Assembly: GCF_013344475.1 (NCBI RefSeq)
Contig: NZ_JABUOU010000010.1
Location: 62,001 to 126,000 of the forward strand
DNA from: Martelella limonii
Lineage (GTDB): Bacteria; Pseudomonadota; Alphaproteobacteria; Rhizobiales; Rhizobiaceae
Length of the DNA stretch: 64,000 nucleotides
Reading direction: 5' to 3'
Part shown: positions 1 to 64,000 of the stretch, piece after piece
Position numbering within the stretch: the stretch's first letter is position 1
Layout: each line of letters begins with the position of its first letter
Made by a program: the position numbers and the translations under genes
Notes under the pieces: generated by a model
Databases searched by the model: none
Told to the model about the DNA's origin: nothing
What the model saw: only the letters and a program-made list of their open reading frames with translations

Positions 1-374
1 TTCAGGTGATGGACGCCCGGCTTTCCGGCAATGACGCCTCGCTTCAGGCGCCTGTCAGCGCGGATGGCGAGGATGGTGCGGAGCGGATCGATCTTCTGGT
101 CTGCGATGCGCCGCTGCCCGAAGAGCAGGTTTCCGGCATCATCGATGGCGAGCGGCTGCATCTTCGTCTCAAACGCGCGCTTGGAAAGCTGTCCGCCCGC
201 GAAAACCGCGTCATCCGCGCCCGCAAGCTTGCGGATGACGGCGCGACGCTGGCAGAGCTCGGCGCCGAGCTTGGCATCTCGAAGGAACGCGTGCGCCAGA
301 TCGAGAACCGCGCGCTCGAGAAGCTGAAGATGGCCATGACCTCCGAAGGCTCCGTCGAACTCGCGATTGCCTGA
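1..374 (+). CDS. rpoH: RNA polymerase sigma factor, RpoH/sigma-32 type (3' fragment)
   Basis: The reading frame is open at the left edge of the window, so only the last ~124 residues are present. The visible part begins in region 3 (residues around MDARLSGNDASLQAP, the pattern that precedes the linker in RpoH proteins). It ends with a complete region 4.2 helix-turn-helix (TLAELGAELGISKERVRQIE), which contacts the -35 element. RpoH factors direct transcription of heat-shock and stress genes, and rhizobia usually carry two paralogues. The short tail and the diverged region 3 could fit RpoH2, but the paralogue cannot be decided without the N-terminal half. A good terminator follows at 421. Confidence 0.8.
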   Translation, partial: QVMDARLSGNDASLQAPVSADGEDGAERIDLLVCDAPLPEEQVSGIIDGERLHLRLKRALGKLSARENRVIRARKLADDGATLAELGAELGISKERVRQIENRALEKLKMAMTSEGSVELAIA

Positions 375-420
375 GCGCCCATGCAGCTTGCACCGAGCCA
401 TCGATATCGGTGAAAGATTC

Positions 421-457
421 GAGCCGTTCCACATAGCGTGGGACGGCTCGTTTTGTT
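421..457 (+). terminator. Rho-independent terminator after the sigma factor gene
   Basis: A 10-bp stem (GAGCCGTTCC pairing with GGGACGGCTC, one G-T pair) with a 9-nt loop is followed by a T-rich run. It lies 47 bases after the sigma-factor stop codon. The same stem sequence recurs at 643-668 and 47553-47581. Confidence 0.75.
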
Positions 458-485
458 GTCAAACTTTGCCCTTGAATGCAGGGTC

Positions 486-508
486 ATCCTCGTGCTCGAC
501 ACGAGGAT
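486..508. repeat. Small palindromic intergenic repeat (diverged copy)
   Basis: ATCCTCGTG, a 5-nt loop, then CACGAGGAT form a perfect 9-bp hairpin. Arm length and loop size match the element at 36017-36039 (ATCCTCGGG, 5-nt loop, CCCGAGGAT), so this looks like a diverged member of the same rhizobial intergenic repeat family. Nothing else is recognisable between 458 and 642. Confidence 0.5.
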
Positions 509-642
509 CCAGGCCATACGGCAAGCGTTCGCAATAATGCCCAGAAGGCACAATCGCTTGAGCTGCCCGGATCAAGTCCAAACATTTCTCCTGCGGGTTC
601 ATTTGGCGGATGCATCCGAGCTGTGGCTTTATCGGTAGCCTG

Positions 643-668
643 AGCCGTTCCGTCAAAGCGGGACGGCT
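643..668 (-). terminator. 3' hairpin of the M48 protease gene
   Basis: AGCCGTTCC and GGGACGGCT form a 9-bp stem directly beyond the minus-strand stop codon at 669-671. On the minus strand no T-run follows, so this is either a 3'-end stabiliser or an imperfect terminator. Confidence 0.45.
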
Positions 669-2177
669 TTACTGCGAAACGATCTTGACCTTGTCGCCAA
701 CCGAGAGCGTTGCGCCGGGCGTGATCGCATTCAGCACCTGGAAAAGGGCAAGCTTGCGGTTGGTACCCATCATCTGGGCTGCAATGCTGGCCACCGTGTC
801 GCCAGGTTGTACCGTCACGATCCGGATTCTCAGCGGTTTCAGATTGGCGACCTCGCTTGGCGACAGCTTGTGGAACGAGGAGCGTACCGAGGCGGCAACA
901 TTTTGCACCGTGCCGCTGCCGCGCGGGGCGGCGGTCAACAGCCGGTAGATTTCGGCGCCGTCGCGGATGACGGTGACATCGAAGATCCATTCCCCCGCGA
1001 TCGCGGTGGCGGTGGCCGCCGGCATGCCGTTGACGGTGGTCGTTTCCACCGAGCCGTCCACCAGTCCCGTCACCCATCCGCTGCGCATATAGTCCGCCAG
1101 GTCGCGGCGGCCATTGGCCTTGACCCCGTCGAACCGGATCGCGACATCGCCCGGACCCGTCGCGACCACAGCATTTGCCTTGTCCGACATCGAAAAGCCC
1201 GGCGGAACCTGGAAGGCGATCTGCAGCTTCGGATGATAGAAATCGCGGTCGCGGATATAGCCCTGATCGGGATTGCTGCCATAGAGCAGGCCATCGATCC
1301 CGCTCAGGAAATAGTCGCGGCCGATCTCGGAAGAGCCGACATTGGCATAGAGGGAGGCCTGCTGCGCTGCAAGCTCGATCCGGCGCGGCGTATTGGGGTG
1401 GCTCGACAGAAAATCGAGGCTGCCATCCTCGGCACTCGCCGTTTCATACTGGGCATAGGCTGCCATCGAGCGCAGGAAGCGCGAGGCGGCATAGGGATCG
1501 TAACCGGCTTCGGCCAGCATGCGGATGCCGATCGCATCGGCCTCGAGCTCCTGCTGCCGCGAGAAGGCGGCAAGGCGCATCTTGCCGCGCGCGGCAATCT
1601 GGTCGACCTCCGGATTGCCCGGCAGCACTTCGGAGATCACCTCGTTCGAGATCGCCTCCGCCTCTTCGCGGCGCTGGCGTTCAATGCCGTGATTGGCGGT
1701 CACATGCGCCATTTCGTGCGATAGCACGGCGGCAATTTCGGATGCATCCGTTGCAAGCGCCAGAAGGCCGCGGGTCACGTAGAGATAGCCCCCCGGCAGC
1801 GCGAAGGCATTGATGCTCGGCGAGTTCAGGATCGTGATCCGGTAGGTCTGGCGCGGATTTTCCGATACGGCCGTGAGAGCGCCTGCCACGCGCGCCACCA
1901 GTTTCTCCACCTGCGGATCGCGGTACTGGCCGCCATAGGTCTCGAGAATGCGGGGATGTTCGCGCGCGCCCATCGCGGCATTCGGATCGTTGCGCGTCAG
2001 TGCATCGACAGTCTGTTCCGAGACCGCCGGCGTCTCCGGCAGAATGAAGAAAGTATCATTCGTCTGGCATGACGACAGCGCAAGGGCCGCGATCAGGGCG
2101 AACACTGAAGGCTGCATGCCCGAAAGCAAGCGGTTGCGTCTGAAATGCGTGTGGCCGCGGCTGACCTTGTTCACCAT
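669..2177 (-). CDS. M48 family metalloprotease lipoprotein with C-terminal LysM domain
   Basis: A predicted lipoprotein zinc protease acting in the periplasm, probably in envelope quality control like BepA/YfgC, although the substrate is not known. From the chosen start an Arg-rich n-region is followed by a hydrophobic stretch and the lipobox LSSC. The HEMAH zinc motif is near residue 154, and the third ligand lies in the helix with QELEADAIG. The last ~50 residues (VTVQPGDTVASIAAQMMG onward) are a LysM-type peptidoglycan-binding module, a common partner of M48B proteases. I chose the ATG at 2177 because it gives a basic signal-peptide n-region. Starts at 2243, 2210 and 2117 are also open. 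Confidence 0.85.
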   Translation of the reverse strand: MVNKVSRGHTHFRRNRLLSGMQPSVFALIAALALSSCQTNDTFFILPETPAVSEQTVDALTRNDPNAAMGAREHPRILETYGGQYRDPQVEKLVARVAGALTAVSENPRQTYRITILNSPSINAFALPGGYLYVTRGLLALATDASEIAAVLSHEMAHVTANHGIERQRREEAEAISNEVISEVLPGNPEVDQIAARGKMRLAAFSRQQELEADAIGIRMLAEAGYDPYAASRFLRSMAAYAQYETASAEDGSLDFLSSHPNTPRRIELAAQQASLYANVGSSEIGRDYFLSGIDGLLYGSNPDQGYIRDRDFYHPKLQIAFQVPPGFSMSDKANAVVATGPGDVAIRFDGVKANGRRDLADYMRSGWVTGLVDGSVETTTVNGMPAATATAIAGEWIFDVTVIRDGAEIYRLLTAAPRGSGTVQNVAASVRSSFHKLSPSEVANLKPLRIRIVTVQPGDTVASIAAQMMGTNRKLALFQVLNAITPGATLSVGDKVKIVSQ

Positions 2178-2267
2178 GCCTGTCGCGTCTTGAAACGCGT
2201 CCCTGCTCATTGCCGATCGGAGCGTATCCGGTCGTCTACCCATATTTGACGTTCGCCGCGCCGCCGG

Positions 2268-2942
2268 TCAATAGCGCGCTGCAAGACGCCCGTCTTCCAC
2301 AACCAGACGGTGATCCGCAATCGCTTCCACCTCGTCCGGTTCATGCGAGACAATCACAACGGTATTGCCGGATTCGCGATGAAGTTCAAGAAGAAGCCCG
2401 CCCATCTCGCTGCGCATCTCCGGATCGAGTGCGGCAAAGGGTTCATCGAGCAACAGTACCGGCCGGTCGCGCACCAGCGCCCGGGCAAAGGCGGCGCGCT
2501 GGCGTTCGCCGCCGGAAAGCGTGGCCGGTTTGCGTCTGTCATAACCCGCAAGGCCGACCCGCTCCAGTGCATGGCGTGTGCGCTCTCGCCCGGCGGCATC
2601 GAGCTTCAGCGCCGGATCTATGCCGAGTCCGACATTGGTGAAGATGTCGAGATGGGCGAAGAGATTGTTTTCCTGAAATACGACGGTAACCGGACGCTTC
2701 GATACATGCAGCGCATTCATGGTCTCGCCGCCGATCCTGACGAGGCCGCTGTCCGGGGTCTCAAAGCCTGCGATCAGATTGAGAAGCGTCGACTTGCCCG
2801 AGCCGGACCTGCCGGTGACGGCGGTTACCATTCCGCCCGCAATCGTGGCGTCGAACAGGAACGCCTTGTCGCCGAGACGCAGGGAGACACTCTCAAGCGT
2901 GATATCGGCCGGCATGTCAGGCATTGCGGTATCCCTCATCAT
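2268..2942 (-). CDS. thiQ: Thiamine ABC transporter, ATP-binding protein
   Basis: Cytoplasmic ATPase of the ThiBPQ importer, which takes up thiamine, thiamine phosphate and TPP. The 224 residues carry Walker [10 protein letters not shown] (44-52), a Q-loop in VVFQENNLF, the ABC signature LSGGERQR, Walker B VLLLDEPF and the switch His in IVSHEPDE. The short length without a C-terminal regulatory domain is usual for ThiQ. The start overlaps the thiP stop by an ATGA, showing translational coupling. It is the last gene of the riboswitch-controlled thiB-thiP-thiQ operon. Confidence 0.93.
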
Positions 2943-4552
2943 CTGGCCTCCGGCGCTCTCGTTCCCGCGATCATCAGCACGAGGCAGAGCGCGCCGAGCA
3001 GCAGCGCCAGCCCGTCCGCATCTGCGGTGCGATAGCTGCCGAGACGGCTGTAGAGCAGCCAGGGCAGAGTGGTAAGGTCATCGCCGCCGAAGAGCGCAAC
3101 GGCTCCAAGATCGCCGAGCGACAACGCCATGGCAAAGGAAAGCGCCGTCAGCAGGGGCCGCTTCAGCCCCGGCCAGTCGACGATGCGGATCCGGGCGAGG
3201 CCGGAAAGGCCGAGACTGGCCGAAAGCCTTGCGGTGCGAGCCCGGTGCACCGCGATTGCCGGCTGCAGCACGCGCAGCACGAAGGGAAGCGCCATCAGCG
3301 CATTGATGCCGGCCACGATCACCGGGGCTGCGGCATCCGTCAGGCCTGCCGGGCGCAGAAGCAGGAACCAGCCCGTCCCAAGGACGATCGGCGGCACCAG
3401 CAGCACCAGCGATCCCATGGCTGCGATCGTTGCGCGGAAGCCCCGGGCGGCGGGTCCCGGGCGTTTCGATGCGGCGACAGCGCCGGTCGCGGTGATGAAG
3501 GCAAGCGCGATCGCAAGCGAGATCAGGGCGGCGCCAAGCGCGATCCCAAGGCTTGTTGCCGTGGCATGCAGGAAGACCCGCTCGCCGATCAGCCTCAGGA
3601 GATCGGCTTTCAGTCCCTTGACGAGGATGATGGCAAGCGGCAGGGCCAGCCAGACGGTGAATGCGCTGATCAGGGCACCGTCCGCAAGCGCCCCGATGCG
3701 GCGCGCGCCATCCGGCCGGTCCAGCGCCGTCTCCGCGCTGGAGCCGGGGTCCGAGGCTTTCGGCAGGAAGGCCAGCGCGATCAGCACCGCGCCGGACAGC
3801 GCGATCTGCAGCCCCGCAAGGGCGACGGCGCGCGAGGGATTGAAGTCGAACCGGAGCGCCTGGTAGATCGCGACCTCGATCGTGGTGGCCGCCGGCCCGC
3901 CGCCGAGGATCAACACGAGCGTGAAGGATGTGGCGCAGAGCATGAAGATCAGCCCGGCAACGCCCGCAATCAGCGGCGCGATCACCGGCCATTCGATGAA
4001 GCGGAACACCGCGCGGCCGGGCATGGAGAGCATGGCGGCGGAGCGGAAATATTCCTGCGGCACCCGTTCCAGCCCCGCCAGAAGCAGCCGGGCCGCGAGC
4101 GGCAGGTTGAAATAGACATGGGCAAGCAGAATGCCCTGAAGGCCGTAGATCTGCAGCGGACGGCCGAATCCCGCAAGGGTCAGGAGATCGTTGGCGAGCC
4201 CCTGCCGACCCCAGATGCCGAGCAGGCCAAGCGCGCCGATCAGGACCGGCAGTCCGAGCGGAACCGCCATCAGCCGCACGATCCAGAGCCTGCCCGGAAA
4301 GTGCGGACGCCGCGCAAGCGCGCGGGCGACGGGGATCGCAAGGGCAACTGAGATCACGGTCGAGAGCGCTGCCTGCCACAGCGTGAAGCGGAGGATGCGC
4401 CAGATATAGGGCTCGTCGAAGACGGCGACGGCGTCCTCGATCCGTCCGAAACCGGACAGTGCCGCGAGCGCCACGAGGATGAAGCCGAAGACGGCGGCAA
4501 GGGCGGCGATCCCGTAGCCATAGCTGCGCTGCCGTTCGGCTGCCGAGATCAT
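2939..4552 (-). CDS. thiP: Thiamine ABC transporter permease
   Basis: Inner-membrane permease of the thiamine importer. The 537-residue chain contains two tandem permease domains (about residues 60-260 and 330-530), each with about six hydrophobic segments and a cytoplasmic EAA-like loop (for example [20 protein letters not shown] in the first half). This fused double-domain architecture is typical of ThiP/FbpB-type permeases. It lies 34 bases after thiB and overlaps thiQ by 4 bases. Assignment to thiamine rather than iron rests on the ThiB neighbour and the TPP riboswitch. Confidence 0.92.
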
Positions 4553-4586
4553 CCCTGGTTCATCTCCGGCATAAACCCATCCATCT

Positions 4587-5594
4587 TCAACGGGCGCTCA
4601 TCGCGTTCAGCCATTCATCGATCCAGATCTGACGGTTCTCGGCAATCGTCTCCGGCGAAAACTGAAGCGTCTTTTCGGGCTTCACCGCATTTTCGAAGGC
4701 TGCGGGCAGCGGATCGGTGGTCGGGGCGACCGGCATCATCCAGTTATGGGTCGGGATCGCATCCTGAAAGCCTGGCGTCAGGATGAATTCGAGAAAGGAG
4801 CGCGCAAGCTCCGGATCGTCGGCCATCGCCGTCATCGCGGCAACCTCGATCTGGATATAGAGCCCGTCCTTGAAATCGATCGCCTTGTAGCGGTCGCTGT
4901 TTTCCTCGATCTCGTGATAGGCCGGCGAGGTGGTGTAGGAAAGCACCATCGGCGCCTCGCCGCTGGTGAACAGGCCATAGGCCTCCGACCAGCCGGGAGC
5001 GACGGTCAGGATCCGGTCGGACAGTTTTTCCCATTGTGCGGCGGCATCATCGCCATAGACGGCCTTCATCCACAGCAGCATGCCGAGCCCCGGCGTCGAT
5101 GTGCGCGGATCCTCGATCACCAGCTTCTGGTCGGCCGGACCATCGATCAGCTCGTCCAGCGTCGAGGGCGTGTTCGAGATGCTCTTTGTGTCGTAGACGA
5201 TATCGAAATAGCCATAGTCGAAGGGCACGAACACATCATCTGCGAAACCGCCGGGGATTGCGGCGGCCTCTGTTGCAACGCCGGACTTTGCGAAAAATCC
5301 GGTTTCCTTCGCCTCGTGGATGAGGTTGTTGTCGAGGCCGAGAACGATATCGGCGGGGCTCGACTTGCCTTCGAGCTTCAAGCGGTTGAGGAGCGCAACG
5401 CCGTCGGCAACGCTCACGAATTTGAGGGTGCAGCCGCACTCGGCTTCGAATGCCGTCTTGACCAGAGGGCCCGGCCCCCATTCGGCATCGAAGCTTTCAT
5501 AGGTATAGACGGTCAGCACCTTTTCCTCGGCTGCAGCGGCCGGCAGGGCAGCGAGCGTTGCAAGGGCTGCAATGGCAAAAGCTGTGCGGGTCAT
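4587..5594 (-). CDS. thiB: Thiamine-binding periplasmic protein
   Basis: Substrate-binding protein of the thiamine importer. It has 335 residues with a signal peptide ending near LAALPAAAA. The mature N-terminus [10 protein letters not shown] is the characteristic ThiB opening, followed by a type-2 periplasmic-binding fold with a family-typical Cys pair (ECGC). Later segments ([33 protein letters not shown]) match the ThiB ligand pocket region, where aromatic residues stack on the thiazole and pyrimidine rings. A very strong ribosome-binding site, AAAGGAGG, lies 9 bases before the ATG. It can be hidden in a hairpin (5598-5640), which fits control by the upstream riboswitch. Confidence 0.93.
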
Positions 5595-5597
5595 GAT

Positions 5598-5640
5598 GAC
5601 GCCTCCTTTTTATTCGATAACAGAATGGGAAAAGGGCGTC
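5598..5640 (-). promoter_or_regulatory. Ribosome-binding-site sequestering hairpin (riboswitch expression platform)
   Basis: GACGCC (5598-5603) pairs with GGCGTC (5635-5640) and CTTTT (5606-5610) pairs with AAAAG (5630-5634). This encloses the whole thiB Shine-Dalgarno sequence in the stem. The position between aptamer and start codon is where a translational OFF switch would sit. Confidence 0.6.
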
Positions 5641-5647
5641 TGGCGCG

Positions 5648-5730
5648 TCTAATCCCTCCGCCGGTGCTAGCCGGATCAGGTTCCTCGGGTTGGCCTCAGG
5701 CCTCTCAGCGACAATCGCACCCCGTTAGAG
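5648..5730 (-). ncRNA. TPP riboswitch (THI element) upstream of thiBPQ
   Basis: Read on the minus strand, the segment contains the conserved THI-box blocks GGGGTGC, CTGAGAGG, ACCTGATCCGG and CACCGGCGGAGGGA in the correct order. The flanks TCTAA (5725-5729) and TTAGA (5648-5652) can close the P1 stem. TPP riboswitches bind thiamine pyrophosphate and switch off biosynthesis and transport genes. The location ahead of thiB is the expected one. Confidence 0.95.
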
Positions 5731-5960
5731 CTGATCCACACCTATCGCGGCGCCCATGCCATTGCAAGAGGCGCCCGATTTGAAAAAATGGCCCGGAGAC
5801 ATTAGGTAAAGGGCGCGTCCGGCGCGCCGGATGCAACATCGTCGTCATGCAAAGATAAGCGTGTCGGCTCATCCTTCAGGGGGCGAAAGCGCTCTGGAAA
5901 CCGGAAACGGCGTGGTCGCAAGGCGTCCGCGTGCAGTGTACAAAGGAAGGAGCACACGAA

Positions 5961-6398
5961 ATGACTGAAGCCAAAACAGGCGATCTCGTTCGTATTCATT
6001 ATACCGGAACCCTCAATGACGGTTCCACCTTCGACAGTTCGGAAGGCCGCCAGCCGCTTGAATTTACCGTGGGCGCCGGCCAGATCATTCCCGGCCTCGA
6101 CCGCGAGATCGCAGGCATGAATGTCGGCGACAGCCGCGACGTCAAGGTCGTCTCGACCGAGGCATACGGTCCGCATGATCCGCAGAAGGTTCAGGTCGTG
6201 CCGCGTTCGGCGATGCCGCAGGAGATCGAGGTTGCGCCCGGAATGCAGCTTCAGGCCCGCACGCCCGATGGCCAGACCGTGCCGCTGATCGTGACCAAGG
6301 TCGAAGAGCAGGAAGTCACGGTGGACGCCAATCATCCGCTGGCAGGACAGGACCTGAACTTCGCCGTGGAGCTGGTCGAGATCGTCAAGGCAGCCTGA
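5961..6398 (+). CDS. FKBP-type peptidyl-prolyl cis-trans isomerase
   Basis: A 145-residue protein predicted to isomerise Xaa-Pro bonds and act as a folding helper in the cytoplasm (no signal peptide). The N-terminal half has the FKBP core pattern VRIHYTGTLNDGSTFDSSEGRQPLEFTVGAGQIIPGLDREIAGMNVGDSRDV, with an insert-in-flap (IF) domain after it as in SlyD proteins. It lacks the His-rich metal-binding tail of E. coli SlyD. The start at 5961 is preceded by AAGGAAGGAG; an upstream in-frame ATG at 5931 has no such signal. It is monocistronic, with a strong terminator at 6503. Confidence 0.9.
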   Translation: MTEAKTGDLVRIHYTGTLNDGSTFDSSEGRQPLEFTVGAGQIIPGLDREIAGMNVGDSRDVKVVSTEAYGPHDPQKVQVVPRSAMPQEIEVAPGMQLQARTPDGQTVPLIVTKVEEQEVTVDANHPLAGQDLNFAVELVEIVKAA

Positions 6399-6502
6399 CC
6401 GAGGGGTGCACGCGACGCTTTTTGCAGATGTGAAAATATTGCGGCGCGAAGGTGGCAGCTTGCCTTTATTTCGCCATTTTTTGGCTGAATGGCTTTGCTG
6501 GC

Positions 6503-6540
6503 AGGGGCTGGGATGCAACTCTGCATGCCGGCCCCTTTTT
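6503..6540 (+). terminator. Rho-independent terminator after the FKBP gene
   Basis: A long stem (AGGGGCTGGGATGCA pairing with TGCATGCCGGCCCCT, with two mismatched positions) has a 4-nt loop and is followed by five T residues. In the rest of the 6399-6773 gap I see a T-rich tract near 6600 but no gene or clear promoter. Confidence 0.8.
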
Positions 6541-6773
6541 GGTGAGTGAAAATCAATGCCGGATTCCCGGAGCCTTTGTTCTCTCGACCTTAAAATTTCC
6601 TTTTTTTTGTTGGAACCGGAAGCGGTTTTCCTCGTTTGGGAGTCGTTCGCGGCAGCTTTAGCATCGCCAGCATAGCATTGTTGTATTTGCCCTTTCGGCA
6701 CCTTAAGGGGATAGCCCTGTTGCCCTGCACCATTTCTGATTATCTAGCCATTTGAACCTGACGGGAAATTCGC

Positions 6774-8393
6774 ATGAAGAGACGAACCTTTCTGGCCCAG
6801 ACAGCGGTTGGCGCACTTGCATTGTCCGGTGTTGCCGGCACGGCGCTTGCGCAGCAGGCTGTCGAACCAGGAAAGATGCCTGAGGCGAACGCCACCGTCG
6901 ATGCCGGTGGTCCGCCTCCTGACGCCTTCAATTTCGACAAGCTTACGGAGCAGATGAAGGCCGCGGCATCACAGCCCTATGAGGAACCTTCCCAGGAGGT
7001 TCCAGCACCTTTCAATGACCTGCAATATGATGACTACCGCGCGATCCGCTACGATCCCAACAAGGCGATCTGGCGTGATCAGTCGGATTTCCAGCTGCAG
7101 GCCTTTGCGCTCGGCTGGCTGTTCAAGACGCCGGTCGACATCTACGAGGTTGCCGATGGCGAAGCCGAGAAGCTCGTCTTCACCGGCGATGACTTCATCT
7201 ATCGCGAGCCGCTGAATGTCGACCAGTTCCATGGCGTCAAGCTGCCGGGCGTGGCAGGCTTCAGGATCAACTATCCGCTCAACCGGCCGGAAGTCTCCGA
7301 TGAGCTGATCTCGTTCCTCGGCTCGTCCTATTTCCGTGCGCTCGGCCAGGGCAATCTTTACGGGCTTTCGGCGCGGGGCCTTGCGGTCAACACCGCGACG
7401 AGCCAGGGCGAGGAATTTCCGCGCTTTTCGGCGTTCTACATCATGCGGCCCGCGTCTGAGAACGACAAGATCACGGTGTTCGCCGCGCTCGACGGTCCGA
7501 GCGTGACCGGCGCCTATCGTTTCGTGATCACGCCGGGCAAGAACACCCGCATGGATGTGACGGCGCGACTCTTTTTCCGGAACGATATCGAGCGTCTGGG
7601 CGTTGCTCCCATGACATCGATGTTCCTGTTCGGGCCGGCCAATCATCATGCCTTTGATGATTACCGCGAACGGGTGCATGACAGTGAAGGTCTCAAGATT
7701 GTCCGGGCCGACGGGACGGAGTTGTGGCGTAACCTGCAGAATGCAAAGTCGCTCGCCAATTCCTTCTTCGGCGAAACCAATCCGCGCGCGTTCGGTCTCT
7801 ACCAGCGCCACCGCGAATTTGCGGATTACCAGGATGCCGAGGCCCATTACGAACGCCGCCCGTCACTCCTGGTGGAGCCGGTCGGAAATTGGGGCAAGGG
7901 AACGATCTCTCTGGTCGAAATCCCGACGGACAAGGAAGTCAACGACAACATCGTTTGCTTCTGGCAGCCCGAAAGCCCCGCCAGGAAGGGCGGTTCCGCC
8001 GAATTCGGATACCGGCTGACCTGGGGTACGATCGAAGAGGATCAGGGGCGTCTCGCCCGCGTGATCGATATTCGAAGCGGCGAGGGCGGTGTTTCCGGCG
8101 TCGCCAACAAGGACGATAACGTGCGCAAGCTCGTTGTCGATTTTGCAGGCGGGCCGCTCGATGACATGGCACCCGGTTCGGAACTTCAGGAGCGCCTGCA
8201 CATTACCAATGGAGAGATCGTGCATTCAACGGTGTCTTCTGTCAGGGGCCAGGGTGTCTGGCGGCTGGCGATAGACGTGAAGCCCGCCGGGGATGCACCG
8301 GTGGAAATTGTAGCGGCTCTGACAGACGGAAGCCGCGATGTGAGTGAAGTATGGTTATATCAGTGGAGACAAGGCGATGACCAACCAGATTAA
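6774..8393 (+). CDS. opgG: Glucan biosynthesis protein, OpgG/OpgD (MdoG) family, Tat-exported
   Basis: Periplasmic protein for osmoregulated periplasmic glucan (OPG) synthesis; family members shape or branch the beta-glucan released by OpgH. The N-terminus has a twin-arginine signal (KRRTFLAQTAVGALALSG) with cleavage near ALAQQA. A Tat signal is a feature of OpgD rather than E. coli OpgG, so OpgD is an alternative name. The mature part contains the MdoG pattern YDDYRAIRYDPNKAIW and segments such as VAGFRINYPLNRP. Length (539) is normal. The downstream small ORF overlaps its stop by 17 bases, and opgH and opgC follow. Confidence 0.9.
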   Translation: MKRRTFLAQTAVGALALSGVAGTALAQQAVEPGKMPEANATVDAGGPPPDAFNFDKLTEQMKAAASQPYEEPSQEVPAPFNDLQYDDYRAIRYDPNKAIWRDQSDFQLQAFALGWLFKTPVDIYEVADGEAEKLVFTGDDFIYREPLNVDQFHGVKLPGVAGFRINYPLNRPEVSDELISFLGSSYFRALGQGNLYGLSARGLAVNTATSQGEEFPRFSAFYIMRPASENDKITVFAALDGPSVTGAYRFVITPGKNTRMDVTARLFFRNDIERLGVAPMTSMFLFGPANHHAFDDYRERVHDSEGLKIVRADGTELWRNLQNAKSLANSFFGETNPRAFGLYQRHREFADYQDAEAHYERRPSLLVEPVGNWGKGTISLVEIPTDKEVNDNIVCFWQPESPARKGGSAEFGYRLTWGTIEEDQGRLARVIDIRSGEGGVSGVANKDDNVRKLVVDFAGGPLDDMAPGSELQERLHITNGEIVHSTVSSVRGQGVWRLAIDVKPAGDAPVEIVAALTDGSRDVSEVWLYQWRQGDDQPD

Positions 8394-8553
8394 TGGGTCA
8401 GACCATAAGACTGAATTCAGCCGGTTTCTCCCGGCTTCAGCGCCGCTCCCCATGCCCGAGCAGTTGCTCGAGCGTCCGCGCCATCAGGGCGTGATCGCGA
8501 CGATCCTGTCGCCGGTCATGCTTTGGCAGCGTCCGCGCTCGGCACGGCTTTAG
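8377..8553 (+). CDS. Small 58-residue protein between opgG and opgH (function unknown)
   Basis: The start overlaps the 3' end of opgG (stop at 8393), suggesting translational coupling, and a GGAGACAAGG stretch precedes the ATG. The protein is soluble-looking, Pro- and Arg-rich, with a central SAPLPMPEQ segment and a basic end (LWQRPRSARL). The SAPLPMPEQ part recalls the Pro-rich N-terminal leaders of longer OpgH/MdoH proteins, while the OpgH encoded next begins directly with a membrane helix. It may therefore be a separated OpgH N-terminal segment or an independent small partner. This is inference; I do not recognise a named family. Confidence 0.6.
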   Translation: MTNQINGSDHKTEFSRFLPASAPLPMPEQLLERPRHQGVIATILSPVMLWQRPRSARL

Positions 8554-8557
8554 GACA

Positions 8558-8580
8558 ATTGCGGGCCGTCAGAGGCCCGC
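8558..8580 (+). promoter_or_regulatory. GC-rich hairpin after the small opg ORF
   Basis: ATTGCGGGCC and GGCCCGCAAT pair perfectly around a short loop just after the small ORF stop. No T-run follows, so it may protect the 3' end of the upstream mRNA or pause transcription before the terminator-like hairpin at 8602. Confidence 0.45.
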
Positions 8581-8601
8581 AATGAGCGGCAAGACATGCG
8601 A

Positions 8602-8636
8602 GCGGGGCTGTGTTCCTCCCAGGGCAGCCCCGCTTT
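8602..8636 (+). terminator. Terminator-like hairpin between the small ORF and opgH
   Basis: GCGGGGCTG pairs perfectly with CAGCCCCGC and is followed by TTT. It would end or attenuate the opgG transcript about 80 bases before opgH, so opgH-opgC may have its own promoter or be expressed at a lower level. Confidence 0.6.
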
Positions 8637-8717
8637 CCACGTTTAAAGGGTAGAAATCCGGTATTCTCTGCCAACCGCGACCCCAAAGGTGCGGTTTTGC
8701 GGTTTTAAGGATCACCA

Positions 8718-10529
8718 ATGCTGGCCTTCAGGCGCATATTCTCAGTCGTATTCGCAGCCATCGTTGCCATCGCGGCCTCGCGCCTTGCGATGGACGTTTT
8801 CTTTGCCGACGGCACGGACTGGGTGGATTTCGTCCGGATTTTCCTGTGCGCATCGACAGCGGCATGGATCGCGTGGGGTGCTGCGCTCGGCATTGGCGGC
8901 TTGATCGGCCGGCGGATGAAGACGCCGCCGCGCGCTTCGCTTTCCGAAAGCGGCCAGGCGGCGCGCACCGCGATCCTCATCCCGGTCTACAACGAAGATC
9001 CGCGGGCAACCTTTTCTTCGGCGGCCGCGATGGCGCACTCGCTGGCAAAAACGCCCCATGCCGGGCTTTTCGATATCGCCATCCTCTCCGACAGCCGGGA
9101 TCCGGAGGTGATTGCCGATGAGGAGCAGTGGTTCCTCGGGCTCCACGCCGAAATGCCGCAGGGCATCGGCGCCTTCTATCGCCGCCGCAGCGACAATACC
9201 GGTAAAAAGGCGGGCAATATCGGCGATTTCGTGCGCCGCCACGGCGCAAAATATACCTATATGCTGATCCTCGATGCCGACAGCCTGATGGAAGGCGAGA
9301 CCATCGTTGAAATGCTGCGGCGCATGGAAGCCGAGCCGCGGCTCGGCCTGTTGCAGACGCTGCCGAAGATCATTGCATCGAAAACCTGGTTTGCGCGGGC
9401 GCTGCAGTTTTCCGCAAGTCTGTTTTCGCCGATCTTTACCCGCGGTTTGGCGCGGATGCAGGGCAATGAGGGGCCGTTCTGGGGCCACAATGCGATGGTG
9501 CGCACCGTTGCATTCGCCGAAAGCTGCGGCCTGCCCGCGCTGACCGGCGCCCCGCCGTTCGGCGGCCATATTCTCAGCCATGACTATGTCGAGGCTGCCC
9601 TTCTGACCCGTCAGGGCTGGATCGTGCGCGTCGATGCCGACCTTGAGGGGTCCTATGAGGAAGGCCCGCAGAACGCCATCGACTATGCCAAGCGCGACCG
9701 GCGCTGGTGCCAGGGCAATCTCCAGCATATCCGGCTGCTGACCGCGCCGGGTCTGCATGGCTGGAACCGGTTCACCTTTTTCCAGGGCGTGATGGCCTAT
9801 CTGAGTTCGCCGCTGTGGATGGCTTTTATCGCCGCCTCTATCGTGGCGCCCCTGTTTGCGCCGGCGATCGACTATTTCCCGAGCCCCTATCTGCCGGCGA
9901 TCTTCCCGCGCGCGCAGACGGCGCTTGCCGTGACGCTGCTGGTCGGCGTCGGCGGTCTTCTGATCGGCCCGAAGTTGCTGATTGCGCTCCGCTCCGGCGT
10001 AACCGGCGAAGCGCGCAGGTTTGGCGGCTTCTTCCGGGTGTTGTTCTCGACGCTTGCGGAAATCATCTGGTCGTCGCTGCTCGCGCCGATCACGCTCATG
10101 TACCAGAGCCGCTCCGTGCTGCAGGTGATTTTCGGCATGGATGGCGGCTGGCCGTCTTCGGATCGCGAAGGCCAGTCGCTCCGCTATGGCCAGGCCTTTG
10201 CCGCAAGCTGGTGGATCGTGCTGACCGGCATCATCATGATGGTAGGCGCATGGACGCTGGCGCCGGACTTGTTCTGGTGGCTGACGCCGATCGCCGTGCC
10301 GCAGATCCTGTCGCCGTTTCTGATTGCCGCGAGCTCCTCGCCGAAGAGCGGGCGCATCGCCTTTGCGATCGGACTTTTCCGGACGCCCGAAGAACAGAAG
10401 CGTCCGCCGATCATGCTGGAACGCGATGCCGTCCTCGCGCGTTGGCAGGAAAAGCCTGCGATCGACCGCGATGCCTATCTGGTCGGAGAGCAGAAGGACG
10501 CGGCGGAAACCGCTTATTCGGCGTTTTAG
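8718..10529 (+). CDS. opgH: Glucans biosynthesis glucosyltransferase H
   Basis: Inner-membrane GT2 glucosyltransferase that makes the linear beta-1,2-glucan backbone of periplasmic glucans from UDP-glucose. The 603 residues show two N-terminal membrane helices, the nucleotide-binding IPVYNED segment (~88-94), the DADS metal-binding motif (186-189), the HDY acceptor-side motif (288-290) and RDRRW (326-330). Several membrane helices follow. It is shorter at the N-terminus than E. coli MdoH (~850 residues), lacking the long cytoplasmic leader. opgC starts 11 bases downstream. Confidence 0.93.
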   Translation: MLAFRRIFSVVFAAIVAIAASRLAMDVFFADGTDWVDFVRIFLCASTAAWIAWGAALGIGGLIGRRMKTPPRASLSESGQAARTAILIPVYNEDPRATFSSAAAMAHSLAKTPHAGLFDIAILSDSRDPEVIADEEQWFLGLHAEMPQGIGAFYRRRSDNTGKKAGNIGDFVRRHGAKYTYMLILDADSLMEGETIVEMLRRMEAEPRLGLLQTLPKIIASKTWFARALQFSASLFSPIFTRGLARMQGNEGPFWGHNAMVRTVAFAESCGLPALTGAPPFGGHILSHDYVEAALLTRQGWIVRVDADLEGSYEEGPQNAIDYAKRDRRWCQGNLQHIRLLTAPGLHGWNRFTFFQGVMAYLSSPLWMAFIAASIVAPLFAPAIDYFPSPYLPAIFPRAQTALAVTLLVGVGGLLIGPKLLIALRSGVTGEARRFGGFFRVLFSTLAEIIWSSLLAPITLMYQSRSVLQVIFGMDGGWPSSDREGQSLRYGQAFAASWWIVLTGIIMMVGAWTLAPDLFWWLTPIAVPQILSPFLIAASSSPKSGRIAFAIGLFRTPEEQKRPPIMLERDAVLARWQEKPAIDRDAYLVGEQKDAAETAYSAF

Positions 10530-10540
10530 GGATAAGATAG

Positions 10541-11725
10541 TTGAGTGCGATGAAGTCCAATGCCGGCGTGGCGCCGGCTCCGGTGAAGAGCAAGCGCGAT
10601 CCGCGCATCGATGTCCTGCGCGGTCTGGCGCTGATCATCATCTTCATCGACCATGTGCCGGAAAACCTTTATTCCTACTACACGATGCGGATGTACGGCT
10701 TTGCCGATGCGGCGGAAGCCTTCGTTCTGATCTCGGGCATTTCGGCGGGTCTTGCCTATAGCGGGCGGTTCGTTGCGGGCTCGATGATGGAGACCGCAGT
10801 GCGGATCTGGCGCAGGGCCGGCACCATTTACGGCGCCCATATGTTCACCACGCTCGTCGTCCTCGCGCTTGCTACGCCACTGCTGGTGGCATTCGGCATG
10901 GAGGCATTTGCGGAGGAAAGCGGGCTTGCCTGGCTCTGGAAGGCGCCGTTCTCGACGATTACCGGCTCTGCCCTGCTCAGCTACCAGATCAGCTATTTCA
11001 ATATTCTGCCGCTCTACATCGTGCTGTTCCTGGTGTTGCCGGGCCTGCTTTATCTCGGCATGCGCAGCCTGTCGCTGATGCTGGCGGTCTCGGCCGCGAT
11101 CTGGCTTTTCACGCGCTATCTCGGCTACCAGATCCCGGCCTATCCGGCCGACTGGGCATGGTATTTCAACCCTTTCTGCTGGCAGCTTCTGTTTGCGATC
11201 GGGCTCGCGGTCGGCATTTGCCATCGCCGCGGCAAGGCCTTTGTTCCGTTTCATCCGGTGCTTTATGCGGCGGCGGTCGCCTTTGTGGTCTTCGCCCTCT
11301 ACTGGCGGCTGAGCGGAAACTACAATTTTCCTTTCCCCGATTTCATGCCGCAGTTCATCGCCGACACAGGCAAGGAGCGTCTGAGCCTGCCGCGTATCGC
11401 GCATATTCTGGCGCTCGCCTATATCCTGATCTATCTGCCGGGCCTGCGGACATTTCTGGGCCGGCCGGTGTTCGAGCCGATCAATGTCATGGGCCGCGCG
11501 AGCCTTACGACCTTCGTGACCGGCTCGCTGATCGCCTTCGCGCTGCAGATCTTCCGGGAAATGGTCGGTACCACGCTTTTGCAGGATACGCTGCTGTTGC
11601 TTGCGGGCCTCGTCCTCCAGTATCTCGCCGCGCGCAATTCCCTCTCCCGCGCGGCACGGGGCAAGGCGGTGATGCCGCCCGCGATCACGCCGCCGCCCGG
11701 TACGGCCGTCAAGCGGTCAAGCTGA
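10541..11725 (+). CDS. opgC: OpgC, periplasmic glucan succinyltransferase-type membrane protein
   Basis: A polytopic inner-membrane protein of 394 residues with about ten hydrophobic segments. It opens with the OpgC signature RDPRIDVLRGLALIIIFIDHVPEN. In Rhodobacter sphaeroides OpgC adds O-succinyl groups to periplasmic glucans and is encoded in an operon with opgG, opgI and opgH, so its position here fits. A TTG at 10541 has the better spacing from AGGGAT; an ATG three codons later (10550) is the alternative start. The 3' end overlaps the convergent efflux gene by 9 bases. Confidence 0.88.
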   Translation: MSAMKSNAGVAPAPVKSKRDPRIDVLRGLALIIIFIDHVPENLYSYYTMRMYGFADAAEAFVLISGISAGLAYSGRFVAGSMMETAVRIWRRAGTIYGAHMFTTLVVLALATPLLVAFGMEAFAEESGLAWLWKAPFSTITGSALLSYQISYFNILPLYIVLFLVLPGLLYLGMRSLSLMLAVSAAIWLFTRYLGYQIPAYPADWAWYFNPFCWQLLFAIGLAVGICHRRGKAFVPFHPVLYAAAVAFVVFALYWRLSGNYNFPFPDFMPQFIADTGKERLSLPRIAHILALAYILIYLPGLRTFLGRPVFEPINVMGRASLTTFVTGSLIAFALQIFREMVGTTLLQDTLLLLAGLVLQYLAARNSLSRAARGKAVMPPAITPPPGTAVKRSS

Positions 11726-13234
11726 AGAGCCTTTCGGCTTTTCTGCGGCTGTGCCGAGGACGGCAGGCCTCAGCGCGAATGCGGCGATGATGCCGATCAG
11801 ACAGATGGCCGTCGCGAACCCGAAGAGCATGGTGAAGGCGTCTGCATAGCCGGCGACGGCAGCCGATCGTGCGGGCTCTTTAAGTCCTGCGATCGCTGCC
11901 GGGGAAAGTCCTGTCAGATCGCCCACGCCCGGTATCGCCTGAAAGCGCGCGATGCCGTGCGCAAGGATTGCGCCATAGACAGAGATGCTGGCGGAGGCGC
12001 CGACCATGCGCGACAGCGTCACCGTTCCGGTCGCAGCGCCGACATCGCCGCCGCGCGCGGCATTTTGAACGCCCAGAACCGGAACCTGCTGGCCGAAACC
12101 GATGCCGATGCCATGAAAAGCCATGATCACGGCGATGAGCGCAAGCGGCATGGAGGACGAGAACAGCGACAGTGTTGCAAGTGCCAGGGCAGAGAGCGTC
12201 AGGCCCCATATGGCGAAGGGCCGATAGCGGCCCGTCGCAGACATCAGCCGTCCGCTCACAAGCGCGCCGAGAACGAGGCCGCCGGTAATGGGTATGAAGA
12301 ACAGGCCCGCCGTGGTTGGCGAGAGCGTGTGAACGGACTGCAGGAACAGCGCGAAATAGTTGACCATGCCGATCGCGACGCTGCCGCTTGCCGCCGAAAA
12401 GATCAGAAGCAGCACCACCGTCGGATTGGCAAACAGGGAAAGCGGGATGATCGGCTCCGGCGCGCGCCGCTCGACCAGCACGAACAGGAAGACAAGCACG
12501 GCGGATGTGCCAAGCAGCGCCAGGCTCAAGGGGGCAACCATGGAGCCGAACAGTTCGCCGGAATCGCACCAGAGCACGAGACCCGTGACGGCGAGCGCAA
12601 GCAGGACGGCGCCGGCATAGTCGATCCGTGGCGTGCGGCCCGTCCGGCGGTTGGGTATGAGAATGTAGAGCCCGGCAAGCACAATGAGGCCGACCGGCAG
12701 GTTGACGAGAAAGATCGAGCGCCAGCCGAAGGCGGCGGTCATCGTGCCGCCGAGGATCGGGCCAAGCGCGCCGGAGGTCATCAGGACGAGGCTTGCATAG
12801 CTCTGGTATTTCGCGCGCTCGCGGGCCTCGAAGAGATCGGCGTTGAGCGAGAAGATCGATACCATCAGCCCGCCGCCGCCAAGGCCCTGCAGCGCGCGTG
12901 CCGCGATCAGCGTGTTCATCGAGACGGCAAGGCCACATGTCAGGGAGCCGATCAGGAAAAGCACGATGGCGGCCATCAGCACATATTTCCGCCCGATAAG
13001 GTCGCCAAGCTTGCCATAGATCGGCATCACCGCGCATGACGCGAGCAGATAGGCCGAGGCGACCCAGCCAAACCGTTCGATGGCTCCGAACTCGCCGACG
13101 ATCGTCGGCAGGGCGGTCGAGACGATCTGGTTGTCGAGCGTTGCCAGGAACATGGACAGCAGCAGGAAGAGAAAGGCCGCGATGCGTCTCTTCGGGCTTT
13201 CGACCAGTGAAACGAAGGGGATGTGTTCCTGCAT
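11717..13234 (-). CDS. MFS drug efflux transporter, DHA2 (14-helix, EmrB/QacA-like)
   Basis: A 505-residue inner-membrane proton antiporter. It shows the DHA2 opening LFLLLSMFLATLDNQIVSTALPTIVGEF, motif A GKLGDLIGRKYV between helices 2 and 3, and motif C GALGPILGGTMTAAFGWRSIFLVNLPVG. About 14 hydrophobic helices are visible. It is divergent from a MarR regulator, with a palindrome next to its promoter, which suggests inducible export of a toxic compound. The substrate cannot be told. Confidence 0.9.
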   Translation of the reverse strand: MQEHIPFVSLVESPKRRIAAFLFLLLSMFLATLDNQIVSTALPTIVGEFGAIERFGWVASAYLLASCAVMPIYGKLGDLIGRKYVLMAAIVLFLIGSLTCGLAVSMNTLIAARALQGLGGGGLMVSIFSLNADLFEARERAKYQSYASLVLMTSGALGPILGGTMTAAFGWRSIFLVNLPVGLIVLAGLYILIPNRRTGRTPRIDYAGAVLLALAVTGLVLWCDSGELFGSMVAPLSLALLGTSAVLVFLFVLVERRAPEPIIPLSLFANPTVVLLLIFSAASGSVAIGMVNYFALFLQSVHTLSPTTAGLFFIPITGGLVLGALVSGRLMSATGRYRPFAIWGLTLSALALATLSLFSSSMPLALIAVIMAFHGIGIGFGQQVPVLGVQNAARGGDVGAATGTVTLSRMVGASASISVYGAILAHGIARFQAIPGVGDLTGLSPAAIAGLKEPARSAAVAGYADAFTMLFGFATAICLIGIIAAFALRPAVLGTAAEKPKGSSA

Positions 13235-13266
13235 GAAAGCGCGGCCTCGGCTGAAAATGAAGCCGA

Positions 13267-13295
13267 TTTATGTGCTGATAGCAAATAGTTGTCAA
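13267..13295 (-). promoter_or_regulatory. Predicted sigma-70 promoter of the efflux gene
   Basis: On the minus strand TTGACA (13290-13295), a 17-base spacer and CATAAA (13267-13272) lie 33-60 bases before the efflux start codon. The palindrome at 13302-13322 begins six bases upstream of the -35 box. Confidence 0.6.
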
Positions 13296-13301
13296 CAGCA
13301 T

Positions 13302-13322
13302 GAATATGCATAATGCATATTC
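13302..13322. promoter_or_regulatory. Putative MarR operator
   Basis: GAATATGCA, three bases, TGCATATTC form a perfect 9-bp inverted repeat in the intergenic region between the efflux and marR genes. Its size and AT-rich character fit a MarR-dimer site. It could control both divergent genes. Confidence 0.7.
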
Positions 13323-13354
13323 CCAATTTCCCCATCATCTGATAGACAGGAAGC

Positions 13355-13906
13355 ATGACCGAGCAAAGCCCCGAAATGCCCGACACCCATGACGATTCCA
13401 TGGCGCTGCTGTCCGATGCGATCACCCAGCACAGGCTGATGATGCGGCGCCGGATCATCGGCCGGATCGCCATCGCCAATGTCGCGCCCGCGCTCGAAAT
13501 CACCCATCTCGACGTGCTTGATGTGGTCTTTCGCGCAGGCCAGGTCGACCGTGCGACGATCGGGTCGGTCGCGGAGGGCATGCGCATCGATCCTTCGCGC
13601 GCGAGCCGGATCGTGGCAGAACTCGTTTCCCAGGATGTGCTGGAACGGCGGGTCTGCCAGAATGATGCCCGCCGCTCGATCCTGGTGATCACGCCCAAAG
13701 GTCAGGTCCTGCTCAACGAGGTACATGCCGTCAAGCGGCAATTGCTCGAAAGCGTGACGGCGCACTGGTCCGCGGATGACCTCGCTCAGTTCTCCGTTTT
13801 GTATCACCGCTTCGTCGACGGGCTGGAGGATTATGCCCGCAACCATGCCGGCGGCGAGGATGCCGAGCCGGTGGTCAACGCCCCCAAGGCTCCCAGGGCC
13901 GTCTGA
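13355..13906 (+). CDS. MarR family transcriptional regulator
   Basis: A 183-residue winged-helix regulator. The DNA-binding region is around residues 66-115 (ATIGSVAEGMRIDPSRASRIVAELVSQDVLERRVCQNDARRSILVITPKG), including the DxRxS/R wing motif typical of MarR proteins. The N- and C-terminal helices would form the dimer. AGGAAGC precedes the ATG. Divergent placement beside a DHA2 pump is the standard repressor-pump pair, in which ligand binding releases repression. Confidence 0.92.
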   Translation: MTEQSPEMPDTHDDSMALLSDAITQHRLMMRRRIIGRIAIANVAPALEITHLDVLDVVFRAGQVDRATIGSVAEGMRIDPSRASRIVAELVSQDVLERRVCQNDARRSILVITPKGQVLLNEVHAVKRQLLESVTAHWSADDLAQFSVLYHRFVDGLEDYARNHAGGEDAEPVVNAPKAPRAV

Positions 13907-13953
13907 CCGGTACTGCCTTGCCCTTTGACCGTTTCGTCCCCCGCCGCCGCCGC

Positions 13954-13984
13954 GATCGCCCTTTCAATTGAGGGCGATCCGCTT
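13954..13984 (+). terminator. Probable terminator after marR
   Basis: GATCGCCCT and AGGGCGATC pair perfectly around an 8-nt loop, followed by a weak T stretch (CGCTTTAA). It lies just before thiN. Confidence 0.5.
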
Positions 13985-13997
13985 TAATGCGTAGGCG

Positions 13998-14648
13998 ATG
14001 AACAGGTCCTTCACGATATTGCTGGGCGGCGCGCTTGCCGTTGACGCGCGCGTGCGTGCGCTGGTGGCTGAAAGCCGCGTGATCGCTGCCGATGGCGGCA
14101 TGCGCCATGCCGCCGCGCTTTCCGTGACGCCGGAAGTCTGGGTGGGTGATTTCGATTCCTCGGAAAGCGACCTGATCGGGCGCTATCCGAAGATCGAGCG
14201 CAGGAACTTTCCGCCGGCCAAGAATCTGACCGATGGCGCGCTGGCCGTCGAAGAGGCGATCGATCGCGGCGCGCGGCGCATCGTGATGGCAGGCGCGCTG
14301 CAGGGCGCGCGCACCGATCACGGTCTGATGAACATGCTGCTGGCGGTCCGCCTGGCCGGGGAGGGGACCGAGATCATCCTGACATCCGGCGAGGAAGAGG
14401 CCTATCCGCTGCTTGCCGGCGAGATCACGGTCGACATGCCGGAGGGAGCATTGTTTTCCGTGCTCGGCTTTTCCGCGCTCGAAGGCCTGTCGATCGACAA
14501 TGCCGTCTATCCGCTCGACGATTTCGCACTGCCCTTCGGCGTGGCGCGTGCCGTTTCCAACAAGGCGAGGGGCGGGCCGGTGCGCTTCGCCTTGAAAAAC
14601 GGTGTCGGGATCATCATTCTCCGGCCGCATGATTTTTCTGGAGTGTGA
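13998..14648 (+). CDS. thiN: Thiamine pyrophosphokinase (thiamine diphosphokinase)
   Basis: Cytoplasmic enzyme that converts thiamine plus ATP into thiamine pyrophosphate. The 216 residues carry the family motifs ADGGMRHA, VWVGDFDSS, NLTDGALAVEEA and GARTDHGLMN, which form the ATP and metal site, and a C-terminal beta-sandwich for thiamine binding. It would use thiamine brought in by ThiBPQ, encoded 8 kb away, but no THI element is visible here. The stop overlaps the vicinity of the next start (ATG at 14654), so the ABC-F gene is probably co-transcribed. Confidence 0.92.
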   Translation: MNRSFTILLGGALAVDARVRALVAESRVIAADGGMRHAAALSVTPEVWVGDFDSSESDLIGRYPKIERRNFPPAKNLTDGALAVEEAIDRGARRIVMAGALQGARTDHGLMNMLLAVRLAGEGTEIILTSGEEEAYPLLAGEITVDMPEGALFSVLGFSALEGLSIDNAVYPLDDFALPFGVARAVSNKARGGPVRFALKNGVGIIILRPHDFSGV

Positions 14649-14653
14649 GGCGC

Positions 14654-16471
14654 ATGCCCCCGATTTTGAAACTCGACGATATCCATCTGAGCTTCGGCGG
14701 AACGCCGCTTCTGTCCGGTGCCGGACTGCAGGTGGAGCCGGGTGACCGCATCTGCCTTGTCGGGCGCAACGGTTCTGGCAAATCGACAATGTTGAAGATT
14801 GCCGCGGGCCTGGTCGAGGCGCAGTCCGGCGAAATCTTCCGCCAGCCATCCGCCACCATCCGCTATCTCGAGCAGGCGCCCGATTTTGCAGGCTATGACA
14901 CGGTCGAAGCCTATGTCGTCGCCGGCCTTGCTCCCGGTGACGAGCATTACCGCGCCGATTACATGATGGAACATCTGGGCGTTTCGCCGTCCGCCGATCC
15001 GAAGACGCTGTCGGGCGGCGAGGCGCGCCGGGCGGCGCTTGCCCGTGTGCTCGCGCCCGAGCCCGATATCCTGCTGCTTGACGAGCCGACCAACCATCTC
15101 GACCTCACCACCATCGAATGGCTGGAAGAAGAGCTTGCGGGCACGCGCTCGGCCATGGTGCTGATCTCGCATGACCGGCGCTTTCTCGAAAACGTCTCGA
15201 CCGCCACCGTCTGGCTCGACAGGGGCAATGCGCGGCGCATGGATCGCGGCTTTGCCCATTTCGAGGAATGGCGCGACAAGGTGCTGGAAGAGGAAGAGGC
15301 AGAGCAGCACAAGCTGTCGCGCGCCATCGTGCGCGAGGAGCACTGGCTGCGCTACGGCGTCACGGCAAGGCGCAAGCGCAACATGCGCCGCCTTGGCGAG
15401 CTGCACGACATGCGCGCCCGTCACCGCGATCATCGGGGCCCCCAGGGAACGGTCAACGCCACCGTGAGCGAGGTGCGCGAAAGCGGCAAGCTGGTGATCG
15501 AGGCGGAAGGCATCACCAAGACCTTCGGCAGCCGCGACATCGTCAAGCCGTTTTCGCTGAGGGTGTCGCGCGGCGACCGCATCGGTCTCGTCGGCCCCAA
15601 TGGCGCGGGAAAGACCACGCTTTTGAAAATGCTCACCGGCGAGCTTGCGCCCGATTCTGGCTTCGTCCGCCTCGGCGTCAATCTCGAGATCGCGGTGATC
15701 GACCAGAAGCGCGAGGACCTCGACCCGGAGGATACGCTCGCGCATTATCTGACTGACGGACGCGGCGATACGCTGCTGGTCAATGGCGAACAGCGCCATG
15801 TCACCGGCTACATGAAGGACTTCCTGTTCCAGCCCGAACAGGCGCGTACTCCGATCCGCAATCTCTCGGGCGGCGAGCGGGCGCGGCTGATGCTCGCCCG
15901 CATCCTGGCGCGGCCGTCGAACCTCTTGATCCTCGACGAGCCGACCAATGATCTCGATATCGAAACGCTCGATCTTCTGCAGGAAATTGTCGCGGGCTTT
16001 GCCGGAAGCGTCATTCTGGTCTCGCATGACCGTGATTTTCTCGACCGCACCGTGACCTCGACGATCGCGCCGGCAAACCCTCTTTCGCCCGATGGCGAGT
16101 GGCTCGAATATGCCGGCGGCTATTCCGACATGATGGCCCAGCGCAAGGGCGCTGCCGCCGAGGCGAAGGCGCAGGAGAAGCGCGAAAAGCAGGCCGCGCG
16201 CGAAAACGCGGCTCCCGTTGCCCAGAAGGCCAGGGGAAAGCTCTCCTTCAAGCAGAAATTCGCGCTTGAGAACCTGCCGAAGGAAATGGCGAAGATCGAG
16301 TCCGATATCGGAAAGCTCGAACAACGCATGGCCGATCCGCAGTTCTTCGCCCGCGATCCGGACGGCTTTTCCAAGGCTGCCAAGGTTCTGGAGCGCGAAC
16401 GCGAAAAGCTTGTCGCGATGGAAGAGGAATGGCTGGAGCTGGAAATGCTGCGCGAGGAACTGGAAGGCTGA
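14654..16471 (+). CDS. ABC-F family ATP-binding protein, Uup-like
   Basis: A soluble duplicated ATPase without membrane helices. Both halves have Walker A (GRNGSGKST and GPNGAGKTT), signature (LSGGEARR and LSGGERAR) and Walker B with DEPTNHLD or DEPTNDLD. A basic linker lies between the halves (WLRYGVTARRKRNMRRLGELHDMR). The final ~80 residues are a charged coiled coil typical of Uup, which acts on ribosomes or branched DNA. I chose the ATG at 14654; a GTG three codons upstream (14645) is also open. The stop overlaps the next start by one base. Confidence 0.88.
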   Translation: MPPILKLDDIHLSFGGTPLLSGAGLQVEPGDRICLVGRNGSGKSTMLKIAAGLVEAQSGEIFRQPSATIRYLEQAPDFAGYDTVEAYVVAGLAPGDEHYRADYMMEHLGVSPSADPKTLSGGEARRAALARVLAPEPDILLLDEPTNHLDLTTIEWLEEELAGTRSAMVLISHDRRFLENVSTATVWLDRGNARRMDRGFAHFEEWRDKVLEEEEAEQHKLSRAIVREEHWLRYGVTARRKRNMRRLGELHDMRARHRDHRGPQGTVNATVSEVRESGKLVIEAEGITKTFGSRDIVKPFSLRVSRGDRIGLVGPNGAGKTTLLKMLTGELAPDSGFVRLGVNLEIAVIDQKREDLDPEDTLAHYLTDGRGDTLLVNGEQRHVTGYMKDFLFQPEQARTPIRNLSGGERARLMLARILARPSNLLILDEPTNDLDIETLDLLQEIVAGFAGSVILVSHDRDFLDRTVTSTIAPANPLSPDGEWLEYAGGYSDMMAQRKGAAAEAKAQEKREKQAARENAAPVAQKARGKLSFKQKFALENLPKEMAKIESDIGKLEQRMADPQFFARDPDGFSKAAKVLEREREKLVAMEEEWLELEMLREELEG

Positions 16472-17028
16472 TGACGCTGTTCTACTTTGCCTTCGGCTCC
16501 AACATGCTGACGGAGCGGCTCACCCGCCGCTGCCCTTCGGCACGCCCTGTCGGGCCGGCGGTGATGGAAGACCATGCGCTCGCCTTTTCCAAGATCGGGC
16601 GCGAGGGCTCCGGCAAGGCGACGATCTTCAGCCAGCCGGGCAGCGAGGTCTATGGCGTGCTGTTCAAGCTCGACCGCCGCGAGCTGCCGCTGCTTGATGC
16701 CTTTGAAGGCAAGGGCAGCGGCTATGACCGGATCGATGACTGTCCGGTGCGCCCGTTCGGCGTTCTGGATCCGGTTCCGGCAAGCACCTACATGGCGCCG
16801 CCCGCTTTCTGCGATCCATCGCTTTTACCCTTCGACTGGTATCACGCACTGGTGCTGGCGGGGGCGCGCCAGCACGGCCTGCCGGAGCACTATGTCGCAA
16901 ATCTCGCCGCTGCCGCATATCAGCCAGATCCTGAAACCCTTCGTCCGACAGCCCTGGAAGCCTTCGAGGTACTGACCTGCGCCGGCTTTGGCGATGAGCG
17001 CGCTCGCAAGGCTTTCAATCGTCCTTGA
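16471..17028 (+). CDS. Gamma-glutamylcyclotransferase family protein
   Basis: A 185-residue protein of the GGCT/AIG2-like fold. The N-terminal substrate-binding loop YFAFGSNM matches the YGSN motif of the family, and a conserved acidic residue lies in LDAFEGKGSGYDR. Family members release 5-oxoproline from gamma-glutamyl compounds, but the substrate here is not known. Its start overlaps the stop of the ABC-F gene (TGATG), so the two are translationally coupled. Confidence 0.8.
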   Translation: MTLFYFAFGSNMLTERLTRRCPSARPVGPAVMEDHALAFSKIGREGSGKATIFSQPGSEVYGVLFKLDRRELPLLDAFEGKGSGYDRIDDCPVRPFGVLDPVPASTYMAPPAFCDPSLLPFDWYHALVLAGARQHGLPEHYVANLAAAAYQPDPETLRPTALEAFEVLTCAGFGDERARKAFNRP

Positions 17029-17086
17029 AAGACGATAGGCCGGACACCTAGATAAAGGCCCGGCTGGACCGGGGAGAGAGCAGGCG

Positions 17087-18268
17087 ATGGATCACAAACC
17101 GCAGCACAGGACGCAAAGCTGGATCGGAACGGGCGCTTCCACCAGAACGCCGCTGATCCCGTCGGTGACCGCAGCGCGCTGGCTGCTGCTCGGCGTTGCG
17201 ATCGCCGCTGTCTATTTCTTCCACGGCTTCCTGGTGCCGGTGCTCGCCGCCCTGATCATCGCCTTTGCCTCGCAGCCGGTCTATCAGGATCTCAATCGCA
17301 GGCTTGGCGACAGGCGCAAGCTTTCCGCAGCGATTGCGATCGTCCTGATCCTGATGTTCCTGATCGTGCCGGTGGTCTTCGCCGTGATCTACATGTCGCG
17401 CGAGCTCGAGGCCTGGATCACCTGGGCGGCTCAGGCGAACCGTGTGGGCGCGCCGGTGCCTGACTGGATCGACAACCTGCCGGTCATTGGTCTCTGGGTC
17501 ACGGAAAAGTGGAAGGAATATCTGGGCAAGCCCGGCGATATCGGCCAGCTCATCCAGGCCGCGAGCGGGGAGAACATCGGCAGCATCTATCGCACGGCGC
17601 TTTTTGTCAGCGGCCGCATCTTCGGGCTCGTTCTCGCCGCGCTGTTCATGCTGATCGCGCTGTTCTTCCTCTACAAGGACGGCGACAAGTTCGCCGGCCA
17701 GCTCGATGTCATCGGCGAGCGGCTGTTTCCCGACCGGTGGTACCGGATTTCGCGCGTGGTGCCGGCAACCATCTCGTCGACCGTTATCGGCATGACGGTG
17801 ATCGCCGTCGGCGAGGGTGTCGTGCTTGGGATTGCCTATTATCTCGCAGGCGTCCCGAACTATCTGTCCTTCGGTCTGCTGACCGCGGTGATGGCGATGG
17901 TGCCGGGCGGCGCGCCGCTGACTTTCACGCTGATTTCGGCCTATCTCGTTGCCCGCGGCACGCCGATCAACGGCATCGCGCTGATGGCCTGGGGCACGAT
18001 CGAGCTCTTCATCGTCGACAAGACGCTGCGCCCGCGCCTCGTTGGCGGGCCGATCAAGCTGCCCTTCCTGCCGACCTTTTTCGGCCTTGTGGGCGGTGTC
18101 AAGACCATGGGCCTGATCGGCCTCTTCGTCGGCCCCGTGCTGATGGCGCTGATCGTCGCGATCTGGCGCGAATGGGTGCTGGAGGCAAGCCACATCGCGG
18201 CCGAAAGGCAGGCAGAGCAGGAGGCCTCTGCCGCACTCCCGAAGGATGTCCCACCCAAGCCCGAATAG
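17087..18268 (+). CDS. AI-2E family (PerM-type) transporter
   Basis: A 393-residue membrane protein of the UPF0118/AI-2E family. It has paired N-terminal helices (WLLLGVAIAAVYFFHGFLVPVLAALIIAF), a central extracytoplasmic segment and a C-terminal block containing VPGGAPLTFTLISAYLVARG and NGIALMAWGTIELFIVDKTLRPRLVGG, which is diagnostic for the family. Members include the AI-2 exporter TqsA and Na+/H+ or osmotic-stress transporters, so the substrate is open. GAGAGAGCAGG lies upstream of the ATG. Confidence 0.85.
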   Translation: MDHKPQHRTQSWIGTGASTRTPLIPSVTAARWLLLGVAIAAVYFFHGFLVPVLAALIIAFASQPVYQDLNRRLGDRRKLSAAIAIVLILMFLIVPVVFAVIYMSRELEAWITWAAQANRVGAPVPDWIDNLPVIGLWVTEKWKEYLGKPGDIGQLIQAASGENIGSIYRTALFVSGRIFGLVLAALFMLIALFFLYKDGDKFAGQLDVIGERLFPDRWYRISRVVPATISSTVIGMTVIAVGEGVVLGIAYYLAGVPNYLSFGLLTAVMAMVPGGAPLTFTLISAYLVARGTPINGIALMAWGTIELFIVDKTLRPRLVGGPIKLPFLPTFFGLVGGVKTMGLIGLFVGPVLMALIVAIWREWVLEASHIAAERQAEQEASAALPKDVPPKPE

Positions 18269-18489
18269 GTTGTGCCAGCCTTCGATACACCGAAGGTTCG
18301 CACCGATCACCGAAAGATGCTTTACGTACATCATCTTTGCCGGTAGGGTCATGGCGATGCATTGTTCGGCTTCGCTCGCGCGGCGATAGAGGCTGGAGCA
18401 TCCACCGCTCGGGAGCGCGGTGCGGAAGAGTGACCGGCGATGACATGCCGGCTGAAAAGAGCGTCACCAACGGCGTCCTGGGGAGGAGC
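18269..18489. other. Intergenic region upstream of the sugar ABC operon
   Basis: This 221-base region should hold the operon promoter, but I find no convincing -35/-10 pair. An imperfect inverted repeat, AAAGATG (18313-18319) and CATCTTT (18332-18338), is the only notable structure and might be an operator. A strong Shine-Dalgarno GGGAGGAG lies at its end. Confidence 0.3.
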
Positions 18490-20016
18490 ATGACACAGCA
18501 GGCGGGCGGCAATGCGCCTCTTTTGCAGACCGAAGGGGTACGGAAATCCTTTGGTCCGATCGAAGTCCTGCACGGTATCGACCTTTCCGTGCGGGCTGGA
18601 GAGATTCATGCCGTGATCGGCGAGAATGGCGCCGGAAAATCCACGCTGATGCGCCTCCTTGCAGGCAATCTGAAGCCGACCTCCGGCACGCTGAAGCTCG
18701 ATGGGCAACCGGTCGTTTTCGAAAATCCGGTGGAAGCCGAAGCCGCCGGCATCGTGCTGGTCCATCAGGAAATCCTGCTCGCACCCGACCTGACCGTCGC
18801 CCAGAACATCTTTCTCGGGCGCGAAGTGCTGAAGGGCATCGCCGTCAATGACCGGGTGATGAATGCCGAGGCGCACAAGGCGCTTCTGGAACTCGGCGCC
18901 GATATTCCCCCCGATATTCCAGTATCGCGCCTTTCGATCGCCAAGCGCCAGCTGGTGCAGATCGCCCGCGTGCTGCTGACGCCGCATCGTATCGTGATCT
19001 TCGATGAGCCGACCGCCTCGCTGACGCCCCACGAAACCGAGGCGCTGTTGAAGGTCATCACCAATATTCGCGATCGCGGCGTGGCGGTGCTGTTCATTTC
19101 CCACCGCCTGAACGAGGTCAAGCAGATCGCCGATACCGTGACGGTGCTGCGCGATGGCGAGTGCATTGCAAGCCGCGATGGCGACACGCTGCAGCCAGCC
19201 GACATGGCGCGGCTGATGGTGGGGCGCGATGTATCGAAGCTCTACCCCGACCGCGCCCATGACGGCGGCGGCGAGGCAGTGCTTTCCGTCAGCGATTTCA
19301 GCGTGCCTGGCTATGCCCGGAATTGCACCTTTACCCTCAGGAAGGGCGAAATCCTGGGCTTTGCCGGACTGATCGGCGCCGGGCGCACCGAGCTGATGGA
19401 GGGTCTTCTCGGCCTCCGGCCCGGAAAGGGCAAGGTGGCGCTCAATGGTCGCGACGTCACGTTCAACGCGCCGATTGCGGCGCTGAAGGCCGGCATTGTC
19501 TACCTCTCAGAGGATCGCAAGGGCAAGGGCCTGCTGCTGACCAAGGACCTGCGCACCAATCTCACGCTGTCATCGCTGGAGCGGTTCACGAAGAACCTGC
19601 AGGTGGACCGCAAGGCCGAGGATGAGGCGCTGGACAAGGCGATCCGCGATTTCGACATCCGCACCGGCTCCAAGGAGCTGGCGGCGGGCGAATTGTCCGG
19701 CGGCAACCAGCAGAAGCTGCTGCTCGCCAAGATGATGCTGCTCGAGCCCGAGATCGTGATCATCGACGAGCCGACGCGCGGCATCGACATCGGCAACAAG
19801 GAACAGATCTACAGGTTTATCGCCGAGCTTGCCCGGGAGGGGCGCTCGATCATCGTGGTGTCGTCGGAAATGCCCGAGCTGATCGGCCTTTGCGACCGGA
19901 TCGTGGTGATGCGCTCAGGGGAGATCGCCGGCGAGGTGACGGGAGAACACATGAACGAAAACGAGATCGTGGTGCTGGCAACCGGCGTGGCCGGCGAGCG
20001 GGAGATGGCGTCATGA
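18490..20016 (+). CDS. Sugar ABC transporter ATP-binding protein (RbsA/XylG type)
   Basis: A duplicated ATPase of 508 residues for a CUT2-family sugar importer. The first half is canonical: Walker A GENGAGKST, signature-like LSIAKRQ, Walker B VIFDEPTASLT. The second half has the degenerate P-loop GAGRTELMEG and LSGGNQQK with IDEPTRGIDIG, exactly the asymmetry seen in RbsA. The ATG at 18490 is chosen because GGGAGGAG precedes it; the frame is open upstream without a signal. It overlaps the permease by ATGA and begins a transporter-catabolic operon running to 24602. Confidence 0.93.
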   Translation: MTQQAGGNAPLLQTEGVRKSFGPIEVLHGIDLSVRAGEIHAVIGENGAGKSTLMRLLAGNLKPTSGTLKLDGQPVVFENPVEAEAAGIVLVHQEILLAPDLTVAQNIFLGREVLKGIAVNDRVMNAEAHKALLELGADIPPDIPVSRLSIAKRQLVQIARVLLTPHRIVIFDEPTASLTPHETEALLKVITNIRDRGVAVLFISHRLNEVKQIADTVTVLRDGECIASRDGDTLQPADMARLMVGRDVSKLYPDRAHDGGGEAVLSVSDFSVPGYARNCTFTLRKGEILGFAGLIGAGRTELMEGLLGLRPGKGKVALNGRDVTFNAPIAALKAGIVYLSEDRKGKGLLLTKDLRTNLTLSSLERFTKNLQVDRKAEDEALDKAIRDFDIRTGSKELAAGELSGGNQQKLLLAKMMLLEPEIVIIDEPTRGIDIGNKEQIYRFIAELAREGRSIIVVSSEMPELIGLCDRIVVMRSGEIAGEVTGEHMNENEIVVLATGVAGEREMAS

Positions 20017-21008
20017 GCGCCGAGAGCGAGACGAAATCGGGTGTCATGAGCCGCATCGACTTGCGCGTGATGGCGCCGTTTCTGGCGCTGGCGCTTCTGC
20101 TGGTGCTCGGCGCGCTGTCCAATCCGAACTTCCTGACGGTCACGAACCTGATGAATGTCGCCACCCGTTCGGCCTTCATCGCCATCATCGCGGTCGGCGC
20201 GACCTTCGTGATCTCGGCGGGCGGGCTTGACCTTTCGGTCGGCTCGATGGTCGCCTTCGTTGCCAGTCTGATGATCATGTTCATCAACACGGCGGTGATC
20301 TCCGACCCCTATCTGCTGATCGCGGCCGCCATGCTGCTTGCGATCGCGATCGGCATGGCCTGCGGTCTTCTGAACGGCGTGATCACCACGGTGGGCGGCA
20401 TCGAGCCCTTCATCGTCACGCTCGGGACCATGGGGATATTTCGGGGGCTCACGACCTGGCTGTCACAGGGCGGCGCGATCACGCTCAGGGATTTCGACGT
20501 CCAGACCGCCTATCGCCCGGCCTATTTCGGAACGGTGTTCGGCATTCCCGTGCCGGTGATCGCGATCATCGTCACCGCGCTGATCGGGGCCTTCGTGCTC
20601 TATCGCACCCGCTTCGGTCGCCACGTCCTCGCGGTCGGCTCCAGCGAGGATGTCGCGCGCTATTCCGGCATCTCGGTCAAGAAGATCCGGATCCTCACCT
20701 ATCTGATCCAGGGGCTCTGCGTCGCGGTTGCGGTGCTGTTCTACGTGCCGCGCCTCGGCTCGACCTCGGCGACGACGGGCATTCTCTGGGAGCTTCAGGC
20801 GATCACCGCCGTGGTCGTCGGCGGCACGGCGCTGCGCGGCGGCGTCGGGCGGATCTGGGGCACGATCTGCGGCGCCTTCATTCTGGAGATCGTCGGCAAC
20901 ATCATGCTCTTGTCGAATTTCATATCCGAATATCTGATTGCCGCCATTCAGGGCACGATCATCATCATCGCCATGCTGGTGCAGCGCTCGCTGTTCCGCC
21001 GGCAATAG
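20013..21008 (+). CDS. Sugar ABC transporter permease (RbsC type)
   Basis: Inner-membrane permease of 331 residues with 8-10 hydrophobic helices. It carries RbsC-family patterns: VGATFVISAGGLDLSVGSMVAF near the N-terminus and LQAITAVVVGGTALRGGVGRIWGTICGAFILEI near the end, the cytoplasmic loop that contacts the ATPase. The ATGA overlap with the ATPase gene shows coupling. With the neighbouring binding protein it forms a CUT2 sugar importer. Confidence 0.93.
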   Translation: MSAESETKSGVMSRIDLRVMAPFLALALLLVLGALSNPNFLTVTNLMNVATRSAFIAIIAVGATFVISAGGLDLSVGSMVAFVASLMIMFINTAVISDPYLLIAAAMLLAIAIGMACGLLNGVITTVGGIEPFIVTLGTMGIFRGLTTWLSQGGAITLRDFDVQTAYRPAYFGTVFGIPVPVIAIIVTALIGAFVLYRTRFGRHVLAVGSSEDVARYSGISVKKIRILTYLIQGLCVAVAVLFYVPRLGSTSATTGILWELQAITAVVVGGTALRGGVGRIWGTICGAFILEIVGNIMLLSNFISEYLIAAIQGTIIIIAMLVQRSLFRRQ

Positions 21009-21082
21009 TCATCGGGGTTCACGGACCGCCCGCGGCCGGGATTTCCGGCCGGAACCGGTCCGCCACTTGGGAGGAAGTGAAC

Positions 21083-22027
21083 ATGAAGAATATGGTAATT
21101 GGGGCAACCCTTCTGGCAGCGACCTCGCTTGCCGGCGTGACCCAGGCTCAGGCGCTGACGGTCGGCGTCTCGATCCCGGCCGCCGACCATGGCTGGACCG
21201 CCGGCATCGTCTACCACGCACAGCGCGTGGCGGAAGAGCTGATGGGTGAATATGATGATCTTGAAATCATCGTCAAAACCTCGCCCGATCCGGCAAGCCA
21301 GGCGAACGCCGTGCAGGACCTCGCCGTTCAGGGTATCGACGCGCTGGTGATCCTGCCGACCGACCCGGATCCGCTGGTCAACGCCATCATGCAGGTCAAG
21401 AGCCAGGGCGCCTTCGTGACGCTGGTTGACCGCGCACCGTCCAACAATGACAACAATGTCCGCGACCTCTACGTCGCCGGCAATAACCCGGCACTTGGCG
21501 CCGTTGCCGGTGAATATATCGCCGAAACTACGCCGGACGCCGAAGTCGTCGTCATCCGCGGCCTGCCGATCCCGATCGACCAGCAGCGCCAGGACGGCTT
21601 CGATGCCGCGCTCGAAGGCTCCAACGTCAAGGTTCTCGAAAAGCAGTTCGGCAACTGGAACCGCGACGACGCCTTCCGCGTGATGCAGGACTACCTGACC
21701 AAATATCCGAAGATCGACGTTGTCTGGGCACAGGACGACGACATGGTCGTGGGCGTCCTGCAGGCGATCGAACAGTCCGGCCGCGACGACGTCCAGTACG
21801 TCATCGGCGGTGCGGGTTCGAAGGACATGATCAAGAAGGTCATGGACGGCGATGCGATGATCCCGGTCGACGTGCTCTATCCGCCGGCAATGATCGGCAC
21901 GGCCATGGAACTGACGGTCGCAGGCCTGATGGACCAGGTTCCGGTTGCCGGCACCTATATCCTTGATGCCACGCTCGTCACCAAGGACAATGCAGAGAAC
22001 TACTACTTCCCGGATTCGCCCTATTGA
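21083..22027 (+). CDS. Sugar ABC transporter substrate-binding protein (RbsB-like)
   Basis: A 314-residue periplasmic protein of the type-1 binding-protein fold. The signal peptide is MKNMVIGATLLAATSLAGVTQAQA. The mature start LTVGVSIPAADHGWTAGIVYHA resembles RbsB, where such early residues contact the sugar. VQGIDALVILPTDPDPL and a later QDDDMVVGVLQAIEQ segment line the cleft. GGGAGGAAG precedes the ATG. The neighbouring isomerase, dehydrogenase and beta-glucosidase suggest a glycoside or a modified hexose rather than ribose; this is inference. Confidence 0.92.
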   Translation: MKNMVIGATLLAATSLAGVTQAQALTVGVSIPAADHGWTAGIVYHAQRVAEELMGEYDDLEIIVKTSPDPASQANAVQDLAVQGIDALVILPTDPDPLVNAIMQVKSQGAFVTLVDRAPSNNDNNVRDLYVAGNNPALGAVAGEYIAETTPDAEVVVIRGLPIPIDQQRQDGFDAALEGSNVKVLEKQFGNWNRDDAFRVMQDYLTKYPKIDVVWAQDDDMVVGVLQAIEQSGRDDVQYVIGGAGSKDMIKKVMDGDAMIPVDVLYPPAMIGTAMELTVAGLMDQVPVAGTYILDATLVTKDNAENYYFPDSPY

Positions 22028-22171
22028 TCCGGTAGATCGCCCCCTCAGGGGCGGCATGACACATGGCTCCGGCAAAGCCTTCGGCCCTGCGATCTCCGCA
22101 GGGCCGTTTCGCCGAAAATTTCAAAGCGTCCGCTTGCCACGGGCGCGATCGCGCAGAACGGAGGAAATTTC

Positions 22172-23224
22172 ATGAAGACGATCAAGGGACCGGGCATCTT
22201 TCTCGGTCAGTTCGCAGGCGACGAGGCGCCGTTCAACAGCTGGGACGCGATCACCAAATGGGCGGCCGATTGCGGCTATGAGGGCGTTCAGGTGCCAACC
22301 TGGGCAGGCCAGCTCATCGATCTCAAGAAGGCCGCGAGCTCGAAGGATTACTGCGACGAATTTGCAGGCACGGCGCGTGAAAACGGCGTCGAGGTAACCG
22401 AGCTTTCGACCCATCTTCAGGGCCAGCTCGTGGCGGTCCATCCGGCCTATGACGAGGCTTTCGACGGGTTCGCAGCACCAGAAGTGCGCGGCAATCCGAA
22501 GGCGCGTCAGGAATGGGCCGTCGAACAGGTCAAGATGGCGATTTCCGCTTCGAAGAACCTCGGCATCAATGCGCATGCGACCTTTTCGGGCGCGCTTGCC
22601 TGGCCGTTCCTCTATCCCTGGCCGCAGCGGCCCGCCGGTCTGGTCGAAACCGCCTTCGCCGAACTTGCGAAGCGCTGGACGCCGATCCTCGACCATGCGG
22701 ACGAGAACGGCGTCGATATCTGCTACGAAATCCATCCGGGCGAGGACCTGCATGACGGCGTGACGTTCGAGATGTTCCTCGAACAGGTCAAGAACCATCC
22801 CCGCGCCAACATGCTCTACGATCCGTCGCATTACGTGCTGCAGTGCCTCGACTATCTCGACAACATCGACATCTACAAGGACCGGATCAAGATGTTCCAC
22901 GTCAAGGACGCGGAGTTCAATCCGACGGGCCGGCAGGGCGTCTATGGCGGCTATCAGGGCTGGGTCGAGCGCGCCGGCCGGTTCCGCTCGCTCGGTGACG
23001 GACAGGTCGATTTCGGTGCGATTTTCTCGAAGATGGCGGCCAACGACTTTGACGGCTGGGCCGTGGTCGAGTGGGAATGCTGCCTGAAACACCCGGAAGA
23101 CGGCGCCCGCGAGGGGTCGGAATTCGTGCGTCACCACATCATCCGCGTCACCGAGAAGGCCTTCGACGACTTCGCCGGCGGCGGTACGGACGAGGCCGCC
23201 AACAAGCGGATGCTCGGGCTTTAA
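22172..23224 (+). CDS. Sugar phosphate isomerase/epimerase (xylose isomerase-like TIM barrel)
   Basis: A 350-residue cytoplasmic protein of the AP endonuclease 2 / xylose isomerase-like TIM-barrel family. Four likely metal ligands lie at the expected barrel strands: Glu in CYEIHPGED, Asp/His in LYDPSHYVL, His in KMFHVKDAEF and Glu in AVVEWECC. ACGGAGGAAA precedes the ATG. Next to a Gfo/Idh/MocA dehydrogenase such proteins often epimerise, isomerise or eliminate keto-sugar intermediates. The exact reaction cannot be read from sequence. Confidence 0.85.
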   Translation: MKTIKGPGIFLGQFAGDEAPFNSWDAITKWAADCGYEGVQVPTWAGQLIDLKKAASSKDYCDEFAGTARENGVEVTELSTHLQGQLVAVHPAYDEAFDGFAAPEVRGNPKARQEWAVEQVKMAISASKNLGINAHATFSGALAWPFLYPWPQRPAGLVETAFAELAKRWTPILDHADENGVDICYEIHPGEDLHDGVTFEMFLEQVKNHPRANMLYDPSHYVLQCLDYLDNIDIYKDRIKMFHVKDAEFNPTGRQGVYGGYQGWVERAGRFRSLGDGQVDFGAIFSKMAANDFDGWAVVEWECCLKHPEDGAREGSEFVRHHIIRVTEKAFDDFAGGGTDEAANKRMLGL

Positions 23225-23248
23225 ACATTGGCGGTATAGCTGGCTGAT

Positions 23249-23384
23249 GGCTCCCCCCTCACCCCAGCCCTCTCCCCTTAGGGGGCGAGGGGGCTCGCTG
23301 ATCGGGTTGAGGGGCAGAGACCCATCCACACGGTTCCTTCTCCCCTGAGGGGAGAAGGTGGCGGCAGCCGGATGAGGGGTTTTC
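23249..23384. repeat. Rhizobial-type intergenic repeat with two hairpins
   Basis: The segment holds two palindromes in inverse relation: CCCTCTCCCCTTAGGGGGCGAGGG around 23268-23291 and CCTTCTCCCCTGAGGGGAGAAGG at 23336-23358. It ends in GGCGGCAGCCGGATGAGGGG. This composition is typical of dispersed intergenic elements in Rhizobiaceae. It interrupts an otherwise compact operon and may form a stable mRNA structure between the isomerase and dehydrogenase genes. Confidence 0.7.
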
Positions 23385-23417
23385 CCCCAAAGACAAAGAC
23401 ATTCAGGAGACACGAAA

Positions 23418-24602
23418 ATGGCGATTGAAGGAAAAGACGAGAAATATACCGGCCGCATCCGGCTTGGCATGGTGGGCGGCGGCTCGGGCGCCTTTATCGG
23501 CGGCGTGCACCGCATGGCCGCGCGTCTTGATGACCACTACACCTTTGTCGCGGGCGCGCTGTCCTCGACGCCTGAAAAGGCGATCGCCTCCGGCAAGGAA
23601 CTCGGGCTCGACGAGGATCGCATCTACGGCTCCTACGAGGAAATGGCCGAGAAGGAAGCCGCCCGCGAGGACGGCATCGAGGCGGTCGCGATCGTGACGC
23701 CCAACCACATGCATTTCGGCCCGGCGAAAGCCTTCCTCGAAAAGGGCATCCACGTCATCTGCGACAAGCCGGTGACCTCCAGTCTCGAAGACGCCAAGAA
23801 GCTGAAGGAGATCGCGGACAAGGCCAATGCGCTGTTCATCCTCACGCACAACTACACCGGTTATCCGATGATCCGGCAGGCCCGTGCGATGGTCGCCAAT
23901 GGCGATCTCGGCGACATCCGCCTGATCCATGCGGAATATCCGCAGGACTGGCTGACGGAACCCGCCGAACGCTCCGGCTCCAAACAGGCCGAATGGCGCA
24001 CAGATCCGGCGCGCTCCGGTGCTGGTGGTGCGATCGGCGATATTGGCACCCATGCGCTCAATCTTGCGCTGTTCGTATCCGGCGCGACGCTGGAAAGCCT
24101 TTCGGCCGATCTCGACAGCTTCGTCGAGGGCCGTCCGCTCGATGACAATGCCCATATCATGCTGCGCTTTGCCGAGAAGAACGGCGTGAAGCCGAAGGGC
24201 ATGATCTGGGCGAGCCAGGTGGCCCCAGGTTTTGAAAACGGTTTGAAGATCCGCGTCTGCGGCACCAAGGGCGGCATCGAATGGGTGCAGGAGCATCCCA
24301 ACATTCTGTGGTTCACGCCGTTCGGCAAGCCGAAGCAGATGCTGACCCGAAACGGCGCCGGCGCCATGAGCGAATCGACCCGCGTCTCGCGCATTCCGGC
24401 CGGCCATCCGGAAGGATATCTCGAAGGCTTCGCGACGATCTATTCCGAGGCAGCCCTTGCGATCAAGGCCTTCCGCGATGGCAGGCAGGAAGCGGACGTG
24501 ATCTATCCCACGATAGAGGACGGCGTCATCGGCCTTGCCTTTGTCGAGGCTTGCGTGGCCTCGTCCAAGGATGACGGCGCCTGGGTGAAGCTCGACGTCT
24601 GA
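23418..24602 (+). CDS. Gfo/Idh/MocA family oxidoreductase
   Basis: An NAD(P)-dependent sugar dehydrogenase-like protein of 394 residues. The N-terminal Rossmann fold opens with IRLGMVGGGSGAFIGGVHRMAA. EKGIHVICDKPVTSSLEDAKKL holds the catalytic Lys of the EKP-type motif (here DKP), and GAGGAIGDIGTHALNLALFVSG holds the GDxGxH motif that positions the substrate. It probably oxidises or reduces a sugar carbon in partnership with the TIM-barrel isomerase. AGGAGACACGAAA precedes the ATG. Confidence 0.88.
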   Translation: MAIEGKDEKYTGRIRLGMVGGGSGAFIGGVHRMAARLDDHYTFVAGALSSTPEKAIASGKELGLDEDRIYGSYEEMAEKEAAREDGIEAVAIVTPNHMHFGPAKAFLEKGIHVICDKPVTSSLEDAKKLKEIADKANALFILTHNYTGYPMIRQARAMVANGDLGDIRLIHAEYPQDWLTEPAERSGSKQAEWRTDPARSGAGGAIGDIGTHALNLALFVSGATLESLSADLDSFVEGRPLDDNAHIMLRFAEKNGVKPKGMIWASQVAPGFENGLKIRVCGTKGGIEWVQEHPNILWFTPFGKPKQMLTRNGAGAMSESTRVSRIPAGHPEGYLEGFATIYSEAALAIKAFRDGRQEADVIYPTIEDGVIGLAFVEACVASSKDDGAWVKLDV

Positions 24603-24671
24603 CGCGGTTTTTAACCGCTCCACAGGGCGGTGACGCAATTCGGCAACGATAACGGGAGAACTTCTGTAACG

Positions 24672-24700
24672 TTGCAGATTTGGGGTCTCCGTCCTGTACA
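24672..24700 (+). promoter_or_regulatory. Possible promoter of the GH1 gene
   Basis: TTGCAG (24672-24677), a 17-base spacer and TGTACA (24695-24700) form a plausible but weak promoter. The palindrome at 24699-24710 overlaps its -10 end, as a repressor site would. Confidence 0.35.
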
Positions 24701-24710
24701 AAGCGCTTTG
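24699..24710. promoter_or_regulatory. LacI-family operator upstream of the GH1 gene
   Basis: CAAAGCGCTTTG is a perfect 12-bp palindrome with a central CG, the form recognised by LacI-family repressors. The identical 12 bases occur upstream of aglE at 40840-40851, so AglR or a close paralogue may regulate this beta-glucosidase. Confidence 0.65.
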
Positions 24711-24815
24711 GATTTTCTAGAGATCGCCTCTACGCAGCCGTTTCAGCCTTTGGCGCGGCGGTCAGACGATTGAAACCGGACACGTGGTCCGGTCGAGACG
24801 AAAAGGAAATCCAGC

Positions 24816-26189
24816 ATGCTCGATCCCAAGGCTCTGGCCGGACGTTTCCCGTCCGATTTCATGTTTGGTGTCGCCACCGCCGCCTATCAGATCGAAGGTG
24901 CAGCGCGCGAGGATGGCCGCAAGCCGTCGATCTGGGATGCCTTCTCGCATATGCCGGGCCGCGTTTTCGAGGGCCATAGCGGCGATGTCGCCTGCGATCA
25001 CTATCACCGCCTCGATGAAGACCTGGACCTGATCAAGTCGCTCGGTGTCGAAACCTACCGGTTCTCGATCGCCTGGCCGCGCATCATTCCCGATGGCCGC
25101 GGCCCGGTGAACGAGGCGGGCCTCGATTTCTACGACCGCCTCATCGACGGCTGCAAGGAGCGCGGCATCAAGACCAATGCGACGCTCTATCACTGGGACC
25201 TGCCGCTGACGCTGGCCGGCGACGGCGGCTGGGCGGCGCGCTCGACGGCCTATGCCTTCCAGCGCTATGCCCAGACGGTGACGAAACGCCTCGGCGACCG
25301 CCTCGATATGATCGGCACATTCAACGAACCCTGGTGCATCGTCTGGCTGAGCCATCTTTACGGCATCCATGCGCCGGGCGAAAAATCGATCGATGCCGCC
25401 CTTGCGGCCATGCACACGCTGAACCTTGCCCATGGCCTTGCGGTTGAAGCCATCCGCCAGGAAGCGCCGGAACTGCCGGTCGGCATCGTCTGCAACCATC
25501 AGGCGCTCGAGCCCGCCACCGACAGTGCCGAGGACGCAGCCGCCTTCGAGCGCGCCTTCCAGTTCAACAATGGCTGCTTCTTCGATCCGATGCTAAAGGG
25601 CGAATATCCGGTCGATTTCATGGCCGCATACGGCGACCGCATGCCGGCGATCGAGGCCGACGACCTGAAAACCATCAACCAGAAGCTCGACTGGTGGGGC
25701 CTCAACTACTACACGCCCGCGCGCATCGCCCATGATCCGAGCCCGGTTGCCGCCTTCCCGGCGGTCAGGGATGCAGCGCCTGTCAACAACACCTTCACCG
25801 ATATCGGCTGGGAGGTGAACGCGCCCTCGCTTTCAAAGCTCGTCCGCACGCTTTACGACCGCTACGACCTGCCGGTCATGTACATCACGGAAAACGGCGC
25901 CTGCTACAACATGGAGCCGGCCGATGGTGTCATCGACGACCGTCCGCGCACCGAATATCTCTCGGACCATATTGCGGTCTGCGCCGACCTGATCGATGCC
26001 GGCATTCCGCTGAAGGGCTATTATGCCTGGAGCCTGATGGACAATTTCGAATGGGCGGAGGGCTATCGCATGCGGTTCGGGATCGTCCATGTCGATTATG
26101 ACACCCAGGTGCGGACCATCAAGGAGTCCGGCAAGTGGTACAAGGCGCTTGCAGAACAGTTCCGCGCCGCTGAGACCACAGCCGCGTGA
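24816..26189 (+). CDS. Beta-glucosidase, glycoside hydrolase family 1
   Basis: A 457-residue retaining beta-glucosidase (GH1, cytoplasmic, no signal peptide) predicted to hydrolyse beta-glucosides to glucose. The acid/base Glu is in TFNEPW (E171) and the nucleophile in YITENGA (E359). The N-terminal FMFGVATAAYQIEGA and the internal YRFSIAWPRI are family signatures. It follows the sugar importer operon but has its own upstream region with a LacI-type operator. A role in cleaving the imported glycoside is inferred. Confidence 0.93.
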   Translation: MLDPKALAGRFPSDFMFGVATAAYQIEGAAREDGRKPSIWDAFSHMPGRVFEGHSGDVACDHYHRLDEDLDLIKSLGVETYRFSIAWPRIIPDGRGPVNEAGLDFYDRLIDGCKERGIKTNATLYHWDLPLTLAGDGGWAARSTAYAFQRYAQTVTKRLGDRLDMIGTFNEPWCIVWLSHLYGIHAPGEKSIDAALAAMHTLNLAHGLAVEAIRQEAPELPVGIVCNHQALEPATDSAEDAAAFERAFQFNNGCFFDPMLKGEYPVDFMAAYGDRMPAIEADDLKTINQKLDWWGLNYYTPARIAHDPSPVAAFPAVRDAAPVNNTFTDIGWEVNAPSLSKLVRTLYDRYDLPVMYITENGACYNMEPADGVIDDRPRTEYLSDHIAVCADLIDAGIPLKGYYAWSLMDNFEWAEGYRMRFGIVHVDYDTQVRTIKESGKWYKALAEQFRAAETTAA

Positions 26190-26375
26190 GATAGCAAACG
26201 CAAGGAACCTGGGGGCCGGCATGCATGTGCCGGCCCTTTGCCTTTGGGCAAGGCGGTGCCGCAATAACTTGGGCTTCCGGCCGTTCTGGTTTCTGCCGGT
26301 GCCTTGAACACGGCCATCGACAAGCCGGCATTCATTGTGAATGATGGCGCGCACAACGAAGCCGGAGAATCTCAG

Positions 26376-27635
26376 GTGACCGCAGCCGGAACAATCGAAA
26401 AGACCGAAGTCGTCATCGTTGGCGCGGGACAGGCGGGCATTGCCATGAGCGAGCATCTGTCGCGGGCTGGCGTGCGCCATGTGGTGCTGGAACGCGACCG
26501 GATCGCCGAGCGCTGGCGCACCGGCCGCTGGGACAGGCTCGTGACCAACGGACCGGCCTGGCATGACCGGTTCCCCGGCCTGGAATTCGAAGATGGCCCG
26601 GAGGCCTTTGTCGGAAAGGACCGGGTGGCCGCCTATTTCGAGTCCTATGTCGAAAAGTTCTCGGTACCGGTCAGGACCGGGGTGGAGGTCAGGGCGGTGA
26701 CGCCGCTTTCCGGGCGGCAGGGCTTCAGCGTCGAAACGTCAGACGGCATGCTGGAGGCCGATTTCGTGGTGGCTGCGACCGGTGCGTTCCAGGTGCCGCT
26801 GATCCCGCAGATCGTGCCGGAGACCCCCGCTCTCCTCCAGATTCATTCGGCGGCCTACCGCAATCCCGAAAGCCTGCCCGATGGCGCGGTGCTGGTGGTC
26901 GGCTCCGGCTCCTCGGGCGCGCAGATTGCAGCCGAACTGCAGGCGGCGGGACGCAGCGTCTATCTTTCGCTCGGCCCCCATGACCGGCCCCCGCGGCGCT
27001 ATCGCGGGCGCGATTTCGTCTGGTGGCTTGGCGTGCTGAACCTCTGGGACCGCGAGGCATCGCCCGATTCCGAACACACCACCATTGCCGTCAGCGGTGT
27101 CGATGGCGGCCGCACGGTCGATTTCCGAAAACTCGCCGAGGGCGGGATGACGCTTCTCGGCCGAACCCAGAGCTACAGCGAAGGGATCCTCACCCTCGCC
27201 GATGATCTGAAGACCAATCTCGACAACGGCGATGCCAATTATCTGGCGCTGCTCGACGCCGCCGACGCCTATATCGCCGAAAACGGACTGGACCTGCCGG
27301 AGGAGCCGGAAGCGCGCCGGATCGCGGCCGATCCAGATTGCGTGAGCGCGCCGCTTCTCACCCTCGATCTCAAGCGCGCGGGCATTTCCACCATCATCTG
27401 GGCGACCGGATACGGCTCTGACTATTCCTGGCTGAAGGCGGATGTGACGGATGAGCGCGGCCGCCCGAAGCATCAGCGGGGCGTGTCGGATGAACCCGGC
27501 ATCTATTTTCTTGGCCTGCCATGGCAGACCCGGCGCGGCTCGTCCTTCATCTGGGGCGTCTGGTACGATGCGGGCTACATCGCCGATCATATCGTCAAGC
27601 AGCGCGGCTACCACGCCTACCGGCCGCCGGCATAG
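26376..27635 (+). CDS. FAD/NAD(P)-dependent oxidoreductase (flavin monooxygenase-like, CzcO type)
   Basis: A flavoprotein of about 419 residues with two Rossmann motifs: VVIVGAGQAGIAMSEHL near the N-terminus for FAD and VLVVGSGSSGAQIAAEL in the middle for NADPH, as in flavin-containing monooxygenases. WRTGRWDRLVTNGPAWHDRFPG and the late IIWATGYGSDYSWL are typical of the class. I prefer the GTG at 26376 because GGAG precedes it; a TTG at 26304 would add 24 residues without a good ribosome site. It is the first gene of a tight operon with rid, DUF1028 and M20 genes. Confidence 0.85.
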   Translation: MTAAGTIEKTEVVIVGAGQAGIAMSEHLSRAGVRHVVLERDRIAERWRTGRWDRLVTNGPAWHDRFPGLEFEDGPEAFVGKDRVAAYFESYVEKFSVPVRTGVEVRAVTPLSGRQGFSVETSDGMLEADFVVAATGAFQVPLIPQIVPETPALLQIHSAAYRNPESLPDGAVLVVGSGSSGAQIAAELQAAGRSVYLSLGPHDRPPRRYRGRDFVWWLGVLNLWDREASPDSEHTTIAVSGVDGGRTVDFRKLAEGGMTLLGRTQSYSEGILTLADDLKTNLDNGDANYLALLDAADAYIAENGLDLPEEPEARRIAADPDCVSAPLLTLDLKRAGISTIIWATGYGSDYSWLKADVTDERGRPKHQRGVSDEPGIYFLGLPWQTRRGSSFIWGVWYDAGYIADHIVKQRGYHAYRPPA

Positions 27636-27647
27636 CAGGAGCAAGAG

Positions 27648-28061
27648 ATGGCGCATACACGCATCCGCAAGTTCAATACCAAGGACACCTATCCCGAACA
27701 GAAGCTCGATAACGACCTTTGTCAGGCCGTGGTCGCACGCGGCGCGACGATCTTTCTGCGCGGCCAGTGCCCGCAGGATCTCGATACCGCAGAAAACATC
27801 GCAAGCCACGATCCGGTGGAGCAGACCCACAAGGTGATGCAGAATATCCGCCAGCTCATCGAGGAGGCCGGCGGCAGCATGGAGCATCTGTGCAAGGTCG
27901 TGGTCTACCTCACCGATGTCCGCCACCGCGAAGCGGTTTACCGCACCATGGGCGAATATATCAAAGGCGTGCATCCCGTTTCCACCGGCGTCGTCGTGAC
28001 CGCGCTTGCGAGGCCCGACTGGCTGGTCGAGATCGACGCCACCGCCGTTATCCCGGATTGA
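27648..28061 (+). CDS. Rid (YjgF/UK114) family protein lacking the RidA catalytic arginine
   Basis: A 137-residue trimer-forming Rid protein. The family fold is clear (TFLRGQCPQDLDTAENIASHDPVEQTHKVMQNIRQLIEEAGGSMEHLCKVVVYLTDVRHREAVYRTMGEYIKG, quoted here as a landmark region from residue ~27 to ~100). In true RidA the segment P-x-R-S holds the Arg that binds the 2-imino acid carboxylate; here it reads PVSTGVVV, so that Arg is absent. It therefore belongs to a non-archetypal Rid group, and a simple enamine deaminase role is doubtful. It starts 12 bases after the flavoprotein gene. Confidence 0.88.
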   Translation: MAHTRIRKFNTKDTYPEQKLDNDLCQAVVARGATIFLRGQCPQDLDTAENIASHDPVEQTHKVMQNIRQLIEEAGGSMEHLCKVVVYLTDVRHREAVYRTMGEYIKGVHPVSTGVVVTALARPDWLVEIDATAVIPD

Positions 28062-28065
28062 AGCC

Positions 28066-28743
28066 ATGACCTTTTCGATTGTCGGCCGCTGCGCCAGGAC
28101 CGGCCAGTTTGGCCTCGCCATATCCTCGTCATCCCCGGCCGTTGCCGCACGCTGCGCCTTTGCGCAAGCTGGTGTCGGGGCGGTGGCGACCCAGAATGTC
28201 ACCAATCCGGCGCTCGGTCCGGCAGCCCTTGCAGCTCTCGAACGTGGCAGCAGCGCCGAAGATGCGGTCAAGACTGCGCTCGGAAGCGATGGCTTCAATG
28301 ATTATCGCCAGCTGATCGTCATCGGGAAAGAGGGCGCGCCCGCGATCCATTCCGGCGGCAAGGCGCTTGGCGTGTGGTCGTCGGCGATCGGCGTGGACTG
28401 CGCCGCCGGCGGCAACCTTATGGCAGATCCCGGTGTACCTGCGGCCATGGTCGAGGCTTTCGAGGCGACGCAGGCAAGCCTCGCAGACCGGCTGATTGCC
28501 GCCATGCGCGCCGGCCTGAAGCGCGGCGGCGAGGCGGGTCCGGTCCATTCCGCGGGCCTTCTGGTCGTCGACAGGCAGGACTGGCCCTATATCGAACTGC
28601 GTGCGGACTGGGTGGCGGATGCCTGCCCGATCGAGGCGATCGCCGCAGCGCTTGAGGTCTATCAGCCGCAGGCCAACGATTACATCACCCGCGCGCTTGA
28701 TCCGACGGCGGCCCCCTCTTACGGCGTGCCGGGTGACGCATGA
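28066..28743 (+). CDS. DUF1028 family protein (Ntn-hydrolase-like)
   Basis: A 225-residue protein of the DUF1028 family, which has an Ntn-hydrolase-like fold. The start MTFSIVGRCARTGQFGLAISSSSPAVAARC places Thr at position 2, the candidate N-terminal nucleophile after Met removal, and GVGAVATQNVTNP follows. Biochemical function is unknown for the family, though an amidohydrolase activity would be expected from the fold. It begins four bases after the rid stop and overlaps the M20 gene by ATGA, so it is translationally tied to both. Confidence 0.88.
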   Translation: MTFSIVGRCARTGQFGLAISSSSPAVAARCAFAQAGVGAVATQNVTNPALGPAALAALERGSSAEDAVKTALGSDGFNDYRQLIVIGKEGAPAIHSGGKALGVWSSAIGVDCAAGGNLMADPGVPAAMVEAFEATQASLADRLIAAMRAGLKRGGEAGPVHSAGLLVVDRQDWPYIELRADWVADACPIEAIAAALEVYQPQANDYITRALDPTAAPSYGVPGDA

Positions 28744-29852
28744 GGTCGCTTGCGCGCACGGTATCGCTGCTGGAAAGGCTGGTCGGTTTTCCAACCGTCT
28801 CTTCGGCATCCAATCTGGAACTGATCGACTGGGCGCGGGACGTTCTGGAAACGGCCGGCTTTCAGGTTCGGGTCCTGCCGTCGGGCTGTGGTCAGAAAGC
28901 GGGTCTGCTGGCCAAATGGGGCGAGGACGAGGGCGGCGTTGTGCTGTCCGCCCACACCGATGTGGTGCCGGTGGAGGGGCAGAGCTGGAGCCGTGATCCG
29001 TTCAGCCTTGCAGCCCATGAGGGCCGTTATCACGGCCGGGGCGCGACCGACATGAAGGGTTTCATCGCCTGCGTATTGGCAATGGCCGAGAGGTTTCACA
29101 CCGCGCCGCCGGTCATGCCGGTGTCGATTGTCCTGAGCTTTGACGAGGAAGTTGGCTGCCTTGGCATTCCGCAGATGATTGATCACGTCATTCCCGTACT
29201 CGGGCGTCCGGACTTTGCCATTGTCGGCGAGCCGACGCTGATGCGGCCGGCGACCGGGCACAAGGGCAAGGCGAGCTTTCGCGCGACAAGCCGTGGCACG
29301 GCCGGCCACAGCGCGCTTGCGCCGCGTTTCGTCAATGCGCTCCATGGCGCGGCCGATGTGATCGTTGCGCTGAGGCAGGAGCAGCAGCGCCTGTTTGTGG
29401 AAGGCGCGCGCAATGATGCCTTCGATCCTCCGGTTTCGACCGTCCATGCAGGGGTCATGCAGGGTGGTACCGCACTCAACATCGTGCCCGATCACGCTGA
29501 GGTCCTGTTTGAAATCCGTCATCTGGCAGAAGAGCAGCCGGACGATATTCTGCAGCGGATCGATGTGCCCGAAACAGTAACGATCGCAAAGACCGGTTCC
29601 TATCCAAGCCTCGACACTGACCCGTCCGACCCGGCGCTTGGGCTGGTCTTCGCGGCGCTGGAGGACCGCAGCCCCTTGAGCGTCGCCTTCGGTACGGAAG
29701 CGGGCTATTTCGCGGGCCTTGGCATCCCGACGCTGGTCTGCGGACCGGGAACGATGGATGACGGCCATCAGCCGGACGAATCGATTGCCGCCGGTGAACT
29801 GGTCCGATGTCTGGCGTTTCTGGACAGGCTCTTTGCAGGCCGGGCGGCCTAG
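28740..29852 (+). CDS. M20 family deacylase (acetylornithine deacetylase-like)
   Basis: A 370-residue zinc amidohydrolase of the ArgE/DapE/CPG2 class. The metal ligands are visible in LSAHTDVVPV, GRGATDMKGF and FDEEVGCLG. A dimerisation insert runs through the middle (residues ~170-280), and a late His is in DDGHQPDES. Family members remove N-acyl groups from amino acids. Next to rid, DUF1028 and a flavin monooxygenase rather than arg genes, it more likely serves catabolism of an N-acyl compound than arginine synthesis. Its stop shares a CTAG with the convergent sirtuin stop. Confidence 0.88.
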   Translation: MRSLARTVSLLERLVGFPTVSSASNLELIDWARDVLETAGFQVRVLPSGCGQKAGLLAKWGEDEGGVVLSAHTDVVPVEGQSWSRDPFSLAAHEGRYHGRGATDMKGFIACVLAMAERFHTAPPVMPVSIVLSFDEEVGCLGIPQMIDHVIPVLGRPDFAIVGEPTLMRPATGHKGKASFRATSRGTAGHSALAPRFVNALHGAADVIVALRQEQQRLFVEGARNDAFDPPVSTVHAGVMQGGTALNIVPDHAEVLFEIRHLAEEQPDDILQRIDVPETVTIAKTGSYPSLDTDPSDPALGLVFAALEDRSPLSVAFGTEAGYFAGLGIPTLVCGPGTMDDGHQPDESIAAGELVRCLAFLDRLFAGRAA

Positions 29853-30556
29853 GCCTTGCCGAGCAGCATGTTCACGAAGGCGGGCACGGCGGTCGAGGCC
29901 GAGCCGGTGATATGGTCTTCGAAGAGATCGTTGCCGGTCGCTTCGAGATTGATCTCGACGGTCCTGGCGCCGGCCGAGGCTGCAGCCATCACGAAGCCGG
30001 CTGCCGGATAGACCGTGCCGGAGGTGCCGATCGCGACAAACAGGGCTGCATTGCCGAGCGCCTCCTCGATCGCATCCATGTCATAGGGCATTTCCCCGAA
30101 CCAGACGATGTCCGGCCGGAGCGCCGGGCGGCTGCAACTGGTGCAGAAACAGTCGCGATCCAGATCGCCCTCCCAGTGCTGGTGGCTGCCGCATTCATGG
30201 CAGAGCGCCGAATTCAGCCGCCCATGCATGTGCAGCACGCGCTTGGAGCCCGCCTTTTCATGCAGGTCGTCGACATTCTGGGTGATCAGCAGAAAATCGC
30301 CCTCCCAGGCGTTTTCAAGCGCTGCGAGCGCGTTATGCGCGGCATTGGGACGGGCCTTTGCCGCTTCCGCGCGGCGCATGTTGTAGAAGTCGAAAACCAG
30401 ATCGGGGTTCTTGTGAAATCCCTGCGGGGTCGCGACATCCTCGATGCTGTGCCCCTCCCAGAGGCCGCCCTGATCGCGAAAGGTGGCAAGGCCCGATTCG
30501 GCCGAGATGCCGGCGCCGGTGAGGATCACGATCGGTGAGGAGCGATCAGTCTTCAT
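29849..30556 (-). CDS. cobB: NAD-dependent protein deacylase (sirtuin, SIRT5-like class III)
   Basis: A 235-residue Sir2 enzyme that removes acyl groups from lysines using NAD+. GAGISAESGLATFRDQGGLW binds NAD, TQNVDDLH and the catalytic His in LHMHG (H111) follow, and a four-Cys zinc site lies in CHECG and CTSC. A Tyr and an Arg in DFYNMRR (Y58, R61) are the pair that in CobB and SIRT5 bind succinyl or malonyl groups, so desuccinylase activity is likely. The start could also be a GTG two codons upstream (30562). Confidence 0.92.
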   Translation of the reverse strand: MKTDRSSPIVILTGAGISAESGLATFRDQGGLWEGHSIEDVATPQGFHKNPDLVFDFYNMRRAEAAKARPNAAHNALAALENAWEGDFLLITQNVDDLHEKAGSKRVLHMHGRLNSALCHECGSHQHWEGDLDRDCFCTSCSRPALRPDIVWFGEMPYDMDAIEEALGNAALFVAIGTSGTVYPAAGFVMAAASAGARTVEINLEATGNDLFEDHITGSASTAVPAFVNMLLGKA

Positions 30557-30651
30557 GAGCACCGCGCCTGTTGCTGTCTTTCCGTTCGCTTCCGAACGAC
30601 ATTTGTCCCGCTGCAGATTGCGGCCCGGCAGGGAGCGGGCCGCCCATTCTG

Positions 30652-31257
30652 CTAGCGCAACGAGGCGACGGGCAGATCGGTTCCGGTCTCGATCTTGACC
30701 CAGCGGCCGCTGTCGAACGAGGCCTGGCGCTTCAGGAAGGTGTAGGGGGTGTCCGACCAGGCGAGGACGTCGTCGCTCAGATTGTCGAGGATGAAATCGC
30801 CGTCATTGGTGCGCAGCGTCAGCACCGCATGGCCCTCGCCATTGGGCTTGCGCACCACGGTGATCAGCAGGTCGGATGCCGAAATGCCTGCCTTCTCGAG
30901 GCGGCGGCGCTTTTCGAGCACGAAATCCTCGCAATCGCCCGCGCCGTCTTCGGGATAGGCCCAGACTTCCTCGCGGCCGTAGAGCTCTTCATCGGTGACG
31001 GGCTGGATCTCTGCGTTCACCGCATTGTTGATGGCGATGACGGTGTTCCATCCGAAAGATGTCAGCCGCGCGGCAATGGTGTTGCCTGTATGCGGCTGGC
31101 AGTCGCGACGATGCTGTTCGCAGAATTCGAAGTGGCCGATCGGCTGCGAGGTGATGCCGCCCACCGGCATGGCGGAGGCTGCAAGGGCAGGGGCCGCAAA
31201 GAGGGCGCCCGCAATGGCACAGAAAGCCGAAAAAATCAGTCGATCCAAACGAGGCAC
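30652..31257 (-). CDS. Bacterial transglutaminase-like cysteine proteinase (BTLCP, DUF920)
   Basis: A 201-residue exported protein with a signal peptide ending near FAAPALAASA. The papain-like triad is recognisable: Cys in AGDCEDFV, His in GHAVLTL and Asp in FILDNLS. BTLCP proteins are common in Rhizobiales and in some bacteria pair with LapD-type receptors to cleave adhesins, but no such partner is visible here. It is transcribed alone. Confidence 0.87.
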   Translation of the reverse strand: MPRLDRLIFSAFCAIAGALFAAPALAASAMPVGGITSQPIGHFEFCEQHRRDCQPHTGNTIAARLTSFGWNTVIAINNAVNAEIQPVTDEELYGREEVWAYPEDGAGDCEDFVLEKRRRLEKAGISASDLLITVVRKPNGEGHAVLTLRTNDGDFILDNLSDDVLAWSDTPYTFLKRQASFDSGRWVKIETGTDLPVASLR

Positions 31258-31360
31258 GCTATACCCATCCGCCAGTGAATTCTTAACAAAGAGTTAAGGA
31301 GAATTGGCGGCTTGAGTCAATCAGCGCGGCATTGCGGGCGCCCTAGATCTTAAGAAATGG

Positions 31361-32185
31361 TTAACGTCGCTCGGCTGCCCCCTCGACCAGGCTCGAGACC
31401 GCCGAGAGCATGCGGGCGATGTCTTCGGGCCTGGACAGGCGATGGTCGCCGTCCTGCACCAGCGTCAGGACGACATCGTCGGCCGGCAGGTGCGACATCA
31501 GCTTCAGCGCATGCTTGTAAGGCACGTCCGGGTCCTGCTTGCCCTGGATGATATGGACCGGGCAGCCGGTTTCGATGATACCGTCGAGAACGCGGTTGCG
31601 CCGGCCGTCGTCGAGAAGGGCGGCGGTGTAGATCGTCGGTTCCGGTCCGTAGATCGAGTGTTCCTCGAAATAGCCGTCATCGGCGAGCGCCTTGCACTGG
31701 GCATCCGTCAGGCCGGGCTCGATCAGGTCGCTTGTAAAGTCGGGCGCGGGCGCGAGAAGCAGCAGCCCCTCAACCACGGGCGCGCCCTCCTTACGCTTCA
31801 GCTCCTGCACCGCGCGAAGCGCAAGCCAACCGCCCATGGACGAGCCGATGATGATGATGCGGCGGGGGGCGGCATGGGCAATTACCTGCAGCGCATCAGC
31901 AAGCCAGCGCGAGATCGTGCCATCCCTGAAGGCACCGTCGCTTTCGCCATGACCCGTATAGTCGAAGCGCAGCATGGTGAGCCCGTTGTCGCGGGAAAAT
32001 TCATCGAGCGCCTCCGCCTTGGTGCCGAGCATGTCGGAGCCGTAGCCTGAAAACCAGACCAGCGTCGGCGCCTCTTCGGCGCCTTTCCTGATGCGCATGG
32101 CGATCTTGAGATTGCCCTCGCCATGGTCGATTTCGGTATAGGTCAGTTCGCCTTGTTCGTGCATCATAGCCTCCGCATCTGTCAT
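31361..32185 (-). CDS. Alpha/beta hydrolase
   Basis: A 274-residue soluble hydrolase of the BD-FAE/serine aminopeptidase-like group. The nucleophile elbow is GSSMGG, with an oxyanion-hole region WFSGYGSD, an acid in IIQGKQDPDVPY and the catalytic His in QDGDHRLS. The FDYTGHGESDG segment is typical of lysophospholipase- or esterase-like members. Substrate unknown. The start at 32185 and a second ATG near 32170 are both possible. Confidence 0.85.
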   Translation of the reverse strand: MTDAEAMMHEQGELTYTEIDHGEGNLKIAMRIRKGAEEAPTLVWFSGYGSDMLGTKAEALDEFSRDNGLTMLRFDYTGHGESDGAFRDGTISRWLADALQVIAHAAPRRIIIIGSSMGGWLALRAVQELKRKEGAPVVEGLLLLAPAPDFTSDLIEPGLTDAQCKALADDGYFEEHSIYGPEPTIYTAALLDDGRRNRVLDGIIETGCPVHIIQGKQDPDVPYKHALKLMSHLPADDVVLTLVQDGDHRLSRPEDIARMLSAVSSLVEGAAERR

Positions 32186-32350
32186 AAAAGCCCCGCAATC
32201 GCTCAGCTTTGGCGATCAACAGGTGATTTTCTTTTTCGGCTGTGTTATTGACACATCGGCTGTAACAACCATTTGTGTCCAATACGTGCAAGTTTTTGTG
32301 CAGTTGGCACGCACGCCGCTGAATTTCAACGATTTGAGGAGACAACGACC

Positions 32351-32887
32351 ATTCGCAGACCCCATAGAGCCGCTCCCCCGACCAAAGAAGGTCCCCGCGC
32401 CAACCGTGATATCCGCATCCGCGAGATCCAGTTGATCGACGAGGACGGGGAGAACAAGGGCGTCGTACTGACAGAAGATGCGTTGAGAATGGCTGAAGAA
32501 GCCGGGCTTGATCTTGTGGAGATCGCCCCCAACTCGACGCCGCCCGTATGCAAGATTCTCGATCTGGGCAAGCTGAAATATGCCAACCAGAAGCGCGCCG
32601 CCGAGGCCCGCAAGAAGCAGAAGATCGTCGAAGTCAAAGAAATCAAGATGCGTCCCAACATCGACACCCACGACTATCAGGTGAAGATGAAGGCGATGAA
32701 CAAGTTCTTTGAAGAAGGCGACAAGGTGAAGGTGACCCTTCGCTTCAGGGGCCGCGAAATGGCCCACCAGGAACTCGGCATGAAGCTTCTGTCCCAGGTC
32801 AAGGAAGACACCGCCGAAATCGCCAAGGTGGAAGCCGAGCCGAAGCTCGAAGGCCGCCAGATGCTGATGGTTCTGGCGCCGAAATAA
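32351..32887 (+). CDS. infC: Translation initiation factor IF-3 (ATT start codon)
   Basis: A 178-residue initiation factor that binds the 30S subunit and checks start-codon and initiator-tRNA pairing. The N-terminal domain contains [22 protein letters not shown]. The linker is [16 protein letters not shown] and the C-terminal domain ends with [16 protein letters not shown]. There is no ATG, GTG or TTG near the homologous start. A rare ATT at 32351, nine bases after GAGGAG, gives the expected N-terminus [13 protein letters not shown] starts are known in infC and allow IF-3 to repress itself. It is first in the infC-rpmI-rplT cluster. Confidence 0.95.
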
Positions 32888-32917
32888 TCGCTTTCGCCGC
32901 GTTCTGAGAGATGACGG

Positions 32918-32945
32918 GCCGCCCGGGTTATCAACCCGTGGCGGC
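32918..32945 (+). promoter_or_regulatory. Strong hairpin in the infC-rpmI spacer
   Basis: GCCGCC-CGGGTT (32918-32929) pairs with AACCCG-T-GGCGGC (32933-32945), 12 base pairs with a 3-nt loop and one bulge. No T-run follows. It may be a processing site or part of an L20-type control region upstream of rpmI-rplT. A second hairpin, CCGGG and CCCGG, is at 33054-33071. Confidence 0.5.
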
Positions 32946-33097
32946 ACTTCGCTTTTATCGCGCGGGGGAGGTTGCACAACAAGGTCAAAGCGCGTATACA
33001 CGCGCCGTTCGAGCGGGCCGGCAGGGCATGCCGTGTCCGCTCCAAATGCGATGCCGGGGTTCGTCTCCCGGTGCAATCAATAAAACGGAGTAGCAAA

Positions 33098-33298
33098 ATG
33101 CCCAAGATGAAGACGAAGTCGTCGGTCAAGAAGCGGTTCAAGGTTACCGCGACCGGCAAGGTGAAGTCGGCAGCCGCCGGCAAGCGCCATGGAATGATCA
33201 AGCGTTCCAACAAGTTTATCCGTGATGCGCGCGGCACGATGGTTCTGGCGGATGCAGACGCCAAGATCGTCAAGCAGTTCATGCCCTACAGCAAGTAA
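33098..33298 (+). CDS. rpmI: 50S ribosomal protein L35
   Basis: A 66-residue, highly basic large-subunit protein. The sequence [13 protein letters not shown] at the start and the [17 protein letters not shown] segment are diagnostic. The ATG at 33098 is preceded by ACGGAGTAGC. The gene sits between infC and rplT, the conserved order in bacteria, and a 210-base spacer with hairpins separates it from infC. Confidence 0.96.
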
Positions 33299-33343
33299 CG
33301 CCCGCTAACACCGCTCAAGAGATAGATTTAAGGAGATCATGAT

Positions 33344-33748
33344 ATGGCTCGCGTAAAACGTGGCGTTACCGCCCACGCCAAGCACAAGAAGGTCATCAAG
33401 CAAGCCAAGGGCTTCTATGGCCGTCGCAAGAACACCATCCGCACCGCCAAGGCTGCTGTCGACAAGTCGAAGCAGTACGCCTACCGCGACCGCAAGGTCA
33501 ACAAGCGCAACTTCCGCGCTCTGTGGGTCCAGCGTATCAACGCTGCTGTGCGTGAACATGGCCTGACCTATGGCCGCTTCATCGACGGTCTGAACAAGGC
33601 CGGCATCGAAGTTGACCGCAAGGTTCTGTCGGACATGGCAATCCATGAGCCCGCAGCATTCGAAGCGCTGGTTGGCGCTGCGAAGAAGGGTCTGGAGTAC
33701 CTGAAGACCGAAGGTACCGCCAATGAGTTTGAAAGCGCTGTAGCTTAA
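33344..33748 (+). CDS. rplT: 50S ribosomal protein L20
   Basis: A 134-residue assembly protein of the large subunit that in many bacteria also represses its own operon by binding the mRNA leader. [30 protein letters not shown] and [15 protein letters not shown] are signature segments. AAGGAGATC precedes the ATG. A strong terminator follows at 33788. Confidence 0.97.
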
Positions 33749-33787
33749 GCCAGCGCTTCCCAAGCCTCTATGCATATCAATTTGGGA

Positions 33788-33819
33788 AACCCGCGCTGGC
33801 AGGACCAGTGCGGGTTTTT
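33788..33819 (+). terminator. Rho-independent terminator between rplT and pheS
   Basis: AACCCGCGCTGG pairs over 12 positions (one G-T) with CCAGTGCGGGTT around a 5-nt loop and is followed by TTTTT. It lies 70 bases before pheS, so pheS needs a promoter of its own or readthrough. Confidence 0.85.
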
Positions 33820-33888
33820 CGCATTCAGACGATCATTTTCCTGGACCGCCCGCTGAAGGGGTCCAGGCGGCAGCAGGAAGACGAGAAC

Positions 33889-34971
33889 ATGTCCGATCTT
33901 GAGGATCTGAAGACGAAGCTGATGGGCGAGATCGCCGATGCCGCCGATGAGGCAGAGATCGAGGCGGTCCGCGTCAATGCCATCGGCAAGAAGGGCTCCG
34001 TGTCCGAGCTTTTGAAAACGCTCGGAAAGATGGACCCGGAAGAGCGCAAGACCCGCGGCGCGGCCATCAACGCGCTGCGCGACGCGGTCGGCACGGCGAT
34101 TGCCGAACGCAAGGCAGAGTTGAAGGATGTGGCGATTGCGGCCCGGCTCGCCGCCGAAACGGTGGATGTGACGCTTCCGGTCCGCCCGTCGCCGTCGCTG
34201 TCAGGCCGGGTCCATCCCGTCAGCCAGGTCATCGACGAAATCACCGCGATCTTCGGCGATATGGGGTTCTCGATTGCAGAGGGTCCCGAGATCGAGACCG
34301 ATTACTACAATTTCACCGCGCTGAACTTTCCGGAAGGCCATCCCGCCCGCGAGATGCATGACACCTTCTTCTTCGATCCGGATGAGAAGGGCGAGCGCAA
34401 GGTGCTCAGAACCCACACCTCGCCGGTGCAGATCCGCACCATGATGAGCCAGGAGCCGCCGATCCGCATCGTCGCGCCCGGCAAGACCTACCGGCAGGAT
34501 TCGGACGCCACGCACTCGCCGATGTTCCACCAGCTCGAGGGGCTTGTCATCGACAAGACCACCCATGTTGGCCATCTGCGCTGGACGCTCGAGGAATTCT
34601 GCAAGGCCTTCTTCGAGGTCGACAGCGTGACGATGCGCTTCCGCCCGTCCTTCTTCCCGTTCACCGAGCCGTCCTTCGAGGTCGACATCCAGTGCGACCG
34701 CTCCGGCGACCAGGTGAAGTTCGGTACCGGCACGGACTGGATGGAAATTCTCGGCTGCGGCATGGTGCATCCGAACGTGCTGCGCCATTGCGGGCTTGAT
34801 CCGGATGTCTATCAGGGCTTTGCCTGGGGCATGGGGCTCGACCGCATCGCCATGCTGAAATACGGCATGCCGGACCTGCGCGACTTCTTCGCCGCCGACG
34901 AGCGCTGGACGTCGCATTACGGCTTCCGTCCGCTCGACATTCCGACGCTGTTTGCCGGCCTGTCGTCATGA
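33889..34971 (+). CDS. pheS: Phenylalanine--tRNA ligase alpha subunit
   Basis: A 360-residue catalytic subunit of the (alpha-beta)2 enzyme. An N-terminal coiled coil (residues ~1-90) binds tRNA. The class II core has motif 1 around [17 protein letters not shown], motif 2 in [12 protein letters not shown] and motif 3 [13 protein letters not shown]. The ATG at 33889 gives the expected short N-terminus; an upstream in-frame ATG at 33808 lies within the terminator region and is not used. Three small genes and a repeat separate it from pheT. Confidence 0.96.
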
Positions 34972-35399
34972 CCGAGCTTCCGGAGCGCTACCGGGATGCC
35001 GTCCAGTTCGCGTTCGGCGATACGCCGGCGCTGAAGGACGCGTTGCTGGCGCTGGTGCTGTCGGGCAAGAAGACGGCGACCTGCACCGCGCTCCGCGACA
35101 TCAAGGATGCGCACGAACCGATGCCGAAGGTCGGCCGGCGCGATGTGGTGCTGGATGGCGCGGGAAAGCCCGCGGCGGTGATCGAGACGACGGAAGTCGA
35201 CATCTGCCGTTTCGACGAGGTCGGCGAGGATTTCGCGCGCGATGAGGGCGAGGGCGACCTGTCGCTTGAACACTGGCGCGAAAGCCACGAGACCTATTTC
35301 GCCCGCAATGGCGGCTTCTCGCCAGACATGGAGCTCGTCTGCGAACGGTTCCGGCTGGTGGAGACGCTTCAGGACGACGAGCAAGAGACCGGGTCTTGA
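34968..35399 (+). CDS. ASCH domain protein
   Basis: A 143-residue protein of the ASCH superfamily, a beta-barrel fold related to PUA that binds RNA or modified nucleotides; the relative YqfB hydrolyses N4-acetylcytidine. The characteristic [14 protein letters not shown] motif with Lys and Thr occurs near residue 30, and [22 protein letters not shown] follows. The ATGA overlap with pheS shows coupling. Its exact role is unknown. Confidence 0.82.
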
Positions 35400-35406
35400 G
35401 GGAAGG

Positions 35407-35643
35407 ATGCCGACGCTCCTGATCTGGCATGGCTGCAGGTTTCGCTTTTATGCCTTGGATCGGGGCGAGCCGCCCCATGTCCATGTGGTCAAGGATGACA
35501 AGTCGCTTAAGGTCTGGCTGGAGACAATGGCTGTTGCGCGGAACATTGGTTACAATGACCGCGAAATTGAACGCATAGTGTCCGTCATATCTGAACATCA
35601 AGCCGAGTGGATCGGAGTGTGGAATGACTTCTTTGGAGTTTGA
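35407..35643 (+). CDS. DUF4160 domain protein
   Basis: A 78-residue protein with the DUF4160 pattern: a hydrophobic strand LLIWHGCRFRFYALDRGEPPHVHVVKDDKSLKVWL, with the conserved EPPHVHV block, and a C-terminal helix. GAGGGAAGG precedes the ATG. It overlaps the DUF2442 gene by 20 bases. Such adjacent DUF4160-DUF2442 pairs are frequent in bacteria and look toxin-antitoxin-like in size and arrangement, but I know of no proven activity. Confidence 0.83.
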   Translation: MPTLLIWHGCRFRFYALDRGEPPHVHVVKDDKSLKVWLETMAVARNIGYNDREIERIVSVISEHQAEWIGVWNDFFGV

Positions 35644-35899
35644 GACCGAAGAGATGCGACCTGTAAAGGCATGGTGTACGAAGGGCGAAGTGCATGTGGC
35701 GCTCGCCGATGGCCGTACCATCTCCGCCCCGCTCTGGTGGTACCCCTTTCTGGCCGGCCTCGATCAGGCCGGGCTGAACGAGATCGAATTGATGTATGAG
35801 GGCATCTGGTGGACGCGGGTCGATGAAGGAATTTCGGTGAAGAGCATGTTTCTGGGGCAGAAGATGCCCGGAGCGAAAGAGCCGGAAAGGGCGGCTTGA
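35624..35899 (+). CDS. DUF2442 domain protein
   Basis: A 91-residue protein of the DUF2442 family, recognised by KAWCTKGEVHVALADGRTISAPLWWYPFL followed by an acidic helix and a short C-terminal strand (WTRVDEGISVKSMF). It begins inside the DUF4160 gene in another frame, so the two are coupled. By analogy with small paired genes it could be the partner or neutraliser of the DUF4160 protein; this is inference. Confidence 0.83.
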   Translation: MTSLEFETEEMRPVKAWCTKGEVHVALADGRTISAPLWWYPFLAGLDQAGLNEIELMYEGIWWTRVDEGISVKSMFLGQKMPGAKEPERAA

Positions 35900-35914
35900 G
35901 GCGCGAACCCCAGC

Positions 35915-36045
35915 ACGTGCATCATGCTCGGGCTTGACCCGAGCAACCAATCACCTCAGACGCGAGCGGAGGCTGCGGGTGTCGCGCGAACGTCTGTCGC
36001 GGGGACACGTGCTTGGATCCTCGGGTCAAGCCCGAGGATGACGCC
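35915..36045. repeat. Paired palindromic intergenic repeat (RIME-like)
   Basis: GCTCGGG-CTTGA-CCCGAGC (35926-35944) and ATCCTCGGG-TCAAG-CCCGAGGAT (36017-36039) are two hairpins. Their CGGGCTTGACCCG core is present in inverted orientation, so the element is a ~130-base inverted-repeat unit. It resembles the dispersed RIME-type elements of Rhizobiaceae. It lies between DUF2442 and pheT. Confidence 0.7.
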
Positions 36046-36153
36046 GAGAGTGAAGCGACGTTAAAGAATGAACCGACGCGGCAATCGGCCACAAGTGGTT
36101 CTGCGAGAATGTGAGCCTGGGGATGGTCCGGGCGCAATAACAGGAAGACGACA

Positions 36154-38595
36154 ATGAAATTCACACTGTCCTGGTTGAAGGACCATCTGGAAACCGACGC
36201 CACGCTCGAGGACATCTGCAAGCGTCTGACGACGATCGGGCTTGAGGTTGAGGAGGTCGATGACAAGGCGGCCTACAGGCCGTTCACCATCGCCCGCGTC
36301 ACCGAGGCGAAGCAGCATCCCGATGCCGACCGGCTCAGGGTCCTGACGGTTGATGCCGGCCCGGCGGTCAATGGCGGCAAGCCGCTGCAGATCGTCTGCG
36401 GCGCGCCCAATGCCCGCACCGGCCTTGTCGGCGCGCTGGCGCTGCCCGGAACCTATGTGCCCGGCATCGACGTCACGCTGTCGGTCGGCAAGATTCGCGG
36501 CGTCGAGAGCCAGGGCATGATGTGCTCGGAAAAAGAGCTCGACATGTCGGACAGTCACGACGGCATCATCGACCTGCCGGACGATGCGCCGGTCGGCGCG
36601 TCGTTTGCGCAATATGCCGGGCTCGACGATCCGGTCATCGAAATCAATCTGACGCCGAACCGTCCGGACTGCACCAGCATTTACGGCATCGCCCGCGATC
36701 TCGCCGCCTCCGGTCTCGGCACGCTGAAGGCCCGCCCGGCCCCGGCCTTCCAGACGGAAGGCGAAACGCCGGCCAGCCTGACGCTCGATTTTGCGGAAGA
36801 CGACAAGCATCTCTGCCCCGGCTTCGCGCTCAGGCTGGTGCGCGGCGTCAAGAACGGGCCGAGCCCGAAATGGATGCAACAGCGCCTGATCGCGATCGGC
36901 CTTCGTCCGATCAACGCGCTGGTCGACATCACCAACTACATGACCTTCGATCAGGGCCGGCCGATGCATGTCTTCGACGCGGCCAAGGTCAAGGGCGGTC
37001 TTGTCGTGCGACGTGCGAAGGCGGGCGAAAAGATCCTGGCGCTCGATGAGCGCGAATACGAACTGACGCCGGAAAATGTCGTGATTGCCGATGACAACGG
37101 CGTCGAGTCGATCGGCGGCGTCATGGGCGGCGAACATTCCGGCTGCGACGAGAACACCACCGACGTGCTGATCGAATCGGCGCTGTGGGACCCGATGAAC
37201 ATCGCCCGCACCGGACGCACGCTCGGCATCATCACCGATGCGCGCTATCGCTTCGAGCGCGGCGTCGATCCGGAATACATGGTCCCCGGTCTGGAGCGCA
37301 CCACCGAACTGGTGCTGGAACTCTGCGGCGGCACGGCGACGGAAAAGACGGTCGTTGGCTATGAGGGCCACACCGCAAAGGTTGTCGATTACCCGTTCTC
37401 GGAGGTCAAGCGCCTGACCGGTCTCGATGTTTCACCGCGTGAAAGCAGCGATATCCTGACCCGTCTCGGCTTCACCGTCGATGGCGCGGGCGAGCGCGTC
37501 TTCGTCAAGGTCCCGTCCTGGCGGCCCGATGTCGATGGCAAGGCCGATCTGGTGGAAGAGGTCATGCGCATCCACGGCGTGGATGCGATCCGCCCCGAAC
37601 CGCTGCCGGCCGCAGGTGCGGTGAGCGCGAAGATTCTGACGACGCTGCAGATCCGCTCGCGTGCTGCAAGGCGCGAGCTTGCCGCACGGGGCATGCAGGA
37701 GGCCGTTACCTGGTCGTTCATTCCGGAAGATCAGGCGAAGCTCTTCGGCGGCGGTCAGCCTTCGCTGAAGCTCTCGAACCCGATTGCCGCCGACATGTCG
37801 GACATGCGCCCCTCGCTGCTGCCGGGCCTGCTTGCGGCTGCCCGCCGCAATGCCGCAATCGGCCATGGCGATATCGCGCTGTTCGAAGTCGCTGCGACCT
37901 ATGAAAACGACACACCGGAAGGTCAGCGCCGGGTTGCCGGTGGTCTGCGCCGCGGCGCGGCCACGCTTTCGGGCGCGGGCCGGATGTGGTCGAACAGCGA
38001 GACCGGTGCCGGCCGCGCCGCCGGCGTGTTCGATGCCAAGGCCGACGCGCTTGCCGTGCTGGAAGCCTGCGGCCTGCCGATGGCCAATGTCCAGATCGTC
38101 TCCGGCGGGCCGGATTGGTACCATCCGGGCCGTTCCGGCACCATCAAGATGGGCCCGAAGATCGTGCTCGGCCATTTCGGCGAGTTCCATCCGAAGGTAT
38201 TGGAAGCGCTCGATGTTTCCGGAAAGCTCGCCGGATTCGAGATCTTCATCGATGCCATGCCGGAGCCGAAGAAGAAGCCGACGCGCACCAAGCCGGCGCT
38301 GACGCTGTCGCCGTTCCAGGCGGTTACCCGCGACTTCGCTTTCGTGGTCGACCGCAAGGTGGAGGCGGGCGCGATCGAACGCGCTGCCGCCGGCGCCGAC
38401 CGCAAGCTGATCACCGGCGTCACCGTCTTCGACATCTTCGAGGGCGCTTCACTTGGCGAGGGCAAGAAGTCGGTCGCGATCGAAGTCGCGATCCAGCCGG
38501 CAGAGCGGACGCTGACGGATGAGGATTTCGACGCGCTGATGAAGAAGGTGATCGCCAATGTCGAGAAATCGACCGGCGGCGTGATCCGGGGCTGA
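36154..38595 (+). CDS. pheT: Phenylalanine--tRNA ligase beta subunit
   Basis: The 813-residue non-catalytic subunit with editing and tRNA-binding functions. The N-terminal EMAP-like OB domain (residues ~40-150) includes [12 protein letters not shown] and [15 protein letters not shown]3/B4 editing and B5 domains follow, and a ferredoxin-fold anticodon-binding domain ([16 protein letters not shown] onward) closes the protein. AGGAAGACGACA lies upstream. It is separated from pheS by about 1.2 kb. Confidence 0.96.
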
Positions 38596-38697
38596 CAAGG
38601 CCCTTCCGGCGGGAGATGCGCTGATCTGTCTCCCGCCGAAACCTTGCCGCTCGGCCACCGCGCACCTATAACCGTCTAAACAAACGCGGAGAAACCG

Positions 38698-39450
38698 ATG
38701 ACCGACGCTGCACGCAAGACGACGATCGATGACGCCCAGGTCGAGTGGTTCTCGAAGATGGCGGCGGAATGGTGGAACCCGCACGGCAAGTTCAAGCCGT
38801 TGCACAAGTTCAATCCGGTCCGTGTCGCCTATATCCGGGAAAAGGCCTGTGCCCATTTCGGACAAGACGAGACATCCGCCCGGCCGCTCGCAGGGCTGCG
38901 GCTTCTCGACGTTGGCTGTGGCGGCGGGTTGCTGTCGGAACCGATGGCGCGGATGGGCGCCGAGGTCGTCGGTATCGACCCTGCAGAGAAGAATATCGGC
39001 ATTGCCGAAACCCATGCCGCCCAGAGCGGCGTTCCGGTCGATTACCGGGCGACGACGGCCGAGGCGCTGGCGGAAGCGGGCGAGCAGTTCGATATCGTGC
39101 TCAACATGGAAGTGGTCGAGCATGTCGCCGATGTCGACTTCTTCCTCACCACCTGCGCCGCGTTGGTTAAGCCCGGCGGCATGATGTTCGTTGCCACCAT
39201 CAACCGCACGCTGAAGGCAGGGGCGCTGGCGATCTTTGCGGCAGAGCGGGTATTGCGCTGGCTGCCGCCGGGCACCCATCAGTATGAGAAGCTGGTGCGT
39301 CCGGAAGAGATCGAGTCGCCGCTAAAGGCTGCCGGCATGATCCCGATCGAGCGTCAGGGCGTGTTCTTCAACCTGCTGACCGATAGCTGGAACCGTTCGC
39401 GCGATACCGATGTCAATTACATGGTGCTCGCCGAAAAGCCGGCAGCGTAA
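38698..39450 (+). CDS. ubiG: Bifunctional 3-demethylubiquinol 3-O-methyltransferase / 2-polyprenyl-6-hydroxyphenol methylase
   Basis: A 250-residue SAM-dependent methyltransferase that carries out both O-methylations of ubiquinone synthesis. The UbiG-specific opening [26 protein letters not shown] is present, followed by the SAM motif [19 protein letters not shown] and [12 protein letters not shown]. It follows pheT by 102 bases and may share its transcript. Confidence 0.95.
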
Positions 39451-39473
39451 GCCCCTGAAGCGTGGCCGGGCAA

Positions 39474-40496
39474 TCAGTCCGGCGCGCGGCCGGTTGATGA
39501 GCGGACCACGAGCTCCGGCCGCCACAACTCGGCGAAATCTTCCGTTTCCGTGCCGTTGATGCGCATGATCAGCCGTTCGGCAATCCGCTTTCCGGCGGTG
39601 CGCAGAGACGAGCGTGTGGTGGTCAGCGGCACGCTGAACAGTTCCGGGCGCAGTAGCGGCAGGACATCGTCATAGGAAATCAGCGAGATGTCATCGCCGA
39701 GCCTCTTGCCGGCGGCGGTCACCGCCCGCTCGATGCCGAGCGCCTGGATCATGCTCGAGCATAAAATCGCGCTCGGGGTTGCGGGCAGCGCCAGAAACTG
39801 TTCGGCGGCGCGCTGCCCGTCGGCTTCCGTCATCTGGGTCGAGACGTGGAACTGCGGTTCAAGCGTCACGCCGGCCTCGCGGCAGGCGCGCACGACGCCA
39901 TCGCGGCGCCTGATCGCAAAGCCGAAATTCTCGTCGCCGTTGATGAGCGCGATCCGGCGGTGGCCGAGCTGCAGCAGCAGGCGCGTGGCATCGTAGAAGG
40001 CGGCCTCATTGTCGACGTCGAGCGAGGGATAGGCGTGCGGCACCTCGAAGAAGCGGCCATGCACGATGAAGGGCAGGCCGAAGGACTCCATCAGTTCGAT
40101 GCGCTGGTCGTTCTCGCGGATATAGGCGAGGCACAGCCCGTCGACATAGCCGCTGGTCGCAAGGCTTCTGAGTGCGGAGACTTCGTTGGCGGGATCGGAG
40201 GGCATGACGACGAGGTGGAAATCCTCGGCCTGCGCCATCTCGCCGAGCCCGTTCAGGAACTCGCCGAAATGAAGGTCCGAGATCACCTGGTCGCCGATCG
40301 GCATCAGCAGGCCGATGGAGCCGGCCTTGCCGGTCGCCAGCCGCTGGGCCGTGCGGTTCGGACGGTAGCCGGTCTCTCGGGCAGCCTTCAGCACCCGCTC
40401 GCGCGTTGCCGCATTGACCTCCGGATATCCGTTCAGCGCCCGGCTCACCGTCGTCGGCGAAAGGCCGAGCCGCGCCGACAATTGCTTGAGATTCAC
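39474..40496 (-). CDS. aglR: LacI family repressor of the alpha-glucoside operon
   Basis: A 340-residue regulator. The N-terminal helix-turn-helix and hinge read LKQLSARLGLSPTTVSRALNGYPEVNAATRERVLKAARETGYRPN, and the rest is a periplasmic-binding-like sugar sensor domain. It is divergent from aglEFGAK, as in Sinorhizobium meliloti where AglR represses that operon until alpha-glucosides such as sucrose or trehalose are present. The intergenic region carries two matching palindromes. Confidence 0.9.
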   Translation of the reverse strand: MNLKQLSARLGLSPTTVSRALNGYPEVNAATRERVLKAARETGYRPNRTAQRLATGKAGSIGLLMPIGDQVISDLHFGEFLNGLGEMAQAEDFHLVVMPSDPANEVSALRSLATSGYVDGLCLAYIRENDQRIELMESFGLPFIVHGRFFEVPHAYPSLDVDNEAAFYDATRLLLQLGHRRIALINGDENFGFAIRRRDGVVRACREAGVTLEPQFHVSTQMTEADGQRAAEQFLALPATPSAILCSSMIQALGIERAVTAAGKRLGDDISLISYDDVLPLLRPELFSVPLTTTRSSLRTAGKRIAERLIMRINGTETEDFAELWRPELVVRSSTGRAPD

Positions 40497-40673
40497 GTTG
40501 GTCCTCCCGCACGCTGATGCTTATCGCCCGCGTGATTTCCGCCATTTCCTGTCAACGCTCCGGTGACGACATTTCAATCGCTACGTCCGGTCCGCCACAT
40601 GGCAGGTTCGGGGTTCATCGCAAATGCTTGATGCCGTTGCAACTTCGCCCGGTCATTCTCCCAAATAATCTCT

Positions 40674-40685
40674 CAAAGCGGTTTG
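40674..40685. promoter_or_regulatory. Putative AglR operator, aglR side
   Basis: CAAAGCGGTTTG differs from the perfect operator by one base and sits in the longer palindrome TCTCAAAGCGGTTTGAGA (40671-40688). It is 166 bases from the second site, so looping between bound repressors is possible. Confidence 0.6.
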
Positions 40686-40800
40686 AGAAATCCCGTCTTC
40701 ATCTGAACGCGGCTTTGCGTTTTTTGCAAGCGCCGACGAGAAAAAATCTCGAACGCCGTATCAATTTCGCCAAAAATTGGCGGGTTGCATTGATGGGGGG

Positions 40801-40830
40801 TTGACACCAATGCCCTGTGAGAGAGATGGT
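40801..40830 (+). promoter_or_regulatory. Possible aglE promoter
   Basis: A TTGACA -35 box (40801-40806) is followed at 18 bases by the weak -10 candidate GATGGT. The operator at 40840 would then lie just downstream of the transcription start. The -10 is uncertain. Confidence 0.35.
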
Positions 40831-40839
40831 TGGGAATGT

Positions 40840-40851
40840 CAAAGCGCTTTG
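40840..40851. promoter_or_regulatory. Putative AglR operator, aglE side
   Basis: A perfect CAAAGCGCTTTG palindrome 64 bases before the aglE start. It is identical to the site before the GH1 gene at 24699. The remaining part of the 418-base aglR-aglE gap shows no gene. Confidence 0.7.
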
Positions 40852-40914
40852 GACAAATTGCGCAATGACAATCAAGGCTCACCACAGAGCCGAATGTGAT
40901 GGGAGGTAAATCAC

Positions 40915-42273
40915 ATGAACAAAGCTCTTTTGGCCGGCGCTGCCACGCTGGCTATGCTCGCCGGTGCCGCACACGCGGCCGACCTCAAATTCCCTGTTGG
41001 CGATGATTCCCGCTTCAACTGGGACAGCTACAACCAGTTCGCGGAAGACCATGGCGACATCAGCGGCGAAACGCTGTCGATTTTCGGTCCCTGGCTCGGT
41101 CCCGACAAGGATCTGGTTGAAAGCGTGATCGCCTATTTCGAGGAAGCAACAGGCGTCAACGTCAATTACGCCGGCTCGGACTCCTTCGAACAGCAGATCG
41201 TGATCGACACGCAGGCCGGCAGCCCGCCGAACATCGCCGTCTTCCCGCAGCCCGGCCTCGCCGCCGATCTCGCGGCCAAGGGCCTTCTGACGAAGCTGCC
41301 CGCCGAAGCCGGTGAGTTCCTGTCCAAGAACTACGCCGCAGGCGATTCCTGGGTGGCGCTTTCGAGCTATGCCGGTCCGGATGGCGAAAAGGCGCTCTAC
41401 GCATTCCCCTACAAGGCCGACGTGAAGTCGCTTGTCTGGTATGTGCCGGACAATTTCGAGGACGCCGGTTACGAAGTGCCGGAAACGCTTGAAGACCTGA
41501 AGGCCCTGACCGAGCAGATCGTTGCCGATGGCGGCACGCCCTGGTGCATCGGTCTCGGTTCCGGCGGTGCCACCGGCTGGCCGGCGACCGACTGGGTCGA
41601 GGACATGATGCTGCGCACGCAGTCGCCGGAAGTCTACGACCAGTGGGTCACCAACGAAATTCCGTTCAACGATCCGCGCGTCGTCAATGCGATCGACGAG
41701 TTCGGCTGGTTTGCCAAGAACGACAAGTTCGTCGATGGCGGCGCTGCCTCGGTTGCTTCGACCGACTTCCGCGACAGCCCGAAGGGCCTCTTCTCGTCGC
41801 CGCCGAAGTGCTACATGCATCACATGGCCTCGTTCATCCCGTCCTTCTTCCCGGAAGGCACCGAGCTTGGCATCGATGCGGACTTCTTCTACTTCCCGGC
41901 CTATGAAGGCGAAGATCTCGGCAAGCCGGTTCTCGGCGCCGGCACGCTGTTCGGCATCACCAAGGATAGCCCCGCCGCCCAGGCCTTCATCGAATTCCTG
42001 GAGACCCCGATCGCACACGAAGTGTGGATGGCCCAGTCCGGCTTCCTGACGCCGTTCACGGGCGTGAACCCGGAAGCCTATGCCAATGATGCGCTGCGCG
42101 GCCAGGGCGAGATCCTGACCAACGCAACGACCTTCCGGTTTGACGGTTCCGACCTGATGCCGGGCGCCATCGGTGCGGGTGCATTCTGGACCGGCATGGT
42201 TGATTTCGTCGGCGGTCAGTCGGCTGAAGAATCGGCCAACAACATCCAGAAGGCCTGGGACTCGATCAAGTAA
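40915..42273 (+). CDS. aglE: Alpha-glucoside ABC transporter substrate-binding protein
   Basis: A 452-residue periplasmic binding protein of the maltose-type (CUT1) class. A signal peptide MNKALLAGAATLAMLAGAAHAA is followed by LKFPVGDDSRFNWDSYNQFAEDHGD and LSIFGPWLGPDKDLVESVIAYFEEATG. GGGAGGTAAATC precedes the ATG. In S. meliloti AglE binds sucrose, maltose and trehalose. A strong hairpin follows the gene, as is common after binding-protein genes that must be made in excess. Confidence 0.92.
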   Translation: MNKALLAGAATLAMLAGAAHAADLKFPVGDDSRFNWDSYNQFAEDHGDISGETLSIFGPWLGPDKDLVESVIAYFEEATGVNVNYAGSDSFEQQIVIDTQAGSPPNIAVFPQPGLAADLAAKGLLTKLPAEAGEFLSKNYAAGDSWVALSSYAGPDGEKALYAFPYKADVKSLVWYVPDNFEDAGYEVPETLEDLKALTEQIVADGGTPWCIGLGSGGATGWPATDWVEDMMLRTQSPEVYDQWVTNEIPFNDPRVVNAIDEFGWFAKNDKFVDGGAASVASTDFRDSPKGLFSSPPKCYMHHMASFIPSFFPEGTELGIDADFFYFPAYEGEDLGKPVLGAGTLFGITKDSPAAQAFIEFLETPIAHEVWMAQSGFLTPFTGVNPEAYANDALRGQGEILTNATTFRFDGSDLMPGAIGAGAFWTGMVDFVGGQSAEESANNIQKAWDSIK

Positions 42274-42306
42274 AGGTCGTCAGGACCGCTTGAATTTGCC
42301 ATACTT

Positions 42307-42331
42307 GACCGGGCCGCCAAGCGGCCCGGTC
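42307..42331 (+). promoter_or_regulatory. Intra-operon hairpin after aglE
   Basis: GACCGGGCCGC pairs perfectly with GCGGCCCGGTC around a 3-nt loop. The absence of a T-run argues for an mRNA stabiliser or partial terminator that lets aglE exceed aglFGAK. Confidence 0.6.
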
Positions 42332-42482
42332 GCCCTGTCTTAGGTCGACAGCCAGGAGACAGCGGCGAAACGTCAGACTTCTGCTGAAGGGGCGGCGCTT
42401 GCGATGCGCCGGAAACCCGAAAACAAAAAGCTGAGCGGTGCGGCCTGGAGCCGTTGCAGAGCCGCTACGGGGAGTGAAAGGC

Positions 42483-43490
42483 GTGGAACAAATTTTCAAG
42501 GCCCTGCTGGCCGTCGTCATCGGCGTGGTCGCCGCCGTGATCTATTTCTACGGCACCAACAAGCTGCTCGACATCATTTTTCCTTCCGAGACGAAGGATC
42601 CGGCGAAGGGGGTGCGCAACCTCCGCGTTTCGGGAATGATCCGTCCGTGGCTATTTATGCTGCCAGCGCTTCTGTCGCTGGGCGTCTACCTTGTCTATCC
42701 GGTGGGCGCGTCCCTGTGGTTCTCGCTGAACGGACCTGCCGGTGATCAATATGTAGGCGCCTCGAACTATGTCTGGATGCTCAACGATTCCGAGTTCCGG
42801 CAGTCGATGTTCAACAACATGCTCTGGCTCGTGTTCGTGCCGGCGCTGTCGACCTTCTTCGGCCTCATCATTGCCTGGCTCACCGATCGCATCTGGTGGG
42901 GATCCTTTGCCAAGATGATGATCTTCATGCCGATGGCGATCTCCTTCGTCGGCGCTTCGGTGATCTGGAAGTTCGTCTATGATTACCGCGCCGAGGGCTC
43001 CGACCAGATCGGCATCCTCAACGCGATCATCGTCGCGATGGGCGGCGAGCCGCATGTGTGGATCGCGATGCCGTTCTGGAACAACTTCTTCCTGATGATC
43101 ATCCTTTTGTGGATCCAGACCGGCTTTGCCATGGTGCTGCTGTCGGCAGCGCTGCGCGGCATTCCGGAGGAAACCATCGAGGCCGCCGTCATCGATGGCG
43201 CCAATGGCTTCCAGATCTTCTTCAAGATCATGATCCCGCAGATCTACAACACCATCGCCGTGGTCTGGACCACGATCACGATCATCGTGCTCAAGGTCTT
43301 CGACATCGTGCTCGCGATGACCAACGGCCAATGGGATACGCAGGTGCTTGCCAACCTCATGTTCGACTGGATGTTCCGCCGCGGCGATTTCGGACGCGGC
43401 GCCACGATTGCGATCGTGATCATGGTTCTCGTGATCCCGATCATGATCTGGAACATCCGCAATTCGCGTAAAGAGATGGAGGGCCGGTAA
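42483..43490 (+). CDS. aglF: Alpha-glucoside ABC transporter permease AglF
   Basis: A 335-residue inner-membrane permease with an extra N-terminal helix (FKALLAVVIGVVAAVIYFYG) and about six core helices. The EAA loop is EETIEAAVIDGANGFQIFFKIMIPQ. The GTG at 42483 is chosen because GGGGAG lies eight bases upstream; GTGs at 42474 and 42438 are in frame. The stop overlaps the aglG start (TAATG). Confidence 0.9.
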   Translation: MEQIFKALLAVVIGVVAAVIYFYGTNKLLDIIFPSETKDPAKGVRNLRVSGMIRPWLFMLPALLSLGVYLVYPVGASLWFSLNGPAGDQYVGASNYVWMLNDSEFRQSMFNNMLWLVFVPALSTFFGLIIAWLTDRIWWGSFAKMMIFMPMAISFVGASVIWKFVYDYRAEGSDQIGILNAIIVAMGGEPHVWIAMPFWNNFFLMIILLWIQTGFAMVLLSAALRGIPEETIEAAVIDGANGFQIFFKIMIPQIYNTIAVVWTTITIIVLKVFDIVLAMTNGQWDTQVLANLMFDWMFRRGDFGRGATIAIVIMVLVIPIMIWNIRNSRKEMEGR

Positions 43491-44632
43491 TGCATTCGCA
43501 CAAGAAATCCCCGCTCGTCTGGTTCTCCCACATCACCGTGCTGTTGCTGGTGATCCTCTGGACCATTCCGACATTCGGCCTGCTCGTCACCTCGCTGCGC
43601 GACAAGGACCAGATCGTCGCCTCCGGTTGGTGGACGTCGCTTTCGACCTCCACCCAGAACCTGATCCACCGTGCGCCTGGCGCAGAGGGTCAGACCGAGG
43701 AGAACGGCGTCTATGTGATCACCGGCAATGCGCTGGATGGTACCAAGGGCAAGGTCAGCCATTTCGGGACCTCTTCGCTCAATCCGACCGAATATGACGT
43801 TGACCAGACCGTCGATATCGGCGACGGACAGCAACTGACGGTCGAAAGGAACGGCGACTACCGTATGACGTCGCCCGAACCTTTCGGCAAGCGCGGCCAG
43901 CGTATTTTCGTCACGGCGGAGATACCGCCGCGCTTTACCCTCGAGAACTATCGCGAAGTCGTGACGGCGGAGGGCCTTGGCCAGTCCTTCCTCAATTCGC
44001 TTACGGTCGCCATCCCCTCCACGATCATTCCGGTTCTGGTGGCTGCCTATGCGGCCTATGCGCTGTCGTGGATGAAGTTCCCGTTCCGCAACCTTCTGCT
44101 CGCCGTGATCATCGGCCTGCTGGTCGTGCCGCTGCAGATGTCGCTGATCCCGCTTCTGAAAATGTATGGCTGGATCGGCCGCGAGTTCGATGTGCCGGCC
44201 AAGACCTATGTCGGGATATGGCTTGCGCATATGGGCTTCGGTTTGCCGCTCGCGATCTATCTTCTCAGGAACTATATCGCCGGCCTGCCGCGCGAAATCA
44301 TGGAATCGGCCCGTGTCGACGGCGCCAATGATTTCACGATCTTCAACAAGATCATCCTGCCGCTGTCCTACCCGGCGCTTGCCTCGTTTGCGATCTTCCA
44401 GTTCCTGTGGACCTGGAACGACCTTCTGGTGGCGACCGTGTTTCTCGAAAACTCCGAAAGCACGATCGTGCTGACGGTGCGGCTGCGCGAGCTTCTGGGT
44501 TCGCGGGGCGGCAATTGGGAAATTCTGACGGCGTCGGCCTTCATTTCCATTCTCGTGCCGTTGCTCGTGTTCTTCGCACTGCAACGCTATCTCGTGCGCG
44601 GCCTGCTTGCAGGTTCGGTCAAGGGCGGCTGA
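43490..44632 (+). CDS. aglG: Alpha-glucoside ABC transporter permease AglG
   Basis: A 380-residue permease partner of AglF. After the first helix (ITVLLLVILWTIPTFGLLVTSL) there is a large periplasmic insert (residues ~45-150) before the remaining five helices, a trait of AglG/MalG-like proteins. The EAA loop is REIMESARVDGANDFTIFNKIILPL. It is translationally coupled to aglF and precedes aglA by 38 bases. Confidence 0.92.
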   Translation: MHSHKKSPLVWFSHITVLLLVILWTIPTFGLLVTSLRDKDQIVASGWWTSLSTSTQNLIHRAPGAEGQTEENGVYVITGNALDGTKGKVSHFGTSSLNPTEYDVDQTVDIGDGQQLTVERNGDYRMTSPEPFGKRGQRIFVTAEIPPRFTLENYREVVTAEGLGQSFLNSLTVAIPSTIIPVLVAAYAAYALSWMKFPFRNLLLAVIIGLLVVPLQMSLIPLLKMYGWIGREFDVPAKTYVGIWLAHMGFGLPLAIYLLRNYIAGLPREIMESARVDGANDFTIFNKIILPLSYPALASFAIFQFLWTWNDLLVATVFLENSESTIVLTVRLRELLGSRGGNWEILTASAFISILVPLLVFFALQRYLVRGLLAGSVKGG

Positions 44633-44670
44633 CGCCGCCCGACGCCCGTTGAAAATTCAGGATAAAAGCA

Positions 44671-46332
44671 ATGAATGCAGATATTACCAAAGCCGCTGAC
44701 AAGGACTGGTGGCGCGGCGCCGTCATCTACCAGGTCTATCCCCGCTCGTTCCAGGACAGCAATGGCGACGGCGTGGGCGACATTCGCGGCATCGCGGACC
44801 GGCTGGATTACATCGCAGAACTCGGCGCCGACGCCGTGTGGATTTCGCCGTTCTTCACCTCGCCGATGAAGGATTTCGGCTACGACGTGTCGAACTACAA
44901 GGACATCGATCCGATGTTCGGCACGCTTGCCGATTTCGATGCGATGATCGAGAAGGCGCATGAGCTTGGCCTGAAGATCATGATCGATCTGGTGCTTTCC
45001 CACACCTCCGACCAGCATCCCTGGTTCGTTGAAAGCCGGGCGAACCGCGACAATGCGAAGTCCGACTGGTATGTCTGGGCGGACGCCAAGCCCGATGGAT
45101 CGCCGCCCAGCAACTGGCTGTCGATCTTCGGCGGTTCGGCCTGGCAGTGGGACAGCCGCCGCCTGCAATATTACATGCACAACTTCCTGGTCTCCCAGCC
45201 CGACCTCAACTTCCATAACCCCGATGTGCAGGATGCGCTGCTGGATGTGGCCCGCTTCTGGCTCGATCGCGGCGTTGACGGCTTCCGCCTCGACACCATC
45301 AATTTCTATTTCTGCGATCTGGAATTCCGCGACAATCCGGCGCTCGCGCCGGAACTGCGCAACGACCAGACGGCGCCGGCGGTTAACCCGTACAACTACC
45401 AGGAACATCTCTACGACAAGAGCCGTCCGGAAAACCTCGAGTTTCTCAAGCGCCTCAGGGCGGTGATGGAGGAATATCCGGCGGTCGCCGCTGTCGGCGA
45501 GGTCGGTGACAGCCAGCGCGGTCTGGAAATCGTCGGCGAGTATACCTCCGGCAATGACAAGATGCAGATGTGCTACGCCTTCGAATTCCTGGCGCCGCAG
45601 CCGGTCACGCCGCAGCATGTCGTCAATTCGATCCGCGCCTTCGAGGCAGCGGCTCCCGAAGGCTGGGCCTGCTGGGCGTTTTCCAACCACGATGTCGTCC
45701 GCCACGTCACCCGCTGGGGCGAGGGCGTCGCCGACAAGATCGCCTATGCCAAGATGCTGGCCTCGCTGCTGATGACGCTCAAGGGCTCGATCTGCCTCTA
45801 CGAGGGCGAGGAGCTGGGGCTTACGGAAGCCGATATTGCGTTCGAAGACCTGCAGGATCCCTACGGCATCGAGTTCTGGCCGGAATTCAAGGGACGTGAC
45901 GGCTGCCGCACGCCGATGGTCTGGCAGTCGGGCGCGGCGAATGCCGGCTTCTCGACAGCGGACAGGACCTGGCTTCCGGTCTCGGCCGATCACGTGATGA
46001 AGGCCGTCGACGTTCAGCAGGATGCGGATGGCTCGGTGCTCGCGCATTACCGCACCTTCCTGAAACTCCGCAAAAGCCTGCCGGCGCTTGCCCGTGGCGC
46101 AATGACCTTCCACCAGGCGGAGAGCGATCAGGTTCTGGTATTCGAGCGCGAACTGGATGGCGAGAGCGTGCTCTGCGTCTTCAACATTTCGGGCGAGCCG
46201 GTTTCGGTGGCGCTGCCGGAAGGCGCCTTTGCGGCCTTCGACGGGGCTGCGACCGGCTTTCAGTTTGAAACAGATGGCAAAACGATAAAACTTCCTGCCT
46301 GGGGCGGATATTTCGCCCGTCGCGGCGCATAA
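44671..46332 (+). CDS. aglA: Alpha-glucosidase, glycoside hydrolase family 13
   Basis: A 553-residue cytoplasmic GH13 enzyme that splits imported alpha-glucosides. Catalytic residues are D208 (GFRLDTINF, nucleophile), E277 (AVGEVGD, acid/base) and D341 (FSNHDVV, transition-state stabiliser). The opening VIYQVYPRSFQDSNGDGVGDI is the oligo-1,6-glucosidase/trehalase-like start, and region I is IDLVLSHTSDQHPWF. It is flanked by transporter genes of the same operon. Confidence 0.94.
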   Translation: MNADITKAADKDWWRGAVIYQVYPRSFQDSNGDGVGDIRGIADRLDYIAELGADAVWISPFFTSPMKDFGYDVSNYKDIDPMFGTLADFDAMIEKAHELGLKIMIDLVLSHTSDQHPWFVESRANRDNAKSDWYVWADAKPDGSPPSNWLSIFGGSAWQWDSRRLQYYMHNFLVSQPDLNFHNPDVQDALLDVARFWLDRGVDGFRLDTINFYFCDLEFRDNPALAPELRNDQTAPAVNPYNYQEHLYDKSRPENLEFLKRLRAVMEEYPAVAAVGEVGDSQRGLEIVGEYTSGNDKMQMCYAFEFLAPQPVTPQHVVNSIRAFEAAAPEGWACWAFSNHDVVRHVTRWGEGVADKIAYAKMLASLLMTLKGSICLYEGEELGLTEADIAFEDLQDPYGIEFWPEFKGRDGCRTPMVWQSGAANAGFSTADRTWLPVSADHVMKAVDVQQDADGSVLAHYRTFLKLRKSLPALARGAMTFHQAESDQVLVFERELDGESVLCVFNISGEPVSVALPEGAFAAFDGAATGFQFETDGKTIKLPAWGGYFARRGA

Positions 46333-46347
46333 GGGAAAGGGGCGGAA

Positions 46348-47445
46348 ATGACTGGCGTTTCACTCAGCAAGGTCAAGAAAACCTACGGCAATGTCGAGGT
46401 TCTCCACGGCATCGATCTCGAGATCGAGCCAGGCGAGTTCGTGGTGTTTGTCGGCCCTTCCGGTTGCGGCAAATCCACGCTGTTGCGGATGATTGCGGGG
46501 CTTGAGGAAATCTCCGGCGGCAACATCTCGATCGATGGGCAGGTGGTCAACAACGTGCCCCCGTCGAAGCGCGGCATTGCGATGGTGTTCCAGTCCTATG
46601 CGCTCTATCCGCACATGTCGGTCTACGACAACATGGCCTTCGGCATGCGGATCGCCAAGGAAAGCAAGGAAGAGATCGACCGCCGGGTGCGCGCTGCCGC
46701 CGAAATGCTGCAGATCACGCCCTATCTCGACCGCCTTCCCAAGGCCCTTTCGGGCGGCCAGCGCCAGCGTGTGGCGATCGGCCGCGCGATCTGCCGCGAC
46801 CCCAAGGTGTTCCTGTTCGACGAGCCGTTGTCCAACCTCGATGCCGCACTGCGCGTAGCAACCCGCATCGAGATCGCCAAGCTCAACGAAAAGATGGCCG
46901 ACACCACGATGATCTACGTGACCCACGACCAGGTCGAGGCGATGACGCTTGCCGACCGGATCGTGGTCCTGTCGGGCGGCTATATCGAACAGGTCGGTCC
47001 GCCGCTGGAGCTTTACGAGCGCCCGTCCAACCTGTTCGTGGCACAGTTCATCGGCTCGCCCGCCATGAACATCGTCCCGGTCACGATCACGCAGACAGGC
47101 GAGACCACGGAGGTCGAGCTCAATGACGGCAAGCGTTTCGAGGTGCCGGTCAAGACGCCAGCCGAAGACAAGGGCAAGAAGGCGAGCTTCGGTGTCCGTC
47201 CCGAAGACGTGCGCGAGGCAACGTCCGACGAGGAGTTCCTGTTCGAGGGCAAGATCTCGATCATCGAGGCGCTCGGCGAGGTCACGCTGATCTACATCGA
47301 GGGCGACATCATCGAGGATGAGCCGATCATCATCAAGCTGCCGGGCATCCACAAGGGCGCTGCGGGCGATGTGATGCGGTTTGTCGCCGACCCGACCAAG
47401 CTGCATCTGTTCGATGAGAAGGGCCGCAGCTACCTTTACCGGTAA
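46348..47445 (+). CDS. aglK: Alpha-glucoside ABC transporter ATP-binding protein
   Basis: A 365-residue MsmK/MalK-type ATPase energising AglEFG. Walker A GPSGCGKST, Q-loop MVFQSYALYPH, signature LSGGQRQR, Walker B VFLFDEPLSN and switch YVTHDQVEAM are all present. A C-terminal MOP-like regulatory domain (residues ~240-365) follows. It is the last gene of the operon, with a terminator at 47553. Confidence 0.94.
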   Translation: MTGVSLSKVKKTYGNVEVLHGIDLEIEPGEFVVFVGPSGCGKSTLLRMIAGLEEISGGNISIDGQVVNNVPPSKRGIAMVFQSYALYPHMSVYDNMAFGMRIAKESKEEIDRRVRAAAEMLQITPYLDRLPKALSGGQRQRVAIGRAICRDPKVFLFDEPLSNLDAALRVATRIEIAKLNEKMADTTMIYVTHDQVEAMTLADRIVVLSGGYIEQVGPPLELYERPSNLFVAQFIGSPAMNIVPVTITQTGETTEVELNDGKRFEVPVKTPAEDKGKKASFGVRPEDVREATSDEEFLFEGKISIIEALGEVTLIYIEGDIIEDEPIIIKLPGIHKGAAGDVMRFVADPTKLHLFDEKGRSYLYR

Positions 47446-47552
47446 TCGCGGTATCGGGGAGGCTTTTGCCGGGAGCGTGCCAAGCCTTTCCTCGCAGATG
47501 CCGCCTGCATCTTCCCCACGGGGAAGAAAAAGATGGTTCGTCCTGTCTTTTG

Positions 47553-47586
47553 AGCCGTTCCGTGCCTTGCGCGGAACGGCTTTTTT
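47553..47586 (+). terminator. Rho-independent terminator of the agl operon
   Basis: AGCCGTTCC pairs with GGAACGGCT around an 11-nt loop and is followed by six T residues. The stem recalls those at 421 and 643. In the 329-base gap 47446-47774 I see this terminator and the opposing one at 47683, and no gene. Confidence 0.85.
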
Positions 47587-47682
47587 GCATCGCGCAGCAT
47601 CCAATCCGCGCCGGGCTTCCCGTGCCGTGACCTTGGTCGCTGGTGCCGACACACGAGCGTGCATCCTTCACAAACAGCAAAC

Positions 47683-47712
47683 AAAAAGCCCGCTGACGGT
47701 GTCAGCGGGCTT
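47683..47712 (-). terminator. Rho-independent terminator of the outer-membrane protein gene
   Basis: AAGCCCGCTGAC pairs perfectly over 12 bases with GTCAGCGGGCTT around a 3-nt loop. On the minus strand it is followed by TTT. Confidence 0.85.
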
Positions 47713-47774
47713 GATGTGTTCTCCGTCAACAGGTGACAGGAGAAGGAGCGGCGGCGAACCGCCGGTCCGTAAGA

Positions 47775-48446
47775 TTAGAACTTGTAACCAACGCGCGCCA
47801 TGACGCGGTTCGATTCGTAGTCCTTGCCGGAGAAGCCAGCGAGGGCGCCGTCGAAGTCCTTCTTGCCGAAGTCGGTGTAACGGTACTCAAGACCAGCGAA
47901 TACGTTCTTCGAGAGAGCGTAGTCGATACCAGCGCCGACGGTCCAGCCGTTGAAGGTCTGGTCCTGGCTCAGGCCGTTGGCTTCTACGTAGCCGTTGGCA
48001 ATCGCCCAACCGCCCGTTGCGTAGATGAGGGCGTTGTCGAATGCGTAACCGAGACGTGCACGAACCGAGCCTTCCCAGTCCGAACCGGCCTTGACGTTGT
48101 AGGGCAGGCCTACGTCGTAAGACTGTTCGTTCCAGTTGTAGTCGAGTTCGCCTTCGACACCGAGAACGACGTTGTTGGTGAACTGGTAGTTATAACCAGC
48201 GAAACCGCCAAGCTTGCCGCCGTTGAAATCATCGCCCGAGCCGGGAACGCCGAGATAGGTAACGTTGGCGCTCGCCCAGTCGTAGCCGGCGGTGCCGCCG
48301 AGGTAGAAGCCGGTCCAGTTGAAGGACTGCGGGATTACCTGCGGAGCAACATAGGGCTCTGCGGGCGGCGTCATGACAACGTCAGCGGCCTTGGCGCCAG
48401 CCGTCATTGCGACGAGAGCGGCGGAGGCGAGAAGAAACTTTTTCAT
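47775..48446 (-). CDS. Outer-membrane beta-barrel protein (Omp25/RopB-like)
   Basis: A 223-residue eight-stranded barrel protein. The signal peptide is MKKFLLASAALVAMTAGAKA, followed by a short Pro-rich linker and WTGFYLGGTAGYDW, the first strand of the Omp25/Omp31/RopB family. The last residues VMARVGYKF end in Phe, the BAM-recognition signal. The strong GAAGGAGTA ribosome site and the clean terminator suggest high expression. These proteins maintain envelope integrity in Rhizobiales. Confidence 0.92.
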   Translation of the reverse strand: MKKFLLASAALVAMTAGAKAADVVMTPPAEPYVAPQVIPQSFNWTGFYLGGTAGYDWASANVTYLGVPGSGDDFNGGKLGGFAGYNYQFTNNVVLGVEGELDYNWNEQSYDVGLPYNVKAGSDWEGSVRARLGYAFDNALIYATGGWAIANGYVEANGLSQDQTFNGWTVGAGIDYALSKNVFAGLEYRYTDFGKKDFDGALAGFSGKDYESNRVMARVGYKF

Positions 48447-48599
48447 TACTGTACTCCTTCAGTGTTATTCACCTGGCGTCTACATAGGTGATTTAATCAA
48501 TCGATCAAATGAACTTTGTACATTCGGAACACTTCCTTGGGGCAATGTTGCCGGAATGATACAGTCGCTTGACGTTGGATTGACCCTTGCCTCTGAAAC

Positions 48600-48626
48600 G
48601 AAAAAGGCCGGGATTTGTTTCCCGGC
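48600..48626 (-). terminator. Terminator of the zwf-pgl-edd operon
   Basis: On the minus strand GCCGGGA and TCCCGGC form a 7-bp stem followed by CTTTTT, about 90 bases beyond the edd stop. The rest of 48447-48717 probably holds the promoter of the outer-membrane gene, but I cannot place it. Confidence 0.7.
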
Positions 48627-48717
48627 TCGACGAAATATTGGTGGCCTGTGTCTATTTCGTGGCAACAAAGCGCACGCATTGCGGCGACCGGTAACGTATT
48701 GATAAAACAGTTAACGG

Positions 48718-50541
<1,824 letters not shown>

Positions 50542-50583
50542 GGGCTTTTCCTGTGTTTTGCGGAAGGCGCCCGGCAGGAGGTG

Positions 50584-51282
50584 TCAGGGCGCCCAGTATA
50601 TTTCGACGGGAGAGGAGGCCCTGGCGAGAACGGCGCGGATTGGCATTTCCGCTTCGCTTTCGCCTGCAAGGGCCTTGTTCAAAACGTCCTTCTTGGCCTC
50701 GCCTTCGATATGCAGGACCAGAAGGCCCGCATTTTCGAGGCTGGAGAAGGTGAAGGTGAGGCGGGCTTCGCCGGCACCTTCGGCATGCATTGCCATCACG
50801 CCCGCAGGCGTGGATTTGTCGAGCGCCTTCTCAAGCGTGTCTCCTCCTGGGAAGAACGAGGCGGTGTGGCCGTCGGTTCCCATGCCGAGGATCACGACAT
50901 CGAAGGGAAGGCTTGCGGCCGACACCTTGTTGGTCACGATCTCGGCCGCTTCCTCGGCGGTTTCCACCTTCTGGTAAAGCGGAATGAAACGGGCGCTCGC
51001 CGCCGGACCCTTGAGCAGGTTTTGCTTGACCAGCAGATGGTTCGAACGCGGATTGTCCTCCGGCACGAAACGCTCGTCGACAAGGGTAACGGTCACCTTC
51101 TCCCAATCGATAGGCGCGGAAGACAGCGCCTGGAAGAAGGCCTTGGGGGTCGAGCCGCCGGATACGGCGATCGACGCCATGCCCTTGTCGGCGATGGCGC
51201 CCGCAAGCTTCGCGGCAACCGCAGCAGAAAGGGCAGCGGCCAGATCGGCCCCGGACTTGAATGTGTGCATCGTCTCGGTCAT
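50584..51282 (-). CDS. pgl: 6-phosphogluconolactonase
   Basis: A 232-residue enzyme that hydrolyses 6-phosphogluconolactone formed by Zwf. It shows the DevB-type patterns ISVSGGSTPKAFFQAL (here IAVSGG), VTLVDERFVPEDNPRSNHLLV and VILGMGTDGHTASFFPGG with the catalytic His. The ATG at 51282 has AGAGG at good distance; an ATG at 51291 is also open. Only a few bases separate it from zwf, so the two are coupled. Confidence 0.93.
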   Translation of the reverse strand: MTETMHTFKSGADLAAALSAAVAAKLAGAIADKGMASIAVSGGSTPKAFFQALSSAPIDWEKVTVTLVDERFVPEDNPRSNHLLVKQNLLKGPAASARFIPLYQKVETAEEAAEIVTNKVSAASLPFDVVILGMGTDGHTASFFPGGDTLEKALDKSTPAGVMAMHAEGAGEARLTFTFSSLENAGLLVLHIEGEAKKDVLNKALAGESEAEMPIRAVLARASSPVEIYWAP

Positions 51283-51293
51283 CGCATCCACCT

Positions 51294-52766
51294 CTACAGC
51301 GGCTCGTGCCAGGTGCGGCCGTCACGCTCGATCAGCGCGATTGCCTTGGACGGGCCCCAGGTGCCGGCGGTGTAGCCGTGGACGGGCTGGTTGGTGGATT
51401 CCCATGCCTTCAGGATCGGGTCGCACCAGCGCCATGCCGCCTCGACCTCGTCGCGGCGCATGAACAGCGTCTGGTTGGCGCGCACCACGTCGAGCAGCAG
51501 GCGCTCATAGGCGTCCGGATTGCGCACGTCGAAGGCCTGGGCGAAGCTCATGTCGAGCGCCACCTGGCGCAGGCGCATGCCGCCGGGACCAGGATCCTTG
51601 ATCATCAGCCACTGCTTCACGCCCTCATCGGGCTGCAGGCGCAGGACCAGCTGGTTCGCCGCGATCCGGCCGGTGCCCTCGCCGAAGATCGAGTGCGGAA
51701 TTTCCTTGAAGGTGATGACGATTTCCGAAAGCCGTGTCGCCAGCCGCTTGCCAGTGCGGATGTAGAACGGCACGCCCGCCCAGCGCCAGTTTTCGATTTC
51801 GGCCTTGATCGCCACAAAGGTCTCGGTGTCGGATTCGCCGCCGAGTTCTTCGAGATAGCCCTTCACCGCGCCGCCCCTGGAGGCGCCGGCGCGGTACTGG
51901 CCGCGCACCGTCACGGCATTCGCGTTCTCTTCGGTGATCGGCTTCAGCGAGCGCAGGACCTTGAGCTTCTCGTCGCGCACCGCCTCTGCTTCCATCGAGT
52001 TCGGCGTTTCCATCGCCACCATGCAGAGCACGTTGAGGATGTGGTTCTGTACCATGTCGCGCAGCGCGCCGGACTTGTCGTAATAGCCCGCGCGGCCTTC
52101 AAGGCCGACCTCTTCGCCGACCGTGATCTGCACGTGGTCGATGTGATTGGCGTTCCAGAGCGGGGCATAGAGCGCATTGGCAAAGCGCAGCGCCATCAGG
52201 TTCTGCACCGTTTCCTTGCCGAGGTAATGGTCGATGCGGAAGACCTGCTCCTCGCGGAAGGTCTTGGCGATCATGGTGTTGAGTTCGAGCGCGGACTCGA
52301 GGTCGCGTCCGAGCGGCTTTTCAACCACGATCCGGGTCTGCTTGGTGATCAGCTTGTGGTCGCGGATGCCATCGCAGATCGGGCCGAAGATCGAGGGCGC
52401 AACAGCCATGTAGAAGGCGCGGACCCGTTCCTTGCCTTCCTCCAGCATCTTTTTCAGCTGATCCCAGCCCTTGTTGCTGGTCGCGTCGACGGGCACGTAT
52501 TCGATGCGAGCGAGGAACTTGGCGACCTCGTCCTTGTCGTATTCGCCTTCCTTCAGATGTTCCTTCAGCGCCTTCTGGGCGTGGCTGCGAAACTGCTCGC
52601 TCGTCAGTTCGGAGCGCGAGGCGCCGATGATGCGCGTCGGATCCGTGAACTGGCCGGAAATCTGGCGGTGGTAAAGCGCCGGCAGAAGCTTGCGCTCCGT
52701 CAGGTCCCCGGTTGCGCCAAAAACAACATAGTCGAAGGGTTCGACCGGAATCATCTGACTGCTCAT
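51294..52766 (-). CDS. zwf: Glucose-6-phosphate 1-dehydrogenase
   Basis: A 490-residue NADP-dependent enzyme, the entry to Entner-Doudoroff and pentose phosphate routes. FGATGDLTERKLLPALY binds NADP, RIDHYLGKETVQN holds the catalytic His, and EKPLGRDLESA is the conserved substrate loop. The ATG at 52766 is preceded by GAGAGGA; an upstream ATG (52781) is less likely. It heads the operon zwf-pgl-edd, which lies next to the agl operon as in S. meliloti. Confidence 0.95.
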   Translation of the reverse strand: MSSQMIPVEPFDYVVFGATGDLTERKLLPALYHRQISGQFTDPTRIIGASRSELTSEQFRSHAQKALKEHLKEGEYDKDEVAKFLARIEYVPVDATSNKGWDQLKKMLEEGKERVRAFYMAVAPSIFGPICDGIRDHKLITKQTRIVVEKPLGRDLESALELNTMIAKTFREEQVFRIDHYLGKETVQNLMALRFANALYAPLWNANHIDHVQITVGEEVGLEGRAGYYDKSGALRDMVQNHILNVLCMVAMETPNSMEAEAVRDEKLKVLRSLKPITEENANAVTVRGQYRAGASRGGAVKGYLEELGGESDTETFVAIKAEIENWRWAGVPFYIRTGKRLATRLSEIVITFKEIPHSIFGEGTGRIAANQLVLRLQPDEGVKQWLMIKDPGPGGMRLRQVALDMSFAQAFDVRNPDAYERLLLDVVRANQTLFMRRDEVEAAWRWCDPILKAWESTNQPVHGYTAGTWGPSKAIALIERDGRTWHEPL

Positions 52767-52808
52767 GGTCAGTCCTCTCAATCGTCAGCGGGTTGGCGGT
52801 GTTTTATC

Positions 52809-52818
52809 AAATCGATTT
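52809..52818. promoter_or_regulatory. Palindrome upstream of zwf
   Basis: AAATCGATTT is a perfect palindrome with a central CG, 43 bases before the zwf start, within an AT-rich stretch likely to contain the promoter. It has the general LacI-family operator form and shares the outer bases of the AglR site (CAAATCGATTTA against CAAAGCGCTTTG). Confidence 0.4.
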
Positions 52819-52891
52819 AAAAATGCCAGTCCGATTTCAAAAAAAAGCGGATGAAGGCGGGAGGTGGATCGGCATGTTACGCAACAGCATA

Positions 52892-54181
52892 CTAGAACAG
52901 GTCCTTGAGTGCGAACCAGGTGAGCGCCAGAAACGCCAGCGGCTTGCGCAGCGGTTGGCCGCCAGGGAATGCGGGAATTTCGAGGTCGCGGTAAAGCCCG
53001 AGATCGGCGGAACGCCCGGCGATCTCGTCGGCATAGAGCTTGCCGCAATAATTCGACAGCATGACGCCATGGCCCGAGAATCCGCCGATCGACGTGACGC
53101 CCGGCATGATGTCGTGAACGAGCGGCCGGCGCGGCATGGTGATGCCGACCGACCCGCCCCAGGCATGGGTGATGTCGATATCGGCAAGCTGCGGATAGAC
53201 CTGGGCAATCTGGCGGTGGAGGTGCTTGGTGATGTTTTTCGGATCATCGGCGGAATAGACCTCGCGGCCGCCGAACAGCAGTTCCCCCGTCGGCGCCTTG
53301 CGAAAATAGCGCACCACGAAGCGGCTGTCATCGACCGATTCGCCGCCCGGCAGGATCTTTGCCGCCTTGGGCAGCGGCGTGGTCGCCGCGATGAACGAAC
53401 GGATCGACATGATCTTCGCCGCCGTCTTCGGCTCCAGATGTTCCTCGATATAGCCGTTGCAGGCAATCAGCGCGCGGTCGGCGGTGATATTGCCGCGCTC
53501 GGTTTCGACGACCACCTTGCCCTCGGTGCGGTCGATGTTCACGGCCTTTGTCAATTCGAACAGGCGCGCGCCCGCCTTGTCGGCGGCCGTCGCTGTGCCG
53601 ACGAGCAGCTTCAAGGGGTGGATATGGCCGGTGCCGATGTCGCGGATGCCGCAGTGGTAGTGCGTTGAGCCGAGGCGTTCTGCGGTTTCCTCCCGGCTCA
53701 TGAAGGAGAGGTGCGGATAGTCGTAGCGATCGGCGAGCACCTCCACGTGGTTGCGGTAGGTGTAATCCAGTCCCCGCTTGTGGGTGACGGAAAGCTGGCC
53801 CGGCTTGAAGTCGATATTGATCTTGTTAGCCCGGGCAAAATCCAGGAGATGCGACTTGGCATCTTCCGCCATGCGGAAGAACGCCGCCGAGCGTGCCTTG
53901 CCGAGCTTGTGTTCCATGTCCTCCGGCCACCAGTGCTGGCCGGTGCCGAGCTGCCCGCCATTGCGGCCCGAGGCACCATCGCCGAAGCGGGCGGCGTCAA
54001 TCAGCACCACGTCGACGCCGTCCGCTGCAAGCTGGTAGGCGGCTTGCAGCCCGGTGAACCCGCCGCCGACCACCACGACATCGGCCGTTGTCGACCCGTC
54101 AAGCTGGGGGTAGGTCGGTCGTTCAGAAAGTGTCGCCTGATACCAGGACATGCCCGGGGCGATCGGGCTTTGCCATTCCAT
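52892..54181 (-). CDS. puuB: FAD-dependent amine oxidoreductase (gamma-glutamylputrescine oxidase-like)
   Basis: A 429-residue DAO-family flavoprotein. TADVVVVGGGFTGLQAAYQLAADGVDVVLIDA binds FAD, GRNGGQLGTGQHW is typical of PuuB/OrdL proteins, and a late GFSGHGVMLSNYCGKLYAD closes the FAD site. With the neighbouring PuuA-like synthetase it would oxidise gamma-glutamylputrescine to the aldehyde. The opening SWYQATLSERPTYPQLDGSTTADV is also typical. Other puu genes are missing from this window. Confidence 0.85.
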   Translation of the reverse strand: MEWQSPIAPGMSWYQATLSERPTYPQLDGSTTADVVVVGGGFTGLQAAYQLAADGVDVVLIDAARFGDGASGRNGGQLGTGQHWWPEDMEHKLGKARSAAFFRMAEDAKSHLLDFARANKINIDFKPGQLSVTHKRGLDYTYRNHVEVLADRYDYPHLSFMSREETAERLGSTHYHCGIRDIGTGHIHPLKLLVGTATAADKAGARLFELTKAVNIDRTEGKVVVETERGNITADRALIACNGYIEEHLEPKTAAKIMSIRSFIAATTPLPKAAKILPGGESVDDSRFVVRYFRKAPTGELLFGGREVYSADDPKNITKHLHRQIAQVYPQLADIDITHAWGGSVGITMPRRPLVHDIMPGVTSIGGFSGHGVMLSNYCGKLYADEIAGRSADLGLYRDLEIPAFPGGQPLRKPLAFLALTWFALKDLF

Positions 54182-54214
54182 GCGCCTTAATTCTCCGTGA
54201 TCACGAGGCCGCCA

Positions 54215-55672
54215 TTATACATGAAGCAGCAGGAATTCCCGTTCCCACGGGCTGATGACTTGCATGAAGGTTTCGAACTCTCCGCGCTTGATGCCGGCAT
54301 AAAGGTCGATGAACTCGTGCGAAAGCACCGGGTGCAATGCCGTTTCCGCTTCCATCAGCGCAAGCGCCTCGAGAAGCCCGCGCGGCAGGTCGACAATGCC
54401 TTCATTGGCGGTGTCGGCTGTCGGCGCCGAAGGATCGGTCATGTTCTCGATGCCGAGATATCCGCAGGCAAGCGAGGCGGCAAGCGCGAGATAGGGATTG
54501 GCGTCCGAACTTGGCAGCCGGTTCTCGACGCGCCGCGAATCGGGGTCCGAGACCGGAATGCGGAAGGCGGTGGTGCGGTTGTCATAGCCCCAGGCGGTGT
54601 TGACCGGGCAGGCCATGTCGGGCGTCAGCCGGCGATAGGAGTTCACATAGGGGGCCATCATCACCAGCGTGGCGGGCACGTATTTCTGCATGCCGCCGAT
54701 GAAGTGGAAGAATTCCGGCGATGGCTCGCCATTGTCCAGCGTGAACACGTTGCGCCCGGTCTCGATGTCGATCAGCGACTGGTGGATGTGCATCGCCGAG
54801 CCCGGCTGGCCCTGCATCGGCTTCGCCATGAAGGTGGCGAAGGTGCCGTGCTTGGTTGCGGCTTCGCGGATGGTGCGCTTGAAATAGAACACCTGGTCGG
54901 CAAGCTCGAGCGGATCGCCATGGCGCAGGTTGATTTCGAGCTGCGCCGGGCCTTCCTCGTGGATCAGCGTATCGATCTCCAGGTCCTGCGCCTCGCAGAA
55001 GTGGTAGATGTCGTCGATCAGCTCGTCGAATTCGTTGATGCCGGCAATCGAATAGGCCTGACCGGCGACGATCGGCCTTCCGGACCGGCCGACCGGCGGC
55101 GTCAGCGGCAGATCGGGGTCGTCGTTCTTGGCAACCAGATAGAATTCGATCTCGGGCGCGACCACCGGCCGCCAGCCCTTCTTCTCATAGAGCTCGATCA
55201 CCCGCTTCAGCACGTTGCGCGGCGTATAGGGCACTTCCTCGCCATCGGAACCGACGACGTCGCAGATCACCTGCGCGGTCGGATCGGCTTCCCATGGAAC
55301 CGTTGTCAGCGTTGACAGATCCGGCACGAGCTTCAGATCGTTGTCGCGCGGCTCATAGCGGAAGCTGCCGCTTTCATCCGGATAATCGCCCGAAATCGTG
55401 TGCCGGTAGAGCGCCGAGGGCAGGGCCAGCGAGGTGTTGGAGGTGAATTTCGAGGTCGGCATCATCTTGCCGCGCGGCACGCCTGCAAGATCGGGCGTGA
55501 TGCATTCGATATCCTCGATCCCGCGCGCCTTCAGCCAGCGGGCGGCCTCCTTCCAGTCGGAAACGCCCCGCGCCGAGGCGGGGGAGGAGAGGACGCTTGG
55601 CTTCTTTGCGCGTTTCAATCGGCTGCTGTGAGACTTGGATGCGGACTTCATGGTCATTTTTTTGGATGGCAT
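54215..55672 (-). CDS. puuA: Glutamine synthetase family protein (gamma-glutamylputrescine synthetase-like)
   Basis: A 485-residue ATP-dependent ligase of the GS fold. EIEFYLV and HEEGPAQLEINLRHGD provide metal-binding Glu residues, FMAKPMQGQPGSAMHIHQSL is the active-site signature, and NRLPSSDANPYLALAA carries the Arg of the nucleotide site. The basic N-terminal extension (KSASKSHSSRLKRAKKPS) is not part of the fold. Together with the FAD gene 33 bases downstream it suggests polyamine degradation, though GS-like ligases act on several amines. The exact start is uncertain (55672 or 55654). Confidence 0.85.
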   Translation of the reverse strand: MPSKKMTMKSASKSHSSRLKRAKKPSVLSSPASARGVSDWKEAARWLKARGIEDIECITPDLAGVPRGKMMPTSKFTSNTSLALPSALYRHTISGDYPDESGSFRYEPRDNDLKLVPDLSTLTTVPWEADPTAQVICDVVGSDGEEVPYTPRNVLKRVIELYEKKGWRPVVAPEIEFYLVAKNDDPDLPLTPPVGRSGRPIVAGQAYSIAGINEFDELIDDIYHFCEAQDLEIDTLIHEEGPAQLEINLRHGDPLELADQVFYFKRTIREAATKHGTFATFMAKPMQGQPGSAMHIHQSLIDIETGRNVFTLDNGEPSPEFFHFIGGMQKYVPATLVMMAPYVNSYRRLTPDMACPVNTAWGYDNRTTAFRIPVSDPDSRRVENRLPSSDANPYLALAASLACGYLGIENMTDPSAPTADTANEGIVDLPRGLLEALALMEAETALHPVLSHEFIDLYAGIKRGEFETFMQVISPWEREFLLLHV

Positions 55673-55777
55673 TTCTTTGGCCGGGTATCTTTCGGGTTTT
55701 CTATATCATAACCACCGCAGAGACATTGGCGAGGGGGCAAGACGTGTTTTCTCGGCCAAATCCGCGTTGGAGGGTTC

Positions 55778-56956
55778 ATGAAGGACTATGATGTCATAAT
55801 CGTGGGTGCTGGTGCGGCCGGGCTGATGTGTGCCGCGCGCGCCGGAAAGCGCGGGCGCCGCGTGCTTCTCGTCGACCATGCGGCAAAGCCCGGCGAGAAA
55901 ATCCGTATCTCCGGCGGCGGACGCTGCAACTTCACCAATATCCATGCGGGCCCGCGCAATTATATCAGCGAAAATCCGCATTTCGCCAAATCGGCGCTGG
56001 CGCGCTACCGGCCGCAGGATTTCATCGATCTCGTCGATCGCCATGGCATCGCCTGGCACGAGAAGACGCTCGGCCAGCTGTTCTGCGACGGCTCGGCGCG
56101 CGAGATCATCGCGATGCTGCTCCGGGAATGCGAGGAAGGCGGGGTCACGATCGCGCTTTCGACCTCGGTCTTGGATATCGCACGCACCGGCGACCGGTTC
56201 ACGCTGAGGCTCAATGATGTGCCTGCCTCAGCAGAAGCCCTTGTGGTTGCGTCGGGCGGCAAGTCGATCCCGAAAATGGGGGCGACCGGCCTTGCCTATG
56301 AGATTGCTGCCATGTTCGGCGTGCCGATGGTCGAGACCCGTCCGGCGCTGGTGCCCTTCACGCTCGATCCTGTGTTGCAGGAGGCCTTGCAGCCGCTGTC
56401 GGGCATTGGCGTCGACAGCGAAGTTCGCTGCGGCAAGACCGCGTTTCGCGAGGCGATGCTGATCACCCATCGCGGCCTTTCCGGCCCTGCCATCCTGCAG
56501 ATTTCGTCTTACTGGAAGCCCGGCGGCGAGATCGCCGTCAGGATGCTGCCGGATGTCGCGCTCGAGGATGAGCTCATCAAGGCAAAGCGGGAAAATGGCA
56601 GGCAGTCGGCCCAGACCGCGCTCGCGCAGCACCTGCCGAAACGGCTCGCGCAATTCCTTGCCGAGCGGCACGGGCCGCAAGGCGCGCTTGCCGATGCCAG
56701 CGACAAGGCGCTCAGGCGGCTTGCGGAAGCGGTTCAGGACTGGCGGATCAAGCCCAACGGCACGGAAGGCTACCGCACGGCCGAGGTCACCCTTGGCGGC
56801 ATCGATACCCGTGCGCTGTCCTCGGCCACGATGGAGACGCGGTCTGTTCCGGGGCTTTATTTCATCGGCGAATGCGTCGATGTCACCGGCTGGCTCGGCG
56901 GCTACAATTTTCAGTGGGCCTGGGCCTCCGGCGTTGCTGCGGGCGATGCCGTCTGA
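55778..56956 (+). CDS. NAD(P)/FAD-dependent oxidoreductase, HI0933/YhiN family
   Basis: A 392-residue flavoprotein of unknown reaction. The FAD motif VIIVGAGAAGLMCAARAGKRG is followed by the family hallmark ISGGGRCNFTN. IASGGKSIPKMGATGLAYEIAAMFG (here VASGG) and the ending GECVDVTGWLGGYNFQWAWASG are also diagnostic. It is divergent from puuA. An antisense small ORF overlaps its last 74 bases. Confidence 0.9.
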   Translation: MKDYDVIIVGAGAAGLMCAARAGKRGRRVLLVDHAAKPGEKIRISGGGRCNFTNIHAGPRNYISENPHFAKSALARYRPQDFIDLVDRHGIAWHEKTLGQLFCDGSAREIIAMLLRECEEGGVTIALSTSVLDIARTGDRFTLRLNDVPASAEALVVASGGKSIPKMGATGLAYEIAAMFGVPMVETRPALVPFTLDPVLQEALQPLSGIGVDSEVRCGKTAFREAMLITHRGLSGPAILQISSYWKPGGEIAVRMLPDVALEDELIKAKRENGRQSAQTALAQHLPKRLAQFLAERHGPQGALADASDKALRRLAEAVQDWRIKPNGTEGYRTAEVTLGGIDTRALSSATMETRSVPGLYFIGECVDVTGWLGGYNFQWAWASGVAAGDAV

Positions 56957-57101
56957 GCGCTTTTACGGCCCTCAGCAGCCATGCAGCAAGCGCGTAACAC
57001 GGTCGCGGAAGCGGTCTCGCAAAAGCGCGGTAATAGTCGTCCTCGGTGAGTCTGCGTTGCTCAAAAAACGCCTGGAAGGCACGATGGCGGTGTTCATGCA
57101 T
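56883..57101 (-). CDS. Possible small basic protein divergent from the LysR gene
   Basis: A 72-residue ORF whose ATG is preceded at good spacing by AGGGAGA. The N-terminal part is His- and Arg-rich with an acidic patch (RRLTEDDYYRAF), then a short hydrophobic stretch (CYALAAWLLRAVKAL) and a strongly basic tail. It overlaps the 3' end of the YhiN gene in antisense by 74 bases. I do not recognise a family. The ribosome site and the position divergent from a LysR regulator support it, but the composition also fits a chance ORF. Confidence 0.4.
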   Translation of the reverse strand: MHEHRHRAFQAFFEQRRLTEDDYYRAFARPLPRPCYALAAWLLRAVKALRRHRPQQRRRPRPTENCSRRASR

Positions 57102-57155
57102 GGTGATGTCTCCCTGGTCGAAGCCATCCCCGTTATTAAGAGCGAAAATTACCGT

Positions 57156-57184
57156 TTGATACCGCCGCAAACGCACGCTATTTT
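57156..57184 (+). promoter_or_regulatory. Promoter of the LysR gene giving a leaderless mRNA
   Basis: TTGATA (57156-57161), a 17-base spacer and TATTTT (57179-57184) form a good sigma-70 promoter. The predicted transcription start, six or seven bases later, coincides with the A of the ATG at 57191. Confidence 0.6.
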
Positions 57185-57199
57185 TCATTTATGAAAAAT
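57180..57199. promoter_or_regulatory. Palindrome overlapping the -10 box and LysR start codon
   Basis: ATTTTTCAT, two bases, ATGAAAAAT form a perfect 9-bp inverted repeat that spans the -10 region, the transcription start and the first codons. Binding of a regulator here would block its own transcription. Confidence 0.6.
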
Positions 57200-58066
57200 G
57201 CTCCATGGTCGCTCTATCAACTGTTTCTGCTTGTCGTTCGACACGGCGGCCTCTCGGGTGCGGCGGATGAAAGCGGACTGAGCCCGGCTACGGTCGGCCG
57301 CCATATGCTCGATCTCGAAAAGCGGTTGGGGCGCGCCCTGTTCCGGCGCAGTCAGCGCGGCTATCGGCTGACCCAGGACGGAGAGAAGCTGTTTGCCATG
57401 CTGAGGGAGGCAGAAGGCAGTCTGCGCCGCGTTGCGGACTGGCAGGGCGAAGCATCAGCGCCGACCCTGGTGCGGCTGGCGATCGGCACATGGAATGCCT
57501 TTTTGATTAGTCAGCATATCAACGATATCCAGCCGCCCGGGGATCGTGTGCGCCTGCAATTCGTTGTCGGCGAGCAACGCGCAAGCCTTGCCCATCGCGA
57601 AAACCATATCGGCATTCGTTCATTCCGGCCGGAGGAGACCAATCTTGCCGCCCGGCGCCTCTGCGCCGTGGCCTATGCGCCGTTTGGAGCGAAAAATGCC
57701 CCCGCATCTCAATTGGAGCGATGGGTGGCCGTTAGCCAGGACGAGGCGGTTTCAGACTATCTGCGCTATCCGCACAGACAACGCGCTAGGGCGATCGCCA
57801 TAACCGCCAGCCGTCCCCGTTCGATGCTCGATCTTGTCGAGGCCGGAGCGGGGATTGCCGTGCTGCCCTGCTTCATCGGAGATACCAATCAGAGGCTTGA
57901 GCGCGCTGGCGCCATCATCGACGAACTCACGCATGAGCAATGGCTGGTGCTCCACGATGATGACCGCCATCAGCGCGAGATCAGAAAGATAGCGGATCGG
58001 CTGGCGCGGTTCATGAAGGCCCGCCAGCAGCTTTACGCGGGAAAACGTTCGGAAGCGGACCTGTGA
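57191..58066 (+). CDS. LysR family transcriptional regulator
   Basis: A 291-residue regulator. The helix-turn-helix is WSLYQLFLLVVRHGGLSGAADESGLSPATVGRHMLDLEKRLGRALFRRS at residues ~6-54, and a periplasmic-binding-like effector domain follows (AGAGIAVLPCFIGD near residue 220). The usual LysR N-terminus matches the ATG at 57191, yet no Shine-Dalgarno sequence precedes it, and the promoter places the mRNA 5' end at the ATG. Its target genes are not obvious: upstream lies the divergent small ORF and downstream the convergent AsmA-like gene. Confidence 0.9.
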   Translation: MKNAPWSLYQLFLLVVRHGGLSGAADESGLSPATVGRHMLDLEKRLGRALFRRSQRGYRLTQDGEKLFAMLREAEGSLRRVADWQGEASAPTLVRLAIGTWNAFLISQHINDIQPPGDRVRLQFVVGEQRASLAHRENHIGIRSFRPEETNLAARRLCAVAYAPFGAKNAPASQLERWVAVSQDEAVSDYLRYPHRQRARAIAITASRPRSMLDLVEAGAGIAVLPCFIGDTNQRLERAGAIIDELTHEQWLVLHDDDRHQREIRKIADRLARFMKARQQLYAGKRSEADL

Positions 58067-58111
58067 AACGCCATTCCAGTCGGGCCGGAGATGAGGATCT
58101 TGACGCCTGCC

Positions 58112-59932
58112 TCACTCGTCGGCGGCAGGCGGCGTCGCCTCGCTGACCCGTGCAAAGGCCGCCAGCGCATTGCCGTCGATATCAAGCGCGATCGGCGCAC
58201 CATCGCCGGATGTGGGAACGGCCGTCAGATGCGCGGAGAGCTTTCCGGTATCGGTGTCGATCCGGCCATTGATGGTGATCTCTTCGTTTTCGGCCTCGAT
58301 GGTGACGCCGTCAAGCGTCAGTTCCGCGCCGTTCAATGTGCCGCGTCCCTTGATCGCGCGAAATGCATAAGGCGATTGTTTGAGCGGCGAAAAGGCGAAG
58401 GAGCGGCTGTTTCGGGCGGTCTCCAGGATTGATGCGAGGTCCAGCCAGTTCAGCGTTCCCGCCTGTGCCGAAAACCGGAAGCTGCCGGTGAGCCCGTCCT
58501 TGCCGTCGCGCGCGAAGGGGAGCGCTGCGGCATAGTTCAGCTCGAGGCTCAGTGCATCGCTTTCGAGTGGCACGGCGACGCCCAACTGGCGGAACAGCGG
58601 GGCGGACTTTACCGCCTCGGCATTCAGCCGAACGTCGGCGCTGTCATCGTTGCGCACGGAGATGTGGGCGAACAGCGATCCGGTGTCGAGCTTGCTGTCG
58701 GCGATATCGAAGCTTGTCTGCTCATCGGTGCGGATCACGCTCGCCGCGACGTCGGAAAGGGTGATGTCGGAAAGGCGCACGGTGCCCGCCGAGATCCTGA
58801 GGTCGAGATCGGAGAGCGCGTAGCGTTCATCATCGTCCGACCGGTCCATCATCGTGTCGATCCAGCCGGGCAGCGATGATTCGGCATCGAAAAGCGCAAT
58901 ATCGCTGAACGCCATGGTGGCGGTCACGCGCGAAGGCCCGTCTTCGGCCTGGGGCACGATATCGAGAACGCCGCTTCCCTTGGCATCGCCGAATGCAAGG
59001 TCGATGGGGGAGAAGCGGAGCGCGTTGCCGCTGCGCGATACCTGCCCCTTGAGCGAGGCCCGCTCGACGCTTCCGAGCAGCCGGGTTTCGACGCCAAGCG
59101 CGGCCAGGAGCTTCTGGAGATCGCTCGTCGACAACGAGAATGTGCCGTCAAGGAAATAGGGTTCGCGCCCCGAGGCCGTGCCCTGATAGCTGACCGTATT
59201 GGCGGAATTGGTGATGCTCAGTTCAACCTTCGAGGACTGGCCCGCAAGCACGGCTGCGGGCTTTGCAGCCCAGACCGAAACCGTGGTCGGCTCGCCGGCA
59301 AATTCGGCAGAGCCGCTGAACTCGGCCGCCCCGTCCAGTCTTGCCCATTCGAAATCGCCGTTGACGGCCTTGATGATCCAGGGTTCTTCTTCGCCGGCGA
59401 TCGCGATCGTGCTGTTTGCAAGCGTCAACGCGCCGGGTCCCTTGCCGTTCAGGACATCGACATGGCCGTCGCGTGCCGATGCGATCGCCTTGGCCATGGG
59501 GTTTGCGGCGGTCGCACCCTCGGCATCCTCGAAGATCAGAACCGCATTGTCGAGCGCCAGGTTGGAAAAGGAAGGGTGTCCGGTGAGCGCGCCGTAAAGG
59601 CTGATATCGGCGGTGAGTGTTCCGGCATTGCCGTAGACCAGAAGTCCGCCGCCCCCCGGACGGGGAACCGCTGCGCCATGGGTGATGAGCCTTGGGCGCG
59701 GCCAGTAGGAAATGTCCGCCTGCCCGGTGATCGATGCCGGCGCGCCCAGCCAGCCGCTCAGTTCCTCTTCGAAGGCGCTGCTCATTGCGCCGGGCGAAAT
59801 CACCGAGGGCACCAGATGATAGGCACCGACCGCAAGCAGGATGCCGCCGGCGAGCCCGTAGCGCACGAGCGGGCTGCGACGCAGCCGTGGTGTGCGGCCG
59901 GACGTTCTGCCGGTGGTAAAGGGATTTTTCAT
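58112..59932 (-). CDS. AsmA family protein
   Basis: A 606-residue envelope protein with an Arg-rich cytoplasmic N-terminus, one membrane anchor (LVRYGLAGGILLAVGAYHLVPSVI) and a long periplasmic beta-rich region. The opening ISYWPRPRLITHGAAVPRPG and the C-terminal AFRAIKGRGTLNGAELTLDGVTIEAENEEITINGRID match AsmA-type repeats. Such proteins are thought to help lipid transfer between membranes or outer-membrane biogenesis. It stands alone and is divergent from the rpsU region. Confidence 0.8.
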   Translation of the reverse strand: MKNPFTTGRTSGRTPRLRRSPLVRYGLAGGILLAVGAYHLVPSVISPGAMSSAFEEELSGWLGAPASITGQADISYWPRPRLITHGAAVPRPGGGGLLVYGNAGTLTADISLYGALTGHPSFSNLALDNAVLIFEDAEGATAANPMAKAIASARDGHVDVLNGKGPGALTLANSTIAIAGEEEPWIIKAVNGDFEWARLDGAAEFSGSAEFAGEPTTVSVWAAKPAAVLAGQSSKVELSITNSANTVSYQGTASGREPYFLDGTFSLSTSDLQKLLAALGVETRLLGSVERASLKGQVSRSGNALRFSPIDLAFGDAKGSGVLDIVPQAEDGPSRVTATMAFSDIALFDAESSLPGWIDTMMDRSDDDERYALSDLDLRISAGTVRLSDITLSDVAASVIRTDEQTSFDIADSKLDTGSLFAHISVRNDDSADVRLNAEAVKSAPLFRQLGVAVPLESDALSLELNYAAALPFARDGKDGLTGSFRFSAQAGTLNWLDLASILETARNSRSFAFSPLKQSPYAFRAIKGRGTLNGAELTLDGVTIEAENEEITINGRIDTDTGKLSAHLTAVPTSGDGAPIALDIDGNALAAFARVSEATPPAADE

Positions 59933-60427
59933 AAGGTCAGGCCTGTCTGTGCACGCTCCTCAACCGGCGATAGCCGAAAATGCGCAGCGGCACAATGTTT
60001 CGACCGCACTTGCTTGCGACATTGGGGATCGCGGGCGAGCGGCGGCGGCAGGAAAGGCCGGGCGCGATCCCTGCTGCAGCGCCGGTGCGACAAGGACTTT
60101 CACCCGTCATCGGCAATTTTGGGAGCGCCGGGCCGGGGCCCGCTCCTTGGCTATTTTCGAGCCTGGTGTTGTAATCGCCGCCAAGACGGCCTATATCTCG
60201 TCCATCGACGATTGCTTGTGATGCCTTCGGCCATACGCCGACCGATTTCCTCTCAAAATCGATATTCTCGTGCCGCAGAGGATGAAAGCAAGCGGTCCGC
60301 GCCCGTTTTTCGGGTTCGCGTCTTCCTCACTCATGGCTTTTGCCGCTGATTGGAAGATTTGCACATAACCGCTCTTTTAGAAGAGCGCGGCCGACGATCT
60401 TATTTCGGCTTGATCTTATTGCCCGGT
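59933..60427. other. Non-coding stretch upstream of the rpsU leader
   Basis: Nearly 500 bases without a convincing gene. A GC-rich hairpin at about 60122-60147 (GGAGCG with internal GGGC/GCCC pairing to CGCTCC) and an inverted repeat CGCTCTT-TTAG-AAGAGCG at 60370-60387 are visible. Together with the direct repeat that follows, it could hold a small RNA, but no promoter-terminator pair is clear. Confidence 0.3.
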
Positions 60428-60449
60428 TGACCACGGATGTACTGGCAGC
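60428..60449 (+). repeat. 22-bp direct repeat, copy 1
   Basis: The 22 bases from TGACCACGG to CTGGCAGC occur here and again, without a mismatch, at 60513-60534. The two copies start 85 bases apart in the leader of rpsU. The bases between them are unrelated. Confidence 0.8.
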
Positions 60450-60512
60450 CACACCGGCATTGGTGTTTTTCACCTTATTTCAAGCTGTTCAAGAATTGTC
60501 ATTCATTGTCGC

Positions 60513-60534
60513 TGACCACGGATGTACTGGCAGC
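60513..60534 (+). repeat. 22-bp direct repeat, copy 2
   Basis: Exact second copy of the repeat at 60428-60449, located 105 bases before the rpsU start. It might be a protein-binding or RNA-pairing element; no function is known to me. Confidence 0.8.
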
Positions 60535-60638
60535 GGCTGAGAAGAGGTCGGGTCATTCCCGGCCTTTTTGTTTTCGCTTCACCGGTTGCTGGATTTTTGC
60601 AGCCGGTGGCGAAAGTAAGCAACAACAAGGAGGTTTTC

Positions 60639-60863
60639 TTGCAGGTACTGGTAAGAGATAACAATGTCGATCAGGCGCTGCGCGTGCTGAAGAAGAAAAT
60701 GCAGCGCGAGGGCATCTTCCGCGAGATGCGGGCGCGCCGTTCTTACGAGAAGCCTTCGGAAAAACGCAATCGCGAAGCGGGTGAAGCCGTGCGGCGCCTG
60801 CGCAAGCTCAAGAGAAAGCAGCTCCAGCGCGAGGGCCTTCTGCCGTCTCGCGGAAAGCGCTGA
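60639..60863 (+). CDS. rpsU: 30S ribosomal protein S21 (TTG start)
   Basis: A 74-residue very basic protein of the small subunit, needed for efficient initiation. [42 protein letters not shown] is the S21 signature, with a Rhizobiales-type basic extension. The start is a TTG at 60639 with the near-perfect AAGGAGG five bases upstream; the frame is open further 5' but without homology. A small Lys-rich protein is encoded 35 bases downstream. Confidence 0.95.
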
Positions 60864-60898
60864 TCGCGAAGAATTTCGATCACGGCCACGAGGTGGAT

Positions 60899-61105
60899 AT
60901 GACTGAGACAACGGAATTGAAGCCCGGCCGCGTGTCGGCCAGCGACAAGCTGGCGACGACTGACAAGGTGGCCCGCTCCATCATTGCTGAAGAGGCCTCT
61001 CTGAAGCAGAAGAAGACCGAGCGCCTGCGCCGCCTGCGTGAAGAGCGCGAGGCAGAGGCCGAAGAAAAGCCCGCTGCCAAGAAGGCTTCCGGCAAAAAGA
61101 AGTGA
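60899..61105 (+). CDS. Small Lys/Glu-rich protein downstream of rpsU
   Basis: A 68-residue, highly charged protein, probably helical (RSIIAEEASLKQKKTERLRRLREEREAEAEEKPA) with a Lys-rich tail (AAKKASGKKK). The ATG at 60899 follows CGAGG; a GTG two codons earlier is possible. It would be co-transcribed with rpsU and ends before a terminator. No named domain is recognised. The charge pattern suggests a nucleic-acid- or ribosome-associated protein, but that is only inference. Confidence 0.75.
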   Translation: MTETTELKPGRVSASDKLATTDKVARSIIAEEASLKQKKTERLRRLREEREAEAEEKPAAKKASGKKK

Positions 61106-61129
61106 GGCCAAGGCCTTTAGACGATCACG

Positions 61130-61157
61130 ACGGCTCGCAGCGATGCGGGCCGTTTTT
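61130..61157 (+). terminator. Rho-independent terminator of the rpsU transcript
   Basis: ACGGCTCGC pairs with GCGGGCCGT (one G-T) around a 6-nt loop, followed by TTTTT. Confidence 0.85.
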
Positions 61158-61306
61158 GTATCGGCGGCCGGAGACGCAGTGTTCATGGTAACACCCATTG
61201 CGAACGCCTGAAAGGATGGGCATCTTCCCGGCAACAGTGCCGTATCCGGCTTGCGCGCGGAACGGCCAATCACATGGGCATCGAAGATGCCGGAGGTACG
61301 CATAAA

Positions 61307-62329
61307 ATGAAGAAGATAGGATTTCTTTCCTTTGGTCACTGGACGCCGTCGCAGCAGTCGGCCACACGTTCGGCCGCCGATGTGCTTTCACAATCGATCG
61401 ATCTGGCGGTTGCTGCCGAGGAACTGGGCGCCGACGGCGCTTATTTCCGCGTCCATCACTTTGCCCGCCAGCTGGCCTCGCCGTTTCCGCTTCTCGCCGC
61501 CATCGGCGCGAAGACGAAGAAGATCGAGATCGGGACCGGCGTCATCGACATGCGCTACGAGAACCCGTTCTACATGGTAGAAGATGCCGGCAGCGCCGAT
61601 CTGATTTCCGGCGGCAGGCTGCAGCTCGGCATTTCCCGCGGCTCGCCCGAGCAGGTGGTCGAAGGCTACCGCTATTTTGGCCATGAGCCCGCCGAAGGCG
61701 AGGATGATGCCGCCATGGCGCGCCGTCATACGGAAGTGTTTCTGGAGCAGCTGGAAGGCCGTGGCTTTGCCGAACCCAATCCGCGCCCGATGTTTCCGAA
61801 CCCGCCCGGCCTGTTGCGGCTTGAGCCGCACGCGGAAGGGCTCAGAAAGCGCATCTGGTGGGGCTCCGCGACCAATGCAACGGCCGAATGGGCCGCAGGG
61901 CTCGGCATGAACCTGCAGAGCTCGACGCTGAAATTCGACGAGACCGGCGAGCCGCTGCACAAGCAGCAGGCCGACCAGATCCGGACATTCCGCGCGGCCT
62001 GGAAGAAGGCCGGCCATGATTTCGAGCCGCGCGTTTCCGTCAGCCGCTCGATCTTTGCCCTGACAAACGATCTGGACCGGGCCTATTTCGGCCGCAGCGG
62101 CGGCGGGCAGGACCAGATCGGCTATCTCGACGAGAAAACCCGCGCCGTATTCGGCCGCTCCTATGCCGCAGAGCCCGACAGGCTGATCGAGCAGCTGAAG
62201 GGCGATGAGGCGATCGCGGAAGCCGACACGCTGCTCTTGACCGTTCCGAACCAGCTCGGCGTCGATTACAACGCCCATGTCATCGAAGCGATCCTGAAGC
62301 ACGTTGCGCCCGGACTTGGCTGGCGTTGA
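61307..62329 (+). CDS. LLM class flavin-dependent oxidoreductase (luciferase-like)
   Basis: A 340-residue FMN-dependent TIM-barrel monooxygenase. IGFLSFGHWTPS begins the first strand, VAAEELGADGAYFRVHHFARQLASPFPLLAAIGAKTKKIEIGTGVIDMRYENPF is the classic LLM region, and SGGRLQLGISRGSPEQV the phosphate-binding part. The ATG at 61307 follows GGAGG at 11 bases; an in-frame upstream start at 61274 has no such signal. Substrate unknown; a flavin reductase would have to be supplied from elsewhere. Confidence 0.88.
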   Translation: MKKIGFLSFGHWTPSQQSATRSAADVLSQSIDLAVAAEELGADGAYFRVHHFARQLASPFPLLAAIGAKTKKIEIGTGVIDMRYENPFYMVEDAGSADLISGGRLQLGISRGSPEQVVEGYRYFGHEPAEGEDDAAMARRHTEVFLEQLEGRGFAEPNPRPMFPNPPGLLRLEPHAEGLRKRIWWGSATNATAEWAAGLGMNLQSSTLKFDETGEPLHKQQADQIRTFRAAWKKAGHDFEPRVSVSRSIFALTNDLDRAYFGRSGGGQDQIGYLDEKTRAVFGRSYAAEPDRLIEQLKGDEAIAEADTLLLTVPNQLGVDYNAHVIEAILKHVAPGLGWR

Positions 62330-62340
62330 CCATGGATTGC

Positions 62341-62376
62341 GGGCGGCGCGCGCATGCACGCGCCGCCCTGTTTTTC
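62341..62376 (+). terminator. Rho-independent terminator after the LLM gene
   Basis: GGGCGGCGCG pairs perfectly with CGCGCCGCCC around an 8-nt loop, followed by TGTTTTT. The region 62377-62572 shows no gene; it should hold the symporter promoter. Confidence 0.85.
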
Positions 62377-62572
62377 CGCACCCCTGCAGAACCTGCTTGC
62401 CCCTCCGTGCATTCGCGCCTACCTTCCCCTTAAGCAAAGCAAAAACAACGGGCTTCGGCGCGTGTGGGTGGGGACCCAGGAGCATAGTTGCGTCGTGAAT
62501 ACTGCGCGGTCCGGTGAGGTCCGCCGGACATGATGCGGTCTTGCGCTTTGTGCACAAACAGGGGGACTTGCA

Positions 62573-63994
62573 GTGCAGTTTTTGGATACACTCTTCAATT
62601 ATATCAATGATCTGACATGGGGCTGGGCGCTGGTTCCGTTCCTTGTCGTTCTCGGCGTGTTCTTCACGATCGCCAGCGGTTTCGTCCAGTTCCGCTTCTT
62701 CAAGCGCATGTTCGGCGTGTTGTGGGGCGATGAGGATGGCGATCCGAGCAAGATCAGCGCGCGCGAAGCGCTGTTCGTCTCCGTCGGCGGCCGCGTCGGC
62801 GGCGGCAATATCGCGGGCGTCGCGGTTGCCATCACCGCCGGCGGCCCGGGTGCCGTGTTCTGGATGTGGGCGATCGCGCTGGTCGGCATGTGCTCCGGCC
62901 TTGTCGAGGCCACGCTTGCCCAGCTCTACAAGCGCACCGAGCCCAATGGCGACTATCGCGGTGGCCCCGCCCGCGCCATCATCCACGGACTTGGCACGAA
63001 TTATCGCTGGCTCGCCGTCATCTACTCTGTCTGCCTGATCGCAGCCTTCGCCATCGGCTTCAACGCCTTCCAGGGCAATACGGTGGCGGGTGCCGCCGCC
63101 GACAGTCTCGGCATTCCGCGCTACATCACCGGCGTCGTGCTGGCGGCGGCCACGGGCTTCATCGTCTTCGGCGGCATCCATCGCATCGCCAAGGTCTCCG
63201 ATGTGATCATCCCGATCATGGCCTTCGGCTATATCGCCATGGCGCTGGTGATCATCCTGCTCAACATCACCGCCCTTCCGGCCGTGCTGTGGGATATCGT
63301 CGCCAATGCGCTCGGCTTCCGTGAGGCGGTTGCCGGCGGCATCGGCGCCGCAGTGTCGAACGGTCTGAGGCGCGGTCTGTTCTCCAACGAGGCCGGTCTC
63401 GGCTCGGCTCCGAACGTTGCCGCCACCGCCTATGTCCGCCACCCCGTGAGCCAGGGAATCACACAGAGCTTCTCGGTGTTCATCGACACCATCATCATCT
63501 GCTCCTGCACCGCCTTCGTCATTCTTCTTGGCGATGTCTACCAGCCGGGCCAGGAGGGTGTCGACGGCGTGATCCTGACGCAGCAGAGCGTTGTCGACCA
63601 CCTTGGCAGCTGGGCGCAATATTATCTGACGGCGGCCATCTTCCTGTTCTCGTTCTCGTCGATCATCTACAATTACTATCTCGGCGAAAACGCGCTGGAC
63701 TTCATGACCAACAAGAAGAGCGCGCTGCAGATCCTCAGGATCATCATCATCGCGATCGTCTTCATCGGCGCGGTGGCGCCCGGTGCCACATCGGTCTTCA
63801 ACTTCTCCGACCCGATGATGGGCATTCTGGCCGTCGTCAACCTTCTGGCGCTGACCATGCTGTTCCCGACCGCGCTGCGCCTGATCAACGACTACCGCAA
63901 CCAGCTTTCGTCCGGCATCAGGCGGCCGCTGTTCGATCCGAAGAAGTTCCCGGATCTCGACACCGACCCGACCGCCTGGCCGGACGCGAAGTAA
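62573..63994 (+). CDS. Alanine/glycine:cation symporter (AgcS) family protein
   Basis: A 473-residue sodium-coupled amino-acid carrier with about 11 membrane helices. Signatures are GNIAGVAVAITAGGPGAVFWMW and GLRRGLFSNEAGLGSAPNVAATAYVRHPVSQG, which hold family-conserved Gly, Asn and Glu. The GTG start at 62573 is preceded by GGGGGA. The protein is complete, ending six bases before the window edge. Substrate is probably alanine or glycine. Confidence 0.92.
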   Translation: MQFLDTLFNYINDLTWGWALVPFLVVLGVFFTIASGFVQFRFFKRMFGVLWGDEDGDPSKISAREALFVSVGGRVGGGNIAGVAVAITAGGPGAVFWMWAIALVGMCSGLVEATLAQLYKRTEPNGDYRGGPARAIIHGLGTNYRWLAVIYSVCLIAAFAIGFNAFQGNTVAGAAADSLGIPRYITGVVLAAATGFIVFGGIHRIAKVSDVIIPIMAFGYIAMALVIILLNITALPAVLWDIVANALGFREAVAGGIGAAVSNGLRRGLFSNEAGLGSAPNVAATAYVRHPVSQGITQSFSVFIDTIIICSCTAFVILLGDVYQPGQEGVDGVILTQQSVVDHLGSWAQYYLTAAIFLFSFSSIIYNYYLGENALDFMTNKKSALQILRIIIIAIVFIGAVAPGATSVFNFSDPMMGILAVVNLLALTMLFPTALRLINDYRNQLSSGIRRPLFDPKKFPDLDTDPTAWPDAK

Positions 63995-64000
63995 GGCGCG

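Follow-up and report, generated by a model that had tools for sequence, protein, structure and literature searches.

The question raised by the opg locus of Martelella limonii is what a reading frame of only 58 codons, placed between opgG and opgH, encodes, and whether its product belongs to the glucan synthase or acts apart from it. Within the 64,000-nucleotide stretch of DNA that was analysed (the window), matches to MdoG, MdoH and OpgC_C on the + strand bear out the order opgG/D-small ORF-opgH-opgC, which a preliminary description made from the sequence alone had placed here, together with its coordinates. The opgG/opgD-type gene (6774..8393, +) encodes an MdoG-family protein of 539 aa (PF04349, E 1.2e-182) that begins with MKRRTFL, twin-arginine-like by inspection, and is followed by the small, opgI-like gene (8377..8553, +), by opgH (mdoH; 8718..10529, +), encoding a glucosyltransferase of 603 aa (NF003959, NCBIfam MdoH, 858 bits), and by opgC (10541..11725, +; PF10129, OpgC_C, E 5.9e-95), which starts at TTG 10541 or ATG 10550. 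The OpgH encoded here is a short form without leader: inspection and alignment with relatives agree with the earlier observation that it begins straight at its first membrane helix.

The small frame, taken from the ORF listing, starts at ATG 8377 and stops at TAG 8553, shares 17 nt with the end of opgG (8393), and its product includes SAPLPMPEQ, so that both the overlap with the opgG stop and the peptide noted earlier are confirmed. A GGAG stands at 8365-8368, 8 nt upstream of the ATG. The earliest open start is GTG 8344, with which the frame would have 69 codons; ATG 8377 is the start common to the genus. Translation of the small ORF is probably coupled to that of opgG via the overlap. A six-frame search of 61 genomes found the small ORF in 13 of 13 Martelella genomes (E 1.9e-35 to 6.2e-8), and the best match outside the genus (genome G033, E 0.0026) likewise has opgG and opgH on either side. 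The frame is open in all 13 species, each of which has stops in both other frames, its median dN/dS is 0.31 (62 of 78 pairs, those with dS 0.05-2.5, first six codons omitted), and its differences to the window number 165, 93 and 295 at the three codon positions. The small ORF is a genuine conserved gene under purifying selection.

The small protein of the window has no match in Pfam, NCBIfam or PDB sequence searches, and 24 relatives gave only scattered, chance-level matches. By inspection it has neither a signal peptide nor a clear membrane helix, and therefore should be cytoplasmic. Its conserved part is about 16 residues only, the element LPASAPLPMPEQLLER (codons 18-33; 8428..8475, +), which is common to the N-terminal leaders of long OpgH; alignment of 24 separate small proteins gave two invariant columns, M26 and P27, with Q29 kept in at least 90%. 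In Sulfitobacter faviae the annotation names the small gene a hypothetical protein. The gene table of PLSDB, incomplete by design, shows nothing at this place in Qingshengfaniella alkalisoli, where an ORF of 62 codons containing the motif is nonetheless open.

Many further OpgH of Alphaproteobacteria have their start in the same position with respect to opgG but carry PPExPLAMPxQxL before the first membrane helix, and the PPxxPLxMPxQxL element of such leaders is present in the small protein of the window. The leaders of Chelatococcus (L162), Methylobacterium (L166), Bosea (L153) and Sphingomonas (L071) share this motif with the small protein and sit as it does with respect to the opgG stop and to the first membrane helix, but they are fused in cis to the glucosyltransferase, whereas the Martelella gene is separate, with its own stop, 164 nt before opgH. 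The likeness of the SAPLPMPEQ region to long-OpgH leaders, proposed earlier, was upheld by a profile-profile comparison of the 24 separate small proteins with 27 long-OpgH leaders (94% probability, E 1.5e-7, 20 columns). With an HMM built from 65 separate proteins, 21 of 37 long OpgH outscored all 740 shuffled controls, always just before the core, their whole-protein E values ranging from 2.1e-5 to 14 and 11 of them being at or below 0.01; the other 16 long OpgH, and all 15 paralogs, did not exceed the shuffled controls. Two curated MdoH models also find the Sulfitobacter small protein, by a match confined to model positions 1-45 (E 0.024 and 0.083), and gave no match to the other nine small proteins tested; little weight is given to this match, because unrelated models score as well or better on other members (amidase, E 0.003; enoyl-CoA hydratase, E 0.058). 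Taken from profiles and HMM scores, homology of the small-protein motif to the N-terminal leader of long OpgH is supported.

A gene at this very place has a history in another alphaproteobacterium. Cogez et al. reportedly described an opgGIH-opgC operon in Rhodobacter (Cereibacter) sphaeroides in 2002, and opgI is said to have been known since that paper. At locus L227, which we take to be that of R. sphaeroides 2.4.1 chromosome 1, opgG is followed by a 66-codon ORF with APPAAPCAMPKQQLE (L227 1267-1467; a 75-codon start is also possible) that overlaps the opgG stop by 4 nt, then by opgH and opgC, and this gene order matches the published one. The L227 ORF resembles that of Martelella in gene order, overlap with the opgG stop, motif and lack of a Pfam match, but has no significant pairwise similarity to it outside the motif: BLASTP with the window protein was not significant (E 20), hence the relation is one by profile and place, an HMM trained without L227 detecting its small ORF at E 2.9e-7. 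By place and profile, then, the small ORF is the counterpart of R. sphaeroides opgI. The earlier alternative of a new OPG component was mostly wrong, since the place is that of the I of opgGIH. In the literature searched we found no account linking OpgI to the OpgH leader; the 2002 primary paper may give one. According to a 2023 paper (PMC10514313), R. sphaeroides opgI and opgH together complement a delta-opgH E. coli, as would be expected of a two-part OpgH; this points to a part of the synthase. The earlier suggestion that the small protein is a split-off segment of OpgH is supported by profile and HMM, a regulatory role for it being hypothetical.

How widely the small gene accompanies opgH was followed first among relatives of the window. 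At E 1e-30, 48 of 121 relatives proved to have OpgH, and all 29 OpgH of L032-L060, which are at least 48% identical to that of the window, are preceded by a separate ORF, some 50-120 codons long; in 28 of the 29 opgG lies ahead of this ORF, the contig of L046 ending before opgG. The larger set comprised 142 distinct OpgH loci (148 minus six with identical OpgH, E. coli set aside), an uneven sample drawn from OpgH-query searches and among the best matches listed; R. sphaeroides is absent from the best 80 of 585 confirmed OpgH stretches in the contig scan. Where opgG adjoins OpgH (124 of 142 loci), a separate ORF was found in 76 loci, which answers the matter of homologues in related opg loci, a fused leader in 33, and neither by the tests used in 15. 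Eight of these 15 have a longer ORF of 129-162 codons at the same place, with starts chosen by hand (L157, L167, L169, L170, L173, L175, L179 and L180), four have long N-termini that lack the strict pattern (L066, L075, L081, L082), two are betaproteobacterial OpgH (L067, L069), and one, from Azospirillum (L065), carries PLMMPVQNLEWW near the OpgH C-terminus. Among the 18 loci without adjoining opgG, 17 have neither form and one has a separate ORF (L046, at the contig edge); L138, counted among these 17, duplicates L139 at a contig edge, and L139 has a separate ORF. The strict leader pattern occurs in OpgH at none of 83 loci with a separate ORF. The motif, separate or fused, is thus present in most opgG-linked OpgH loci and absent from most others.

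In a FastTree phylogeny of 103 OpgH cores, from which every second separate-form row was omitted, 39 separate-form rows group in a single fork (local support 100%), whose one further row is Aureimonas phyllosphaerae L147, which has neither opgG nor the ORF next to opgH. The 37 long-form rows make up one side of a branch with a support of just 31, due to the long branch of Sphingomonas L071, and 36 of them form one fork with support 90; the eight longer-ORF loci form one fork with support 97. The separate form is confined to one OpgH clade. In 395 genomes of one family (Rhodobacteraceae-type), OpgH was present in 83 at E 1e-120, and a separate ORF was detected at the right place in 30 of the best 30 of these 83 further loci (E 2.7e-4 to 8.1e-12), the best HMM match elsewhere in the 30 reaching 7.3 bits; 28 of the 30 are new, as L225 and L239 repeat HMM training rows.

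We consider it likely that the small ORF is the Martelella opgI and that it encodes a small, probably cytoplasmic protein which supplies the leader of long OpgH in trans. The OpgI peptide would dock non-covalently on the glucosyltransferase domain of OpgH, at a site near the loop leading into the putative catalytic base, and docked OpgI would be needed for, or would tune, glucan backbone synthesis together with OpgG. The base in question is presumably the catalytic one, as assigned from GT2 enzymes. Both ends of OpgH are reported to be cytoplasmic in E. coli (PMC3723540). An AlphaFold2 model of the fused OpgH of Chelatococcus composti (L162; 36-row alignment) has a mean pLDDT of 90.1, and its leader residues 11-50 reach 82-94 per ten-residue block although coil predominates there, the exceptions being a short helix at 35-38 and a single bridge residue, T27 of MPTQ; high confidence despite coil is the appearance expected of a peptide docked on the core. 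The model of the same protein minus its first 47 residues, made from the same rows, has a pLDDT of 89.0 and retains the isolated bridge residues 296, 320 and 328. Lost from it are the bridge residue G316, in the CGLP loop preceding FGGHILSHD, and also 432 and 443, which lie in a low-confidence periplasmic loop; block confidence drops from 87-92 to 81-86 around 298-337, and goes down to 76-77 around 198-217. These changes, seen as DSSP assignments and not as coordinates in two models of a relative, lead us to infer that the leader may pair, as would OpgI in trans, with the CGLP loop adjoining the putative catalytic base. Searching PDB sequences with OpgH gave nothing at E 1e-5, and the fold of a fused OpgH relative most resembles those of the cellulose synthase BcsA and of cyclic glucan synthase. 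The genome to which the window belongs has one PF10091 (glycoamylase) match, in a 2857-codon frame which from its architecture we take to be a cyclic glucan synthase; a PF10091 match occurs in 5 of 13 Martelella genomes, against 13 of 13 for the small ORF and opgH.

The position of the small ORF also invites readings in which the peptide itself does little. The 164 nt that separate the small gene from opgH (8554..8717, +) are filled by two hairpins (8558-8583 and about 8600-8636) and fold strongly (z -3.2), and OPG operons are under osmotic control; translation of the small ORF might accordingly act with the hairpins as a leader peptide or attenuator controlling opgH expression, the peptide being functionless. 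However, the gap varies in sequence within the genus, its length ranges over 31-176 nt in the 13 species and its fold energy over -0.51 to -0.16 kcal/mol per nt, and the genome contains a single copy of the first hairpin, so that no conserved RNA element is seen; the attenuator was rejected on these grounds and, since the protein motif is kept far beyond the genus and is fused to OpgH elsewhere, we regard it as very unlikely. It is hardly credible, either, that the small ORF merely carries ribosomes from opgG to opgH, as a translational coupler. The small ORF does start 17 or 4 nt before the opgG end in 19 of the 28 loci with a script-located opgG stop (28 of 31 loci, two or fewer of them named plasmid loci); the script used the nearest ATG, and some remaining loci have an upstream ATG at 17 nt. 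Yet a coupler would not keep a motif that is also found fused to OpgH, and the gap that ribosomes would still have to cross before opgH is as long as 231 nt (L057).

An improbable reading is that OpgI is a separate regulator outside the synthase, for instance of cell division. Its model is the N-terminal domain of E. coli OpgH (residues 1-138), an FtsZ inhibitor likewise situated ahead of the first membrane helix, and within which segment 83-101 is reported to be sufficient for division inhibition (PMC3723540). This segment includes SSMFPDPW, and by eye the P82-M89 spacing equals the P-to-M spacing of the leader motif. Nonetheless, the E. coli domain is much longer than the small protein and has no significant profile similarity to it, an hhalign comparison of 27 alphaproteobacterial leaders with 12 gamma- and betaproteobacterial OpgH N-termini giving 0.5%, which is not significant; and alanine changes in segment 83-101, or its deletion, are reported to have left inhibition in place (PMC3723540). 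The absence of the motif in 17 of the 18 OpgH without adjoining opgG likewise fits a role in the synthase better.

OpgI as a part of the synthase could, in a wider but rather doubtful extension, be one instance of something general. The longer OpgI-like proteins share the place and an M-x-x-Q with short OpgI, and hhalign of the longer proteins against short OpgI and leaders was not significant (0.8% and 0.2%). By eye, most of them, like most gamma- and betaproteobacterial N-termini, show a P with an M seven positions on, and after the M a polar residue (+3) and then a large hydrophobic residue (+5), and the E. coli counterparts are P82, M89 and W94, inside segment 83-101; a pattern putatively shared by the leaders and this segment is a lead, not a result. 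Caulobacter is reported to have opgH but no other opg homolog, and an OpgH without an E. coli-type N-terminal extension (PMC11389396), which fits a link between leader and opgG. All OpgG-linked synthases might then use one essential peptide, P-x6-M-x2-[Q/D/E]-x-[L/I/W], seated on the glucosyltransferase domain near the catalytic-base loop and provided at the N-terminus, at the C-terminus (Azospirillum L065) or as a separate protein (OpgI, short or long), and the FtsZ-inhibiting peptide of E. coli would be the same one in a second role. If this speculative scheme were true, one peptide would be contested by synthase assembly and division control.

For the family at large, the meaning of the finding hangs on whether OpgI is the detached OpgH leader. 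If it is, a small gene now annotated as hypothetical could receive a name, the OPG synthase would be a two-part enzyme open to test, and a motif of about 16 residues could be mutated in any OpgH.

In Martelella limonii, the interval between opgI, the 58-codon small ORF that carries the MPxQ element as a separate gene, and opgH contains two hairpins (window 8554-8717), the first of which occurs as one copy in the organism's own genome, and the length and folding of this interval differ across the genus Martelella. At one of the OpgH loci from other genomes (L050 1203-1470, genome G025), opgH starts directly after the small ORF stop and in the same frame, with a single stop codon as the sole separation between the two. 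ORFs of 129-162 codons sit between opgG and opgH at eight further loci (L157, L167, L169, L170, L173, L175, L179 and L180), each with M-x-x-Q close to its end; they possibly represent a long OpgI, while profile comparison of these eight ORFs with short OpgI and leaders was not significant. The short-type OpgH of Aureimonas phyllosphaerae (L147) was placed within the clade of loci with a separate small ORF, and neither opgG nor a small ORF adjoins its opgH.

Elsewhere in the M. limonii genome, a PF10091 match (G000:C22:365636-366259, minus strand) was identified in a 2857-codon, cyclic glucan synthase-like frame; such a match is present in 5 of 13 Martelella genomes, and the small ORF together with opgH in all 13. 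A TPP riboswitch (Rfam RF00059, 67.4 bits) lies at window 5636-5734 on the minus strand, and the ABC-type substrate-binding protein encoded downstream of it (4587-5594, minus strand) probably plays a role in thiamine uptake.

In E. coli OpgH (L062), the P-to-M spacing at residues 82-94 equals that of the OpgI motif, and segment 83-101 has been reported as sufficient for division inhibition (PMC3723540). The OpgH of Azospirillum argentinense (L065 2707-4683) is without an N-terminal leader and carries PLMMPVQNLEWW close to its C-terminus, suggesting that the leader module may be able to shift to the opposite end of OpgH.
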